NCBI GenBank assembly: GCA_030605835.1 | Contig: JAUWHO010000037.1 | Span: 1-56,718, forward strand | DNA length: 56,718 nucleotides | Direction of reading: 5' to 3' | Source: Candidatus Zixiibacteriota bacterium | GTDB lineage: Bacteria > Zixibacteria > MSB-5A5 > DG-27 | Part shown: positions 1 to 56,718 of the stretch, piece by piece | How the letters are laid out: each line of letters begins with the position of its first letter | Position numbering within the stretch: the first letter of the stretch is position 1 | The notes under the pieces: model-generated | Seen by the model: the letters and a program-made list of their open reading frames with translations, nothing else | Database searches by the model: none | Told to the model about the DNA's origin: nothing | Program-made: the position numbers and the translations under genes

Positions 1-848
1 GGGGGAAGAGATTCAAGATTGTCAACCACGGAGAGATCGCCTCCAAGTATGGGTTTTTGGACAAGCACGGTATAATTCAAACCTCTGAGGCTGCTCTGGA
101 TTTTGAGCCCGAGGTGGTCTTCGTCCTGGAGTGCCCGGACCTCTCTCGAGTCGGTTCCGTAGAGAAGATGATTCCCGAAGGTGCCCTGCTGATCAATATC
201 GATCACCATCAGGATAACAGCGGCTTCGGCGATATTAACTGGGTGGATCTGAAAGCCTCCGCGGTGGGGGAGATGGTATACGACCTTTTGATTTCCGCCG
301 GACACCATTTGAGCCCCGATGCCGCCGAACAGATTTACACCGCCATCCTCACCGACACCGGCAGGTTCAGGTTCCGCGGCACCAGCCCCCGCTCTCTGAA
401 TATCTGTGCGAAGTTGCTGAGACTTGGGGTTGACCCCGAGAAGATCACCGACAGAATCTACTTCAGCCATGGCGAGGCCAACCTGAGGCTTCTGGGAGAC
501 CTGATCCGGCGGATGGAGGTGTTCTTCGGAGGGCGAGCCTGTGTTCTCTCCTTGAGCAATGGAGATTTAGAAAGATTCAATGCCAGCTTTGCCGACACCG
601 AAGGGTTCGTGGATTACACCCAGTACCTGGAGGGTGTGGAGGTCGGAATTCTCTTCAAAGAGATAGCTCCGGGAGTCACTAAAGCCTCCATGAGATCCAA
701 CGATGCTTTTAATCTGATTCCCTTCGTCAAGAACTTCGGCGGCGGTGGGCACAAGGGTGCCGCCGGTTGCACCATATACAAGCCCTTAGAGGAGGCCAAA
801 AGGCTCATCTTGGGGCATCTGAAAAAGTGTTTTGATCGTGGAACTTGA
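1..848 (+). CDS. nrnA: DHH-family phosphoesterase, NrnA-like (5' partial)
   Basis: The reading frame is open from base 3, so the true start lies upstream of the window; the TTG at 57 is not the start. The protein has the DHH motif (INIDHHQDN, at about bases 196-222) in the catalytic DHH domain and a C-terminal DHHA1 domain ending in GGGGHKGAAGC. This is the layout of bifunctional oligoribonuclease/pAp phosphatase NrnA, a cytoplasmic Mn-dependent enzyme that degrades nanoRNAs and 3'-phosphoadenosine 5'-phosphate. Its 3' end overlaps truB by 17 bp, and the gene belongs to the common (infB-rbfA)-DHH-truB-ribF-rpsO-pnp run. Function follows from the family; only the missing N-terminus is unseen. 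Confidence 0.92.
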   Translation, partial: GKRFKIVNHGEIASKYGFLDKHGIIQTSEAALDFEPEVVFVLECPDLSRVGSVEKMIPEGALLINIDHHQDNSGFGDINWVDLKASAVGEMVYDLLISAGHHLSPDAAEQIYTAILTDTGRFRFRGTSPRSLNICAKLLRLGVDPEKITDRIYFSHGEANLRLLGDLIRRMEVFFGGRACVLSLSNGDLERFNASFADTEGFVDYTQYLEGVEVGILFKEIAPGVTKASMRSNDAFNLIPFVKNFGGGGHKGAAGCTIYKPLEEAKRLILGHLKKCFDRGT

Positions 849-1773
849 CGGGCTCTTGAAGGTCGACAAACGCAAGGGGTGGAGCTCGCACGATGTGGTC
901 GCCTATTTGAGGAAGCATTTAAAGATCGGCAAGGTCGGGCACTCTGGAACCTTAGACCCCCTGGCCACGGGACTGCTTCTGATGGGTTTGGGGAGGGCCA
1001 CCAGGCTTCTGCCCTATCTCGTTGGTCTGAATAAGGAATACAGAGTGGTGTTTAAGTTGGGTCAGACTACTGACACCTATGACGCCTTTGGCTCCATTAA
1101 GGAGGTTAACCCCATCGAGCATCTCCGGGAGGAGGAGATAGAAGAGGCCATCCTCGCTTTCCAGGGAGTGCAGACTCAGCTCCCCCCGCCTTATTCGGCG
1201 GTCAAGGTCGGGGGCAAGAAGCTGTATGAATATGCCCGCAGGGGAGAGGAGGTTGAACCTGCTCCCCGGGTGGTTGAAATCAAAAGGATCCAGGTTCGTT
1301 CGATCGAGCTCCCCCTGGTGGAGGCGGAGCTATCCTGTTCGAAGGGAACCTATATCCGCAGCATCGCCAACAAACTGGGCGAGAATCTGGGCGTGGGAGC
1401 TCACGTTTTGGAATTGACCCGCATTCGGGTGGGCCCCTTTGAGTTGCCCGGCTCTCTGACGATCAAGAGACAGGAAGGCGATTCTTTGAGAGACCTGGTC
1501 TTAAGCAGGCTTCTTCCCTTCGATCAGATTCTGGATTTCATGCCCACGCTCGTCATCAGGGAAGAGCATCGGGAGATGATTCTGCACGGTCGTCCGCTGC
1601 TTCAGGAGTACTTTCAGGATTTCAACGGGCTCTCGGAGTCGGGTTACGCCGTGATCAAGGATAAGAGCAGCAGACTTTTGGCGGTTATCAGGGCTCGCCG
1701 AGAGAGCGAACGGGGAACCCCGCAGGCGGTTTCCGATTTCAAGTATTGCCGGGTCTTCTTGGGCTCGGGTTGA
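832..1773 (+). CDS. truB: tRNA pseudouridine(55) synthase TruB
   Basis: TruB isomerises U55 in the T-loop of tRNAs. The catalytic motif GHSGTLDPLATG is present, with the nucleophilic Asp at about residue 42, and so is the KVGGKKLYEYAR segment typical of the family. The C-terminal 90 residues fit a PUA-like RNA-binding domain. At 313 residues it has the usual length. The TTG at 832 overlaps the end of the DHH gene; a GTG at 838 is an equally possible start. The next gene, ribF, begins 8 bp downstream, so the genes are probably co-transcribed. Confidence 0.96.
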   Translation: MIVELDGLLKVDKRKGWSSHDVVAYLRKHLKIGKVGHSGTLDPLATGLLLMGLGRATRLLPYLVGLNKEYRVVFKLGQTTDTYDAFGSIKEVNPIEHLREEEIEEAILAFQGVQTQLPPPYSAVKVGGKKLYEYARRGEEVEPAPRVVEIKRIQVRSIELPLVEAELSCSKGTYIRSIANKLGENLGVGAHVLELTRIRVGPFELPGSLTIKRQEGDSLRDLVLSRLLPFDQILDFMPTLVIREEHREMILHGRPLLQEYFQDFNGLSESGYAVIKDKSSRLLAVIRARRESERGTPQAVSDFKYCRVFLGSG

Positions 1774-1780
1774 ATCGAGA

Positions 1781-2737
1781 ATGAACGTTCACTACGACAT
1801 CTTCGAGACCGGGCTTATTCGCTACAAGAAGCCGGTGGTGACCCTGGGGACTTTCGACGGGGTTCATCTGGGGCATCGCGGTTTGATAGAGAAGGTGTTG
1901 AAGGAGGCGATGTCCCGCTCCACCAGAGCTGTGGTGCTCACCTTCGAGCCCCATCCCAGAACCGTCATCTCCCCGAATGAGGCCCCGAAGCTTCTGACCA
2001 CCCTGGTTGAAAAACTGAAGCGTTTCGAGGAGATGGGGGTGGAGGAGGTCGCGATTCTGAGATTTGACCTCAATCTGTCGGAACTTGAAGCGGTTTCCTT
2101 CGTAAGACAGGTCTTGATAAGGAAACTCGATTTGGGGAAGTTAATTATCGGATACGACCACTGCTTTGGCAAAGATCGTTCCGGCGGCATCGCGCTGCTC
2201 AAAAAGCTGAGCAAGGAGTTCATCTTCGACCTCGAGGTATTCGGCCCGGTTCATCATCGGGGAGAACCGATCTCCAGCTCCCGAATCCGCAAGGCCATCT
2301 CCGCCGGGGAGTTCGATGAGGCCTTACAGATGCTGGGGCAGGACTATCTGGTCTCGGGCGAGAGGGTGCCGGGGAAGGGGAGAGGCAGAAAACTTGGCTT
2401 TCCCACCCTGAATATGTCGACCGTGGAATATAAGCTCTTGCCCCCGGAGGGGGTCTATGCCTCCAGGGTTGAAATCGGTCGTAAGCGTCTCGGGGGCATG
2501 ACTTGCATCGGCACCCGTCCCACCTTCGGAGAGAGCCAGCGCTCTTTGGAGGTTCATCTGTTTGACTACGAGACCGGGGCGCAGGCTGCCGGTTCAGAGG
2601 AGAACAATCGGCAGGTGCACATTTACACTGAGAAGTATATACGTCCCAATATCAAGTTCGCTTCTCCGGAGGAGCTAGTCGAACAGCTTAAGAAGGACGA
2701 GAAGAACATAAGGAAACTGTTGGAAGAAGGTCAATAA
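1781..2737 (+). CDS. ribF: bifunctional riboflavin kinase/FAD synthetase RibF
   Basis: RibF phosphorylates riboflavin to FMN and adenylylates FMN to FAD. The N-terminal nucleotidyltransferase domain shows GTFDGVHLGH (residues about 23-32) and the ISSSRIRKAI motif (about 168-177). The C-terminal riboflavin kinase domain has GKGRGRKLGFPTLN. Length (318 aa) is typical. The ATG at 1781 follows truB closely. A small stretch near residues 266-282 (GAQAAGSEENNRQVHIY) looks like a lineage-specific loop in the kinase domain. Confidence 0.96.
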   Translation: MNVHYDIFETGLIRYKKPVVTLGTFDGVHLGHRGLIEKVLKEAMSRSTRAVVLTFEPHPRTVISPNEAPKLLTTLVEKLKRFEEMGVEEVAILRFDLNLSELEAVSFVRQVLIRKLDLGKLIIGYDHCFGKDRSGGIALLKKLSKEFIFDLEVFGPVHHRGEPISSSRIRKAISAGEFDEALQMLGQDYLVSGERVPGKGRGRKLGFPTLNMSTVEYKLLPPEGVYASRVEIGRKRLGGMTCIGTRPTFGESQRSLEVHLFDYETGAQAAGSEENNRQVHIYTEKYIRPNIKFASPEELVEQLKKDEKNIRKLLEEGQ

Positions 2738-2774
2738 ATCCAGAATATTGAAATCAGCTTAACGGGAGGAAGAT

Positions 2775-3044
2775 TTGCCGCTGAACAAAGAGGAAATTGA
2801 GAAGATCACTAAAGAGCATCAGAAGCACGACCGCGATTGCGGTTCCACCTCAGTGCAGGTTGCGCTTCTGACCAAGAGGATCAAAGACCTAACCGAGCAC
2901 CTGAAGGAACACAAAAAGGACCATCACTCCCGCTTGGGTCTTTTGAAGATGGTGGGACAGAGGCGCCGTCTCTTAAACTACCTGCGGAGAACCAACCCGG
3001 AGGGGTATAATCAGCTAATCGAGAGCCTGGGCTTGCGGAAATAG
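2775..3044 (+). CDS. rpsO: 30S ribosomal protein S15
   Basis: S15 binds 16S rRNA in the platform of the small subunit. The 89-residue protein carries the family signature around residues 20-75 ([19 protein letters not shown], and [21 protein letters not shown]). It starts at TTG 2775, with a good ribosome-binding site GGGAGGA at 2764-2770. It lies directly before pnp, the usual rpsO-pnp pair; in enterobacteria this transcript is processed and autoregulated, but nothing in the leader here proves that. Confidence 0.97.
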
Positions 3045-3058
3045 TCTTGGGAGGACTA

Positions 3059-5164
3059 ATGCTTGAACGTGTGGAATTGGAACTGGGGGGCAAACGTCTG
3101 ATCATCGAGACCGGACATATCGGCAGACAAGCAGATGGGGCCGTAACGGTCCGGCTGGAAGACACGATGTTGCTGGCGACCGCGGTCGCCTCCAAGAAAC
3201 CCTTGGAGGGCAGGGATTTTCTTCCCCTCACGGTCGACTATCGCGAGAGGGCGTATGCCGCCGGCAAGATTCCGGGAGGGTTTTTCAAGAGGGAGGGACG
3301 ACCCAGCGAGAAAGAGATCCTCTCCTCGAGGTTGATTGACCGGCCCTTAAGACCCCTTTTCCCCGAGGGCTACTTCAACGAGATTCAAATAACGGCGTTG
3401 GTTTTGTCCTCGGATCAGCAGAACGACGCTGATGTGCTGGGAATCATCGGGGCTTCGACAGCTCTCTCTATATCCAGCATCCCCTTTACCACTCCGGTGG
3501 GGGCAGTCAGGATCGGGCGCCTGGGAGGGGAATTCGTTGTCAATCCCACCTTCACCCAGCTGGAATCCAGTGACATGAACTTAGTGATTGCCGGCACCAA
3601 GTCTCACATCAATATGGTAGAGGGCGGTTGTCGCGAGCTTCCCGAGAAGGTGATAGTGGAAGCCTTAGAGCTGGGACACCAGAAGATTAAGGAAGTGATC
3701 GAACTCCAGGAACGGCTGGTCGCGGTCGCCGGAAAGGAAAAAGCCAAATTCGAAGCTCCCGAGATCCCGGTGGAGCTGTCGGCGAAGGTGACCGAGCGCT
3801 GTGCCCGGAAGATCCAGAGCGCCCACGGTATCTCCGACAAAAAGGAAAGAGAGGATTCTATCGACTCCCTGGTGGAGGAGACCGTTAACGCTCTCGGTGA
3901 GACCTTCCCCGAAAGTGAGCTGACAATCAAAGGGCTCATTCACGAGCTGGAGAGAAAGGATGCCCGGCGGTTGATAATCGAGGAAAACCGGCGTCTGGAT
4001 GGAAGGGGTTTTTCGGAGATTCGCCCCATTAGCTCTGAGGTGGGAATCCTACCTCGAGCTCACGGCTCCGCGATTTTCACCCGGGGGCAGACTCAGGCTC
4101 TCGTGGCTATAACTCTGGGCACCAAAATGGATGAACAGAAAATAGATGATCTGGAGGGAGAATCCTTCAAAAGTTATATGCTCCACTATAATTTCCCCTC
4201 GTTCTCAGTTGGGGAGACACGACCCAGCCGCGGGCCCGGACGACGGGAGGTAGGACACGGAGTTCTGGCGGAGAGGGCCATTGAGCCGGTGATTCCCAGA
4301 GAGGAGACCTTCCCATACACTGTCAGGATCGTCTCGGACATTCTGGAATCCAACGGTTCCTCCTCGATGGCCACTGTTTGCGGCGGTTCTCTGTCGCTGA
4401 TGGACGCCGGGATTCCGATAAAATCAGCGGTGGCGGGAATTGCCATGGGCCTGATAAAGGAGGGAGAGAGAGTGGCGATTCTCACCGATATCTTGGGTGC
4501 CGAAGATCATCACGGGGATATGGACTTCAAAGTTGCCGGCACTGCCCAGGGGATCACCGCCTTCCAGATGGACGTAAAAATCAGCGGCTTAGACCTGGAT
4601 ATCATCGCCGAGGCTTTGGAGAAAGCCCGGGAGGCGAGGCTGGCGGTCCTTGAGAGCATGAATCAAAGCATATCCCAACCCCGTCCCGATCTCTCCCCCT
4701 ATGCTCCCCGAATCATCTTCTTAAAGATCAAGCCGGAGAAAATCGGGGATGTGATTGGGACCGGCGGGAAGATCATCCGCGGCATCATCGAAAAATCCGG
4801 AGCCAAAGTCGACATCGAGGATGACGGCACCGTCCTGATCGCCTCCGTGGACCAAAAGGCTGGAGAGATGGCAAGGGATATGGTTCTGCAGTTGGTGGAG
4901 GAGCCGGAGATTGGGAAAACTTACAGGGGAAAAGTCAAAAGGATCACCACCTTCGGTGCCTTCGTGGAGATACTGCCGAACCAGGACGGGCTGTTGCACA
5001 TCTCCGAGATCGACTTCCAGCGCGTCAACCGCGTCGAGGACTTTCTGAAGCTCGGAGATGACGTCACCGTGAAGGTGATCGGCATCGACCCCGAGGGCAA
5101 AATCCGCCTGTCTCGCAAAGCCTGTCTGGCCGGCTCCGGAGACCGGGTGGGGAGAGGACAGTGA
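3059..5164 (+). CDS. pnp: polyribonucleotide nucleotidyltransferase (PNPase)
   Basis: PNPase is a 3'-5' phosphorolytic exoribonuclease of the RNA degradosome. The protein has two RNase PH domains joined by a helical linker, then a KH domain (with IGTGGKIIRGI) and an S1 domain (GKTYRGKVKRITTFGAFVE to LLHISEI). The motif FKVAGTAQGITAFQMD of the catalytic second PH domain is intact. The ATG at 3059 is preferred because GGGAGG (3049-3054) sits 4 bp before it; a TTG at 3047 would overlap that site. The 701 aa are of normal length. The stop overlaps the next start by 4 bp. Confidence 0.97.
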   Translation: MLERVELELGGKRLIIETGHIGRQADGAVTVRLEDTMLLATAVASKKPLEGRDFLPLTVDYRERAYAAGKIPGGFFKREGRPSEKEILSSRLIDRPLRPLFPEGYFNEIQITALVLSSDQQNDADVLGIIGASTALSISSIPFTTPVGAVRIGRLGGEFVVNPTFTQLESSDMNLVIAGTKSHINMVEGGCRELPEKVIVEALELGHQKIKEVIELQERLVAVAGKEKAKFEAPEIPVELSAKVTERCARKIQSAHGISDKKEREDSIDSLVEETVNALGETFPESELTIKGLIHELERKDARRLIIEENRRLDGRGFSEIRPISSEVGILPRAHGSAIFTRGQTQALVAITLGTKMDEQKIDDLEGESFKSYMLHYNFPSFSVGETRPSRGPGRREVGHGVLAERAIEPVIPREETFPYTVRIVSDILESNGSSSMATVCGGSLSLMDAGIPIKSAVAGIAMGLIKEGERVAILTDILGAEDHHGDMDFKVAGTAQGITAFQMDVKISGLDLDIIAEALEKAREARLAVLESMNQSISQPRPDLSPYAPRIIFLKIKPEKIGDVIGTGGKIIRGIIEKSGAKVDIEDDGTVLIASVDQKAGEMARDMVLQLVEEPEIGKTYRGKVKRITTFGAFVEILPNQDGLLHISEIDFQRVNRVEDFLKLGDDVTVKVIGIDPEGKIRLSRKACLAGSGDRVGRGQ

Positions 5165-6465
5165 CAAACAAAAGGGCGAAGGGTATGTCTCTCCGGGGGC
5201 ATTCTGAGAGTTTTAAGAAAACGATTCTGCCCAATGGCCTCCGAATAGTGGCGGAGAAGATTCCTCACGTGCGCTCGGTTTCATTCGGGGTGTGGGTGGA
5301 TGTCGGCTCCCGGGATGAGAAGTTGGAAAAAAACGGCATTTCCCACTTCGCCGAGCATATGGTTTTCAAGGGAACCAAGACCAGAAGCGCGCAGCAAATT
5401 GCCCAGTCCTTGGAGTCGGTGGGGGGACACTTAAACGCCTTCACCAGCAGAGAACAGACCTGCTATTACGCCAAGGTGCTGGATGAAAACCTCCCCCAGG
5501 CAGTGGAGATTATCGCTGATATTTTGAGAAATTCTGTCCTCCGGGAAGAGGATGTGAAAAAGGAGAAGAAAGTCATTTTAGAGGAGATAAAAGACGTCGC
5601 CGATTCTCCGGCGGAGATGATCCACGACCTGTTTGCTTTGAGCCTGTGGTCGAATCACTCCTTGGGCTACCCCGTGATGGGGAAGGCAAAGAGCGTCCGC
5701 GGTTTCAGCCGCACTGATCTGGTGAGTTTCATGCGACACAACTACTCTCCTCGGAGGATCGTCGTCGCCGCCTCCGGGAATCTGGAGCACCAACGGCTAA
5801 TCCAAGACATAGAAACGCTTTTCCCCTTTAGAACAGATCGAGGGAGGAGCCTCCAGCGCTCCAGCCCGAGGGCAGCGAAGAATGTGAGGTTTAAGAGAAA
5901 AAAGACCGCTCAGGTTCATCTCTGCTTGGGTTTTCCCTCCTTTCCCTTCTCCGACCCGGGCAGGCCAGCTCTGTCGGTTTTGAATAACATCGTCGGGGCC
6001 GGAATGAGCTCCCGGCTTTTCCAGAAGGTGAGGGAGGAGAAAAGCCTGGTTTACACCATTTATTCTTACATCGATTTCTACCAGGACACCGGCATTCTCG
6101 GGATATACTATGCCACCAGCGAGCGTCAAATCAGGCAGGCTCTCAGTCTCGTAATCGAGGAGCTTGAAAACCTCAAAGCTGGGAAACTGAGCGAGTCCGA
6201 GCTCACGGGCGCCAAGAATCAGCTCAAGGGACAACTGATGTTGGGGTTGGAGAGCACCTCCAACAGGATGCACCGCATCGCAAAACATGAGCTTTTGGTG
6301 GGCAGGTTCATCAACCTGGATGAAAGCTTGAATCTCATCGATGGGGTAACCATCGAGGAGGTGGTTGCGGTGGCCAACCGGGTCTTTGACCCGGAGCGCT
6401 CCTGTCTGGCGGGTTTGGGACCGGTCAACAGGGGCTCCCTGAATGGCCTCTCCTGGTTCAAATAG
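5161..6465 (+). CDS. M16 family zinc peptidase (processing-peptidase-like)
   Basis: This belongs to the pitrilysin (M16) family related to mitochondrial processing peptidase and Bacillus YmxG/MlpA. The inverted zinc motif HXXEH is seen as HFAEH (His62, Glu65, His66), with the distal Glu in VILEEIKD. The second, inactive M16 half follows, ending in typical basic loops. It starts with GTG at 5161 overlapping the pnp stop, behind GGGGAGAGGA. An M16 gene directly after pnp is a widespread arrangement, but its cellular substrate is not known. No signal peptide is evident, so it is probably cytoplasmic. Confidence 0.93.
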   Translation: MTNKRAKGMSLRGHSESFKKTILPNGLRIVAEKIPHVRSVSFGVWVDVGSRDEKLEKNGISHFAEHMVFKGTKTRSAQQIAQSLESVGGHLNAFTSREQTCYYAKVLDENLPQAVEIIADILRNSVLREEDVKKEKKVILEEIKDVADSPAEMIHDLFALSLWSNHSLGYPVMGKAKSVRGFSRTDLVSFMRHNYSPRRIVVAASGNLEHQRLIQDIETLFPFRTDRGRSLQRSSPRAAKNVRFKRKKTAQVHLCLGFPSFPFSDPGRPALSVLNNIVGAGMSSRLFQKVREEKSLVYTIYSYIDFYQDTGILGIYYATSERQIRQALSLVIEELENLKAGKLSESELTGAKNQLKGQLMLGLESTSNRMHRIAKHELLVGRFINLDESLNLIDGVTIEEVVAVANRVFDPERSCLAGLGPVNRGSLNGLSWFK

Positions 6466-6599
6466 GGACCTGTGTGGCTCACCGCCTCTTTTCGCGACAT
6501 GAGATTCCCCGCACTAAAAGATTTCAAGTCGATTCTCTCTCCCGATAATTGAGGTCTCCATTTCACGCCGGACCATCTGAAAGGATGAGTTAACAAATT

Positions 6600-7901
6600 G
6601 TGACCATGCCTGCAGTCTACGTAAAGGAGATAGGAAAATTCAACGGGCAAGAGGTGACGGTTCGCGGCTGGCTGTACAACAAGCGCTCCAGCGGTAAGAT
6701 CCGATTCCTGCTGGTGAGGGACGGCACCGGGCTTATTCAGTGCGTTTTGGACAGAAGCTCGATATCGCCCGAAGTCTTCGATAGCTACGAGAAACTGAGT
6801 CAGGAATCATCCTTGATGGTGACGGGAAAGGTCAGGGAGGACAAACGCGCCCCCGGCGGTTACGAGCTGAATCTCTCTGACGTGGAAGTGGTGCAGGTAG
6901 CCATCGATTACCCCATCTCGCCCAAGGAACACGGGGTCGAATTCCTGATGGATCGTCGTCATCTATGGCTCCGGAGCTCACGCCAACAGACAATCCTCAA
7001 GCTGAGAAACGAGATAATCAAGGCCATCCGGGATTATTTCTACGAGAATGATTTCATCCTTATAGACACTCCGATTCTGACCGGCTCTATCGGAGAGACG
7101 GCGGCGACACTCTTCTCCACCGAATATTTCAACCTCGGTAAAGCGTATCTGGCCCAGACCGGACAGCTTTATGTAGAGGCCGCCTGTGTGGCATTTGGAA
7201 AGGTCTACTGCTTTGGACCCACTTTCAGGGCCGAAAAATCCAAGACCAGGCGGCACCTCACCGAGTTCTGGATGGTGGAGGGGGAAATGGCCTATTACGA
7301 TCATAACGACAACATGGATGTCCAGGAAGAGCTGGTAGTCTACGTCGTCGAGAGGATTTTAGAGAAAAAGAGGGCCGAGCTGGAGTCTCTGGGACGCGAT
7401 CTATCTCCTCTGGAAAACGTGAAGAAGCCCTTTGCTCGAATCCTGTATGATGAAGCCATCAAGATTCTGCAGAAGAAGGGAAGTAAGATACAGTGGGGAG
7501 ATGACCTCGGCGGAGAGGATGAAACCGTACTGGCAAATGAGTTCGACCGCCCAGTCTTCATCAGCTGCTACCCTAAAGAGGTCAAAGCCTTCTATATGAA
7601 GCCGAATCCGGATGACCCCAGAACCTCTCTTTGCAATGACCTGTTGGCTCCAGAAGGTTACGGAGAGATAATTGGCGCCTCCCAGAGAAACGACGATTAC
7701 GATAGCTTGCTGGCGCGGATAAAAGAGGAGAAGTTGCCGGTTGATGCCTACGAGTGGTACCTGGACTTGAGGAAATACGGTTCTGTGCCCCACTCAGGCT
7801 TTGGCCTGGGACTGGAAAGGACCGTGGCCTGGATTTGCGGCGTGAAACACATCCGCGAATCAATCCCGTTTCCGAGAACAATCTATCGACTGTATCCATA
7901 A
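6600..7901 (+). CDS. asnS: asparaginyl-tRNA synthetase
   Basis: This class IIb aminoacyl-tRNA synthetase charges tRNA-Asn. It has an N-terminal OB-fold anticodon-binding domain ([20 protein letters not shown]), motif 2 ([21 protein letters not shown]) and motif 3 ([15 protein letters not shown]). The ending [10 protein letters not shown] and the EFWMVEGEM segment favour AsnRS over AspRS, though the two are close relatives. I chose GTG 6600, which has AAGGATGAG upstream (6581-6589); ATG 6606 is an alternative. At 433 aa it is of normal size. The 134 bp before it show no clear promoter or terminator. Confidence 0.93.
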
Positions 7902-7924
7902 TAGGCAAGGGGTGGGGGGGACCG

Positions 7925-7945
7925 TGAACCATGAACTATGAACCA
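7925..7945. repeat. heptameric tandem repeat, 3 units
   Basis: Three consecutive 7-bp units, TGAACCA, TGAACTA and TGAACCA, lie just after asnS. Two further intergenic tracts in this window (26733-26802 and 37960-37994) also have a period of 7 but different units. Nothing here is coding. Confidence 0.75.
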
Positions 7946-7948
7946 TCA

Positions 7949-8006
7949 TTGACGCCCTTCAGGGCGTCAAAGTAGCGGAAGCCTTCAGGTTTCCGTCGGG
8001 CGGAAA
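7949..8006 (+). promoter_or_regulatory. structured leader with alternative hairpins before MNT gene
   Basis: Hairpin 1 has a perfect 9-bp stem, TTGACGCCC (7949-7957) with GGGCGTCAA (7962-7970), and loop TTCA. Hairpin 2 pairs CGGAAGCCT (7976-7984) with AGGTTTCCG (7987-7995). The right arm's TTTCCG (7990-7995) can instead pair with CGGAAA (8001-8006), which abuts the ATG at 8007. The last two structures are mutually exclusive. There is no T-run, so it is not an obvious terminator; translational control of the MNT/HEPN pair is an inference. Confidence 0.5.
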
Positions 8007-8336
8007 ATGGAGAAAAACAGAGACGACGTCCAGCCAATCATCGATGAGCTGAAACGAGAGCTGCAGAGGATATACAGAGATCGACTGAAAGGAGTTGTAC
8101 TGTACGGTTCCTATGCGCGTGGAGAGGCCACCGAGGACTCCGACATCGATATCCTGGTGGTAGTCGATGAAGTTGACAATCCCTTCACGGAGAGTAGAAG
8201 GTTTTCTGAAATTGTGTGGCGTATTTCGCTTGAAAACGATATCGTCATCTCTGCTATTGCGGTTGACTCCGATAAGTTTGAGAACAGCGAATTACCGGTA
8301 TTCGCCATCGCCAGGGAGGAGGGCGTAAGGGTTTGA
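8007..8336 (+). CDS. MNT-type minimal nucleotidyltransferase (HEPN partner)
   Basis: A small protein (109 aa) of the DNA polymerase beta-like nucleotidyltransferase fold. The signature is complete: GSYARGEATEDSDIDILVV, with Gly34-Ser35 and the metal-binding Asp46 and Asp48. It precedes and overlaps a HEPN gene by 4 bp. MNT/HEPN pairs are widespread in prokaryotes; where tested, the MNT protein neutralises the HEPN RNase, in some cases by AMPylation. That activity is inferred here. The ATG has no strong Shine-Dalgarno sequence, and the base-paired leader may control its translation. Confidence 0.85.
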   Translation: MEKNRDDVQPIIDELKRELQRIYRDRLKGVVLYGSYARGEATEDSDIDILVVVDEVDNPFTESRRFSEIVWRISLENDIVISAIAVDSDKFENSELPVFAIAREEGVRV

Positions 8337-8725
8337 ACGATGAGGTAAAAGCTTTGATGCATAAGGCAACTGAAAGTCTAGAAGCGGCCACCATCCTCAA
8401 AGAAGAAGATTTTTTCGACTTCTCAGTCTCTCGAGCATACTACCCCATGTTTTACGCTGCTGAAGCCCTCCTACTTACAAAAAGACTGAGATTCTCAAAG
8501 CACCAGGCAGTAATTGCCGCATTCGGAAAGCACTTCGCGAAGAATAACTTGCTACCTAAGGACTTCCACCGCTACCTCCTCGATGCCTTTAGGGACAGGC
8601 TCGAAGGGGACTATGGTCCCTGGGGAGAGATCACCAGAGAAATGGCGGAGGAAACTCTGAATAATGCAAAGATGTTCTTGGATGAGACCTCCAAATTCAT
8701 CAAAAGAGAGGGATTCGACATCTAA
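8333..8725 (+). CDS. HEPN domain protein, partner of the MNT protein
   Basis: A 130-residue all-alpha HEPN protein of the COG1895 type, seen from SRAYYPMFYAAEALLL (residues about 27-42) and RFSKHQAVIAAFGKHFAK. It starts at TTG 8333, which overlaps the MNT stop (TTGA), behind a strong GGGAGGAGGG site. The R-X4-6-H motif that marks RNase-active HEPN toxins is not apparent at the expected C-terminal site (RLEGDYGPW), so it may be a non-RNase HEPN. Position between asnS and leuS, on the same strand, suggests insertion of an accessory module into a housekeeping stretch. Confidence 0.85.
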   Translation: MNDEVKALMHKATESLEAATILKEEDFFDFSVSRAYYPMFYAAEALLLTKRLRFSKHQAVIAAFGKHFAKNNLLPKDFHRYLLDAFRDRLEGDYGPWGEITREMAEETLNNAKMFLDETSKFIKREGFDI

Positions 8726-8771
8726 GACTTGAGAACACAACACAGACTGAATGTCATAGACCCAGCATACG

Positions 8772-11258
8772 ATGAAATCGAAGCGTGCAACACACTACCC
8801 CTTCTGGGAAATAGAACCCAAGTGGCAAAAAATCTGGGAGGAGAAAAAACTCTACTCCCTGGATTTGAACGACAACACTGGCAAGCTTTACTGTCTGGTG
8901 ATGTTCATCTACCCTTCGGCGGACAAGCTACACATCGGGCATTGGTATAATTACGGACCCACCGACACCTGGGCACGTTATAAGAGACTTTGTGGCTACC
9001 GGGTTTTCGAGCCAATGGGATATGACGCCTTCGGTCTGCCGGCAGAGAACTATGCCATTCAGAGGGGAGTTCATCCCGCCAAATCGACAGCGGAGAACAT
9101 CGCCTATATTCGCGATCAATTGAAAGCTATCGGGGCCATGTACGATTGGTCCAAGGAGGTCGACACCTCCGATCCCGAATACTACAAATGGACTCAGTGG
9201 ATATTTCTGAAGCTTTATGAGAAGGGATTAGCCTATCGCAAAAGGGCCCCGGTGAACTGGTGTCCGAGCTGTGTGACCGTCCTGGCAAATGAGCAGGTCG
9301 TAGAGGGGTGTTGCGAGAGATGTGACAGCCCTGTCACCAAAAAAGACTTAGTGCAGTGGTTTTTCAAAATCACCGGCTATGCGGAGCGGTTATTGCAGAA
9401 CCACTCCAGGTTGGACTGGCCCCAAAAAACTATCGCCATGCAAAAAAACTGGATCGGGAGAAGTGAGGGGACCCAGATCATCTTTGAAGTCACCGGGAGA
9501 GGGGACAAACTGCCGGTATTCACCACCCGCGCTGACACTATCTTCGGGGTCACTTACATGGTGTTGGCGCCGGAACATCCTCTGGTCAAAGAAATAACGA
9601 CCGCGGAGAATAGGGGAGAGGTTGAAAAATACATAGAACAGGCCCGTCGGCTGACGGAGATCGAGAGAAGCTCAACCGTCAAGCAGAAGACCGGCGTTTT
9701 CACTGGTGCTTATGCAATCAATCCTGTCAATAATGAGAAAATCCCCATCTGGGTTGCTGATTATGTCTTGCTGACCTACGGTACCGGGGCAGTGATGGCG
9801 GTTCCCGGTCACGACCAGAGAGATTTCGAGTTCGCAAAGGAGTTCAATCTACCTATCCGAGAGGTCATCACGCCCGAGAAGGGGAAGTCTCAAGGAGAGC
9901 TGGAGGTCGCCTTCGTCAATTACGGCTATATGTACAACTCCGGTGAATTCGAAAAGTTACCTTCAAAGGAAGGGATGGAGAGGGTCTCTGAGTTCTTGGA
10001 ATCTATGGGCCGTGGTAAGAAAACTGTCAGCTATAAGCTGAGGGACTGGCTCATCTCCCGGCAGAGATATTGGGGCGCTCCCATTCCGATCATACATTGT
10101 CCAAAATGTGGAGAGGTTCCGGTCTCGGAGAAAGATCTGCCGGTCAGATTGCCGGAGCTGGTCGATTTCAAGCCTACCGGGAGTGGAAAGTCTCCCTTAG
10201 CCACCTCTTCTGAATTCGTTAATATCGAATGCCCGAAGTGCGGCGGGAAGGCTCACCGGGACACTGAGACTATGGATACCTTCGTCGACTCCTCCTGGTA
10301 TTTCCTGAGGTTCCTTGACCCACACCATAAGGAGGGACCCTTCAATCCCGCACTGTCCGAAAAATGGCTCCCTGTTGATCAATATGTCGGCGGAGCCGAG
10401 CACGCGGTGATGCACCTCATGTATGCGCGCTTCATCAACATGTTTCTATATGACCAGGGTTATATCGATTTTGAAGAGCCCTTTCCGAGGTTGAGACACC
10501 AGGGAGTCATCACCAACAAAGGGGTAAGGATGTCCAAATCCAGGGGCAACGTCATCATGCCCGATGATTCCGTGAAGAAGTACGGCTCCGACACCTTCCG
10601 GATGTATCTGATGTTCATGGGCTCCTACGAGGAGGGTGGCGACTGGGATGATTCCGGCATAAACGGCGTGGCGCGCTTTCTAGGACGAATATACCGTCTA
10701 TATACCCAGTATGATAACAAGTTAGGTGATATAGCTAATGTAACCCCTCAAGCCGACCAATTGTCTGAACCTGAGCGTGCGCTCTATCTCAAACTGAACC
10801 AGACCATCAAGAGAGTCGGTGAGGACATAGATTCGAACGCCTATAACACCGCCATCGCCGCCCTGATGGAGCTATTCAACCAGGTCGCTCAATTCAGGGA
10901 GACCGGCACCCAAAGCCCCGTCCTGCTGTTTACGCTTGACAGAGCTTTGATTCTGCTGGCTCCGGTGGCTCCACACGTGTCAGAGGAGCTCTGGGAGAGA
11001 ACTGGCCACACAGACAGCATCTTCAACGGTCGCTGGCCGGAATACAACTCCGACTGGATTCAGGCCGAGGAGATCGAGATGGTAATCCAGGTCAACGGCA
11101 AGCTGAGGGCGTCTCTTAGAGTGCCTGTAGACATATCTGAACAGGACTTCAAGGAAAAAGCCCTTGCCCATGAGAAAATAAAAGCTTACACGGAAGGTAA
11201 GGAGATACAGAAGGCCATCTTCGTCAAAAACAAGCTCCTCAACGTAGTAGTCAAATAA
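8772..11258 (+). CDS. leuS: leucyl-tRNA synthetase
   Basis: This class I synthetase charges tRNA-Leu. The signature motifs are HIGHWYNYG (near residue 54) and MSKSRGN (the KMSKS loop). There is a zinc-binding insertion with CPSC and CERC, a CP1 editing domain with the GTGAVMAVPGHDQRD stretch, and a second Cys pair set (CPKCGEV, CPKCGG) in the leucine-specific region. At 828 aa it is of the usual bacterial length. The ATG at 8772 lacks a clear Shine-Dalgarno sequence. It is followed by a probable terminator at 11285-11310. Confidence 0.97.
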   Translation: MKSKRATHYPFWEIEPKWQKIWEEKKLYSLDLNDNTGKLYCLVMFIYPSADKLHIGHWYNYGPTDTWARYKRLCGYRVFEPMGYDAFGLPAENYAIQRGVHPAKSTAENIAYIRDQLKAIGAMYDWSKEVDTSDPEYYKWTQWIFLKLYEKGLAYRKRAPVNWCPSCVTVLANEQVVEGCCERCDSPVTKKDLVQWFFKITGYAERLLQNHSRLDWPQKTIAMQKNWIGRSEGTQIIFEVTGRGDKLPVFTTRADTIFGVTYMVLAPEHPLVKEITTAENRGEVEKYIEQARRLTEIERSSTVKQKTGVFTGAYAINPVNNEKIPIWVADYVLLTYGTGAVMAVPGHDQRDFEFAKEFNLPIREVITPEKGKSQGELEVAFVNYGYMYNSGEFEKLPSKEGMERVSEFLESMGRGKKTVSYKLRDWLISRQRYWGAPIPIIHCPKCGEVPVSEKDLPVRLPELVDFKPTGSGKSPLATSSEFVNIECPKCGGKAHRDTETMDTFVDSSWYFLRFLDPHHKEGPFNPALSEKWLPVDQYVGGAEHAVMHLMYARFINMFLYDQGYIDFEEPFPRLRHQGVITNKGVRMSKSRGNVIMPDDSVKKYGSDTFRMYLMFMGSYEEGGDWDDSGINGVARFLGRIYRLYTQYDNKLGDIANVTPQADQLSEPERALYLKLNQTIKRVGEDIDSNAYNTAIAALMELFNQVAQFRETGTQSPVLLFTLDRALILLAPVAPHVSEELWERTGHTDSIFNGRWPEYNSDWIQAEEIEMVIQVNGKLRASLRVPVDISEQDFKEKALAHEKIKAYTEGKEIQKAIFVKNKLLNVVVK

Positions 11259-11284
11259 CATCTCAAAACCCTCTCAAAACGCAT

Positions 11285-11310
11285 AGACCGGCCTTTCGAG
11301 ACCGGTTTTC
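11285..11310 (+). terminator. rho-independent terminator after leuS
   Basis: AGACCGG (11285-11291) pairs with CCGGTTT (11302-11308), allowing one G-U pair, with a 10-nt loop. The stem runs into a short T-rich tail (TTTTCTGTT). It is a modest but well-placed terminator 26 bp after the leuS stop. The remaining bases to 11620 contain no gene that I can support. Confidence 0.6.
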
Positions 11311-11620
11311 TGTTGCTCTAAGACCAAGTAAGCACATCTTGAGTGTGAAAAACTGTAAATTGCAGCTAACAGTTTGTTCCCTTTGGGGTTAGAGAGTTAT
11401 TCACATTTTCATAACTTTACATAATATATCTTATGGGATGTTGTCAGAATTGTCCACATCCCGCCAACTATCTCTCGCCTCTCCCCTGCCAAGATCACGA
11501 CCCACCGGAACCCTGCTTCTGTGAATGCTGACCAGCGCTGTTCAGGTTCAGATTCCTGGTTTTTTTCCTTGACAGATGGCGAAAACCACGTTAAATGAAG
11601 TATGTATAGTGGGATCACAG

Positions 11621-12832
11621 ATGCTTTCTCGTTTTGCCATACTAGGGCCTGCCGTTCTGCTCGCTTTTCTTTTACTCGCTTGCTCGCTCTCTAACGCCGC
11701 GGCGCCACTACCTGAAGACCACGACACCTTCTGGGAATACCGTGTGATCGGAGACCGGATTCTGCTGAAGAACCCAAACGCCACTGTAGAGCGCATTTCT
11801 TCTGTGTACAAAGGCCACGACGGCCTGGGCATAACCTGGTGGGGCGAGGATATACGATTGACTTTCGATGACTGGAGTGCCCATCATCCACATGCGGTGG
11901 TACGGGGCCCTTACTTACATGTCACGTGGATGGATGACCGAAGAGGCGGGCAGTACAAGTCCTTCTACAAGCGCAGCACCGACCTCGGATACAGCTGGGA
12001 GCAGGACCTTGTTATTTCGGACACCCTTCAAGTGCAGCAGCATACACCACCTGACATCGCTTTTAGCACCAATTACCTGCACGCTGTTTGGGGCTATTCC
12101 TGGAAGCCGATCTCGGAGGATGGCCATATCTATTACCGCCGCAGCCTGGACAATGGTGCGACCTGGGAAGACACTTACTACCTGAGTTCTTATGAGATGC
12201 AGTCAAAACCTTCGATCGCTACACTAGGAGATACCCTCTATGTCGTTTTCACCCGCACGATCGAGCGGCACGACAGCACCTTCCCTGAAATCCACTTAAG
12301 GAAGAGCTACAATGAGGGTGCAACCTGGACGGAGCCGCGCATTATTGCCGACTACTATCCGCAGTTGACCAGTGGTGTGCTTCGTGCCAATGAGGCGGGC
12401 TTGCACTATGTTTTCCAGCACAAGGACAACTTTGATGAGCCGGGGAATCCGTATCGGTCTCAAGAGATATTCTATATTCATAGTCCGGACCGGGACACTA
12501 CCTGGACAGATCCGATATTCGTTTCCCACCGTGACAGCATTCATTCTCAGTGGCCTTCGATGTGCGTGGATAACGAAGGTACCGTTCACATCACCTGGTT
12601 TGACTATAAGTTCTCACCCCATGGCTCGATGGGAGACATCTTCTATGCAAACAGCAAGGACAATGGCCAGACCTGGGAAGAAATCCAGTTCCTCACCGAT
12701 GCCCACGGGACCACATGGTCCAACATCATTTCGCGCGGCGACCATCTCTATCTGGTCTGGCAAGATGAGCGTCACGGCAGCCGCAACAATGAAGTCTATT
12801 TCAGGCACAGCCCGGAGCGGGGAAAATGCTAG
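11621..12832 (+). CDS. exported Asp-box (BNR/sialidase-fold) protein, truncated by in-frame TAG
   Basis: A secreted beta-propeller protein with at least five Asp-boxes (S-x-D-x-G-x-x-W): STDLGYSW, SLDNGATW, SYNEGATW, SPDRDTTW and SKDNGQTW. This is the repeat of sialidases and related exo-glycan-binding propellers; no sialidase RIP motif is clear, so a substrate cannot be named. The hydrophobic leader contains LLAC, which could be a lipobox, or the signal may be cleaved near SNAAA. ATG 11621 puts the leader at the N-terminus; ATG 11576 is possible. The frame ends at TAG 12830-12832 in the middle of a sixth Asp-box (SPERGKC then stop), and the same frame continues to 13303. Confidence 0.75.
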   Translation: MLSRFAILGPAVLLAFLLLACSLSNAAAPLPEDHDTFWEYRVIGDRILLKNPNATVERISSVYKGHDGLGITWWGEDIRLTFDDWSAHHPHAVVRGPYLHVTWMDDRRGGQYKSFYKRSTDLGYSWEQDLVISDTLQVQQHTPPDIAFSTNYLHAVWGYSWKPISEDGHIYYRRSLDNGATWEDTYYLSSYEMQSKPSIATLGDTLYVVFTRTIERHDSTFPEIHLRKSYNEGATWTEPRIIADYYPQLTSGVLRANEAGLHYVFQHKDNFDEPGNPYRSQEIFYIHSPDRDTTWTDPIFVSHRDSIHSQWPSMCVDNEGTVHITWFDYKFSPHGSMGDIFYANSKDNGQTWEEIQFLTDAHGTTWSNIISRGDHLYLVWQDERHGSRNNEVYFRHSPERGKC

Positions 12833-13303
12833 GATCCGGAGATAAGACTCACCCGAGCGGACAATGAGTCACTCTGGAGCGTCATCGCTGAGCAGCATGA
12901 TACTCTGTATGTGTTCTGGACGGATTCCCGGGACGACCCCACAAACCGGCATGAGGAGCTCTATTTCAAGAGAGGTTATTTGGAAGGTACAGGGGTATCA
13001 GAATCGCCTCCCTCACAGCACAGTTTGTATCTGACCGCCTACCCGAATCCCTTCAACGAGAAGGTGATTCTGCGATATGGAATTGCTGGAGATTATCGAG
13101 ATCAAAGGGTGTTATTGAAAATATACAATGTCCGCGGTCAGTTAGTGAAAAGGGTCCTCCACTCAAGACTGGCATCGGGCGAGTATCAGACTGTATGGGA
13201 CGGAACGGATTCGAAAGAGACGAAGGTCTCTTCGGGGGTATACCTATGCGTTCTGCAGGTAGGTGAGTCTCGCAGAGCAGCCCATCTCCTGTTCCTCAAG
13301 TAA
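12833..13303 (+). pseudogene. C-terminal part of the Asp-box protein, with FlgD-like sorting domain
   Basis: In the same frame as the preceding gene, with no shift, the protein continues as DPEIRLTRADNESLWSV and ends in a FlgD Ig-like/type IX secretion-type C-terminal domain (YPNPFNEKVILRYGI, then KIYNVRGQLVKRV, then SSGVYLCVLQVG). The codon that splits the two parts is TAG where TGG would restore the conserved Trp of the Asp-box. An in-frame ATG at 12911-12913 has no ribosome-binding site, so separate translation is unlikely. Options are a recent nonsense mutation, a sequencing or assembly error, or read-through. Confidence 0.7.
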
Positions 13304-13325
13304 ACGGAAAAACTAAGTCAGCCCT

Positions 13326-14003
13326 TCAGGAATAGCTCTCCTGAAAAGCCTCCCCTTCCAGAAGGTATATCTCGTCCCCCTCCACGGAAATCAGTTTCTT
13401 CTTCTGCATATCTCCCAAAACTCTGGTAACGGTTTCTCTGGTTGTCCCCGACATATTCGCGATTTCCTGGTGCGTGGGACGATTTTTTATCTTCAGCCCT
13501 CTGGCAGTCTTCTCCCCCTGCTCGGAGGCTAAGTTGAGCAGAGTTCTCGCCACCCGCCCTGAAACATCCAGCAGCGCCAGGCTCTCAATCTGGCGGTCGG
13601 CCCTTCTCAGCCTGGTCGCCAACGTTCGGAGAATGGTCAGGGCCAACTTGGGGTTTTTCTCAAGTTCATAGAGAAAATCGCCTCTGCCCAGGTTCAGAAG
13701 CTCGGTCTCCTCCATGGCTACGACTGAGGCCGAGCGGGGTTTCCCATCTAAGAGCGCCAAATCGCCGAAGAACTCTCCCTCGGAAAGGACCGCCAGTATC
13801 ACCTCCTTCCCCTCCTCACCGGTCACGGTCACCTTAACCTTCCCCTTGGTTATTATCGATAAGGTGCTGCCCATCTCCTTCTCCAAGAGGATGAAAGAAC
13901 CTTTGAGAGACGTTTTCGGGAAAGCCACCTCTGCCAAGTGTGACAGTTCCAGTTTGTCCAGCTCAGCGAACAGCGGGACTTTTTTCAGAATCTCTTCTTT
14001 CAT
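13326..14003 (-). CDS. Crp/Fnr family transcriptional regulator
   Basis: A 225-residue regulator with an N-terminal cyclic-nucleotide-binding-like domain (GEFFGDLALLDGKPRSASVVA resembles the phosphate-binding cassette, including the Glu and Arg-Ser) and a C-terminal Crp-type helix-turn-helix (THQEIANMSGTTRETVTRVL). No Cys cluster of Fnr is present, so an oxygen-sensing iron-sulfur role is unlikely; cAMP, cGMP or another ligand is possible. ATG 14003 is preferred over TTG 14018 because GAGGG lies 8 bp before it. It lies 115 bp after the last gene of the LPS operon and may be read separately. Confidence 0.9.
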   Translation of the reverse strand: MKEEILKKVPLFAELDKLELSHLAEVAFPKTSLKGSFILLEKEMGSTLSIITKGKVKVTVTGEEGKEVILAVLSEGEFFGDLALLDGKPRSASVVAMEETELLNLGRGDFLYELEKNPKLALTILRTLATRLRRADRQIESLALLDVSGRVARTLLNLASEQGEKTARGLKIKNRPTHQEIANMSGTTRETVTRVLGDMQKKKLISVEGDEIYLLEGEAFQESYS

Positions 14004-14027
14004 TGGAGCTACCCTCAATCTTTAGTA

Positions 14028-14047
14028 TGATCTGTCTGGAGGGATCA
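14028..14047. promoter_or_regulatory. possible operator upstream of the Crp/Fnr gene
   Basis: A dyad TGATC-N10-GATCA (arms 14028-14032 and 14043-14047) lies about 25 bp before the start of the regulator. It has the 20-bp span typical of Crp/Fnr-family sites, and seven of the ten half-site positions match. A third TGATC follows at 14051. Autoregulation is inferred from position only. Confidence 0.3.
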
Positions 14048-14118
14048 ACCTGATCTGGACTTCTATCGTTACTGAGACTCACCCACACAAGCAGTCAGTG
14101 AGCTCTCAAGCCAATTGG

Positions 14119-15129
14119 CTACCTCTCCCCTACCGCATTTCCCAAGACGAAGTCGGTCTCGCTTCCGCACTCATTACACCGTCCTCTCTTGAGTCCCGTC
14201 AGTGAAACCGTATAGCCCCTCCTGGCGACCAACACGTTTCCGCAATTGGGACAATAGCTGTCATCTCTTCCGGGAAGGTGTATGTTTCCCAGATAGACAT
14301 GCTTGAGCTTCTTTTTGGCTAACTCGTATGCTCCTTCCAGAGTGTTCTGAGGGGTGGGCGGGTTGTTCATCTTATACTGCGGAAAGTATCGGGAGAAATG
14401 CACCGGCATTCGATCATCGATGCCTGCAACCCAGTCCACCAGCTTCTGGATTTGCTCTTCGGAATCGTTGAGATCGGAGATTACGAGATTAGTAACCTCA
14501 ACGTGACACCCCTCCCCTTTGGCGATCTCCACCGTTCGTAGCACTGGAGCCAACTTCGCCTTGCAGTATTTCTTGTAGAAATCATCGTCCATCGATTTGA
14601 CATCGACGTTCATGGCATCGACGAACGGCAATAGCTCCTGCAAGGGAGCCTCGTTGATGTAGCCATTCGTCACCAGGACGTTCACCATACCGGCATCCTT
14701 GACTAACTTAGCGGTGTCTAAAAGGTATTCATACCACACCAGGGGCTCGGTATAGGTGTATGAGACTCCGATGGAGTTATACTCCCTGGCGAACTTGACC
14801 ATCTGCTCCGGAGAGATGTAACTGGTGCTTGACTCCACCTGTGAGATAGTCCAATTCTGACACCAGGGGCAGCGCAAATTACAGCCATTAGGACCAGCTG
14901 AGAGAATCTCTTTTCCCGGATAGAAATGATACAAGGGCTTTTTTTCGATAGGGTCGCTGGTCAAGGAGATCGTCTCTCCGTAACTGTCTGCAATTAAACT
15001 TCCCTCTCTGTTGACACGTACCCTGCAGATTCCCTTTTTGCCGGGTGCAAGGACACAGTTGTGAGGACACAACTGACATTCGACCTTGTTGTCCTCAAGC
15101 TTTCTGTAGTATTTGGCCTCTTTTCTCAT
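14119..15129 (-). CDS. amrS: AmmeMemoRadiSam-type radical SAM protein (AmrS)
   Basis: A radical SAM enzyme of 336 residues with the cluster motif CNLRCPWCQNW (CX3CX2C), preceded by GPNG, as in pyruvate formate-lyase-activating relatives. An N-terminal CQLCPHNC pair and the GICRVRVN segment match the AmmeMemoRadiSam radical SAM family, whose product is unknown. A C-terminal zinc-ribbon-like extension (CPNC and CNEC) is present. Its partners, the Memo and AMMECR1 proteins, are not in this window. The start overlaps the GT9 stop by 4 bp, so it is translated as part of the LPS operon. Confidence 0.88.
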   Translation of the reverse strand: MRKEAKYYRKLEDNKVECQLCPHNCVLAPGKKGICRVRVNREGSLIADSYGETISLTSDPIEKKPLYHFYPGKEILSAGPNGCNLRCPWCQNWTISQVESSTSYISPEQMVKFAREYNSIGVSYTYTEPLVWYEYLLDTAKLVKDAGMVNVLVTNGYINEAPLQELLPFVDAMNVDVKSMDDDFYKKYCKAKLAPVLRTVEIAKGEGCHVEVTNLVISDLNDSEEQIQKLVDWVAGIDDRMPVHFSRYFPQYKMNNPPTPQNTLEGAYELAKKKLKHVYLGNIHLPGRDDSYCPNCGNVLVARRGYTVSLTGLKRGRCNECGSETDFVLGNAVGER

Positions 15130-16175
15130 GGGCGCCCCTCGCTCACGTTTTCCCTTCTCTTGCTCAGTATTGAAACGGTTGCATCGAAAATCTTATCAAC
15201 CGGGATATTCTCCATACAATATTTCTTATCTCGAAAGCATTTTTCTTCTCCGTGGAGACTACATGGACTGCAATATTCATACGATGATAACAGTATATCA
15301 TCCTCACCCAGAGGGTAGAAACCGAGGCATGGATGTGTAGGTCCGAAAACTGCCACCACCGGCACACCCAGTCCCACGGCCACGTGCATAACGCCGCTAT
15401 CGTTGCAGATCAACACCTCACAGCGAGAGATTACAGCCTTCAGCTCTCTTAAGGATAATGCTCCCGTCCAGAAGATATTTCCTCCCCCCTCTCTGAAAAG
15501 CTTCTCTTGAGACAAGTCCTCTTTAGAGGGAATAACTAAGACGTTGAGGTCAACTTCCTTCGCCAGCATCCTCGTCAGCTCGGCGAATCTCTCGTCTCCC
15601 CATCTTTTGGTCGGATGTCTCGCTCCGAAGTGGATGCCCACAAGCGGACGAGTGAGACTGACACCTCTTTCCTGCAAAAAGCCCCGAGCAAGCCTCTCCT
15701 CCTCTTGGGAGAGAGACAGTTTCGGCAGGCGAGTTGAGATAGGTATGCCCGCCTCCTTCAACGCCATGTTGTAACGATCGACCGCGTGAGTGTACGGCTT
15801 CTCGAAGTTTTTCTTCTTCACAAACGACCTGCGCTGGAGGTGTCCCTTCCGATATGCGACTACTCTCTTAGAGCCGGAGAGCAGTCTTAGGAGCAGACTT
15901 CTGGGATTTCGCTGTAAGTCAAGCACAAGATCGAATTTCGTCTGACGTAACACTTTCGCTGTTCGCCATAACTCTGCTAACTCCTTACTGTTAGAAATAT
16001 CACTCCGAAATGACACGGCTTTCAGCCGGGGGTCACCCTCAAAGAGAGAAGCATACTCCTCCTTGGTCAAGAGGAATATCTCAGGGGACGAATAACTGTT
16101 CAAGATACTCTCTACTGCTGATGTCACCAAGACAACATCCCCCAGGGATGAGAATCTGATTATTAAGACCTTCAT
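15126..16175 (-). CDS. GT9 glycosyltransferase (heptosyltransferase family)
   Basis: A GT9 enzyme of the ADP-heptose:LPS heptosyltransferase family. It begins with KVLIIRFSSLGDVVLVTSAV, the usual N-terminal Rossmann strand and glycine loop. The sugar-nucleotide-binding half has GIHFGARHPTKRW and ICNDSGVMHVAVGLGVPVVAVFGPT. The end carries a Cys-rich segment (CSPCSLHGEEKCF), as in several relatives here. I chose ATG 16175, overlapping the uppP stop (ATGA); upstream in-frame sequence is antisense to uppP coding and not homologous. It adds a sugar to the LPS core at the inner membrane; the exact linkage cannot be read. Confidence 0.9.
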   Translation of the reverse strand: MKVLIIRFSSLGDVVLVTSAVESILNSYSSPEIFLLTKEEYASLFEGDPRLKAVSFRSDISNSKELAELWRTAKVLRQTKFDLVLDLQRNPRSLLLRLLSGSKRVVAYRKGHLQRRSFVKKKNFEKPYTHAVDRYNMALKEAGIPISTRLPKLSLSQEEERLARGFLQERGVSLTRPLVGIHFGARHPTKRWGDERFAELTRMLAKEVDLNVLVIPSKEDLSQEKLFREGGGNIFWTGALSLRELKAVISRCEVLICNDSGVMHVAVGLGVPVVAVFGPTHPCLGFYPLGEDDILLSSYEYCSPCSLHGEEKCFRDKKYCMENIPVDKIFDATVSILSKRRENVSEGRP

Positions 16176-16972
16176 ACTTGAAAATAGACCAACCCGAAAA
16201 GCCCGACTGCCAGGCAGTAATAGCCGAAATAGTCGAACCTGCCTTTGCGTATAATCGCCAGGAGCAAAGCAATACAGAGGTAGCCAAACAGCGCCGCGGC
16301 GACGGCTCCCAGTGAGTACTTGAATAGCATAAAGGCACCCACTCCGGCATCTAACGCCTCTTTCAGCTCCAGCAGGGTAGCACCGAAGATGGCTGGCAAG
16401 GCCAAAAGGAAGGAGAAGGTGGCGGCTTTTTCTTTCGAGATCCCCAGAAAAAGCCCGAGGGAGATGGTGGTCCCGGAGCGTGATATTCCCGGAAGCATAG
16501 CCACTGCCTGGGCACAACCGATGACCAAGGAGCTCCTAGTCCTTACCTTTCTTTCCCTTGAGGTCGCGAACCGAGTGGAAAGCAGTATCAAGCCGGTGCA
16601 AACCAACATCCCCGAGGTGAAAACCGGGCTCTGAAAGGCTGCCTCGATGTAACCTTTAAAGACAACTCCGATGACAACTGCCGGGATGGTTCCGATTGCT
16701 ATGTATCCCGCTAAGGAGGCCTCCTCCCTATTGGGATTTTCTTTCCTCCGAAGCCATCTCCACACCCCGATAATCATGTCCCGAATCTCCCTGCGGAAAT
16801 AGATCACTACCGCCACGAAGGTCCCGAAGTGGACGAAGACATTGAAAACTATGTCCTCGGTTCCAACGTTGAGAAGCTTCTCTGCCAGGACCAGATGTCC
16901 GGAACTGGAGATAGGCAAGAACTCCGTCGCCCCCTGAAGGAACCCCAGAAGGATTGCCTGAAAAAGCCCCAA
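16172..16972 (-). CDS. uppP: undecaprenyl-diphosphatase UppP (BacA)
   Basis: An integral membrane phosphatase that recycles undecaprenyl diphosphate to the monophosphate carrier used for O-antigen and peptidoglycan. The conserved motifs are GATEFLPISSSGHLVLAE (residues about 15-32) and the second motif PGISRSGTTISLGL. About eight hydrophobic segments are visible and the length (266 aa) is standard. The TTG start at 16972 is supported by AAGGAGG 4 bp upstream. Its place within an O-antigen/LPS operon fits carrier recycling. Confidence 0.96.
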   Translation of the reverse strand: MGLFQAILLGFLQGATEFLPISSSGHLVLAEKLLNVGTEDIVFNVFVHFGTFVAVVIYFRREIRDMIIGVWRWLRRKENPNREEASLAGYIAIGTIPAVVIGVVFKGYIEAAFQSPVFTSGMLVCTGLILLSTRFATSRERKVRTRSSLVIGCAQAVAMLPGISRSGTTISLGLFLGISKEKAATFSFLLALPAIFGATLLELKEALDAGVGAFMLFKYSLGAVAAALFGYLCIALLLAIIRKGRFDYFGYYCLAVGLFGLVYFQV

Positions 16973-16981
16973 CGAGCCTCC

Positions 16982-17575
16982 TTAAGGTAGATTGAATGTG
17001 CCTCCAGCGTAGATGGCGGAGTATTTCGTGGATTTGTTTTCGGTCGTGATGTATGTGTAACGCCCTTCAACGAAGAATTCTACCGGAGACATGGGAGGGG
17101 AGATTTTTACTCCTACCAAACCATGATAACCGAGCTTGTTCTCCCTTTCGGGAATTGCAGCTTGAACATCATATCCTTTAACACTGTAAACCATGCGGTG
17201 AAGTCCAAGTCCAGCTCCAACGTAGGGTTTAATCACCGGTAAACCCAAATGATACTTGGCCGAGCCGATGACTCCCAAATCGGAGATTGTGAAATCAACA
17301 TCGGGGGTGATTTCCTTCTTCTTCCAGGCATACTCCAGAGCTAATTCGAAGTCGATTATCGGCAGAGTTCCGATCTTTAAGTGTCCCCCAATCATGGTCA
17401 TGTTTTTGGACAGCGCCGAGGTGGAGTCGATACCCCTTATGAAGTCGTCGAGGCGGTCGTTTTCCAACCCTGCGACGATCCCTCCCCGAATCCCGAAACC
17501 CAGACCGGTGATAGCAAAGGAGCTGTTCACCAAAGCGAACAGTAAGATGGTCCCTAAGACGGTGATCCTTTTCAT
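16982..17575 (-). CDS. outer-membrane beta-barrel protein, unknown function
   Basis: A 197-residue exported protein with a clear signal peptide (MKRITVLGTILLFALVNSSFA) and alternating hydrophobic strands typical of the small OmpA/OmpW-like beta-barrel domain (for example YVGAGLGLHRMVY and FVEGRYTYITT, ending in YAGGTFNLP). It starts at ATG 17575 behind an AGGAGG site. It sits inside the LPS operon between pgeF and uppP, which suggests an envelope role, but nothing identifies a ligand or channel. Confidence 0.8.
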   Translation of the reverse strand: MKRITVLGTILLFALVNSSFAITGLGFGIRGGIVAGLENDRLDDFIRGIDSTSALSKNMTMIGGHLKIGTLPIIDFELALEYAWKKKEITPDVDFTISDLGVIGSAKYHLGLPVIKPYVGAGLGLHRMVYSVKGYDVQAAIPERENKLGYHGLVGVKISPPMSPVEFFVEGRYTYITTENKSTKYSAIYAGGTFNLP

Positions 17576-17614
17576 CCTGCCTCCTGTTTGATTGAGTGGT
17601 TCTCTCTCGCCAAT

Positions 17615-18334
17615 TTATCCTCTTATCTGAATGAACGCCAGCATCCTTCCCACCTCTTTCCCTTCCACCCGATATGAAAAAAACATCTCCCCCTCGCAAG
17701 AGGTGCAATTTTGGACTGAAAATATGTTATTTTCGAAGAGTCCGCAAGTTGTTAGTTTACTCGTGGTGATGGCCCTCAGGTCAAGATGAAGTCTACCTTC
17801 CCGAAGCTCGCTGGAATCCTCCGGAAAGAGGACCGCCACCTCGGGGGTGATCTGGTAGCAACACCTCCCTATGGATGGCCCCAAAAGAGCCTCCACTCGA
17901 TCCGCAGAGCAGTTGAAGTTCAGGCTGAGACACTTGACACAGTTCTCAACAATTCCCGCGACTAGCCCACGCCAGCCTAGGTGTGCAAGTCCAATCGCGG
18001 GGACATCTGGATGGTATAGATATAAGGGCAGACAGTCCGCAACCGAGACCGTCAAACAGACATTGGGACGGTCTATGACCATAGCGTCGCTCAGAGGAGT
18101 GACCTCGATATCGATCCCTTCCCTTATCAGACTTACAGTCGGAGAGTGAGTTTGGAGAGGGGTAATCATTTTCGTGCCCTTCGGGAGGAAAGGCACCAGT
18201 CCCCCGGGAAAGACTGCATCCTCGTTTCTGAGGCTCATTCCACAGATAACCTTGCCGCCTCCGAAAATCTTGGAGTAGTCCATGTACCGTTCCCCCTCCC
18301 CGATGTGCCTGATCTCGCCTTTGAGCAGCTTCAA
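17615..18334 (-). CDS. pgeF: PgeF/YlmD-family purine nucleoside phosphorylase (laccase-domain)
   Basis: This is a member of the multi-copper polyphenol oxidase (LACC1/YlmD/YfiH) family, now known to act on purine nucleosides or, in E. coli PgeF, to remove mis-incorporated residues from peptidoglycan precursors. The three metal/active-site residues are seen as PLQTHSPTV (His), VADCLPLY (Cys) and LAHLGWRG (His). Length (239 aa) is standard. The stretch before MDYSKIF (second Met, residue 18) is poorly conserved, so the start could be later. It overlaps the GT9 gene by 4 bp. Confidence 0.9.
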   Translation of the reverse strand: MKLLKGEIRHIGEGERYMDYSKIFGGGKVICGMSLRNEDAVFPGGLVPFLPKGTKMITPLQTHSPTVSLIREGIDIEVTPLSDAMVIDRPNVCLTVSVADCLPLYLYHPDVPAIGLAHLGWRGLVAGIVENCVKCLSLNFNCSADRVEALLGPSIGRCCYQITPEVAVLFPEDSSELREGRLHLDLRAITTSKLTTCGLFENNIFSVQNCTSCEGEMFFSYRVEGKEVGRMLAFIQIRG

Positions 18335-19431
18335 CTCACGCCCTCACCAGATTCAAACCCTTCAGATCGTGCCGACTCCAAAACGAAATCGCACACTCTA
18401 TCGAAAACAATCTCCGGAAGCACTCGATCCATGCAGTTGAAATACTCACATTTCTCACCCTTACAGTCATCACACGCCTCTATCGGCGGCTTGAAAATAG
18501 TGTGGTTCTCGCCCAACGGTCCCCAGCGGGTTTCGCTATTCGCCTTGATGGGACTGAAAATCGCTATTACCGGCAGACCCACCGCCGCCGCCAGATGCAT
18601 CGGGCCGGTAGAATTGCCGATAAAAAGGGTCCCTTGCTTGTAGATGCCAGCCAGGGACCGCAAATCCGTCCCCTTCGGCAGCGAAAATACCGGAAGCGAT
18701 ACCAGCCTCAAAAAGTACTTCGCCAGATCTTCCTCTCCCGGTCCCCAGCTCACGAGAACCTGAACTCTGGCTTTCTCCACAATCAGATCACTCAACTCCG
18801 CAAACCTCTTCGCCGACCATCTCAGGGAGGAGCCCGCACTGCCGGGATGCATTATTATGAGAGGACGGTCGAAGTCCACGCCCAGCTCTTTTAAAATCGC
18901 CTTCGCCTCCTCGAGTTCCTGCGGAAATAGGTGAACCTCCGGCAGCGGTTTCTCAAGCTTCTCCGAATCTATCCCCAACGGACGCAGAAGCCCCAAATTG
19001 CACTCGGATTCATGTTTCAGGTTATGTTTGCGATGCTCATAGACTCTGGAGTTGAAAAGAAAGGAGTAAGCGCGATAACCACTCCCGATGCGAATTGGGA
19101 TATGAGAAATGAAGGTCAAGAATGCCTCCCTGCAGGTGGGATGTAGTATTATAACGACATCGTATTGGTTTGAACGCAACTTCTTTCGCAAATCGAGAAT
19201 CCCTATGCGCGGATCAGATTCATCTTCAGAGTCGCAGGTAGTCACTGCATTCAAATCGGGGTGGTTCTGCAAAAGAGGGGCGACGTTCGGTTGTACCAGC
19301 ATATCTACTTTCAAAGCCGGGAACTCCCTTTTCAGGGCCGTCACCACCGGAAGTGAGAGCAATACGTCCCCGATATGGTCGGTGCGAATTAGAAGAACTC
19401 TCTCGTCTCCCCTGAGCTTGAGCCTTTTCAT
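18331..19431 (-). CDS. GT9 glycosyltransferase (heptosyltransferase family)
   Basis: A GT9 enzyme of 366 residues. It begins RVLLIRTDHIGDVLLSLPVV and has the C-terminal donor site IGNSTGPMHLAAAVGLPVIAIFSP and HPGSAGSSLRWSAKRFAEL. A C-terminal Cys cluster (CDDCKGEKCEYFNC) could bind metal and recurs in the GT9 at 22499. The ends overlap neighbours by 4 bp on both sides, pointing to translational coupling. Role: transfer of heptose or a related sugar in core LPS assembly; position in the core is unknown. Confidence 0.9.
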   Translation of the reverse strand: MKRLKLRGDERVLLIRTDHIGDVLLSLPVVTALKREFPALKVDMLVQPNVAPLLQNHPDLNAVTTCDSEDESDPRIGILDLRKKLRSNQYDVVIILHPTCREAFLTFISHIPIRIGSGYRAYSFLFNSRVYEHRKHNLKHESECNLGLLRPLGIDSEKLEKPLPEVHLFPQELEEAKAILKELGVDFDRPLIIMHPGSAGSSLRWSAKRFAELSDLIVEKARVQVLVSWGPGEEDLAKYFLRLVSLPVFSLPKGTDLRSLAGIYKQGTLFIGNSTGPMHLAAAVGLPVIAIFSPIKANSETRWGPLGENHTIFKPPIEACDDCKGEKCEYFNCMDRVLPEIVFDRVCDFVLESARSEGFESGEGVS

Positions 19432-20183
19432 TCAGCATTCCTGCTTAAGAGCCAGAGCTTGACATACTTGGTCACGACATGAACCGAGGAGAAAAGGGCC
19501 AGCAGAAAACCGTACAGACCGTCCAGAAAACCTCCCTTGAAGAGGTAGATCTTCCAAAAGGTTGCCATCGGTCGAAACAGCACGTCAGCTAAGGAAGCTA
19601 CTTTCCCTCTCTCCTGCAGCTCCTGAGCTGATAGGCTGGTGTAACGGTTCATCTTTTTGAGGTAATGCTCCAGGTCGGGATCGGAATAATGCAGAAGCTC
19701 ACCTTCCAGACGTCCGGCTCTGCCCGTCAGCGAGAGTGACTCGTGAACTTTTCTGTCTTCGAAGCGACCTTTTTCCCTCTTGAACAACCTCAAGACGTAG
19801 TCAGGATACCACCCTCCGTGTGACATCCAGTGTCCCAAAAACATCGAGCGCCGGGGTATAGAATAACCGTCGAATGGCGGAGGATCAGATGTAAGGAGGT
19901 TCTGAATCTCTGCTCGCAGACGTTCACTCACCACCTCATCGGCATCTAAAGAAAGCACCCAATCACAGCTGGCAGCTTCCAAAGCTCTCTGCTTAGCCTC
20001 CCCGAAGCCCTTCCACTGAAGCTGAATCGTCTTGGCTCCACATTCTTTGGCGATCTCCAAAGTTCTATCGACGCTGCCGGTGTCGGCAACAACCAACTCA
20101 TCAGCCCACTTGACCGACTCCAGACAGCGGGGAAGGTTCGCTTCCTCATTCAGGGTGATGATTATGACCGAGAGCGTCAGCAT
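19428..20183 (-). CDS. GT2 glycosyltransferase, WaaE/KdtX-like
   Basis: A GT-A-fold family 2 enzyme (251 aa). The nucleotide-binding start is SVIIITLNEEANLPRCLESV, followed by ADTGSVDRT and the metal-binding DXD as LSLDADEVV. The later segment RRSMFLGHWMSHGGWYPDYVLRLF resembles WaaE/KdtX beta-1,4-glucosyltransferases of the LPS inner core. A hydrophobic C-terminal stretch may anchor it to the membrane. It overlaps the GT9 gene by 4 bp. Confidence 0.9.
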   Translation of the reverse strand: MLTLSVIIITLNEEANLPRCLESVKWADELVVADTGSVDRTLEIAKECGAKTIQLQWKGFGEAKQRALEAASCDWVLSLDADEVVSERLRAEIQNLLTSDPPPFDGYSIPRRSMFLGHWMSHGGWYPDYVLRLFKREKGRFEDRKVHESLSLTGRAGRLEGELLHYSDPDLEHYLKKMNRYTSLSAQELQERGKVASLADVLFRPMATFWKIYLFKGGFLDGLYGFLLALFSSVHVVTKYVKLWLLSRNAE

Positions 20184-20200
20184 ATGCTACAATGTCAGCC

Positions 20201-21364
20201 TCAGGCTGATCCGCCTTGAGGGGAACTGTTCAGAGCCAGAATCGTCCAGAAAAACATGCTAATAATAGGGTCTGACAGAACCACCGCAAACATCCCCATA
20301 ATGAGGAGCGAAATCACCGTCAACATCTTCCCGAGAGCCAGGCCCGACAAGAACACCTCCTCGGATCCCCTTCTTTTCCGGTACTGACGCAAATCGAACC
20401 TGAAGCTCCGAACCAGAATCCACAGAAGCACCAGCAAGGTGAGATAGCCGGAGTCCAGCACCATTTCAAGATACAGATTGTGCCAGTTGCCGATCTTCTT
20501 GTCGATCAACTGCTCCCGGTATTCCGGCGAAAAGGTGAAATCGAAGCTAGAGGCGCCATGTCCCCAGGGGGGAGCCTCTTTTAAGACCTCAAAACCGGCT
20601 CTCCAGAGGATATCTCTCTCGCTGGAGAAGAGGGGATTCGAGAGAGTGAGCCGATCCTTGATAATCGGAGGGCCCGCCGCCCACAGGACGACGAAAACGA
20701 CGATCAGAGCCCCGAACACTAACACTATCTCTCTCTTTTTGACAAAACCGACCACCCCCACGATCACAAAACAGGTCAGGTAAGCGGCTCTGGCAAAGGT
20801 CAGAATGAGACCGGACAGGAGTGGCAGGAGCACAATCGCCTTCAATTGTCTCCAGAGCGGTTTAGGGTTGACCGCTATCTGGGAGAGCAGCAGGCAACCG
20901 GTGAAAACCAGATAGTTCCCGAGGGTGTCGTGGGCCCCGGTGGTGGAGCTGGTTCTCTCCACATCTGAAAGAAAATACTTCAGGGTAGCGAATATACCCA
21001 CCAATCCGCCTGCCATCACCAGAACCCAGACCATTCCTTTGGCCTTCTCCAGACGATTGATGTTCAATCCCACCACGAAATAGGTCAGAGGTAACCACCA
21101 CTTCTGCCACTCGGAGGCACTGACTTGATAGTCTTCCGAGAAAACAATAGACAGAAGTCTTAAAACCATAAAGAGCAGGATCGGGTAGAAAAGCGGCAGC
21201 TTCACGAGCTCCCGATGGCTGCCCAAAAGAACCAGCACTCCGGTGGAGACAAGTAGTATCGTCAGGAGCGCCTGCGAAAACGCTACGGTGAACACCAGGG
21301 AGAGACCAAAGAAAAGCAGCAGGAAGTAGTTGAGATCTAACAGTCTTTGAACCACCCTCATCAT
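20201..21364 (-). CDS. O-antigen ligase family protein (WaaL-like)
   Basis: A polytopic membrane protein (387 aa, around ten to twelve hydrophobic segments) with the O-antigen ligase/polymerase (Wzy_C) signature: a large periplasmic loop containing WGHGASSFDF, then WHNLYLEMVLDSGYLTLLV. WaaL joins undecaprenyl-linked O-antigen to lipid A-core in the periplasm. Family members can also be polymerases or other ligases, so the exact reaction is inferred from neighbours. Its start overlaps the GT4 stop by 4 bp. Confidence 0.88.
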   Translation of the reverse strand: MMRVVQRLLDLNYFLLLFFGLSLVFTVAFSQALLTILLVSTGVLVLLGSHRELVKLPLFYPILLFMVLRLLSIVFSEDYQVSASEWQKWWLPLTYFVVGLNINRLEKAKGMVWVLVMAGGLVGIFATLKYFLSDVERTSSTTGAHDTLGNYLVFTGCLLLSQIAVNPKPLWRQLKAIVLLPLLSGLILTFARAAYLTCFVIVGVVGFVKKREIVLVFGALIVVFVVLWAAGPPIIKDRLTLSNPLFSSERDILWRAGFEVLKEAPPWGHGASSFDFTFSPEYREQLIDKKIGNWHNLYLEMVLDSGYLTLLVLLWILVRSFRFDLRQYRKRRGSEEVFLSGLALGKMLTVISLLIMGMFAVVLSDPIISMFFWTILALNSSPQGGSA

Positions 21365-22548
21365 CGTTTATTCAGCAGACCAAGATAGACCTGTTCAGTG
21401 CAAAGGCTGAAACGAGCCAGGTTGAACTCCTGCTCCACCAGGAGTCGACTGCACTCCCCAAAACGCCTCCTCAGATCTGAATCGAAAAGAAGCTTCTCGA
21501 TGGCCGCCGCCATCTTTTCCGGCCTACCCGGAGGAACGACATAACCGTTGACCCCATCTTGAACCGTCTCCGGAACAGCGTTGATGTCGGTGCCCACCAC
21601 CGGCAGGGCAAACGCCATGTATTCTAAAGCCTGCCGACATATTGCCTCGGAGCCGACCGAAGCTATCACTCCGATGTCCAGGATCTCCAAAAGCTGTCTC
21701 ACATCTTCGACGACCCCCGTGAGAATGAAGCTCTCACTTAAGCCCAATTTGTCGACCTGCCTCTTTAAGTCGGAGAGGGTCAACTGAGCCTCCCCACCGG
21801 CAATCAAGAACCTGACCTCCGGGAATCTCTTGACCACCATCCCGGCTGCTTCAATGAAATCGAAGTGCCCCTTAACCGGCGAAAGCCTTCCCAAAAGACC
21901 AACCAGGAGGCAGTTCTCATCGACACCGTATCTCTTGCGCAGGGATGCTCTCTGTCCGATCGGCTTGAACTCTTCCTGGTCGATTCCGAGCGGTATCAAG
22001 CTGACCTGATCTTGCGGGATATTAAGGTGATCGAGATAGCTATTCCGCAAAGCTTGATTCGCAGCGATGACGGTGTCGGTGCCGTGACGATTGAGCCACT
22101 TAGAGAAGACATCGTTTCGTGGAGGACGAACGTCGCCGCGCGTTCTCACTATCGGCAACCTCAAGCCATTTAGACTTCTTGTCAGAGCGCTTAAGGTATG
22201 ACCCTCCCCACGATGAACATTGATAACCTCGATCTTTCTCTCCATTAACAGATTCTTCAAGCTGAAGATATTCTGTACAAACTGAAACGGGTTCCTTGTC
22301 GACAGGTCGATCTCCTCGAAAACCTCCAGCCCCTTTTTTCTCGCCTCTCTGGTCGGAGGACTATCGGGGTCACCAACGACCAGGAGGTTATGTCCCCGGC
22401 GCGCTAAACCCAGAGAGAGAGTCACGGCATAGTGGGCACAGGCGTTATACCAGCGGACGTTTATTACCTGGAGTATATTCAGCTTGGCGGAGGACACTTT
22501 AGGGAAAAGCGTTTGGAGAACTGAAATCCCCCCGAGGGTCGGGTCCAT
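21361..22548 (-). CDS. GT4 glycosyltransferase
   Basis: A GT-B-fold family 4 enzyme. The N-terminal domain has NILQVINVRWYNACAHYAVT and the donor domain has LVGLLGRLSPVKGHFDFIEAA and the EX7E motif EAICRQALE, followed by FALPVVGTDINAVPE. The ATG at 22548 makes it overlap the end of the upstream GT9 gene by 50 bp; GTG 22497, just after that gene's stop, would remove 17 weakly conserved residues. The ATG has a GAAGG site close by, so I keep it. It acts on the cytoplasmic face in LPS or O-antigen assembly. Confidence 0.9.
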   Translation of the reverse strand: MDPTLGGISVLQTLFPKVSSAKLNILQVINVRWYNACAHYAVTLSLGLARRGHNLLVVGDPDSPPTREARKKGLEVFEEIDLSTRNPFQFVQNIFSLKNLLMERKIEVINVHRGEGHTLSALTRSLNGLRLPIVRTRGDVRPPRNDVFSKWLNRHGTDTVIAANQALRNSYLDHLNIPQDQVSLIPLGIDQEEFKPIGQRASLRKRYGVDENCLLVGLLGRLSPVKGHFDFIEAAGMVVKRFPEVRFLIAGGEAQLTLSDLKRQVDKLGLSESFILTGVVEDVRQLLEILDIGVIASVGSEAICRQALEYMAFALPVVGTDINAVPETVQDGVNGYVVPPGRPEKMAAAIEKLLFDSDLRRRFGECSRLLVEQEFNLARFSLCTEQVYLGLLNKR

Positions 22549-23629
22549 TGACCTTCACCCCGGATGGAGCGAATTTTCTCAGCTCCGGTAAACTCTCAAT
22601 CAAATTCTCGCAGACGGCATAGACCTCTTCAGCGGAGATCCTATCCAGGCAGGAGAGTTCTTGGCAGGAGTGCTTTCTCTTGTTGCAGTCTTCGCAGAGC
22701 GGCAATCCCTGCAGATAGAGATGTCTTTTCGGATCAGGGAAGGTCCAGCTTACGGGATCGTGAGGCCCGTATATCGTCACCGTAGGGAGACCCACCGCCA
22801 CTGCAATGTGCTTGGTGCCGTTGTCGTTGCCGAGATGAAGATGGCAATGGGTCAGGATTGCCCCCAGTTCCATGAGATTCTCGGTGCGGGGCGAGACAAA
22901 CACCCCTTGAGAATCTGACAACTTGCTGAGCTTCTCCGCAACCTGCCTCTCTCCCGGCCCCCAGGTGACTATGACCTTGGCACCGTATCTATGACGTAGT
23001 CTTCTGATAAGTTCGGCATACCTCTCAAGAGGCCAACGGTTGAAATGTCGCCTGCTGGTCGGGGAAACCGAGATTAAGAAATCCTCCGTTGTTAGCCCCA
23101 TCTCCCTCAGAGACCGGTCTGCATACTCCTCCGACTGCCTATTCAGGATGAGGTCCAAGGTGACTCCATCGACTTCGACGCCCAAAGACTTCAAGAATTC
23201 CACCCTCTCCGCGGCTGCGTATCCTTTTCTCGAGGAATGTTCAAATCTCAGGTTGTAAAAAAGTCCCCGTCCATGTTGGCTTACTCCGATTCGATATTTA
23301 GCTCCGGAGGCGAAGGTGTACCATCCGCTGCGTGGATTGCTCAGAAAATCAATCACCACATCGAAGCGATGCCCCCTTATCTCGAAAACCTTCTTCAACT
23401 GGTAGGCCCAGTCTCGAGACCTGCCCCTATCAAGCGTAATTACTCCGTCGAGGAACGGATTCTCTGAAAAGAGGGAGGCAGATTCAAGCTCGGTAAAGAA
23501 GAAGAGCTTCATCTCCGGAAAGCTCCTCCGCGCTGCTCTAATCGCCGGGGTGCACATCAGAGCATCCCCTATCCTGCGAAGCTGAATCATCAAGACCTTC
23601 TCGGTCCCTTTCAGGGCAAGCTTTTTCAA
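22499..23629 (-). CDS. GT9 glycosyltransferase (heptosyltransferase family)
   Basis: A GT9 enzyme of 376 residues, starting KVLMIQLRRIGDALMCTPAI. The donor domain shows LGNDNGTKHIAVAVGLPTVTIYGP. A C-terminal Cys motif (CEDCNKRKHSCQELSC) parallels those of the GT9 proteins at 15126 and 18331. It follows the MsbA-like exporter by 12 bp. Four distinct GT9 genes in one operon suggest a heptose-containing or otherwise multi-step core, though each acceptor is unknown. Confidence 0.9.
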   Translation of the reverse strand: MKKLALKGTEKVLMIQLRRIGDALMCTPAIRAARRSFPEMKLFFFTELESASLFSENPFLDGVITLDRGRSRDWAYQLKKVFEIRGHRFDVVIDFLSNPRSGWYTFASGAKYRIGVSQHGRGLFYNLRFEHSSRKGYAAAERVEFLKSLGVEVDGVTLDLILNRQSEEYADRSLREMGLTTEDFLISVSPTSRRHFNRWPLERYAELIRRLRHRYGAKVIVTWGPGERQVAEKLSKLSDSQGVFVSPRTENLMELGAILTHCHLHLGNDNGTKHIAVAVGLPTVTIYGPHDPVSWTFPDPKRHLYLQGLPLCEDCNKRKHSCQELSCLDRISAEEVYAVCENLIESLPELRKFAPSGVKVNGPDPRGDFSSPNAFP

Positions 23630-23641
23630 CCTCCTCGCCTC

Positions 23642-25486
23642 TTAGAGATTAAACTGCATTTGGTAAAGCTTCTGGTACAATCCCCCCAACTCCAGCAATT
23701 CTTGATGTCTTCCCTGCTCCACAATTCTTCCCTGGTCGAGCACGATTATCCGGCTGGCATGTCGGATCGTCGAAAGCCGATGGGCAATGACGAAGCTGGT
23801 GCGTCCCCTCATCATGTTCTCAATCGCCTCCTGAACCAGAATCTCGGATTCCGAATCCAGGGCCGAGGTGGCCTCGTCGAAGATCAGAATCGGAGGGTTT
23901 TTCAGTAATGCTCTGGCGATGGCCAAACGCTGTCTCTCCCCTCCGGAGAGCTTTACGCCCCGGTCGCCGATGGAAGTGTCATATCTCTCGGGCAGTTGCT
24001 CGATGAACTGCGCCGCCTTGGCGATTCTTGCCACCTCTTTGATTGCCTGCGGCTGCACTCCATCGGAACCATAGGAGATATTGTTCTTGACGGTGTCGTT
24101 AAAGAGTATCGTTTCCTGGGTCACGATCCCCATCAGACCCCGCAGCTGAGAAATGTCCACCTCTTTTATGTCGACCCCGTCGATTTCGACTCTCCCCCTC
24201 TGGGGATCATAAAACCGAGGCAGAAGATCGACCAGGGTGGTCTTTCCCGCCCCCGAGGGACCGACGATGGCGATCACTTCACCGATCTTAACAGTGAAGC
24301 TGATATCCTCTAAAACCGGCTTTTTAGGGTCATACCCAAAGGTCACATCCTCAAACCTTATCTGCTCCCTGGGAGCATTGAGAACTGTCGGACTGACCGG
24401 TGTAATGATAGTTGGTTGAGTGTCGACGATGTCGAAAATCCTTTTGCCGGCAGCCAGCCCCTGCTGAATGTCGATATTCGCGTGGCTCAAGACCTTTATC
24501 GGTTGCATCAAGGAGAATGTCGCCACCAGAAACAGAAAGAACCGTTCTGTGGTGATGGTTTGGTCGACAAGGATTTTTTGACCGCCGTACCAGAGGATCA
24601 AAACCCCCACCAAGACCCCCAAGTATTCCGTAAGCGGGGGAGCCAAGGAACCGATGCGGGTCAACTTCACCATGGTTTTGAAGAAATCCCCGGTATATCC
24701 TTTGAACTTCGACTGCTCGGATTTCTCCATGCCGAAAGCCTTGACGACGCGAATGCCGGTGATGGTTTCCTCCAGGGTGGAGGTAATATTAGCCATCTTC
24801 TCCTGGGTGATGGCGGATCTCACCCGCAGTTGACGACCCACCAGGCTTATTAGGATGATGCTGGGAGGTAGAATCAGAAGCGAAACTAAGGCCAACTGCC
24901 AACTTGCCCAGAAGACCATCACCAGAAATACCATCACCAGAAAGGAGCTGCGGAGAACGTTGGCCAGCCCATTTGCGACTGCCCCCCTGACCAGGTTTAT
25001 GTCGTTGGTGATGCGGCTGATCAACTCCCCGGCTCTGCTTCCGTGAAAATATTGCAGCGGCAGCTGGTGATAATGGCTGTAAACCGCATCCCGGAGATCT
25101 CTTATCACGCCCTGCTCCACGCGGACTATCAGGAAACTCTGTCCGTACCAGAAGAGGTTTTTAACTGCGAAAATGACCAACAGGAAGATGCAGAATCTCT
25201 TCAAGTGTTCGAGTTTGGTCTCTCCACCGATAATTTCCACAAAGATCTCTTTGTCGAGTTTGGCCAGCCTATCGATCTTCTCAGAGAGCGAAGCGGATGG
25301 AGTCTGGGGCAGCTCCCCTTGTTCTCCCGGGGAACTGCCGCCCTCGAAGATTATCTTCGTCAACGGCACCACCATGGTGAGAGACACTCCACTGGTGCCG
25401 GCATAGAGGGCCATAAAGATTATTGACCCCAGCAAGAACCATAAATGAGGTTTTAGATAGCTTAACAGACGTAAATACAGGCGCAT
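23642..25486 (-). CDS. msbA: MsbA-like ABC exporter (lipid A-core flippase)
   Basis: A half-transporter with an N-terminal type IV exporter membrane domain (six segments) and a C-terminal ATPase: Walker A GPSGAGKTTLVDLL, Q-loop in GIVTQETILFN, signature LSGGERQRLAIARALL and Walker B ILIFDEATSALD. At 614 residues it is slightly longer than E. coli MsbA because of an insertion after the first membrane helix. The gene order among LPS transferases points to lipid A-core flipping, but related exporters carry other lipids or peptides. It begins 1 bp from the end of the upstream GT9 gene. Confidence 0.88.
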   Translation of the reverse strand: MRLYLRLLSYLKPHLWFLLGSIIFMALYAGTSGVSLTMVVPLTKIIFEGGSSPGEQGELPQTPSASLSEKIDRLAKLDKEIFVEIIGGETKLEHLKRFCIFLLVIFAVKNLFWYGQSFLIVRVEQGVIRDLRDAVYSHYHQLPLQYFHGSRAGELISRITNDINLVRGAVANGLANVLRSSFLVMVFLVMVFWASWQLALVSLLILPPSIILISLVGRQLRVRSAITQEKMANITSTLEETITGIRVVKAFGMEKSEQSKFKGYTGDFFKTMVKLTRIGSLAPPLTEYLGVLVGVLILWYGGQKILVDQTITTERFFLFLVATFSLMQPIKVLSHANIDIQQGLAAGKRIFDIVDTQPTIITPVSPTVLNAPREQIRFEDVTFGYDPKKPVLEDISFTVKIGEVIAIVGPSGAGKTTLVDLLPRFYDPQRGRVEIDGVDIKEVDISQLRGLMGIVTQETILFNDTVKNNISYGSDGVQPQAIKEVARIAKAAQFIEQLPERYDTSIGDRGVKLSGGERQRLAIARALLKNPPILIFDEATSALDSESEILVQEAIENMMRGRTSFVIAHRLSTIRHASRIIVLDQGRIVEQGRHQELLELGGLYQKLYQMQFNL

Positions 25487-25487
25487 A

Positions 25488-26603
25488 TCAAGTTGTTCTA
25501 TTCATCTCGGCGGGGACTGGCAAGAGCTCGCCTATCTTCTGCATCGATTCCCCCAGAGGGAAATCACCATCGAAATAGCGAACGTGACGATGGCGCTCTC
25601 CCCGGGGAGCGAACTTATTCAGATCCGAACTCGTGAAGACTGAAAGTGTAGAGCAGCCGCATGCGACCGCTAAATGTAACGGGCCGGTGTCGGGGGATAT
25701 GAACAGCTCCACGTTTGCGAGAAGGGAGGCCAATTCCAGAATTGAAAGGCGACTCAAGAAAACCGAGCCGGAGGGCAGATTGGTTTTGATTCGAGACAGA
25801 TGTTTCTCCTCAGACGGCCCGCTGATAAAGATCAGTCTCATCCCGAACTCCCTTGACAGCTTTGCTGAAAGCTTGGCAACCTCACCCGCTGGCAACCTCT
25901 TCTTTCCCCTGCCGCCGAGGTGAATGGCAGCTTTGCGGTCGCTGACTTGGAAGCCGAAAGAACCGAGAAGGGACTTGCCCCATTCGATTTCGTCCGGGGG
26001 AATATAAACCCTCATTTCTAGAGCAGTGAGATCGGCCCAGAAAGGTCTCAGGAGATTCAAATACATCTCGGTCGCGTGGACTGGTCGCTCTGGTGGTTCC
26101 AGAGCGAGATTCAGCAGCCCCTGGTTCTCCCTCTTATTGTATCCGACACGGACCTCTGTCCGGGCCAGGCGGGCCAGAACAGAATTGTTGAAGGAAAAAT
26201 TGTTCACATCGGAGGCTTCGATCACCAGGTCGTATCTGTCTGCCCGAAGCTTCTTGAGAAAGGAGAGGAGCACCAGGGGATTTCTGACCTGTCTCCTCTT
26301 TTCCATTATGAGAAGTCGGTCAATTCTCGAGTCCGCTCTGAAAACGGAGGCGTAGAGGTCGGAGAGAAGCAGGTGAATTTCAGCTCCCGGAAGCCTTTCC
26401 CTCAAGGCCGTAAGCATCGGGGTCATGAGTATCAAGTTCCCAAGGCGGTCGTCCTGCTTGACTATCAAGATCCGATCAAGACTGTGTTCCAGTGGAAAGC
26501 TAAAGCCTTCCCCTACTACATTTGTCGGAGAGGTCTTGAGGGTCGGCGCTAAGATGGCACCAAGCAGCTCCTTTCCAAACCTCTCTAAGGCTCTCAACCT
26601 CAT
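25488..26603 (-). CDS. GT9 glycosyltransferase, first gene of the LPS operon
   Basis: A GT9 enzyme with RILIVKQDDRLGNLILMTPM at the N-terminal fold and FISPDTGPLHLAVACGCSTLSVF in the donor domain. The first in-frame ATG (26633) overlaps the -10 box of a good promoter at 26632-26660, so it cannot be on that transcript. ATG 26603 (MRLRALERFGKELL), about 20 nt after the expected transcription start, is therefore preferred, giving 371 aa with a roughly 40-residue N-terminal extension before the GT9 fold. It heads the operon that runs to about 14119. Confidence 0.88.
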   Translation of the reverse strand: MRLRALERFGKELLGAILAPTLKTSPTNVVGEGFSFPLEHSLDRILIVKQDDRLGNLILMTPMLTALRERLPGAEIHLLLSDLYASVFRADSRIDRLLIMEKRRQVRNPLVLLSFLKKLRADRYDLVIEASDVNNFSFNNSVLARLARTEVRVGYNKRENQGLLNLALEPPERPVHATEMYLNLLRPFWADLTALEMRVYIPPDEIEWGKSLLGSFGFQVSDRKAAIHLGGRGKKRLPAGEVAKLSAKLSREFGMRLIFISGPSEEKHLSRIKTNLPSGSVFLSRLSILELASLLANVELFISPDTGPLHLAVACGCSTLSVFTSSDLNKFAPRGERHRHVRYFDGDFPLGESMQKIGELLPVPAEMNRTT

Positions 26604-26631
26604 CGTGAATCCCCAACATAGACTTGCAGCC

Positions 26632-26660
26632 ATACTAATTTATCGAAATATAAATGTCAA
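26632..26660 (-). promoter_or_regulatory. sigma-70-type promoter of the LPS operon
   Basis: On the minus strand, TTGACA (26660-26655) and TAGTAT (26637-26632) are separated by exactly 17 bp of A+T-rich sequence. It is the best promoter candidate before the GT9-msbA operon and contradicts translation from the ATG at 26633. Confidence 0.65.
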
Positions 26661-26732
26661 TGATTTTGATTAGGATTAGAGAGCCGTTCAGTGTTGGTGC
26701 TGAGCAGTTCGCAGTGGCTGGTGACTGACTTC

Positions 26733-26802
26733 GTTCCCTGTGTCCTGTCCCCTGTTCCCTGTCCCCTGGTACCTGTGTCCTGTCTCCGGTTCCCTCTGCC
26801 CG
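26733..26802. repeat. heptameric tandem repeat, 10 degenerate units
   Basis: Ten 7-bp units in register: GTTCCCT, GTGTCCT, GTCCCCT, GTTCCCT, GTCCCCT, GGTACCT, GTGTCCT, GTCTCCG, GTTCCCT and CTGCCCG. Consensus is GTNCCCT. The tract sits between the start of the LPS operon and the end of the histidine kinase gene. Cyanobacterial STRR sequences are a known class with the same period, but the unit here is different. Confidence 0.85.
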
Positions 26803-26814
26803 GTTCAGTGGCCT

Positions 26815-28617
26815 TCAATAGACCAGTGACGGAGCGACTTCTTCGACTGCAGCTTCTCTCAAGGGTAGCCTGATGATGAAAGCAGTGAAGCTGTCGGCTC
26901 TGCTTTTCACTTCGATGGTGCCTCCGTGGAGGAGTACAACCTTTTTCACCAGGGGCAGTCCCAAACCTGTCCCTTCCTGCCTGGTGCTGAAGAAAGGATA
27001 AAATATCTTCTCCCTCATCTCTTCTGGTATTCCTACTCCGTTGTCCAGACAAACGATTTTGACAACCTTCTGTTGATTTCCAACGAGGTATGCAAGGAGT
27101 CCAACGGTGCCTCCAGTCTTGACTGCCTGACAAGCATTCAGAAGGAGGTTTTGCAGGGCTTGGCGCAGGAGCAGTCCATCCCCCTCAAAGAGTGGCAATT
27201 TCGCGCTGATCCCAACCTTCAGGGTAATCTCTTTTTCCTGGATAAGGTCATTCACCCTGACAGCGGATTCGCTGGCGAGCTCGCGCAAATCAACAGCAGT
27301 CAGTTTCAAATCCTCTTGGCGTGCGAAATCAAGAAAATGTGACAGCATCCGTTCCACGGCCGCGGACTCCCGGATTATGTCGCTGATTATTACCGGAAGC
27401 TTCTCCGGGGCGCGCAAGTTTCGCTCCAGGAGTTTACTGTAACCTGTGATGGTGGCCATGCCATTGCGCAATTCGTGAGCCAGACCGGCGGACATCTCCC
27501 CCAAAGCCGCCAACTGCTGTTTGAAGAGCATCTCCTTCTCCAACTTCTTGATTTTGGAGATGTCTATCAGTAAAATGAAGACACCAACTGCGCCTCCCTT
27601 TTCATCCCTTATCAGAAAAGAGGTTAGGCCCACTTGGATTAGCTCTCCGGTCCCCTTTCTAACCTCCAGTTCCAAGCGCGAATGCGTTCTTTCTTCATTC
27701 AAGGCCTCATTGATGATTGTTGTGAGCGGGTTCTCAGATCCGAAAGTCTCCCGGAAGCCGTGGTCCAGCACTGAACTCCGCTGGTAACCCAGAATCTTCT
27801 CGGCAGCGGGGTTAAAGCGAGTGATTAGACCCGAACCGCTACAAGTAATGACCCCGGAGGAAATGCTCCCCAGTATGTATTCGTTGTAGCGGGCGAGTCC
27901 GTCGGCCCTCCTTTCGGAATCATAATAAAGCTCCTGCAAGGTCTTCTCCTTCTCCTTGAGCTCTGAGATGGTCTTGGAGAAAGTCTCTATGACGGCTTCG
28001 ACCTCGTCAGACTTGGCTACAGGGGAAATCTTGTCCCCATTCAATCTCTGCGAGTCTTTCAGCATTCTACGAAACGGGGACATTATCATTCGCAAGAAGA
28101 TGAATCCCAGAAGGAGTAGAACAACTGTGCCTCCCAGCCGGATGGAAGTGTCCAAGAGAGAAAGAGAATTTAGAGTGGCGACGGCCTTGGCGTCAGCTCT
28201 TACGACTATGGCCCCGGCGAAATCTCCCTTTTGGTCGTAGGCGGGACGCATGTAGACTAACTCTCTATCCTCTTCTCTGTTCTCTAGCACCTCTTCTCCC
28301 CTTTCAATTCTTCTCCAGCTCTCATCCCCCACACCTTTCGAATCCGGCGATTCCCAGAATCTAATCTCCTGCATCCGGGTGATGATCCTCAAACGCCACA
28401 GCCGCTCTGCCATTTCAACGGGGTCTTTCTCTTGGCGGACAATTTCAGCGGTCAAATCTCCGGCGACGGCCAGATCTCGATGCAGTTTGCCTTCGAGCGC
28501 CATCCTGGCTTTGCTGAAGGTCAAGGAGGTCACGAAATTCAGTGCCACTATCAGAAGCAGCATTAATAACAGAACCAGACGCACTTCTCTGGTGAAAGTC
28601 AGTCTCATTTTGCCCAT
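26815..28617 (-). CDS. membrane sensor histidine kinase with PAS domain (NtrB-like)
   Basis: A 600-residue kinase: membrane segment about 13-31, an extracytoplasmic region about 32-158, a second segment about 159-179, a HAMP-like linker, a PAS domain (about 244-356, SGLITRFNPAAEKILGY), HisKA with AHELRNGMATITG (phospho-acceptor His381), and HATPase_c with LLLNACQAV, DNGVGIPEEMREKIFYPFFST and GTGLGLPLVKKVV. This is the layout of NtrB-like kinases that often signal to sigma-54 activators. No response regulator lies nearby, so the partner is unknown. The short gap to the heptad tract has no clear terminator. Confidence 0.92.
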   Translation of the reverse strand: MGKMRLTFTREVRLVLLLMLLLIVALNFVTSLTFSKARMALEGKLHRDLAVAGDLTAEIVRQEKDPVEMAERLWRLRIITRMQEIRFWESPDSKGVGDESWRRIERGEEVLENREEDRELVYMRPAYDQKGDFAGAIVVRADAKAVATLNSLSLLDTSIRLGGTVVLLLLGFIFLRMIMSPFRRMLKDSQRLNGDKISPVAKSDEVEAVIETFSKTISELKEKEKTLQELYYDSERRADGLARYNEYILGSISSGVITCSGSGLITRFNPAAEKILGYQRSSVLDHGFRETFGSENPLTTIINEALNEERTHSRLELEVRKGTGELIQVGLTSFLIRDEKGGAVGVFILLIDISKIKKLEKEMLFKQQLAALGEMSAGLAHELRNGMATITGYSKLLERNLRAPEKLPVIISDIIRESAAVERMLSHFLDFARQEDLKLTAVDLRELASESAVRVNDLIQEKEITLKVGISAKLPLFEGDGLLLRQALQNLLLNACQAVKTGGTVGLLAYLVGNQQKVVKIVCLDNGVGIPEEMREKIFYPFFSTRQEGTGLGLPLVKKVVLLHGGTIEVKSRADSFTAFIIRLPLREAAVEEVAPSLVY

Positions 28618-28753
28618 TTTAGATATTTAGATATATAGAACGCCACTCAATTCCTGCCCACCATAGTTTATCGACATGCCCGAAGGAGGATCTTATCGCT
28701 CCTCCGGGGCTCTCCTATTCTGCGAGTGCCAACTTGAGGCCTTTGTGAGCGAG

Positions 28754-28820
28754 GGCCACGGATAGCCGATGCGTGGCCAACAGCCAACTACTGTTGGTAT
28801 CGGACGCCCCGTCCGATACC
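28754..28820. repeat. structured intergenic repeat, copy 1
   Basis: Three pairings: GGCCACG (28754-28760) with CGTGGCC (28772-28778); CCAACA (28777-28782) with TGTTGG (28792-28797); and an 11-bp perfect stem GGTATCGGACG (28796-28806) with CGTCCGATACC (28810-28820), loop CCC. A related element lies at 28917-28984. The whole 28618-29035 gap has no supportable gene. Confidence 0.75.
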
Positions 28821-28916
28821 CTGATAGATCAAAAACGTGCCCTCGGGAATTACTTCCCCGCGGTTTTCTCTGAATTGCTGTAAGATGTAAGCACCTGACC
28901 ACATAGAACTTGGAAA

Positions 28917-28984
28917 GGTCACGGATGAGCGCATCCATGACCAACATCTCACTTCTGTTGGCATCGCACGCCCCGTCCGATACC
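28917..28984. repeat. structured intergenic repeat, copy 2
   Basis: It has the same layout as the element at 28754. GGTCACGGATG (28917-28927) pairs with CATCCATGACC (28932-28942, one mismatch). CCAACA (28941-28946) pairs with TGTTGG (28956-28961). GGCATCGCACG (28960-28970) pairs, with two mismatches, with CGTCCGATACC (28974-28984). The first stem differs in sequence from copy 1 but still pairs. Confidence 0.75.
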
Positions 28985-29035
28985 ACTCAAAGAAGCCTCT
29001 CCCCTATCGTCTCTTAGCTCTCGCTCGATGAAGAG

Positions 29036-31276
29036 TTACTTCAAGTGCTCCTGAAAATACTCTGATATCTTCGTGAATAGGTGAACGTAGCTTTCGTCCC
29101 GCGAGAAACCGTGCTCCTCTCGGGGATATATCATCACGTCAAATTCCTTGTTGTTCTTGACAAGCTTGAATATCAACTGCACCGTGTCCTGGAAATGAAC
29201 ATTGGAGTCCGCCATCCCGTGAATCAAAAGCAGCTTCCCTTTCAATCCCTCCGCGAAGTGGATCGGTGAGCTTCTCTTGTAAGCAACAGAATCCTCCTGG
29301 GGGAAATTGAAGCGCTCCGTAGTATACCAGAGATTGTAGTTCTCCCAGTCATTGACCGCCGCCACACTGCAACCGACTTTGAAAACGTCCGGTCTTTTGA
29401 ACATCGCCATGTTGGTCAGAAAACCGCCGTAGCTCCAACCCCAGATGCCAACTCTACTGGTATTGATATAACCGAGACCGTTTAGATATTGAACCGCGCT
29501 GACGGCATCCTCCAGATCTAGATTCCCCAGATGGCGATAAACATCGGTCCTGAACTTCCGGCCGTAGCCAGAAGAGCCTCTGTAGTCGACCGTAACGACA
29601 ATAAAGCCCTCTTGTGCTAGCACCTGATGAAAGAGGCCACTGCGCGACCAGTAATTGCACACCGCTTGTGCGTATCCGGCCCCGTGAATGTGAACAATCA
29701 GCGGGTATCTCTTTGCAGGGTCGAAATCCTCAGGCTTCCAGACAAGGGCGTGAACAGTTTCGCTATCTACATCAGAACTGAAAGTGAAAAACCCTGGCCT
29801 GGAGAGTTCATACTCTGAAAACTCCGGCAACGCTGAGTTTGTAATCCTTTTGATTTTGCCCCTCTTTCTCAAGTCAACTAGATAGTAATCCCAGGGGGTG
29901 ACATTGTCAGTGTAGTAAAGCACCGCCTTTTTCCCATCTGGAGAGGCAAGGTTCTGCCCATGTCTTTGAGGTGGAGAGAACCATCCCCCCTCGAAAGTCA
30001 AACGCTCTTTTTTGCCGGTTCTGGGATCCAGCCGGAAGAGATGCCGCTCTGGGATGGCAACTTCGGTGGAGAAGAAATAGATCCACCGACCCTCTGAGCA
30101 AACATCGAGACTTCTCACCTCCCAGTCCCCGGAGGTCAACTGCTCTGGCTCGCCTCCGGTCACAGAGACTCTATGAATGTGATTGTAGCCGCTTCTGTCA
30201 GACGAAAAGATTACTGTCTCCCCGTTCTCAGCCCAGAAGCAGCCACCTGAGATAGTCGAGACCCAGGCAGTATCGGATTCGTGGAAGACTTCCTCCACCT
30301 TGCCACTACCACAATCGGCAACCAGTATCCAGCGCTCTTTCTGCGCCTTTGACACTTTCTCCAGAAGTAGTTTATCACCCGGAGGCGACCATTTTAAGGT
30401 ACGAATGTAATATTCTGTCTCCCCTCCCATATCGAGCCACAGAGTCTCTCGGTTCTCCAAGCTAATGATGGCGATCTTGCTGTCGGCCAGTTCCCCGCCC
30501 GCGATCGATCTTTTCTGCTCGGTAGTTTTTACCTTTTTGCCGACGTAATCGGGAATTAGGATGGGGTCGATCTCAGAGAGGTCGTATCGCATGAAGGCAA
30601 CCCTTCTGCTGTCCGGAGACCAACGGTAACACGACACCTCATCAAGCCAGCTCAGGTAATAACCAGCGCCGTTGACCACGGTATCACTTCCGGTGGTGGT
30701 CAATTGCTCAACTCGATGCTTTTCAAGGTCGAGATACCAGATATCTCCCCCTCGGATAAAAGAAAGGTATTTCCCATCCGGGGAGTATTGAGGGTTTTTC
30801 TCCCCGGCCTCAGTGTGCAAGATCCGAACGACCCCCCTGTTCTCAACGTCCACCGTAAAAAGGTCGCCCAAGTAGATGAAGGTAATCTCTTTGCCATCCG
30901 GGGACCACCTGAGGGAGCCGACGCCACCTCTCAGCTTCTCGGCTTCTTCTCTCTCCTCCCGGTTTCGCTCATCGTCCTCTTTTGGATCTTCTTTGATTCT
31001 GGCCATATCTGTCAGACAGGAGAGCCTGTCCTTTTTTAGATCGTACAGCCACACATCCCGGAATCTTTCGCCCTCCTCATTCCAGGAAAAGGCGATCTTA
31101 TCAGAGTTGGGTGACCAGATTGCCTCCCGGGGGGAGGTCCCGTAAAAGAAGGGATGGGTGTATATAGCCTCGATGCTCAAAGGTTTGCCACCGAGAGAGC
31201 TCGACAGGAGCAAAAGAGCTAATGTCAATGTTAACACAGCTATCTTGCTCAAGCAAAGGGGGTTTGAACGATTCAT
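29036..31276 (-). CDS. S9 family serine peptidase (dipeptidyl-peptidase IV-like), exported
   Basis: A 746-residue prolyl-oligopeptidase family enzyme with a signal peptide (NPLCLSKIAVLTLTLALLLL), an eight-bladed beta-propeller with DPP4-type repeats (for example FLRWSPDGKEITF-like WSPDG motifs) and a C-terminal alpha/beta hydrolase. The catalytic triad is readable: Ser615 in GWSYGG, Asp690 in GMADSN, and His722 in REEHGF. A likely periplasmic or cell-surface dipeptidase for nutrient peptides. The ATG at 31276 has GGAGG in place. There are 305 bp from here to the first lipoprotein gene, covered by the duplicated unit. Confidence 0.94.
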   Translation of the reverse strand: MNRSNPLCLSKIAVLTLTLALLLLSSSLGGKPLSIEAIYTHPFFYGTSPREAIWSPNSDKIAFSWNEEGERFRDVWLYDLKKDRLSCLTDMARIKEDPKEDDERNREEREEAEKLRGGVGSLRWSPDGKEITFIYLGDLFTVDVENRGVVRILHTEAGEKNPQYSPDGKYLSFIRGGDIWYLDLEKHRVEQLTTTGSDTVVNGAGYYLSWLDEVSCYRWSPDSRRVAFMRYDLSEIDPILIPDYVGKKVKTTEQKRSIAGGELADSKIAIISLENRETLWLDMGGETEYYIRTLKWSPPGDKLLLEKVSKAQKERWILVADCGSGKVEEVFHESDTAWVSTISGGCFWAENGETVIFSSDRSGYNHIHRVSVTGGEPEQLTSGDWEVRSLDVCSEGRWIYFFSTEVAIPERHLFRLDPRTGKKERLTFEGGWFSPPQRHGQNLASPDGKKAVLYYTDNVTPWDYYLVDLRKRGKIKRITNSALPEFSEYELSRPGFFTFSSDVDSETVHALVWKPEDFDPAKRYPLIVHIHGAGYAQAVCNYWSRSGLFHQVLAQEGFIVVTVDYRGSSGYGRKFRTDVYRHLGNLDLEDAVSAVQYLNGLGYINTSRVGIWGWSYGGFLTNMAMFKRPDVFKVGCSVAAVNDWENYNLWYTTERFNFPQEDSVAYKRSSPIHFAEGLKGKLLLIHGMADSNVHFQDTVQLIFKLVKNNKEFDVMIYPREEHGFSRDESYVHLFTKISEYFQEHLK

Positions 31277-31512
31277 CTCGCCTCCGACCTTCAGTGTCTC
31301 AGTTCCCCATCATTCTATTGGCGTTCACCACCAGTTTCCAGGCAAATTTAACCTCGGCAGCGAGAAAACACAAAAAAATGTTGGAGAGAATCAACACTCT
31401 CTGGGAGAGATCCCACGATTTTTGGTTGAAATTTGACGTCGCATAAGTCGGTCATCACTCGAACTGGTTGCCCCATTTGTGGTAAGGCGTGACCATAAAA
31501 TACTCCGCAGAC

Positions 31513-31528
31513 TGGCAAGGGGATTGCA
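31513..31528 (+). promoter_or_regulatory. sigma-54 (-24/-12) promoter of lipoprotein gene 1
   Basis: TGGCAAGGGGATTGCA matches the RpoN consensus TGGCAYGNNNNTTGCW at every fixed position except the Y (here A), with the invariant GG and GC 10 bp apart. It lies 55 bp from GC to the ATG at 31582. The window encodes the cognate sigma factor at 42139-43560. Confidence 0.75.
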
Positions 31529-31581
31529 GATAGCTTTTCCACAAAAGGACCGGAACCACTTGAGAAAGGAAGAAGAGCCAA

Positions 31582-32169
31582 ATGCTAAGAAACTACAAAG
31601 TCCTGCTACTCCTTGTCGTGCTGGGGAGTTTAGCCTTTGGCATTCACGGCTGCGGCAGAATCAGCCCGACCGCACCCGAAGTGGAAGAGCTGACCACACC
31701 CTCGATGGCCCCTGCTGAGAGCGGACTCCCCGCAGGAGTCCTGTGGCCTAAGATGGTGGTGGATAACCCCACCGTCTTCGTGGAGGCTCAGATATTCAGC
31801 GACACTAAGAACATTGTGGATTTACAGCTGCCCGGCAAGCACCAGAAGTTCATCATCAGGAAACATGCCATTGAACAGGACACGACCATCACCATTGCCA
31901 TCACCAAGTATGCTTACTGGGATGAGCAGCTCGGGCAACACTGCTATGTGGCGGAGTTTGACTTCGGCCCCGATGGTTTAGAATTCCGCAAAAGGGCCAA
32001 ACTGGTGCTCGATTCCTCTTGGTTAGGCCTCCAAAAGGGCCAACAGGCAGTCCTGAGATACTACAATGAAGATACCGGCTTGTGGGAGGAGGTAACCAGC
32101 AAGAAGGTCAAAAAGGGTAAGGCGGTCAACTTCTACATCGAGCATTTCTCCAAGTATGCGATAAGTTAG
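31582..32169 (+). CDS. small exported lipoprotein, copy 1
   Basis: A 195-residue exported protein that I do not recognise by function. The leader MLRNYKVLLLLVVLGSLAFG ends in GIHGCGRIS, an imperfect lipobox; the sister gene has LSGC, so surface or periplasmic lipidation is likely. A Pro/Ser/Thr-rich stretch follows, then a beta-rich domain with FGPDGLEFRK and, at the end, YYNEDTGLWEEVTS and IEHFSKYAIS, patterns common in ZU5-like and related surface domains. It is preceded by a sigma-54 promoter and an AAGGAAG site, and followed by a strong terminator, so it is a one-gene unit. Confidence 0.85.
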   Translation: MLRNYKVLLLLVVLGSLAFGIHGCGRISPTAPEVEELTTPSMAPAESGLPAGVLWPKMVVDNPTVFVEAQIFSDTKNIVDLQLPGKHQKFIIRKHAIEQDTTITIAITKYAYWDEQLGQHCYVAEFDFGPDGLEFRKRAKLVLDSSWLGLQKGQQAVLRYYNEDTGLWEEVTSKKVKKGKAVNFYIEHFSKYAIS

Positions 32170-32208
32170 GCGGAGACAGGCCACTGAGCTGTTCTTTGAG
32201 AAAACAGG

Positions 32209-32242
32209 AAGCCCGGCCAGATCGGTTGGGCTTTCTGTTTCT
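32209..32242 (+). terminator. rho-independent terminator of lipoprotein gene 1
   Basis: AAGCCCGGCC (32209-32218) pairs with GGTTGGGCTT (32224-32233), including two G-U pairs, loop AGATC, followed by T-rich TCTGTTTCT. The stem is almost identical to the terminator of copy 2. Confidence 0.85.
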
Positions 32243-32564
32243 GATCAATGGCACAAAAGGCGAAAGAACTGGCAGTCGAGGCCAGAGCCCTCAGCCTGCT
32301 TCAATAAGAAGAACCTCAACGGTTCCTCTTGCCTGCGATATTCAGTGGGTCAGTCCCCATTGCGCTATTGACATCCACCGTCACTTTCCGGCCAAATCCA
32401 ACCTCAGAGGTCTAAAGAATGACCCTAAATGATTGAGTGAAGCCATCACTGTCTCGGGGAAGCTCACCAATTTCTGACGAAAACTCCAGGGTTGGAAATT
32501 CTGTTGTCCTCACAACTTCTTGTCCGCCTTGCACTAAGGTGTGGCTGTGAGAATCCGTCGGCGC

Positions 32565-32580
32565 TGGCAAGCTGATTGCT
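32565..32580 (+). promoter_or_regulatory. sigma-54 (-24/-12) promoter of lipoprotein gene 2
   Basis: TGGCAAGCTGATTGCT matches the RpoN consensus as well as its counterpart at 31513, with the same A at the Y position and GG-N10-GC spacing. The distance from GC to the ATG at 32633 is 54 bp. The -24 and -12 boxes are kept while the 4 bp between them differ, as expected under selection. Confidence 0.75.
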
Positions 32581-32632
32581 CACCCTCTTGTCGGTAGAGC
32601 TACGGAAACCCAAAAGAGGAGGGGGACTAAAA

Positions 32633-33223
32633 ATGTTGAGAAGCCGAAAAATCCTGACGCTGGTTGCGCTGCTTATAACCTTGACTCTCGGTCTGTCGGG
32701 CTGCGGCAAAATCAGCCCGACCGCACCCGAAGTGGAAGAGCTGACCACACCCTCGATGGCCCCTGCTGAGAGCGGACTTCCTGCAGGAGTCCTGTGGCCT
32801 AAGATGGTGGTGGATAACCCCACCGTCTTCGTGGAGGCTCAGATATTCAGCGACACTAAGAACATTGTGGATTTGCAGCTGCCCGGCAAGCACCAGAAGT
32901 TCATCATCAGGAAACACGCCATTGAACAGGACACGACCATCACCATTGCCATCACTAAGTATGCTTACTGGGATGAGCAGCTCGGGCAACACTGCTATGT
33001 GGCGGAGTTTGACTTCGGCCCCGATGGTTTAGAATTCCGCAAAAGGGCCAACCTTGCGCTCGATGCCCGCTGGTTAGGTCTCGAAAAGGGTGAACGGGCA
33101 GTCCTGAGATACTACAATGAAGATACCGGCTTGTGGGAGGAGGTAACCAGCAAGAAGGTCAAAAAGGGTAAGGCGGTCAACTTCTACATCGAGCACTTCT
33201 CGAGATATGCCATAAGCAGGTAA
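32633..33223 (+). CDS. small exported lipoprotein, copy 2
   Basis: A 196-residue paralogue of the gene at 31582. The leader MLRSRKILTLVALLITLTLG ends in a good lipobox, LSGC. After Cys the proteins are nearly identical except for residues near 142-160, where ANLALDARWLGLEKGERA replaces AKLVLDSSWLGLQKGQQA. ATG 32633 is chosen because of GGAGGGGG just upstream; an in-frame start at 32576 would lie across the promoter. Function is unknown; sigma-54 control suggests it is made only under a particular condition. Confidence 0.87.
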   Translation: MLRSRKILTLVALLITLTLGLSGCGKISPTAPEVEELTTPSMAPAESGLPAGVLWPKMVVDNPTVFVEAQIFSDTKNIVDLQLPGKHQKFIIRKHAIEQDTTITIAITKYAYWDEQLGQHCYVAEFDFGPDGLEFRKRANLALDARWLGLEKGERAVLRYYNEDTGLWEEVTSKKVKKGKAVNFYIEHFSRYAISR

Positions 33224-33257
33224 ACGCCAGTCACCAAGGCCCCTCCAGAAAACTGAA

Positions 33258-33290
33258 AAGCCCGGCCAGATCGGTCGGGCTTTCTGTTTC
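33258..33290 (+). terminator. rho-independent terminator of lipoprotein gene 2
   Basis: AAGCCCGGCC (33258-33267) pairs with GGTCGGGCTT (33273-33282), loop AGATC, then TCTGTTTC. It lies between convergent genes, and the A-run on the left could make it act for selA as well. Confidence 0.85.
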
Positions 33291-33316
33291 CGCTGAATCG
33301 GGAGGCGGCAGAATTT

Positions 33317-34711
33317 CTAAAGAGCGTTCAACTGTTGCACCACGATTTCATCTTCATTCTGAAGGACAGTCCTCAGATCAATCATGAACTTATCCTCCGC
33401 GATCCGCCCCAGAAGCGGAGGCTTGAATTGTCGCATCCGAGAGGCAATCTCATCAGGAGATGAGTCACTGTCCAGCACAATCACGACGCTGGGGATCGTA
33501 GCACCCGGCAATGAGCCTCCACCGGTGGAGCTTCGCCCCTCACCGATTTTGAGTCTCAGTTTAGGATTGGTGACTCTCTCTAAGATCGCCTTAGCGCGCG
33601 CCTTCAGCTCTTCAAGTGAGGTCGACACCATTCTCCAGATCGGTATATTCTGGCTTGCCTCTCCTTTCAGATATTGAACCAGAACCTTTTCCAGGCCCGA
33701 GATGACCAGCTTGTCCAGGCGAAGTGTTCTGAAAAGAGGGTCTGCAGTCAACCGCTCCACGAATCGCTTTCTGCCAACTATGATCCCGGCCTGGGGACCG
33801 CCCAGGAGCTTGTCTCCGGAGAAGGAAACAACGTCGGCACCGCTGCGGATTATCTCTTGAGGCGTGGGTTCGTGCTCGAAACCGAACTCTTCGGTGTTCA
33901 AAAGCACTCCGGAGCCCAAATCCACCACCAGCGGTACTCCGGTTTCCTTCGAGAGGGAGGCCAACTCCTTCACGGAGGCGGATTCGACGAATCCCTCCAT
34001 TTGAAAATTGCTCTGATGCACTTTCAGGAGCAGGGCGGTTTTGTCCCCGACGCTTTTTTTGTAATCTTCGATGGAAGTTTTATTGGTTGTTCCGACCTCG
34101 ACCAGTTTTGCGCCGGAGCTTTTCATGATCTCCGGAATCCTGAAACCCCCACCGATTTGAACTAACTCCCCCCTCGAGACAATGACCTCCCTCTTTTTTG
34201 CAAGGGTCGAGAGGATCAAAAAGACCGCGGCGGCATTATTGTTAACGGCCAGAGAGGCTTCGCAGCCGATTAGCTTGTTCAAAAGCTCGTATATGTGAGT
34301 TCCCCTCTTGCCACGCTTCCCCAGCTCCAAATCATACTCCAGATTGGAATAGCCACAGGCAATTTCACTCATGTGTGACAGAACTTCCTCTCCCAGAGGA
34401 GACCGCCCCAGATTGGTGTGAATGATGATTCCGGTGCCGTTGATGACTCGATTTAAGAAATGTCGGGTATAGCCGTCAAGTTCATTTTTGACTCTTGTGA
34501 CTATCTCTTCAACGGTCGGGACGCTCTTTCCCCGGGAGACATCCTTGCGGGAGGAATCTATCACCTCACGAACGTAATCAGCCACCAGAGGTTGCGACCA
34601 AGCGGCCACCAGCTTTGCGAGCTGCGGCGTCTGCAATAGCTTCTCGACGCTGGGGAGATCCCTCAGGCTCTCTTTTCCCCGGGATGCTTTTTCTCGACTC
34701 TTATGCGCCAT
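33317..34711 (-). CDS. selA: L-seryl-tRNA(Sec) selenium transferase
   Basis: SelA is a PLP enzyme that converts seryl-tRNA(Sec) to selenocysteinyl-tRNA(Sec) with selenophosphate. Family motifs are NGTGIIIHTNLGRSPL and EYDLELGKRGKRG, and the PLP lysine is Lys301 in SFSGDKLLGGPQAG. Length (464 aa) is typical. Its start lies 49 bp inside the end of selD, so the two are translationally coupled. Presence of selA and selD implies a selenocysteine system; SelB and tRNA-Sec are not in the window. Confidence 0.97.
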   Translation of the reverse strand: MAHKSREKASRGKESLRDLPSVEKLLQTPQLAKLVAAWSQPLVADYVREVIDSSRKDVSRGKSVPTVEEIVTRVKNELDGYTRHFLNRVINGTGIIIHTNLGRSPLGEEVLSHMSEIACGYSNLEYDLELGKRGKRGTHIYELLNKLIGCEASLAVNNNAAAVFLILSTLAKKREVIVSRGELVQIGGGFRIPEIMKSSGAKLVEVGTTNKTSIEDYKKSVGDKTALLLKVHQSNFQMEGFVESASVKELASLSKETGVPLVVDLGSGVLLNTEEFGFEHEPTPQEIIRSGADVVSFSGDKLLGGPQAGIIVGRKRFVERLTADPLFRTLRLDKLVISGLEKVLVQYLKGEASQNIPIWRMVSTSLEELKARAKAILERVTNPKLRLKIGEGRSSTGGGSLPGATIPSVVIVLDSDSSPDEIASRMRQFKPPLLGRIAEDKFMIDLRTVLQNEDEIVVQQLNAL

Positions 34712-35739
34712 TTTTGAACCTCCGTCACTTCCCCGATTACAACGGCAAGCTCACCCTTTTCCTGAAGCGATTTGACCAGGCGACGGGTTCTCGTCTGTGG
34801 CACCGATAACAGGAGGCCGCCGGAGGTCTGAGCGTCACACAGTATCAGCATCTCCTCGAAGCTGATGTCAGGAGAATATAGAACCTCCTCTTCCAGGAAC
34901 TTGTAATTGCTCTTGGTGCCACCGGGATAGATATTCTGCTGAGCGAGTTCTCTGGTCCCATCAATTATCGGCACCTGGTCGGCCCAGACTGTGGCACTGA
35001 CCTGGGAGGCGGTTAGCATCTCAGTCAAGTGGCCTAAAAGGCCGTAACCGGTCACATCGGTGGCAGCACTGGGCCGGCTTTTGATCATGATCTCGGAGGC
35101 GTTTTTGTTCAGGTGCTTCATTACCTCGACAACCTTCCCTGTGACCTCCTGAGAAGCTAGCTCCATTTTGATGGCGGTGGTTATGATACCGGTGCCAATC
35201 GGTTTGGTCAGAATCAACCTATCGCCCGCTTTCGCGCCGATATTTTTTATAATCTTCTGAGGATTGACCACGCCGGTTACCATCAGACCGTAAAGAGGTT
35301 CCGGGTTTTTCACAGTATGTCCCCCAATTATCTCCACTCCGGCCTCTTTAGTCTTGTCAGCACCACCTTTAAGAACTAGAGGCAAAGCCTCCCGAGCCTC
35401 GCCCTCCCCCGGAAATCCAACCACGTTCAAGGCCACCAGCGGTTTGCCTCCCATGGCATAAACATCCGAAAGGGCGTTAGCGGCCGCAATGGCTCCATAG
35501 TCGTAAGGGTCGTTCACCACCGGGGGGAAAAAGTCAATGGTCTGCACCAGAGCGATCCTTTTGCTTAACAGATACACCCCGGCATCGTCGGCATACTTGG
35601 TGCCCACTAACACATTGGGATCCTCAATCTCCGGCAGGCCTTCCAGCACCTGGAAGAGTTCCTGTGCCGCAAATTTTGCGGCTCACCCAGCGCCGGAGCA
35701 TAGAGAGGTCATCTTGATCTTTTTCTCTTGCTCGGTCAT
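34663..35739 (-). CDS. selD: selenophosphate synthetase SelD, itself a selenoprotein (UGA = Sec19)
   Basis: SelD makes selenophosphate from selenide and ATP. A naive call would start near 35649, but the frame runs on upstream through one in-frame TGA (35685-35683) to ATG 35739. The N-terminus then reads MTEQEKKIKMTSLCSGAG, Sec, AAKFAAQ. This is the catalytic Cys/Sec position of SelD (family motif GXGC or GXGU followed by K), absent from any shorter version. The rest has GTKYADDAGVY, GGHTVKNPEPLYG and the C-terminal AIR-synthase-like domain with AATDVTGYGLLGH. Full length is 358 aa. Confidence 0.95.
35640..35685 (-). promoter_or_regulatory. selenocysteine UGA codon with downstream hairpins (candidate bSECIS)
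   Basis: The TGA at 35685-35683 is followed directly by a perfect 8-bp palindromic stem (GCCGCAAA with TTTGCGGC, 35682-35666), then by a second stem CTTCCAG/CTGGAAG with loop GTG (35656-35640). Bacterial SECIS elements lie just 3' of the UGA, and the second hairpin is at the usual distance, but a specific match to known SECIS loops is not shown. Confidence 0.55.
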
Positions 35740-35844
35740 TTCTTAAAAGCAACTCTCCTGAGCCAACAGCTGAAATCGCAAGAGGAAACGCCTTGATACA
35801 GGCGTATTCCCGGCTCGCTCTAATTTAGTCCACGTACATCAAAG

Positions 35845-35888
35845 ATGCAAACAAAATGACCGAGTTCCGGAGGGGGAACTCAGTCATT
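35845..35888 (-). terminator. rho-independent terminator after the FecR-domain gene
   Basis: On the minus strand, a 14-bp stem (35888-35875 with 35868-35855, one mismatch) with loop CCCTCC is followed by TTTTGTTTGC. It lies 50 bp after the stop at 35939 and separates that gene from selD-selA. Confidence 0.8.
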
Positions 35889-35938
35889 AGAAATTACGTC
35901 TTCAAAGCTGAGGAAGAAATCAAAAATAGGACCTCGCT

Positions 35939-36790
35939 TTACTCTTCGATTTCTTCCTTTCTCATTCCCTGTTTTTCAGTATCTTTCACATTGCGCAAGA
36001 GCTCGTCCCGCTCCTGGTTCCATTTAACCCAATGGGTCTGTTCATCCTGGTCAGTAGACTTAAACTCCCCGTGATATTTTATCCTCTTGTCAGGTGTGAT
36101 GACTAGCTTCTGCATCTCCCTGACGATCACGGTCCACTGCGCTAGACTGACCTCCTTTGGGGGTGCGACCTCTTTCGGTCCTTCGATCTGCCTGGGAGCC
36201 AGCGATTTCGTTTTCTTCTCTTCTTCCCTTTCAACTTCAGCTGTATCGGGGATATTGGAGACATCGACCCGCCCTCTATAGACCCGCAACTCCGTGGTTT
36301 GGTCCTCCTGGACGTTCATTCTGAATACGGTCCCCCTGACAGAGGCATTGGCAATGGTGGTCCCTACCAAAAGCTCGGAGGTCTCCTCCAGGCTGCCGAT
36401 GTTCGCCCAGAGGTCCCCCTCCTCCAGCTTTAACTCCGTCTCGGCCTTCTTCTCCTGGGTCTCTTCGTAAAGCTTGACAATATCGACGGTGGTCTTGGGA
36501 GCTAGACGGATCAATTCCAACTTGGCCAACTCAATTTCGGCCCTGGTTCGAAGCATCGTCCTGACCCGCTCTCCGCCGACCACCTCGGTGTTGATTTGCG
36601 CTTTTTCCCAATCTAAGTCTCCGATTTTCTGCTTTTTTGCCTCTCCCTCCACAAACGTGAAGAGTCCCTTCTTACTCTCCCTCTCCGAGGTCTGAGATAG
36701 AGCGACGTTTTTAACAACCAAGAAGACTCCCAAAAGAGAGATTGCCACTAGTGGAATGATCGCCCGGGAGAGAACCTTTCTCGTCTTCAT
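35939..36790 (-). CDS. FecR-domain protein, membrane-anchored
   Basis: A 283-residue protein with an N-terminal membrane segment or uncleaved signal (AIIPLVAISLLGVFLVV), then a FecR domain: GEAKKQK, EVVGGERVRTMLRTRAEIEL, and the hallmark ANASVRGTVFRMNVQED, ending in VYRGRVDVS. FecR-type domains occur in anti-sigma regulators and, in FCB-type bacteria, in envelope proteins of unknown role. No sigma factor gene is adjacent, so a regulatory role is not supported. The C-terminal third is charged and probably unstructured. It follows a PorV-like gene by 75 bp and is likely co-transcribed. Confidence 0.85.
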   Translation of the reverse strand: MKTRKVLSRAIIPLVAISLLGVFLVVKNVALSQTSERESKKGLFTFVEGEAKKQKIGDLDWEKAQINTEVVGGERVRTMLRTRAEIELAKLELIRLAPKTTVDIVKLYEETQEKKAETELKLEEGDLWANIGSLEETSELLVGTTIANASVRGTVFRMNVQEDQTTELRVYRGRVDVSNIPDTAEVEREEEKKTKSLAPRQIEGPKEVAPPKEVSLAQWTVIVREMQKLVITPDKRIKYHGEFKSTDQDEQTHWVKWNQERDELLRNVKDTEKQGMRKEEIEE

Positions 36791-36865
36791 AACTTCCTCC
36801 TGAGGGGACCGGTGACCGCAAAAGGTCTCCCGAGGTCCGCAAACCTAAATTGTCGTATTACAACC

Positions 36866-37888
36866 TTAAAAACTACCTGAAAAGGTGATGCGATGAGCAC
36901 CTCCCAAATCAGCAAAGGAGCTATAAGAATAGTCCAATATGAGCTTCTTCCAGTTGTAGCCAAACCCGCCGGAGAGGCCGGCGAAGTTATCCTTGTCGGA
37001 GTCGGTCTTGTAGTTCCGTCCGTTGTAATTCCAACCGAGACGGAGAAAGAAAGGTTGCAGGCGGGTGAACTCCCCCCCCAGGGAGAAATAGAAATCGTTG
37101 TCGAAGGGCTTGTTGGCGTCCACGCACAGCGTAAATGGCAAACCTCGCAGACGATGCGAGAACCCAACTGCGGCCAGGGTCGGCAGACTCTCTTTCTCCT
37201 CCCCCAATGCGCTGAGCTGTGTTCCCAGGTTGGTGATGGCACCGCCGACTTGAGTTCTCCCGTCTTCAAATCTGAAAATGAATCCGGCATCAAAGCCCAA
37301 GCCCGTGGAGGAGTAATCCTGAATGCTTTCATATATGAACTTTACGGTGCCACCTAGAAAGACCCGCCTCGAAAGCCTGTGGGCGTAACTCCCGGCTATC
37401 GCTAAATCGGAGGCTCCAAAGGTGCCGATTTTGTTGCCATCGATGTCGGTTTCGTCGAAGGAACCGTAGTTGAAGTAATTCACCGAAACTCCCCAGATGC
37501 CGTCGCTGCCAAAAGGACGCAGATAGGCCAGAAAACCGGATTGGATATCGGAGAGGTAGTTGTTGTAGCTTACAGTGAAGAGATTCCAGTTTTCTCTCTT
37601 TTCCGGAATTCTCTCTCCTTTCTCGTACTCGTATTCGAACTCGTATTCCTCTAAGGGAAGTTCGCCCAAAAGCTGCGGTAGTCCTCCGGGATTATAGTGC
37701 AGCGCGGTCTCGTCGTCGGCCAGACCAACTCCACTACCCCCCATGGCTTGAGTGCGAGCCCCCACCCATATCTTCAGAAAGGAATAAGCGCTGGTTCCCG
37801 CCTTGTCGTTGGTGCCACCGTAAGAGCTACCAACGGCCAAAAGCACCAGCAGCAGAGGTATCGTCAGATTTGTCAGTTTTGAGGGCAT
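36866..37888 (-). CDS. PorV/PorQ-family outer-membrane beta-barrel protein
   Basis: A 340-residue outer-membrane barrel. The N-terminus after the signal peptide (SKLTNLTIPLLLVLLAVGSSYG) has AYSFLKIWVGARTQAMGGSGVGLADDETALHYNPGGL, the PorV/UPF0164-type opening. The following strands alternate hydrophobic residues and end in an aromatic (ITFSGSF). In Bacteroidota PorV is a shuttle of the type IX secretion system; many FCB relatives carry unassigned paralogues. ATG 37888 is preferred over 37936 because GGGAG lies 6 bp before it and the signal peptide then begins at once. Confidence 0.85.
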   Translation of the reverse strand: MPSKLTNLTIPLLLVLLAVGSSYGGTNDKAGTSAYSFLKIWVGARTQAMGGSGVGLADDETALHYNPGGLPQLLGELPLEEYEFEYEYEKGERIPEKRENWNLFTVSYNNYLSDIQSGFLAYLRPFGSDGIWGVSVNYFNYGSFDETDIDGNKIGTFGASDLAIAGSYAHRLSRRVFLGGTVKFIYESIQDYSSTGLGFDAGFIFRFEDGRTQVGGAITNLGTQLSALGEEKESLPTLAAVGFSHRLRGLPFTLCVDANKPFDNDFYFSLGGEFTRLQPFFLRLGWNYNGRNYKTDSDKDNFAGLSGGFGYNWKKLILDYSYSSFADLGGAHRITFSGSF

Positions 37889-37959
37889 TGTCGTCTCCCA
37901 GTCAAATTTCAACCTTCTCGAATCTACCGAAGACAACCTCAGAAGTCAACATCAATTCC

Positions 37960-37994
37960 CTACCTACTACCTACTACATGCTACCTACTGTTTA
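37960..37994. repeat. heptameric tandem repeat, 4-5 units
   Basis: CTACCTA, CTACCTA, CTACATG, CTACCTA and a degenerate CTGTTTA run in 7-bp register. The last unit overlaps the lptE stop codon (37994-37992). The unit differs from those of the tracts at 7925 and 26733. Confidence 0.75.
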
Positions 37995-38489
37995 CCATCC
38001 CTTGACAGTCCGATCGACGATATCTTCTGCGAGTTTATCCAGGGCTCTCTCTTTGCCCTCCTCCTCGGTCTCCTCGATGGCATCATAGATACCCCATCCT
38101 TCCATATTATCGTCTTCCCAGATGGTCTCGCGCTCCGTCCGCTTTTCAAACCTGAGTGCCACATACACGTAGGTGATATATTCCATGGTATTGCCGGCGC
38201 CGTCGAAGGTGTGGCTCTTTCTCTCGTATCTGGTGACAACCCCATACAGGACTGCATCCGCTCTGCGGGCACTCACAACTTTTAAGGTATTATCAGCAAT
38301 AAAGCTATTTGTTACCTTCTCGGTGAGCTTCTCCTGCAAGTCGTATTCGGTGGTTTGATTCTCGAACAGCGGCACCCCGACAGTTCTAACCCCGGAGAGG
38401 GCCGAGCCAGAGAAAGAATAGACGCCACAGCTAACATAGAAAGTCAGAGCGGAGCCTATCACGAGATATAGAAAGGTTTTCCTAACCAT
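37992..38489 (-). CDS. lptE: LptE-family LPS-assembly lipoprotein
   Basis: A 165-residue lipoprotein with a leader ending in FYVSC, then GVYSFSGSALSGVRTVGVPLFENQT, the usual LptE opening. LptE plugs the LptD barrel that inserts LPS into the outer membrane. It is placed away from the LPS operon. Its start overlaps the hutI stop by 8 bp. It ends within the heptad tract. Confidence 0.82.
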   Translation of the reverse strand: MVRKTFLYLVIGSALTFYVSCGVYSFSGSALSGVRTVGVPLFENQTTEYDLQEKLTEKVTNSFIADNTLKVVSARRADAVLYGVVTRYERKSHTFDGAGNTMEYITYVYVALRFEKRTERETIWEDDNMEGWGIYDAIEETEEEGKERALDKLAEDIVDRTVKGW

Positions 38490-39768
38490 ACACCACCCTG
38501 CCGCGCTTGATGACCGTCTTGACCAGATTCACTCCGTAATGATAAGGAATCTCCTTGTAATTCTCGGTGTCCCAGATCACCAAGTCGGCCAATTTGTTCG
38601 GCTCCAGACTCCCCACCTCTTCACCTCTGTCTGTAGCGTAAGCAGAGTTGATGGTGGCAGCACAAAAACCCTCCGCCGCCGTCATCCGCATCTGGGTGCT
38701 GGCCAAGCTCAAGATCATCTGCATATTCTCGGTCATAGAGCTGCCGGGATTACAATCGGTTGCCAGGGCTATCGGAAGACCGGCTTTTATCATCCTTCGG
38801 GCGGGAGCATATTTGTCATACCCCAAGCTGAAAGTTGTCCCCGGCAAAAGAACTGCAATGACTCCGGCCGCCTTCATCTTATCTATCCCCGTCTCTGAGA
38901 TCGCAACCAGATGGTCGGCGGAGGTGGCCCCCAGCTCGGCGGCTAATTCTGCCCCTCCGAACGGGGAAAGCTCGTCGGCGTGGAGTTTCAATTTCAATCC
39001 ATAAGCTTTGGCGGTTGACAGAATCCTTCTGGATTCCTCAATGTTGAAGACTCCTTCTTCACAGAAAACATCGCAGAACTCAGCCAGATCTCCCTCAGCG
39101 ACCCGGGGAATCATCTCCTCGGTCAATATCCGAATATATTCCTGCCGGTTATCCCGGTATTCATCCGGAACCTCGTGAGCCCCCAGGAAAGTGGGGACCA
39201 AATCGATGGGGTGGTTTTCGTTCAAGTCCTTAATGATCTGGAGAGACCTGACTTCATCTTCCGGGGATAAGCCGTATCCCGATTTGGCCTCTATCGTGGT
39301 CGTTCCGTAGCAAAGCATTCTGTCCAGAACTCGCCGGGCGTTTCTCATCAGTTGGTCATTAGAGGTCTTGCGGAATCTCCGGACGCTGTTGCGAATGCCT
39401 CCGCCACTGGCGGCGATTTCCTGGTAGGATGCACCTTTGACTCTGAGCTCAAATTCTTCCTCCCGCGTAGCTGCGAAAACCGGATGGGTGTGAGGGTCGA
39501 CAAAACCGGGGGTGACAACCTTTCCTTGGGCGTCGATGATTCTGGTGGTCTTGTCGATTATGGCGCTTCTCTCGATCTCCTCCAGAGTCCCCACCGCCAA
39601 AATGCTTGCCCCCAGCGACGCCACCGCGCCATTCTCGATTATCCCCAAGTTGGAGAGATTCTCTCCCGTACGAGGACCAATCTGTTTCTCATCCCTGAGG
39701 GTCAGAAGTTGACCAGCATTACGGATTAGGAGAGTGGCTCGCCTTGCCTTCTTGACCTGGTATCCCAC
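38482..39768 (-). CDS. hutI: imidazolonepropionase
   Basis: HutI hydrolyses imidazolone-5-propionate in histidine degradation. The amidohydrolase metal site is seen as FVDPHTHPVF, with SGYGLSPEDE, GAHEVPDEYR, KLHADELSPFGGAELAAELG and the late metal-ligand Asp in ALATDCNPGSS. Length (428 aa) is normal. No hutH, hutU or hutG is nearby, so the pathway genes must be elsewhere or the enzyme works alone. It is co-directional with lptE and upstream of it. Confidence 0.94.
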   Translation of the reverse strand: MGYQVKKARRATLLIRNAGQLLTLRDEKQIGPRTGENLSNLGIIENGAVASLGASILAVGTLEEIERSAIIDKTTRIIDAQGKVVTPGFVDPHTHPVFAATREEEFELRVKGASYQEIAASGGGIRNSVRRFRKTSNDQLMRNARRVLDRMLCYGTTTIEAKSGYGLSPEDEVRSLQIIKDLNENHPIDLVPTFLGAHEVPDEYRDNRQEYIRILTEEMIPRVAEGDLAEFCDVFCEEGVFNIEESRRILSTAKAYGLKLKLHADELSPFGGAELAAELGATSADHLVAISETGIDKMKAAGVIAVLLPGTTFSLGYDKYAPARRMIKAGLPIALATDCNPGSSMTENMQMILSLASTQMRMTAAEGFCAATINSAYATDRGEEVGSLEPNKLADLVIWDTENYKEIPYHYGVNLVKTVIKRGRVVYG

Positions 39769-39920
39769 GAAGTCTGAACAGAAGAGAGTCGGAGAGGAGT
39801 TATCTCAAGTCTATTTCAATCCGCGCCGCTCCCGCCTTTGCTCCTCTCCAGCCAAAAGCCTCAGCAGTCAAGAAATACTCGTGCAACAACGATAGCGAGT
39901 CTTCCATAATAAAACACTGC

Positions 39921-40009
39921 GGAGAGGCCGGGATTCGAACCCGGGGTCCCGATTTAACGGGACAACTGCTTAGCAGGCAGCTGCCTTAAGCCAACTCGGC
40001 CACCTCTCC
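39921..40009 (-). tRNA. tRNA-Ser (anticodon GCU)
   Basis: Read on the minus strand, the gene begins GGAGAGGTGGCCGAG and ends GGTTCGAATCCC then GGCCTCTCCG. The acceptor stem GGAGAGG/CCTCTCC pairs fully, with discriminator G. The anticodon loop CTGCTAA gives GCT, and a long variable arm (stem TCCCG/CGGGA) marks it as class II tRNA-Ser. The gene is 89 nt without encoded CCA. It is a standard Ser tRNA, not tRNA-Sec. Confidence 0.95.
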
Positions 40010-40477
40010 CGACAGCCTTCCCGAAGGGGAATCTTCGGAATGGGCGAAGATCAAAAGCCAAATCTCCACCTGATTTTCCAAGCTCAGATTACCGTCGGCA
40101 GAACCGAAAGTCAAGAGAAAACCTCCTTCCAAAAGCTCCCACTGTATAGATTTATCGTCCAACTTTGCACGGAAGCAAACATCTTTGCAGGGTATGGCAG
40201 AATATCCTGAATCCTCACCCTTTTCGCTATCAGCGACAGAGCATGGTCTGGTGAAACAACGACCGAGACGGTTGCCTCCCCTGTCACGAGAGCTGAATCA
40301 AACCCCATCAAAAGGCACCACGACGACTAATAGTCAAGCAGTTGTCCAACACTGATAGAAGATTCAGCAGTCACTCGCAGACGCGCGGATAATGAAAACT
40401 GAAAGCAGATTACGGAATCTACAGCTGTTGTGAACTTCAAGCGTTGAGGTCTGTGATTAATCAGAGTTGCGGAAGGA
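40010..40477. other. intergenic region without a supportable gene
   Basis: This 468-bp gap between tRNA-Ser and hprK holds a 6-bp hairpin (CCGAAG/CTTCGG at about 40022-40039) and only short unsupported reading frames. A 66-codon frame at 40111-40311 (minus) has no ribosome-binding site and no recognisable motif. Confidence 0.6.
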
Positions 40478-41524
40478 TTACTCGAAGTCCGCCTCCAAGT
40501 ATTCGGCGGTTCGCTCCTGCCGCTGGATTTCCTCGGTCTGGCGCTCCGCGAATTTCTTGGCGCTCTCCTCCCCATACACCTTGAGCATATGATTCATGGC
40601 GATAACTTCGGAGATAACGGTGATGTTTTTGCCCGGGGAAACCGGAATGGTGACCACCGGAATCTGAACTCCGAGGATGGTGGTATATTTGTCTTCAATC
40701 CCCAGACGCTCGTAATGGGCTTCGTCGCTCCAGCGCTCCAGTCTCACCTCCACCTCGACTCTCTTCTGAAGCCGGATGGCCCGGATTCCGAAGAGCTTCT
40801 CGATGTCAATAATACCGATGCCCCGAACCTCCATGTGGTGCTTCAGAAGTTTGCTGCCACTTCCGACAATCACCCCCGGGCCCCGGCGCACGATTTTAAC
40901 CATATCATCGGCCACCAGACGCTGTCCCCTCTCCACCAGGTCCAGCGCGCACTCACTCTTGCCGATTCCGCTTTTGCCGGTGTACATAAGCCCCACCCCG
41001 CCAACGTCGACCAGGGTTCCGTGGACAATTGTCCAGGGGGCAAAGATGTTGTCCAGATAGGCCGAAAGCCGGTATGACAGTTCGCCGGTGGGAAGCCGAG
41101 AACTGAAGACCGCGGTCGAATGGCCGTCTGCAACCTCCAATACCTCCGCCGGGGGCATCCTTCCCTTGGAAACAAAAATGCAGGGGACATCCCGGCTGAA
41201 GAGGTCATACAGCCTCTGCCGCCTTTGGCTGGGATTCATGTTGTCGAGAAAGGCCAGCTCTTGCTGACCGAAAATCTGAATGCGATTATGAGGGAAGCGC
41301 TCGAAAAAACCGGCCAGCGGGAGCCCCGGACGATTTATCTGATTGGTGGTTATGACCTTCTTCAACCCTCCCCCACCCTTAAGCAGAGATAACTCGAAAT
41401 AGGCGCGGCGCTCGGTGTATAGTCTATCGACTGTTATCCCTTTTGGGGAGTTCCACGCCTCCTCGGAGCCGCTCTCCGGGGAGAGCGCTTGAGAATCTTC
41501 TTTGAAAACGGTAGAATCGTCCAC
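40478..41524 (-). CDS. hprK: HPr kinase/phosphorylase
   Basis: HprK phosphorylates HPr or a related phosphocarrier on serine and reverses it. The Walker A loop GKSGIGKS is at residues 183-190, followed by ADDMVKIVRRG, and the HprK signature (VEVRLERWSD and IGIIDIEKLFG region) is present. The first 30 residues are a non-conserved extension. HPr itself (ptsH) is not in the window. It lies last in rpoN-hpf-hprK, the order used by many Gram-negative bacteria. Confidence 0.94.
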   Translation of the reverse strand: MDDSTVFKEDSQALSPESGSEEAWNSPKGITVDRLYTERRAYFELSLLKGGGGLKKVITTNQINRPGLPLAGFFERFPHNRIQIFGQQELAFLDNMNPSQRRQRLYDLFSRDVPCIFVSKGRMPPAEVLEVADGHSTAVFSSRLPTGELSYRLSAYLDNIFAPWTIVHGTLVDVGGVGLMYTGKSGIGKSECALDLVERGQRLVADDMVKIVRRGPGVIVGSGSKLLKHHMEVRGIGIIDIEKLFGIRAIRLQKRVEVEVRLERWSDEAHYERLGIEDKYTTILGVQIPVVTIPVSPGKNITVISEVIAMNHMLKVYGEESAKKFAERQTEEIQRQERTAEYLEADFE

Positions 41525-41536
41525 TTTAGAGAAATG

Positions 41537-41887
41537 TCACTCCTGCGGGGTTACTCCGGGGCCGTTTATCGTTCTCTTCTCCAGAGAACGCCCCTTGGCT
41601 TTTTTGTCTTGAAGCTTCGCTTTGTACTTCTTCAATCGCCTCTGCATAATATTGGTCACCTTCTCGACGGCGGACACAGGCTCGAACCCATTGCTTCTGG
41701 CTACCAGAACGGTGCCGTAAACCTTAAGGCCCAACTCCGCAGTCAGGCGCGATTTTTCCTGCTCCAGAATGAGATGGGCATCAATTATATTATTGAAATA
41801 ACGTTGTAATTTCGAGACCTCCTCCTCCGCAAAGGCCCTTTCTCTATCGTCCAACTCGAAATGTCTGCTGGTGACTTTGATTTGCAT
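41537..41887 (-). CDS. hpf: ribosome hibernation promoting factor (HPF, short form)
   Basis: A 116-residue HPF/RaiA-like protein that binds the small subunit decoding centre in resting cells. The beta-alpha-beta fold begins MQIKVTSRHFELDDRERAFAEEEVSKL, and the LEQEKSRLTAELGLKV stretch and basic tail are typical. ATG 41887 is chosen since AAGGAG lies 9 bp upstream; earlier in-frame starts (42004) are not homologous. The 251-bp gap to rpoN shows no strong sigma-54 site. Confidence 0.93.
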   Translation of the reverse strand: MQIKVTSRHFELDDRERAFAEEEVSKLQRYFNNIIDAHLILEQEKSRLTAELGLKVYGTVLVARSNGFEPVSAVEKVTNIMQRRLKKYKAKLQDKKAKGRSLEKRTINGPGVTPQE

Positions 41888-42138
41888 GATCTTTTCTCCT
41901 TTTAGGTCAAGGATTCCAGATTGAGTTGGGGAATCGGATTGGAAAACCGATCTCCCTGTAAAATGAGGTTTTGAGTAGGCTGCTTCTTCAGAATTAAGGA
42001 ACATCGGAAAACAAAGAGGTTGGCGACTACGAATTGCGACAAAGCTTCGACAATCACAACGTCTCTATAACCTGAACAACCCCTGGCCGGGGTCCTGATG
42101 ACGACACCATCCCACTGTATATTAGACGTCAAAAGAAA

Positions 42139-43560
42139 CTAATCAGTTCCCGAACCCTGTTCTTTTTCTCGAGGGCCTGGTCGCACCTTCTTCCGGAAAC
42201 GGGCCGGCATGATCTTTAGCTCCTCCCGGTATTTGGTCACTGTCCTCCTGGCGATGGAAAGCCCCTCCTCCTTGAGCAGGTTAGCTATCTCTTGGTCCGA
42301 GAGGGGGCTGCGCAGATCCTCGTTCTTTATGATCCCCTCCAGGCGCCTTTTTATGGCCCTCTTGGTCAACTCCTCTCCGTCATCGGTGGTCATGCCGGAG
42401 TTGAAGAAATACCTGATCTCGAAAACTCCCATCGGAGTTTGAACGTATTTACCGCTGGCAACCCGGGAGATGGTGGCGACATTCATTTCCACCTTCTCGG
42501 CGATACTCTCCATGGTCATGGGCTTGAGGTGCTCCGGACCGCTCTCGAAGAAATCCCCCTGTTGCTCCACAATCGCTTCCATCACCCTGCCCATCGTGGT
42601 GCGACGCTGGTTTATGGCGTTGACCATCCAGCGAGCCTGCTCTAATTTCTCCCGGATATACTTCTTGGTATCCTCCGAGGATTTCCCCTTTCTCAACAGT
42701 TCTCGATAGGCGGTGTTGACCCTCAGGTGGGGGACGTTTCTATCGTTGTGAAAAACGACTAACTCATCCCCGAGCCGCTCAACCGTCAAATCCGGGACGA
42801 TGGGAATCGCAGCCTTGCTGAACCCCCCGTGCGCCGGACGGGGATTGAGTGATCTTATTATCTCCATGGCTTGCTCGACTTTTATAGGGCTGACTCCCAC
42901 GATGTGGGAAAGCTGTTGCTGGCTTTTCTTGTCCAGCTGGCTCAGATGCTCTGCAACTATCCGGTAAGCTAAGCTGCCCTTAAGCCCCCTCTCCTGCAGT
43001 TGAATCAGCAGACACTCCCTCAGATCACGAGCCCCGACGCTTACGGGATCGAATTTCTGGATGACGGCGAGGACCTTCAAAACCTCCTCCTCGGAGGCGT
43101 CCAGAGCCATGGAGATCTCTTTCGCGGGAATGGTCAGAAAGCCGTTCTCGTCAATGTTCCCGATTATATACTCCGCTATCTCTTTTTCCCTTGAGGCGAG
43201 GTGGGAGAGGTTCAGCTGTTCCGACAGGTGTTCATAGAGAGTCTCTTCCACTACCACCGCTTTCTCCGGGAACTCCTCCCGGTCCCGCGGCAGGCGAGAG
43301 TAGTTATATTCGTGATCCTCCCCGAGGTACTCCTGCCAGTCGATCTTGTCAAGTTGGGGATCTTGATTGTCTTCCGACGATTCCGGAGTAGAAGTCTCCG
43401 TCTCCTCGGCAGTGTCGACCTCCTCCAACATCGGGTTGACGGACAGCTCCTGGCGGACTAACTGCTCCAGCCGCAGAATCGGCATCTGCAACATCTTCAG
43501 CGACTGAATCAGTTGCGGGGCAATGGTTTGCCTGAGCCTAAGTTGGAGGTCGAGTTTCAT
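42139..43560 (-). CDS. rpoN: RNA polymerase sigma-54 factor RpoN
   Basis: RpoN directs RNA polymerase to -24/-12 promoters and needs an AAA+ activator. The 473-residue protein has the activator-binding region I (QTIAPQLIQSLKMLQMPILRLEQLV), the core-binding domain, a DNA-binding helix-turn-helix and the RpoN box ARRTVTKYREELKI near the end. It is expected to read the two sigma-54 promoters at 31513 and 32565. No enhancer-binding activator gene is present in this window. Confidence 0.97.
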   Translation of the reverse strand: MKLDLQLRLRQTIAPQLIQSLKMLQMPILRLEQLVRQELSVNPMLEEVDTAEETETSTPESSEDNQDPQLDKIDWQEYLGEDHEYNYSRLPRDREEFPEKAVVVEETLYEHLSEQLNLSHLASREKEIAEYIIGNIDENGFLTIPAKEISMALDASEEEVLKVLAVIQKFDPVSVGARDLRECLLIQLQERGLKGSLAYRIVAEHLSQLDKKSQQQLSHIVGVSPIKVEQAMEIIRSLNPRPAHGGFSKAAIPIVPDLTVERLGDELVVFHNDRNVPHLRVNTAYRELLRKGKSSEDTKKYIREKLEQARWMVNAINQRRTTMGRVMEAIVEQQGDFFESGPEHLKPMTMESIAEKVEMNVATISRVASGKYVQTPMGVFEIRYFFNSGMTTDDGEELTKRAIKRRLEGIIKNEDLRSPLSDQEIANLLKEEGLSIARRTVTKYREELKIMPARFRKKVRPGPREKEQGSGTD

Positions 43561-43633
43561 AAGCCTTCATAAACTTTATCGGCTGTCACCAACCTCAGCT
43601 TGAAGCCGCCGCCGAGCGGTAACCTTCCTCTGT

Positions 43634-43792
43634 TCAATAAACGCCTCGCACACAAAAAACCATTAACCATCCAGATGCCAATTTAACATTTTCATACAGG
43701 AAGTCAATGAGCTTGGGAAAGGAGGAAAGCTCAGTCAAAGCCTTAAGTGTTGAGGAGGTGGGCAGATCTGAGGTCAAGCTCTTCCTCTTCAT
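43634..43792 (-). CDS. possible small protein, 52 aa
   Basis: Between the ABC permease and rpoN, an ATG at 43792 is preceded by GGGGAG at 6 bp, opening a 52-codon frame (MKRKSLTSDLPTSSTLKAL and on). It has no recognised motif or signal. The ribosome-binding site is the only support. Confidence 0.25.
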   Translation of the reverse strand: MKRKSLTSDLPTSSTLKALTELSSFPKLIDFLYENVKLASGWLMVFCVRGVY

Positions 43793-43839
43793 ATTGGACT
43801 CCCCGTTTCGGACTGCGGAATTGATGAATTCAGGTAGCT

Positions 43840-44688
43840 TCACGTCAGAATATCCTTCCTCCGAAACCACCAGACGGAGACCATGAAGAAGGCAAACGTA
43901 TATGTCCCCAGATAAAAGGCGGAAGCGCCGATCTGTCCCCAGGGAATCGGCTCCGAGAAAGCACAACGCCACACATCAGTGTAGCTGGTGAAAAGATAGG
44001 GGCTGATCTTCTCGAAGAGGGAATAGGGCGTGTTGGATATGATCAGAAAGCCGAACAGCACCGCCATGGTGCCGATTATGGGCCCGATAGAGTTGTCCAC
44101 CAAGGTGGAGAAGAAAAAGGCCAGCGAGGCCACTACGCACATGCACCACATTCCCAAGACGTACGCCAAGATTAACCTCATCCAGGCTTCAGCCTGAGGT
44201 ATCACCAATAGACCCCTGTCGAAAACCAGAAGGTCTCCCCTGCCGAAAAAGACCGAGCCCAGACAGAGACAGACCAAGCTCAGGAAACCGACCAGACTAA
44301 CGGTGTATATCATCGTGGCGACGAATTTGACCCAGATGACTTTCGTGCGCCCGACCGGACGGGTCAGAAGTATCCTTATGGTGCCCCCGGTAGCCTCCCC
44401 CGATACCATCTCGCCGGCGACGAGCGCAACGAGAAAGGGAACGTGCACCCAGAGGGTATTCATTAAAATATAGGAGACCAAAAGCCCGTTGGTGATGTTG
44501 CCGGAGATGATGAAGAGTTCCTGAAATCTCCGCATCGCTTGCGGATTGATTAGAGTCTCCCCCTGAAGCTTGACCGCCACCATGAAGAGAGGCACCAGGA
44601 TGCCGATGGCGATGAAACCGATATACGTCCTCCACCGTGCGTAGGTTTTAATCAGCTCATCTTTGATGAGAACGAACATACTCCTCAC
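43840..44688 (-). CDS. ABC-2 type transporter permease
   Basis: A 282-residue membrane protein with six hydrophobic segments and the ABC-2 features of an N-terminal cytosolic start (VLIKDELIKTYARWRTYIG), a large extracytoplasmic loop with RRFQELFIISGNIT, and the cytoplasmic GEATGGTIRILLTRPVGR coupling region. It pairs with the ATPase gene at 44685 (4-bp overlap). The resemblance is to NosY- and GldF-like permeases; the substrate is not deducible. Confidence 0.88.
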   Translation of the reverse strand: MRSMFVLIKDELIKTYARWRTYIGFIAIGILVPLFMVAVKLQGETLINPQAMRRFQELFIISGNITNGLLVSYILMNTLWVHVPFLVALVAGEMVSGEATGGTIRILLTRPVGRTKVIWVKFVATMIYTVSLVGFLSLVCLCLGSVFFGRGDLLVFDRGLLVIPQAEAWMRLILAYVLGMWCMCVVASLAFFFSTLVDNSIGPIIGTMAVLFGFLIISNTPYSLFEKISPYLFTSYTDVWRCAFSEPIPWGQIGASAFYLGTYTFAFFMVSVWWFRRKDILT

Positions 44689-45602
44689 CTCTCCGTAAGC
44701 GACAGAAAGAAATCCTCCAGAGAGCGTTTCGGAATCAGGGCGGAGACACTGAAACCCTTTTGGACCAGAAAGGAGTTGATCTCCGCAAGCTTTTCTCTGG
44801 TTGTGTCTATCTGCAAACGCCCATCGACGATCTCCAGCCTCAGGTTCTGAAAACTTGATCTAAGAAGAGCTGCAGCCTCTTCCGGTCTGTCCACCAGCAC
44901 GATGGCTCTGTCATCGGTGGAGAGAAGCTCTTTTACCCCTCCCTGAGTTATGAGCTTGCCTCGGTCGATTATCGCCATCCTGTTGGCCACCTGCTCGATC
45001 TCAAAGAGCAGATGAGAGGAGAGAAAGATCGTGATCTGTTTCTCGGCAGACAGTCTTCTTACGAGCTCTCTAACCTCCTTCATCCCTTTGGGGTCAAGGC
45101 CGGCCGTGGGTTCATCCAGAATCATCATCTCAGGATCGGTCAGGAGTGCCTGGGCGATACCCAGTCGTTGACGCATGCCGTGGGAGAAGGTCTTGACTCG
45201 GCCGCTGGCGCGGTCTCGAAGCCCGACAAGGTCTAAAACCTTCTCGATTCGCTCCTCGCTGACCCCCCCGGAGAGGTTTCCCAGAATTTTGAGATTCCTT
45301 CTGGCAGTCAAGTAAGGATAGAAATCCGCCGTCTCCACCATGCTCCCGATCCGTGAGAGTATTTTTTGCCTTCTGGAGTTGAAGGTTTCGCCCAGCAATT
45401 CGATTTGCCCACCGTCGGCGTGAACCAGTCCGAGAAACATCCTGATGGTGGTAGACTTGCCGGCGCCGTTCGGACCTAAAAAACCAAAAACATCGCCCCT
45501 GTAAACCTCGAGGTTCAAGTCCTCCACGGCAACGACATTCTTGAACCGTTTGGTCAGACCAACGGTCTTTATCACTACATCTTTTGGGGGATTGTCCTTC
45601 AA
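44685..45602 (-). CDS. ABC-2 transporter ATP-binding protein
   Basis: A 305-residue ABC ATPase of the CcmA/NosF/DrrA class: Walker A GPNGAGKSTTIRMF, signature FSHGMRQRLGIAQALL, Walker B MMILDEPTAGLDP, then the switch SSHLLFEIEQV. The last 80 residues form a regulatory extension typical of this class. It precedes its permease gene and is probably transcribed with it; the 460-bp upstream gap includes an inverted-repeat element. Confidence 0.93.
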   Translation of the reverse strand: MKDNPPKDVVIKTVGLTKRFKNVVAVEDLNLEVYRGDVFGFLGPNGAGKSTTIRMFLGLVHADGGQIELLGETFNSRRQKILSRIGSMVETADFYPYLTARRNLKILGNLSGGVSEERIEKVLDLVGLRDRASGRVKTFSHGMRQRLGIAQALLTDPEMMILDEPTAGLDPKGMKEVRELVRRLSAEKQITIFLSSHLLFEIEQVANRMAIIDRGKLITQGGVKELLSTDDRAIVLVDRPEEAAALLRSSFQNLRLEIVDGRLQIDTTREKLAEINSFLVQKGFSVSALIPKRSLEDFFLSLTER

Positions 45603-45695
45603 GGTTTCACCTGTGGTCTAACATTTCCATTCAGATTTCCATAAATATAAACCCTCTCCGCCTGTGTGCAAAATTAAATCTGAAAAGCAGAGCCT

Positions 45696-45819
45696 ATTCA
45701 CAGCGGATTAAACAAATTAAGCAGATAAATAATCCGACAATTTGCTCAATCTGTTTACCCACCTCTGGCGTGGCTGTGAATTGTCCTCACCACCGTAGCG
45801 CGGGGAATTCATCCCCGCG
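45696..45819. repeat. inverted-repeat-bounded element, copy A
   Basis: ATTCACAGC (45696-45704) and GCTGTGAAT (45773-45781) bound an 86-bp segment, and 17 bp on a perfect 8-bp hairpin follows (CGCGGGGA/TCCCCGCG, 45799-45819). Inside, CGGATTA pairs with TAATCCG. A related element lies at 46990-47114. The 45603-46062 gap holds no supportable gene. Confidence 0.7.
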
Positions 45820-46062
45820 TAAAGCAGACCAGAGGGATTATGGCACCAACCGTCTTGCCTTCCGGTGTCGTTTGGTGTTCCTGCCCATCCTACTCAGGCG
45901 ACCCTGTGGTTGAACGATTTCTGTCGAGAGGTCATAAAACCGCCCCCGGAAACTCCCGATAACACTGGTAAACAGGAGACACAAGCCACCTTCAAGCCAT
46001 TCAGACTATAAGCATTTTTCAAAGGTGACCTTGTGGTTCCTGAGTAATCGGAGGGTAGCTCC

Positions 46063-46896
46063 ATGATTAGAACATCACCACTGCTCTTGCTCCTTTTCAT
46101 TTCACTTCTGACTCTCAATACCGGGCATGCATCTCTTGAAGGAAACCTTTTCGCCGACGCCACCCAAGAACAGAAAGATGCTCCAAAGCTCATACCTGCT
46201 GATGCCGGCTTTCACAACAACCTCGGGAATGTCTATTTCAGCACGGGTCTCTTAGACGATGCCATCCGGGAATACAAAGAGGCTTTGAGGATCAAACCAG
46301 ATTTGGTGGAGGCTCGCTACAATCTCGGAAATGCCTATGTCAAGAAGGACCTTTTGGATAATGCCATAGCGGAGTACAAGGAGGCTTTAAGGATCGAGCC
46401 GGATTACACCGACGTCCACAACAACCTGGGGACTGCCTATTACAGCAAGGGTCTTTTTGACGATGCCATCCGCGAACTCAAAGAGGCCCTGAGAGCCAAA
46501 CCGCATGACGGCAAGGCCCACTACAATCTCGGGAACGCATACTTTGGCAAAGGCCTTTTGGAAGAGGCTATTCGGGAATTTAAGGAGGCTTTGATGATTA
46601 AACCGGATGATGCCCAGGCTCACAACAATCTGGGTGTTGCTTACAGCAAGAAAGGCCTTCTGGAAAACGCCATTGAGGAGTCAAAGCAGGCTTTCGAGAT
46701 TGATCCGGACGATGGCGATGCTTGCTACAATCTGAGCTGCTTCTATTCACTTCAAGGAAAAACGAGGAAATCACTCGAATACCTGCGAAGGGCAATTGAG
46801 CTTGACTCTGAGAATAGAGAAACGGCCAGGACCGATGCAGACTTCGAAAACATGAGAAACAACCTACAATTTCGGCAACTCCTGGGCCTCGATTGA
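46063..46896 (+). CDS. exported TPR-repeat protein
   Basis: A 277-residue protein with a signal peptide (SPLLLLLFISLLTLNTGHA) and about six canonical 34-residue tetratricopeptide repeats, such as HNNLGNVYFSTGLLDDAIRE and YKEALRIKPDLVEARYNLGN. It ends in a DNA-stretch coding for a charged tail (NLQFRQLLGLD). TPR repeats are protein-protein scaffolds; likely periplasmic. The ATG is preceded by GGAGGGTAGCTCC. The gene is bracketed by two copies of the inverted-repeat element, which suggests a transferred or rearranged unit. Confidence 0.9.
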   Translation: MIRTSPLLLLLFISLLTLNTGHASLEGNLFADATQEQKDAPKLIPADAGFHNNLGNVYFSTGLLDDAIREYKEALRIKPDLVEARYNLGNAYVKKDLLDNAIAEYKEALRIEPDYTDVHNNLGTAYYSKGLFDDAIRELKEALRAKPHDGKAHYNLGNAYFGKGLLEEAIREFKEALMIKPDDAQAHNNLGVAYSKKGLLENAIEESKQAFEIDPDDGDACYNLSCFYSLQGKTRKSLEYLRRAIELDSENRETARTDADFENMRNNLQFRQLLGLD

Positions 46897-46989
46897 GGAT
46901 CCTGCTCCCTCTCGCAAGCCGGTCTTTGCGCAAGGTCACCTGACTCGGAAGCGAAAGGACAGCCTGGCAGCCTCTACCCACCCGCAGAT

Positions 46990-47114
46990 AATTCACAACG
47001 GACTAAAGGGATGAGCCGGACAAGAGATCCGTTCACTTTGCTTAATCTGCTTGCCCGCCTTAGGCGTGGCTGTGAATTACGCTTCCAACCGCAGAGTGGG
47101 GGTTTATCCCCCGC
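46990..47114. repeat. inverted-repeat-bounded element, copy B
   Basis: AATTCACA (46990-46997) and TGTGAATT (47071-47078) bound an 89-bp segment, followed by a GC hairpin (GGGGG/CCCCC at 47098-47112). The inner segment shares much with copy A, for instance GGCGTGGCTGTGAATT and AATCTG. The rest of the 46897-47319 gap has only the lapA promoter. Confidence 0.7.
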
Positions 47115-47175
47115 CGCCCCAAACAGAGGTCGGAAAGGGACTTCTCCACAGGTTTCTTTCGACCCGAATTTTCGA

Positions 47176-47204
47176 TTGACAACCCTCCCGACAGATGTTA
47201 ATAT
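47176..47204 (+). promoter_or_regulatory. sigma-70-type promoter of lapA-lapB
   Basis: TTGACA (47176-47181) and TAATAT (47199-47204) are separated by 17 bp. It lies about 115 bp before the lapA start, leaving a leader of about 110 nt. Confidence 0.7.
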
Positions 47205-47319
47205 TGCCAAAGCGGAAAAGACTAAACTGATGGACGATTTCAGGTCGATAAGATAATGGGAAACGCTCTTGCTTAGCAGGGCTTAAAGGGAACCGACAGC
47301 ACACTTAGGAGACCAGCTA

Positions 47320-47628
47320 ATGTGGATTATACGTACCCTCTTCATAGTGATAATATTGATTCTCCTCTTGGGGTTTGCGGTCCAGAACGCTTACCAGAGA
47401 GTCTCCATCAACATCTTGGATAAGCAGTTCGCCAATGTCCCGATGATATTGGTGCTTTTCATAGCTTTCGTGATCGGGATACTGATCTGGTTTATCTTCA
47501 CCATCTTCCAGTATTTCAGGATGCAGGGGGATCTCTATCAGGAGAGAAAAAGAAGCAGGCGGCTCACCGAGGAGATCAAAGCTCTGAGAAACAGACCGCT
47601 GCAAGAAGTCGAAGAGAGCCCGGATTGA
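47320..47628 (+). CDS. lapA: LapA-domain (DUF1049) membrane protein
   Basis: A 102-residue inner-membrane protein with two hydrophobic segments (about 4-22 and 41-64) around a short loop, then a charged coiled-coil tail. This is the LapA/DUF1049 form; in enterobacteria LapA works with LapB. The start at ATG 47320 has AGGAGA 8 bp upstream. It precedes lapB by 82 bp. Confidence 0.85.
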   Translation: MWIIRTLFIVIILILLLGFAVQNAYQRVSINILDKQFANVPMILVLFIAFVIGILIWFIFTIFQYFRMQGDLYQERKRSRRLTEEIKALRNRPLQEVEESPD

Positions 47629-47710
47629 GCAAAGCCGGCTTGAGTTCGCTGACCGAAAACCAGGTTTTCAGCCGGGGAGGCGCTCGAGCCCGGCGAGAAG
47701 GAGAGGAGAT

Positions 47711-48856
47711 TTGAGCACCACTCAGCTCTGGTGGTTAGTTTTCCCGGTAATACTACTGGTCTTCATACTTTTCGTGCTCTGGTACAGCCAGCGCCGCAAA
47801 GCCAGAACCCCCTATCCCCGTAACTACATCGAAGCTCTGAAGGCTTTGGCCTCCGGGGACAGTGAGAAAGCCTTCGAGCGATTCATGGTGGTGACTGATG
47901 AGGACACCAGTAACGCCGACGCTTACCTTCGATTGGGCGACCTCTTCAGAGAGAAAAGGCAGTTCGACAAGGCAGTGCAAGTGCATCAGGAATTGACCTT
48001 CCGGCCGGGGCTGTCAAAAGAGCAAGAGGTCGAAATCAAAAAAAGTCTGGCGTTGGATTTTCTAGAGGCGAAGCGTTACGGTAAAGCGATTCCAACCTTG
48101 AGACAGCTCTTAGATTTGTCCAGTTCAGATGGCTGGGTACTCGAGAATCTACTCAGAGCTTACGAGGAGACTGCCCAGTGGGAGCAGGCATTGGAGACCA
48201 AAGATAAAATCCTCAAACAGAAGGGAATAAAAGACAGGAGCTCCCTGGCGTTATACAAAGTCTTTGCGGGAAAAAGGCTGGCGGAGGAGGGGGACTATCA
48301 CAGAGCCCGCTTGGTCTACAAAGACGCTCTCGGATATGACGACAAATGCGCCGCCGCCTACCTCTACCTCGGAGATGCCTACATGTGCGATCAGCGTCCT
48401 GAAGGGGCAATCGATTACTGGAAAAAGTTGGTCGCCAAGGTTCCCCAGAGGGCCCATCTGGCTTTTGAACGCTTGGAGTCAACTTTTTTCGATCTGGGCA
48501 AATATGGCGAGATCGTGGAGATCTATAAGAGAATCATTCAGGCTGACTCTAAGAACATCAAAGGTCTCTATGCCCTGGCGAGGATTTTCGAGAAGATGGG
48601 CAAGACCGACTCCGCCATCGAGACCTATCGCAAGGCACTCAGAGTCAACCCCAATCTGGTCCACATCCGTCAGCATTTAATTCGGCTTTATCGCCAGACC
48701 GACCAGGTGGATTTAGTGCTGGCTGAGATCGACCGCCTGATAGAATCCGTGCCCGAGAGAGCTGACAGCTTCATCTGTCAGAAATGTGAGTATGTCACCA
48801 ACGAGGTGTTGTGGAAGTGCCCGAAATGCGACAGCTGGGACAGCTTCAATTTCTGA
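47711..48856 (+). CDS. lapB: LapB-like TPR protein with rubredoxin-type C-terminus
   Basis: A membrane-anchored protein of 381 residues: one hydrophobic segment (WLVFPVILLVFILFVLW), a string of TPR repeats, and a C-terminal zinc-ribbon (ICQKCEYV and WKCPKCDSWDSF). This is the LapB/YciM layout. LapB with FtsH controls LpxC turnover and LPS supply in E. coli; the same role here is an inference. The TTG start at 47711 has GAGGAG 4 bp upstream. Confidence 0.88.
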   Translation: MSTTQLWWLVFPVILLVFILFVLWYSQRRKARTPYPRNYIEALKALASGDSEKAFERFMVVTDEDTSNADAYLRLGDLFREKRQFDKAVQVHQELTFRPGLSKEQEVEIKKSLALDFLEAKRYGKAIPTLRQLLDLSSSDGWVLENLLRAYEETAQWEQALETKDKILKQKGIKDRSSLALYKVFAGKRLAEEGDYHRARLVYKDALGYDDKCAAAYLYLGDAYMCDQRPEGAIDYWKKLVAKVPQRAHLAFERLESTFFDLGKYGEIVEIYKRIIQADSKNIKGLYALARIFEKMGKTDSAIETYRKALRVNPNLVHIRQHLIRLYRQTDQVDLVLAEIDRLIESVPERADSFICQKCEYVTNEVLWKCPKCDSWDSFNF

Positions 48857-49881
48857 AGATAATCTCCTCCTTTCTGCTCTTATCTCTGTTTGTATTTCTA
48901 CCCGAAGCCGCTAGATGTCAGAGATTTCCCGAAGAGATACTGTCGCACTTAAAAGCCGGGCAGCTCAAAGAGGCTCGAGCTTCACTCGATGACTTCCGCA
49001 GTTCTGAGCCCGATGACCCCCGGGGGCTCTATTACGCCGGCTGCTTCGAGCCTAACGGCGAGCTGTCCGCAGACCTGTTGAAAAAATCGCTGAGCAGGAG
49101 AGACGATTTCCCGGAGCGAGGCGAGGCTCTCCTGAAACTAGGTCAATACTACCTCTCCAAGTCGATGTATCTCACCGCGGCTTCCCAAGCCCGGCAAAGC
49201 CTCAAAATTGACTCTACGCGACACCCTGGTGCTTTGTGGATTCAGGGCACCGCCAATTCGGCCTCGGAGAAGCCAGCTCTTGCCGAGGAGAACTTCCAGG
49301 AAATCTTGAAAAGCGGTGCTGAGCGTCAGTGGGAGGCCTGGGCCAACCTGGGATTGGGAGATGTTTACTACCAACAGGGCGACTACGTCCGGGCACAGTC
49401 ATCTTATCGGGAGGTCATGCATCATCATCGCAAATCGCCAGCTTACTCTCTGGCTCTGGCACAGTTTGCCCAATGCCAGTGGGAACTGGATGACCCCGAG
49501 AGCGGTGAACGTTTCACTAAGGATTACTTAGAGCAATTCCCGCAGGGAGTACTCGCCGGGACTCTTCGCGACCTGGTCTCCGCGGGGGTGATCCATTTGG
49601 CCTCCGAAGAGGAAAAGCTTTCGCCAAAAGAGAGGGCCCGTCTCACCAGCACCGTCTATTCCGTACAGGTGGGAGCGTTCGCCTCCAAAGCCAATGCCTA
49701 CAGGATGGCGCAACGGTTGAAAGCTCGAGGTTATGAGGTTGAGCTTCGAACCGAGACCATAAACAGACGTCGCTTTTACAAGGTGTTGGTGGGGAAGTTT
49801 CTCTCCCAGAAGCGGGCTCGAGAGGTAAAAGGGAAGCTCGAGGCCGAAGAGGGGGACAATTTCATAATCGTGATAAGGTAG
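48811..49881 (+). CDS. exported TPR/SPOR-domain protein
   Basis: A 356-residue protein with a signal peptide or anchor (IISSFLLLSLFVFLPEAARC, residues about 17-36), TPR-like helices, and a C-terminal SPOR domain (VYSVQVGAFASKANAYRMAQ to FYKVLVGKFLSQKRA), which binds denuded glycan strands at division sites in other bacteria. GTG 48811 has GAGGT just upstream and overlaps lapB by 46 bp; ATG 48826 is also possible. It is probably in the lapA-lapB transcript, linking LPS control and septal peptidoglycan. Confidence 0.85.
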   Translation: MEVPEMRQLGQLQFLKIISSFLLLSLFVFLPEAARCQRFPEEILSHLKAGQLKEARASLDDFRSSEPDDPRGLYYAGCFEPNGELSADLLKKSLSRRDDFPERGEALLKLGQYYLSKSMYLTAASQARQSLKIDSTRHPGALWIQGTANSASEKPALAEENFQEILKSGAERQWEAWANLGLGDVYYQQGDYVRAQSSYREVMHHHRKSPAYSLALAQFAQCQWELDDPESGERFTKDYLEQFPQGVLAGTLRDLVSAGVIHLASEEEKLSPKERARLTSTVYSVQVGAFASKANAYRMAQRLKARGYEVELRTETINRRRFYKVLVGKFLSQKRAREVKGKLEAEEGDNFIIVIR

Positions 49882-49933
49882 TTTTTCTCAGCTCGTCCTA
49901 ATCCAAGCAAGCACAATTCCCACCTTCAGAGGT

Positions 49934-52543
49934 ATGAGGAAAAAAGGCCAGACCACTCCTTTGATGGAGCAATACAACCGCATCAAAAGCCAGTATCCGG
50001 ACAAGATCCTCTTCTTCCGTATGGGCGATTTCTACGAGATGTTCGGCAAAGACGCCGAAGAGGCTGCCCCCATCCTCGGGATTGCGCTCACCTCCAGAGC
50101 TCACGGCAAATCCGGCAAGATTCCGCTTGCTGGTATTCCCTATCACGCCGTGGAAAGATATCTGGACAAGCTGATCAAGGCCGGCAAGAAGGTGGTGATC
50201 TGCGAGCAGGTGGAAGACCCCAAACTCGCAAAGGGGTTGGTCAAAAGGGAAGTGATCGAAGTCGTCACCCCGGCGACAAATATTGCAGAGGAGACAGACT
50301 CCCCCGACAACAACTTTCTCTTGAGCCTGCTTGAATCAGACGACAGAATCGGGCTTGCTTACGTGGATTATACTACCGGAGAGTTCTGGCTGGAAGAGAC
50401 CGACAGAGAAGACACACCTGAAAGGATAAGATTGATCTCGCCAAGAGAGATTCTGTATCCAGACTTCGTGGGGGTCGATTCTCTGAAAGTCCCGGAGCTG
50501 GAGAGCTTTTCATCCTCGTTAACACCCCTGGAGAGCTGGAGGTTCACTCCGGAGTTCGCCGACCGGATTCTCAAAGAGCATTTCGGAGTCACCAGCCTCG
50601 AGGGCTTCGGCTGTCAGGATTTGAAACTGGCTACCAGAGCCGGTGGAGCCGCACTTTCGTATTTGGAGGAGATAAAGAAGAGGACTTTGCCTCACATCGT
50701 CAAGCTCTCCCGGGCCCGCCCCAAGTCGGAGATGTTTCTCGATGCCGAGACGATCGCAAATCTGGAGCTTTTCGCCGGCAGTGGATTTGCCACCAGAGGA
50801 CTCTCCCTGCTTTCAGTCATAGATCGGACTCTGACCCCGATGGGCAAACGCCTCCTCAAAAGATGGCTCTCTCGTCCCCTCTCAGAGGTGAAGGAAATCA
50901 GCGGCAGGCAGGACGGAGTTGAGGAGTTCCTCAAAGAGGAGAGTAAACGAAACCGGCTGCACAAAGCTCTCAAGGGATTCCCCGACCTGGAGCGTCTGGC
51001 CAGTCGGATCTCGGTTGAGAGAGCTAATGCACGAGATCTGATTAGCTTGAAGCTGGCTTTGATGTCTGTTGAAGCTTTGAAGGAATCGATTTCCCAACCT
51101 TCCTCGAAAATCATCCACTCAAGCTTGGATGCGATTCCGGATTTGAGACCGCTCATCGAGTTGATCGAAAAAAGCATCGTCGATGAACCCCCACTGTCGC
51201 TGACTGAAGGTGGACTGATCAAGGACGGGTTCGATTCAGAGCTCGACAATCTGAAAAGCGAAATCAAGGATGCCCGCCAGTACATCGCCTCTCTGCAGGA
51301 GGTTGAGAGAAAAAAGACCGGCATAAGCTCCCTCAAGGTTGGATACAACAAGGTCTTCGGCTACTACATCGAGGTCACCAAGCCGAATCTGAAAAAAGTC
51401 CCAGCACACTATATTCGCAAACAGACAATTGCCAACGGCGAGAGGTTCATCACCCCGGAGTTGAAAGAGAAGGAGGAGAAAATCCTCAAGGCCGAAGAGG
51501 TGATCTTCGAGCGGGAACATCAAATCTTCAAAGACATCTGCTTAAAGATTGCTGATAGAATTTCGGAGCTTCAGACGACTGCCTCCATGATTGCCATGCT
51601 TGATTGTCTGAGCTCTCTGGCTCAGGCGGCAAAAGAGAACCGTTACTCCCGCCCGCAGGTGAACGACTCCGATGTCATTTCCATCAAGAGCGGGCGCCAC
51701 CCGATCGTGGAGAAAGCGCTGCCGTCGGGGAGCTTCGTGCCCAACGACACCCAACTTTCCGCTTCCGATTGGCAGCTTCACATTGTCACCGGTCCGAATA
51801 TGGCCGGGAAATCGACCTATCTGAGGCAGGTCGGTCTGATCGTTCTTCTGGCGCAGATCGGCAGCTTCGTTCCCGCAAAGAGCGCCAAAATTGGAATTGT
51901 CGATAGAATTTTCACCCGGGTCGGCGCCCAGGATGAGATCGCCGCCGGGCGGTCAACTTTCTTGATCGAGATGAACGAAACCGCCAACATCCTGAACAAC
52001 GCCACTCCCAAGAGCCTGATTCTTTTGGATGAGGTCGGTCGAGGCACTTCCACCTTTGACGGTCTGGCTATTGCCTGGGCGGTGACGGAGTTCATCCACA
52101 ATCGCCCGGAGTTGGGCTCCCGGACTCTATTTGCCACCCACTATCACCAGTTGACACAACTGGCTGACGCTCTGCCGAGGGTGAAGAATTTCCAGGCGGC
52201 AGTCAGGGAAACCGAGGATGAGGTCACTTTTCTGAGAAAAATCATTCCTGGAGGCTGTGACGACAGCTATGGAATCTATGTCGCCAAACTTGCCGGGGTA
52301 CCGAAGGAAGTGATCCTGCGCTCGCAAGAGGTCCTGATCGAATTAGAGGCGAAACACCCTATCAACATTAACGTCACCGCAAAGAGAACAACCCCAAAGT
52401 TTCTGGGACAACTGAGCCTCTTCTCCAGCGAGGAAGAAAAAGTCCTGAAAGAATTGAAAGAAGTCGATAGCGATAAGTTGACACCGCTGGAGGGCCTGAA
52501 GAAACTGGCAGAGCTGAAGGAGAAATTGCAGGCAGAAAAGTAG
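49934..52543 (+). CDS. mutS: DNA mismatch repair protein MutS
   Basis: MutS recognises mismatches. The N-terminal mismatch-binding domain has the Phe-X-Glu motif within FFRMGDFYEMF. Further on are the clamp and lever domains, then the ATPase: Walker A GPNMAGKSTYLRQVG, Walker B LILLDEVGRGTSTFDG, and the helix-turn-helix dimer segment after FATHYHQLT. At 869 aa it is full length. The start is ATG 49934 behind AGAGGT. It lies 52 bp after the SPOR gene. Confidence 0.97.
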   Translation: MRKKGQTTPLMEQYNRIKSQYPDKILFFRMGDFYEMFGKDAEEAAPILGIALTSRAHGKSGKIPLAGIPYHAVERYLDKLIKAGKKVVICEQVEDPKLAKGLVKREVIEVVTPATNIAEETDSPDNNFLLSLLESDDRIGLAYVDYTTGEFWLEETDREDTPERIRLISPREILYPDFVGVDSLKVPELESFSSSLTPLESWRFTPEFADRILKEHFGVTSLEGFGCQDLKLATRAGGAALSYLEEIKKRTLPHIVKLSRARPKSEMFLDAETIANLELFAGSGFATRGLSLLSVIDRTLTPMGKRLLKRWLSRPLSEVKEISGRQDGVEEFLKEESKRNRLHKALKGFPDLERLASRISVERANARDLISLKLALMSVEALKESISQPSSKIIHSSLDAIPDLRPLIELIEKSIVDEPPLSLTEGGLIKDGFDSELDNLKSEIKDARQYIASLQEVERKKTGISSLKVGYNKVFGYYIEVTKPNLKKVPAHYIRKQTIANGERFITPELKEKEEKILKAEEVIFEREHQIFKDICLKIADRISELQTTASMIAMLDCLSSLAQAAKENRYSRPQVNDSDVISIKSGRHPIVEKALPSGSFVPNDTQLSASDWQLHIVTGPNMAGKSTYLRQVGLIVLLAQIGSFVPAKSAKIGIVDRIFTRVGAQDEIAAGRSTFLIEMNETANILNNATPKSLILLDEVGRGTSTFDGLAIAWAVTEFIHNRPELGSRTLFATHYHQLTQLADALPRVKNFQAAVRETEDEVTFLRKIIPGGCDDSYGIYVAKLAGVPKEVILRSQEVLIELEAKHPININVTAKRTTPKFLGQLSLFSSEEEKVLKELKEVDSDKLTPLEGLKKLAELKEKLQAEK

Positions 52544-52685
52544 GCAAGCAATCTCTCAGATATGAGCATTTACCCTATCGACGTAAGTCTTTCAATCTTT
52601 CCCTGTTTGCGGAGTGCTAGAGGTGGTTGGGTCAGACAACTGAGCCGCAAACACAATGCTGGTTCAAACCTACGAAGTTCCCGGC

Positions 52686-52973
52686 TTAAAGCATCCCAAG
52701 GAACTCTTTCCATGGCGTGGCAGGCAATGTCTCCGTCGTCGAGCGTCCATACGCACGGATGATGAGGGCAGCCTTATTAACCTGCTCGGGATCATCCGAT
52801 TCGACAATGTCAACAACATCGAAACGCCCCTTGGTCGCAAAACTCTCCTTCCAGGTAACCCCGGGACACTCACTTCTGATCTTTTCCCCCACCTTGGCGG
52901 CCAGCTCCTTTAAGCCCTTGGGATCTGTGAACGCCTGAACAGAGACCCGGGAAAGGATAATGTAAGTAGCCAT
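52686..52973 (-). CDS. GYD-domain protein
   Basis: A 95-residue protein of the GYD family (function unknown). Features include MATYIILSRVSVQAFTDPKG at the start, the central RFDVVDIVESDDPEQVNKAALIIRAYG, and TTETLPATPWKEF at the end. The start at ATG 52973 is behind a strong GAGGAGG site. It is transcribed towards mutS and divergently from mutL. Confidence 0.85.
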   Translation of the reverse strand: MATYIILSRVSVQAFTDPKGLKELAAKVGEKIRSECPGVTWKESFATKGRFDVVDIVESDDPEQVNKAALIIRAYGRSTTETLPATPWKEFLGML

Positions 52974-53100
52974 CTGATACCTCCTCTTAATGTCATCTGG
53001 GTTCTGGTTTTGCTATTTCAACGCTATAACGCGTCACCCACCTCTGTCAGTTTATAAGACACTCCAGGATCAAGTCAAGGGGAAAAATCTCCGCTTTCAT

Positions 53101-53129
53101 TTGAAATTCCGCGGCGATGATGGTATAAT
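53101..53129 (+). promoter_or_regulatory. sigma-70-type promoter of mutL
   Basis: TTGAAA (53101-53106) and a perfect TATAAT (53124-53129) are separated by 17 bp. Transcription would begin near 53136, which rules out translation from in-frame codons further upstream and gives a leader of about 50 nt. Confidence 0.8.
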
Positions 53130-53184
53130 ATCGCCGTCATCAAAGGCAGGTTCCTGTGAGACCCTACGCGAAGAACTCACGCCG

Positions 53185-55008
53185 ATGAAAAACAAGATAA
53201 AGGTACTTCCTCAAAATCTAGTCAACAAGATCGCTGCTGGAGAGGTGGTCGAGCGCCCTGCCTCGGTGGTGAAAGAGCTGGTCGAAAACTCCCTGGATGC
53301 GGGAGCAAAGAGTATCTTCATAGAACTGCGGGCTGGCGGTACCAGGCTCATCAAAGTCACCGACGACGGTTGGGGAATGAGCAAGGAGGAGCTCCTCCTC
53401 TCCTTGGAAAGACACTCCACCTCCAAGATTTCCTCCGTTGAGGATTTGTTCAGAATCAGCACCTTCGGTTTTCGGGGCGAGGCTCTTCCGGCGATCGCCT
53501 CGGTATCCTTCTTTGAGATCAAGAGTCGAGATCGGGAGAGCCTGTTCGGACATAAGGTGGTGGTTGAAGGCGGGGAGCTTAAGTCTGTAAAAGAAGAGGG
53601 GTTACCGATTGGGACTTCGGTGGAGCTGAGAGAGCTTTTCTTCAATATCCCCGCTAGAAGAAAATTCCTCAAGACGGTCTTCACGGAGCTGAAACACTGC
53701 ATTCTGCTCGTAACGAAATTCGCGCTGGCTAATCACGAAGTCGCCTTCAAGATGACCCACGAGGGTCGGACTATCCACGAGCTCGCCCAGAGGGAGAAAC
53801 CCGAGGATAGGCTCTTCGACATCTATGGAGAGAGTCTGTCGCAGCGAATGATACCGATCCCCGCACCCTCGGACAATTCCAAGCGCGACTTCGAAATCAG
53901 AGGTTATCTCGGCAATCCTGAGATCTCCAGAAACAGTCGCAACGATATTCACCTCTTCGTTAACCGTCGTCAGGTCTCCAGCCGGCGGCTGATGCACGCC
54001 ATCATCTCCGCCTACGGTGGGACCATCGAGCGAAATCGTTTCCCGATGGCGGTCATCTTCATCGAGATTGACCCCCAAAAGGTGGATGTCAACGTTCATC
54101 CCACGAAAAACGAAGTCCGCTTCCAGGACGAAAACGCCCTTTACGACCGACTCCACCTCCGGTGCAAACAGGCCTTGCAGGAAACAGAGGCGGTGCCCTC
54201 CATAGCATTCGAAGGCGTCAAAGAGGCTGACGTTGAGAGCGAGTCCACACAGATAAGATTTGAAAGACCTGCTGCAAAGCCGGTTATTGAACCCATCCAG
54301 AGAATATCACGCGAAAAACAGAGCGATCAAGTCCGCAAGGAAGTTGCGCTTAAAGAGTTATACAAACCGCCGGAGCAGACGCAGAGAGAGGTTGAACGAC
54401 TCGAGAAGAAAACTCCGAAACCGCAAGAGGTAACCAGTGAACTGGGCACACCGGATATGTGGCAGTTTGCCGGTGTCTATATTCTGGCGCAGGTCAAAGA
54501 CAAGCTCTTGGTAATCGACCAGCACGCCGCCCACGAAAGAATCCTTTTCGAAGAGGCCTTTGAGAGTTTCAAGAGGGGGGGACAAGTCCAGCAGCTCTTA
54601 TTCCCTCACACCGTAGAATTGACCCTCACCGAATATCAGACATACGAGCAAAATAGCGAGCTTTTGGCTAAGTTAGGTTTCATCTCCGAACCGTTCGGAG
54701 GAAAAACCGTTGTCGTAAAAGGACTCCCGGCGCAGCGTGGCAACCCGAATCCTGAGGTTTACTTCAGAGAGATACTGGATGATTTGCAGGAACGCCTCTC
54801 CGCTGGCGAGGAGAAAGCCCGGGCTTTGGCCTCCGCATACGCCTGCAAAAGCGCGGTAACTGCCGGCACTCGTTTGACCACAGAGGAGATGAATGCCCTC
54901 TTCGATAGACTCTTTGCCTGCCGAGAGCCCCACTTTTGCCCGCATGGACGGCCCACGCTTGTGGAGCTGCCCGTAGAGGAGTTCCACAAGAAGTTCAAGA
55001 GACTCTGA
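53185..55008 (+). CDS. mutL: DNA mismatch repair protein MutL (endonuclease type)
   Basis: A GHKL-ATPase with the typical start VLPQNLVNKIAAGEVVERPASVVKELVENSLDAGA, GFRGEALPAIASV, and a C-terminal endonuclease domain carrying DQHAAHERILFEE (the DQHA-X2-E-X4-E motif), ACKSAVTAG and CPHGRP. The endonuclease form nicks DNA for repair in lineages without MutH. ATG 53185 is selected since it lies after a consensus promoter at 53101; the frame continues upstream only by chance. At 607 aa it is of normal size. Confidence 0.95.
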   Translation: MKNKIKVLPQNLVNKIAAGEVVERPASVVKELVENSLDAGAKSIFIELRAGGTRLIKVTDDGWGMSKEELLLSLERHSTSKISSVEDLFRISTFGFRGEALPAIASVSFFEIKSRDRESLFGHKVVVEGGELKSVKEEGLPIGTSVELRELFFNIPARRKFLKTVFTELKHCILLVTKFALANHEVAFKMTHEGRTIHELAQREKPEDRLFDIYGESLSQRMIPIPAPSDNSKRDFEIRGYLGNPEISRNSRNDIHLFVNRRQVSSRRLMHAIISAYGGTIERNRFPMAVIFIEIDPQKVDVNVHPTKNEVRFQDENALYDRLHLRCKQALQETEAVPSIAFEGVKEADVESESTQIRFERPAAKPVIEPIQRISREKQSDQVRKEVALKELYKPPEQTQREVERLEKKTPKPQEVTSELGTPDMWQFAGVYILAQVKDKLLVIDQHAAHERILFEEAFESFKRGGQVQQLLFPHTVELTLTEYQTYEQNSELLAKLGFISEPFGGKTVVVKGLPAQRGNPNPEVYFREILDDLQERLSAGEEKARALASAYACKSAVTAGTRLTTEEMNALFDRLFACREPHFCPHGRPTLVELPVEEFHKKFKRL

Positions 55009-55140
55009 AGAGACCCCAAGGCTGAGTATCACTTAGCAGTGAAGCCCCCGGGCCGCTCCGAGTCCTGGTGGTTTGACACTTGGCAACTCTCTGTGCTCGC
55101 AATGTGGTAAGTTCCCTGATAAATCTCCCCAAAAAAACAG

Positions 55141-55168
55141 TTGACACTCCTGCGCAGAAACATATATT
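55141..55168 (+). promoter_or_regulatory. sigma-70-type promoter candidate for the C25 gene
   Basis: TTGACA (55141-55146) and TATATT (55163-55168) are 16 bp apart. It would give a leader of about 245 nt before the ATG at 55420. Confidence 0.5.
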
Positions 55169-55240
55169 GTAGAATGGTTGCTAGCTGAAGTGACGACAGT
55201 CTTCTCGTTTATCAAGCGAACCCATATCGACAAGGTTCAG

Positions 55241-55309
55241 ATGAAGAAGACCCTCATACTAAGAGCAGCGGGGGTTTTCTGCCCAGGTAGAGATCGATGC
55301 TCATGGTGA
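55241..55309 (+). other. possible 22-codon leader reading frame
   Basis: ATG 55241, behind AAGG, opens MKKTLILRAAGVFCPGRD and stops at 55309. It resembles the start of a signal peptide and lies inside the long leader of the C25 gene. It could be a leader peptide, a decayed gene start, or chance. Confidence 0.2.
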
Positions 55310-55419
55310 TAAACTTCCTGTAAAAAAAACGAAGAAAGGAGAGTGATAAAAACCGATCTGCCCAACCTAACCTAAGTAGATTCTGTTCAGCTAACCGCTT
55401 TAGCGAAAAGGCATTTATC

Positions 55420-56718
55420 ATGAAACATCTAACTCTTGTTCTCACAGTGGTGTTTACCGTTGCAACCGCCTCCTTGGCTTTCTCGGAGGTTGCCACCTAT
55501 AACAATACCTGGGGTGAGGCCGGTTTCAACCTCACCAGCCAGAGTCCCTCCGGAGTGGAGGTGGTCTTCTCGATTGAGAAGATGAACATCCAGGATTTGA
55601 TGGTTGATGGTCAGACCATGAAGGTGGTTGGGATTCCCGGCGTTTTCCTGCCCAATAATGCCGGGGCTCCAAACCTTCCTGGAAGCGGGCGATTCATCGC
55701 CATCCCCCAGGGAGCAACCGCAAATGTTCAGATTCTGAGCTCCCGGGTTGAAGTCATCGAGGATATCGAGATTGCGCCTGCTCCACCGATCCCGTTGGAA
55801 TGGGACACTTCACCGCCGGTTTATAAGAAGGATCCAAACATATACTCCCGGAATGCCTACTATCCCGAGAGCCCGGTGAAGTTGTCAGAACCCTCCAAGA
55901 TGAGGGGTGTGGACTACGTCATTTTAGGGATAACCCCCTTCCAGTATAACCCCATCACCAAGGAGTTGCTGGTCTACAGAGACCTCAGAGTACAGATCAG
56001 TTTCATCGGTGGCAACGGCCACTTCGGAGAGGATCGGCTGCGGAGCCGCCATTGGGAGCCGATTCTGCAAGGGAATCTCTTGAACTACACTTCCCTGCCG
56101 GAAGTTGACTTCAATCGCTCCCCGGAGTCCGACCAGCAAGACTACGAATACATAATCATCGTTCCGGATGATCTCAATTTCATGGCCTGGGCTGACACCA
56201 TCAAGAATTGGCGGAATCTTCAGGGCATCAGGACCGGCGTGGTGACGCTCTCGGAAATCGGTGGCAACAACTCCTCCTTGATAGAGAGTTACATCAACAA
56301 TGCTTATAATAACTGGGAGATCCCGCCAGTTGCTGTCCTTCTTCTCTCGGATTATCAAAGCTCCGGCGAAGGATACGGCATCACTTCTCCCGTCTGGAAC
56401 GGCCGCTGTGTATCGGACAACATTTACGCTGACGTAAACGGCGATGACCTACCTGATTTGGCAATTGCCCGCATCACCGCCCAGGGCACCACCCATCTCT
56501 CGAACACCATCGGCAAGCTTCTGGAGTACGAGCGCACTCCACCCACCGCCTCTGACTTCTACGACATACCTCTGATCGCCGGTGGCTGGCAGTCCGACAG
56601 GTGGTTCATCCTCTGCTGCGAGGTGATCCTCGGCTACTTCGAGACTCAGCTGGGCAAGAGCTGCGACAGAGAGTACACCGGTCGTAGCAGCCCACCCACC
56701 TACTGGTCCACCAACCCG
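55420..56718 (+). CDS. C25 (gingipain-family) protease, exported, 3' partial
   Basis: The frame from ATG 55420 is open to the window end (433 codons). A signal peptide (KHLTLVLTVVFTVATASLAFS) is followed by an N-terminal prodomain-like region (VVGIPGVFLPNNAGAPNLPG), then the C25 catalytic fold with YEYIIIVPDDL, and DNIYADVNGDDLPDLAIARI with the following YERTPP segment. The catalytic His and Cys would lie beyond the edge. Gingipain relatives in FCB bacteria are secreted surface proteases and often end in a FlgD-like or type IX sorting domain, which cannot be checked here. Confidence 0.85.
   Translation, partial: MKHLTLVLTVVFTVATASLAFSEVATYNNTWGEAGFNLTSQSPSGVEVVFSIEKMNIQDLMVDGQTMKVVGIPGVFLPNNAGAPNLPGSGRFIAIPQGATANVQILSSRVEVIEDIEIAPAPPIPLEWDTSPPVYKKDPNIYSRNAYYPESPVKLSEPSKMRGVDYVILGITPFQYNPITKELLVYRDLRVQISFIGGNGHFGEDRLRSRHWEPILQGNLLNYTSLPEVDFNRSPESDQQDYEYIIIVPDDLNFMAWADTIKNWRNLQGIRTGVVTLSEIGGNNSSLIESYINNAYNNWEIPPVAVLLLSDYQSSGEGYGITSPVWNGRCVSDNIYADVNGDDLPDLAIARITAQGTTHLSNTIGKLLEYERTPPTASDFYDIPLIAGGWQSDRWFILCCEVILGYFETQLGKSCDREYTGRSSPPTYWSTNP

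Follow-up and report, generated by a model that had tools for sequence, protein, structure and literature searches.

REP elements and their RAYT partners

REPINs, BIMEs, and REPtrons with a RAYT (TnpAREP) gene are known systems (PMC2817692; PMC3116915; PMC6006769). Inverted REPs on either side of RAYT genes are likewise on record in the parts of the literature available, as are BIMEs, head-to-head heterodimers, and the co-divergence of RAYT and REP (PMC2817692; PMC3733652; PMC6006769). GTAG guides cleavage, which occurs at CT (PMC8266576). In TnpAREP subclass 2.6, from Bacteroidetes, the RAYT is flanked instead by non-GTAG 'atypical secondary structures' (PMC6006769), and CGTC-tagged REPs are without a dedicated transposase (PMC3733652). 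A literature search for Zixibacteria together with palindromic repeats returned no relevant match, and the accessible portion of PMC6006769 does not name Zixibacteria.

The locus described here lies in a window of 56,718 nucleotides, positions 1 to 56,718 of contig JAUWHO010000037.1 of a Candidatus Zixiibacteriota bacterium (assembly GCA_030605835.1). We read its two hairpin clusters as permuted members of a dispersed, non-autonomous, REPIN/BIME-like family mobilized by a cognate RAYT, and put the probability of this reading at roughly 0.85.

The two copies in the window

Two related multi-hairpin clusters are present in the window sequence at 28754-28820 (copy 1) and 28917-28984 (copy 2), as placed by a first-pass annotation of 28754-28984 (Table 1). 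In pairwise alignment they are 81% identical over a 57-nt stretch, in the same register and at a spacing of 164. The core of the last hairpin occurs at two places in the window against 0.00 expected by chance from the shuffled window. The interval holding both copies separates an S9 peptidase gene from a histidine kinase gene, both on the minus strand, which is also the direction in which the family reads A first and the one used for the window hairpins. Both copies are in the permuted order B-AACAG..CTGTT-A. The stretch between them has A of copy 2 on one side and B of copy 1 on the other when the minus strand is read, so that it is readable as an enlarged A-B linker; it may consist of the linker, canonically CTTTTG, plus an insert with another imperfect palindrome.

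Table 1. Coordinates of the hairpins, neighboring genes and associated RAYT gene (window positions unless a locus is named)
Feature	Position	Strand	Basis
Hairpin A of copy 1, GGCCACGGATAGCCGATGCGTGGCC, degenerate	28754-28778	-	sequence comparison, predicted fold
Spacer of copy 1, AACAGCCAACTACTGTT; outer element edges AACAG / CTGTT face to face	28779-28795	-	sequence, flank reading
Hairpin B of copy 1, GGTATCGGACG-CCC-CGTCCGATACC, all 11 bp of the stem paired	28796-28820	-	alignment, fold, shuffles
Inter-copy stretch, 96 nt	28821-28916	no strand	sequence, flank reading
Hairpin A of copy 2, GGTCACGGATG-AGCG-CATCCATGACC, one mispair (G-T on minus strand)	28917-28942	-	sequence, fold
Spacer of copy 2, AACATCTCACTTCTGTT, outer edges facing	28943-28959	-	sequence
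Hairpin B of copy 2, GGCATCGCACG-CCC-CGTCCGATACC, two mispairs	28960-28984	-	sequence, shuffles
Putative S9-type peptidase gene, upstream of the element, not part of it	29036-31276	-	first-pass annotation from sequence
Putative sensor histidine kinase gene, on the downstream side	26815-28617	-	reading of translation
RAYT gene on contig C40, 180 aa from ATG	L065 2888-3469	-	

Some details of the structure differ from those first proposed. The last stem had been given as ATCGGACG-CCC-CGTCCGAT. Copy 1 has this stem in perfect form but copy 2 does not; it reads ATCGCACG, with a C-C mismatch and, on the plus strand, a C-A (G-T on the minus strand). Compensatory divergence, claimed from the first stem, is borne out across 30 sequences from 12 genomes (see below); the window copies by themselves have only one truly compensated first-stem pair, at the third position (C-G to T-A); the other first-stem mispairs are a G-G mismatch in copy 1 and a C-A (G-T on the minus strand) in copy 2. 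The idea that overlapping arms make the stems mutually exclusive did not survive folding: the predicted fold of copy 1 pairs the spacer AACAG/CTGTT alongside both hairpins. A switch built on exclusive stems was rejected because the family consensus folds with all stems nested. Elsewhere in the window, an isolated long hairpin, AATGACCGAGTTCC-GGAGGG-GGAACTCAGTCATT, is found at 35855-35888.

A dispersed family of inverted hairpin pairs

The copy number of the family rests on BLAST and covariance-model searches of the same genome (2.68 Mb in 53 contigs). Copy 1 has 48 BLAST matches there, a consensus-unit query has 71, some of them one place matched on both strands, and the covariance model has 39, from which we estimate about 45-50 units, below the more than 100 usual for REPs. 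Placement is largely extragenic: 31 of 37 copies are outside ORFs of at least 100 aa, where such ORFs cover 80% of the loci, and the copies outside ORFs are distributed over 13 convergent, 14 tandem and 4 divergent gene settings. The exact element pattern has no match in viral contigs. A genome search with such a model had been suggested in the first-pass annotation, as had a REP/MITE-like family, and dozens of dispersed extragenic inverted hairpin pairs, with copies on both sides of a RAYT gene, bear out the latter.

Reading of the flanks of the BLAST matches gives a canonical unit, CTGTT-(A: GGTCACGGATG-CCCT-CATCCGTGACC)-CTTTTG-(B: GGTATCGGACG-(N)GGG-CGTCCGATACC)-AACAG, in which the loop is CCCT in hairpin A and AGGG in hairpin B. 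Hairpin A matches B, read in reverse complement, in its length of 11 bp, its GGT...ACC ends and its CCC(T) loop, and where their stems differ the changes are compensated; the two are paralogous hairpins placed head-to-head. Their orientation is fixed, A+ then B- in all full units, with loop CCCT facing AGGG, and B- then A+ when permuted. The permuted order, or reverse junction, found in the window recurs in copies on contigs C40 and C10. When the canonical unit is folded as DNA, one three-way structure results in which every stem is nested (z -9.4).

The unit is surrounded by weaker, imperfect extended inverted ends, CCTCA.../...TGAGG. An element that is short, dispersed and extragenic and has such ends could be a MITE of a cut-and-paste (DDE) transposon with CCTCA...CTGTT/AACAG...TGAGG as its terminal inverted repeats. 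However, no obvious target-site duplication was seen by eye beside CTGTT...AACAG, internal hairpins with conserved loops are unexpected in a MITE, and the gene between copies encodes a Y1 RAYT, not a DDE transposase. A MITE is very improbable on this evidence.

Covariation across the class

A covariance model built from 13 copies of the genome was searched in 133 genomes of the class. It has matches in 12 of them, namely the source genome and its genus, members of families f16 and f8 (2-27 copies each), and three weak cases. The stem sequences vary widely across families; the loops CCCT/AGGG and the edges GTT/AAC are constant. In a MAFFT alignment of 30 sequences from the 12 genomes, not fitted to structure, double changes are present in 22 of 26 base pairs (14.0 when shuffled), 94.1% of cells pair (76.2% shuffled), and the covariation score reaches 0.537, compared with 0.191 after shuffling and no more than 0.123 after sliding. 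The outcome named in the first-pass annotation as refuting it, a lack of further copies and of covariation, is thus not what the searches show. The exact hairpin B pattern, searched in genome contigs, matched a single relative, CP070839.1. Matches of the pattern in Actinomadura and Clostridia were dismissed as chance; they are isolated palindromes with longer arms of their own, one of them terminator-like.

Mispairs across the genomes are 13 G-T and 13 A-C, and among the copies of the source genome 16 and 9, respectively. This balance between the strands favors structure that acts as DNA rather than as one RNA strand. The first-pass annotation had raised the possibility of a structured RNA in the untranslated region after the S9 peptidase gene. 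Such an RNA, in the 3' UTR of the peptidase transcript or between the cistrons, could serve as mRNA stabilizer, attenuator or regulatory RNA. Both strands of the window copies do fold strongly (z -2.7 to -5.3), and family members are mainly in convergent and tandem intergenic regions, where transcription is expected. Against this, apart from the symmetry of mispairs, no Rfam covariance model matches the element, either at the gathering threshold or with E relaxed to 1, the interval lacks terminator-like and promoter-like sites, and other copies have unrelated neighbors and lie in both orientations relative to genes.

The same locus in a congener, G001, is informative in this regard. Its peptidase flank is 90% identical and its kinase flank 81%, and the interval, which in G001 contains a 730-aa gene and a different palindrome, holds no copy of the element. 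The element is thus not a conserved part of the peptidase mRNA, and with the other evidence this makes an RNA function there very improbable. The G001 interval does not provide a clean empty site, since other DNA is inserted there. Two copies in G001 were considered as a source of empty sites and rejected, being orthologous to copies of the source genome.

The two sites shared by the genomes show compensated stem changes. The compensation may reflect either selection or replication errors that correct palindromes. On a rival reading, the covariation stems from template switching that perfects quasi-palindromes, acting on repeats without an active mobilizer. The symmetry of pairing on both strands and the paucity of mispairs agree with such a process, and compensated changes at orthologous sites are equally expected from it. 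It leaves unexplained, however, the dispersal of the repeats, the constancy of loops and edges across families, and the bracketing of RAYT genes by copies, and as a full account we consider it quite improbable.

At both shared sites an extra palindrome of the 18-nt type is found in hairpin A or B of one species only. This third palindrome, CCATACGGCTCGTATGAG, follows GGTnnCGG at a constant position within the outer arm, whether of A or of B, and keeps one orientation; its presence differs between the two genomes at the two sites. As a 17-mer it occurs at 15 places in the source genome (e.g., C14:28871, C15:67836 and C31:158276), about 11 of the 15 inside elements, and it was also noted at loci L002, L004, L008 and L047. 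Another palindrome, GGGGCATTCCTGCCCC, is found just upstream of about nine copies at a near-constant distance, for example in the left flanks of L007, L018, L045, L055, L057 and L064; this suggests that the element may be part of a larger mosaic.

RAYT genes and the hairpins beside them

The source genome has four Y1_Tnp ORFs. The one on contig C40 is bracketed by the element: a B-A copy lies about 10 nt upstream of the ATG, and a degenerate and a near-consensus A-B copy lie past the stop, which answers the earlier suggestion to look for a REP-associated transposase. The protein scores 118.8 bits against NCBIfam REP_Tyr_transpos (NF047646; cut-off 80) and matches TnpArep (PDB 4er8) at 5e-5. 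Its HUH and Tyr motifs are conserved in motif alignment (DHLH, WM, YIHNNP).

The closest homologue of the C40 RAYT in the class, from a different family, is that of G131 (CP070839.1), with 48% identity. G131 agrees with that record, 'Candidatus Zixiibacteriota bacterium isolate bin1014', at 100% over 2001 nt, which puts the class of the source genome within Zixibacteria. The G131 RAYT gene also has element matches at both ends, so that bracketing is seen in two genomes, and the element has the same architecture, including one hairpin B (L129) identical in stem and loop. In stem sequence, however, the hairpins beside the G131 RAYT are wholly different from those of the source genome. A scan with the model, covering 30 RAYT loci in eight other genomes that carry the element, recovered the G131 locus and no further convincing bracketing; G017 has a weak pair of matches, one at each end. 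At some 60 further RAYT loci in the class, bracketing by hairpins of this element is not convincing. RAYT and element co-occur among genomes significantly but loosely (Fisher p 0.0004 to 0.002, the related genomes not being independent). Because most other element-bearing genomes have no RAYT with this hairpin type, their partner may have been lost, be unassembled or be a different one.

At 30 RAYT loci of the class, the density of strong hairpins is 6.1 per kb up to 150 nt from the gene ends but 0.1-1.4 per kb at greater distances, and 15 of the 30 loci have them at both ends. This enrichment indicates that a RAYT of the class commonly has its own hairpin family on both sides; the one belonging to the C40 lineage is the window element. 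Two other RAYTs of the source genome have different hairpins. That at L066 (G000:C31:41500-47000) has GTCAGGTTGTCCCAACCTGAC-type hairpins at 2276-2296 and 2860-2884, the left one preceded by GTAG as in canonical REPs. That at L067 (G000:C2:12000-17000) has (C)CGTCAGG...CCTGACGG hairpins at 2072-2097 and 2666-2689, a type that flanks many RAYTs of the class (L103, L108, L111, L112, L119 and L124). The latter resemble CGTC-tagged REPs, yet here they bracket RAYT genes.

Comparison with described systems

As far as the available parts of the literature go, the element resembles REPINs, BIMEs and REPtrons in being a short, dispersed, extragenic palindrome occurring as inverted doublets, clusters and permuted arrays, with stems that differ between families while pairing is kept. 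It is REPtron-like also in that copies bracket a RAYT gene and that RAYT and REP diverge together. It departs from REPINs and BIMEs, as described in those parts: it has no GTAG/GTGG foot, its conserved GTT/AAC edges pair together into the three-way fold, and its two hairpins are of separate sequence with a constant CCCT/AGGG loop. Full units have (C)TGTT, or a sequence close to it, as their 5' foot and a CAAAAG-like foot on the other strand, and for want of GTAG the element is filed as a variant, not as a canonical REP. Nor is it a CGTC-tagged REP; its CGTC is confined to the B stem instead of being unpaired at one end, and a RAYT is associated.

Subclass 2.6 (group 5 of Bertels) is similar in having atypical hairpins that lack GTAG and recur in the host genome (PMC6006769), in a Tyr motif, YIH[QN]NP, that YIHNNP fits, and in a size of about 180 aa. 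The C40 RAYT differs in having DHLH in place of NH[LIV]H and WM in place of WQ, so that one of the three motifs compared matches. The GTAG heterodimer REPs share head-to-head dimers of unlike hairpins with the element, and TIRtrons resemble it in the double palindromic terminal repeats on either side of their RAYT-like genes (both PMC3733652), but the element's foot has no GTAG, CGTC or GGGGWSAS tag. Judged against the portions of these papers available, the kind of system is known, and the border motif and the little-studied phylum set this variant apart from published ones.

A model for mobilization

By analogy with these systems, the element would work like a REPIN. The C40 RAYT, an HUH, single-tyrosine enzyme (Y1_Tnp/NF047646), would recognize the hairpins in single-stranded DNA by their loop and foot; it would cut and rejoin at the element edges, perhaps within C-TGTT. 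Such cutting and rejoining could spread A-B units and yield tandem or circularly permuted B-A forms, the latter presumably by way of tandem or circular intermediates. A more speculative, and rather unlikely, extension is that a Zixibacteria RAYT lineage reads two unlike hairpins as one three-way-junction unit by means of CCCT/AGGG loop and GTT/AAC edge signals, with no GTAG guide, and that CCATACGGCTCGTATGAG is a hairpin-targeting mobile module that inserts at the same outer-arm position.

Implications

One caution from these results is that an intergenic repeat may covary strongly without being a functional RNA. They also place REP/RAYT systems in the sampled Zixibacteria class, where RAYTs are present in most genomes, many bracketed by their own hairpin family. 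Here stems diverge completely and loops and edges stay fixed, a natural series for testing what a RAYT reads in a REP that has no GTAG guide.
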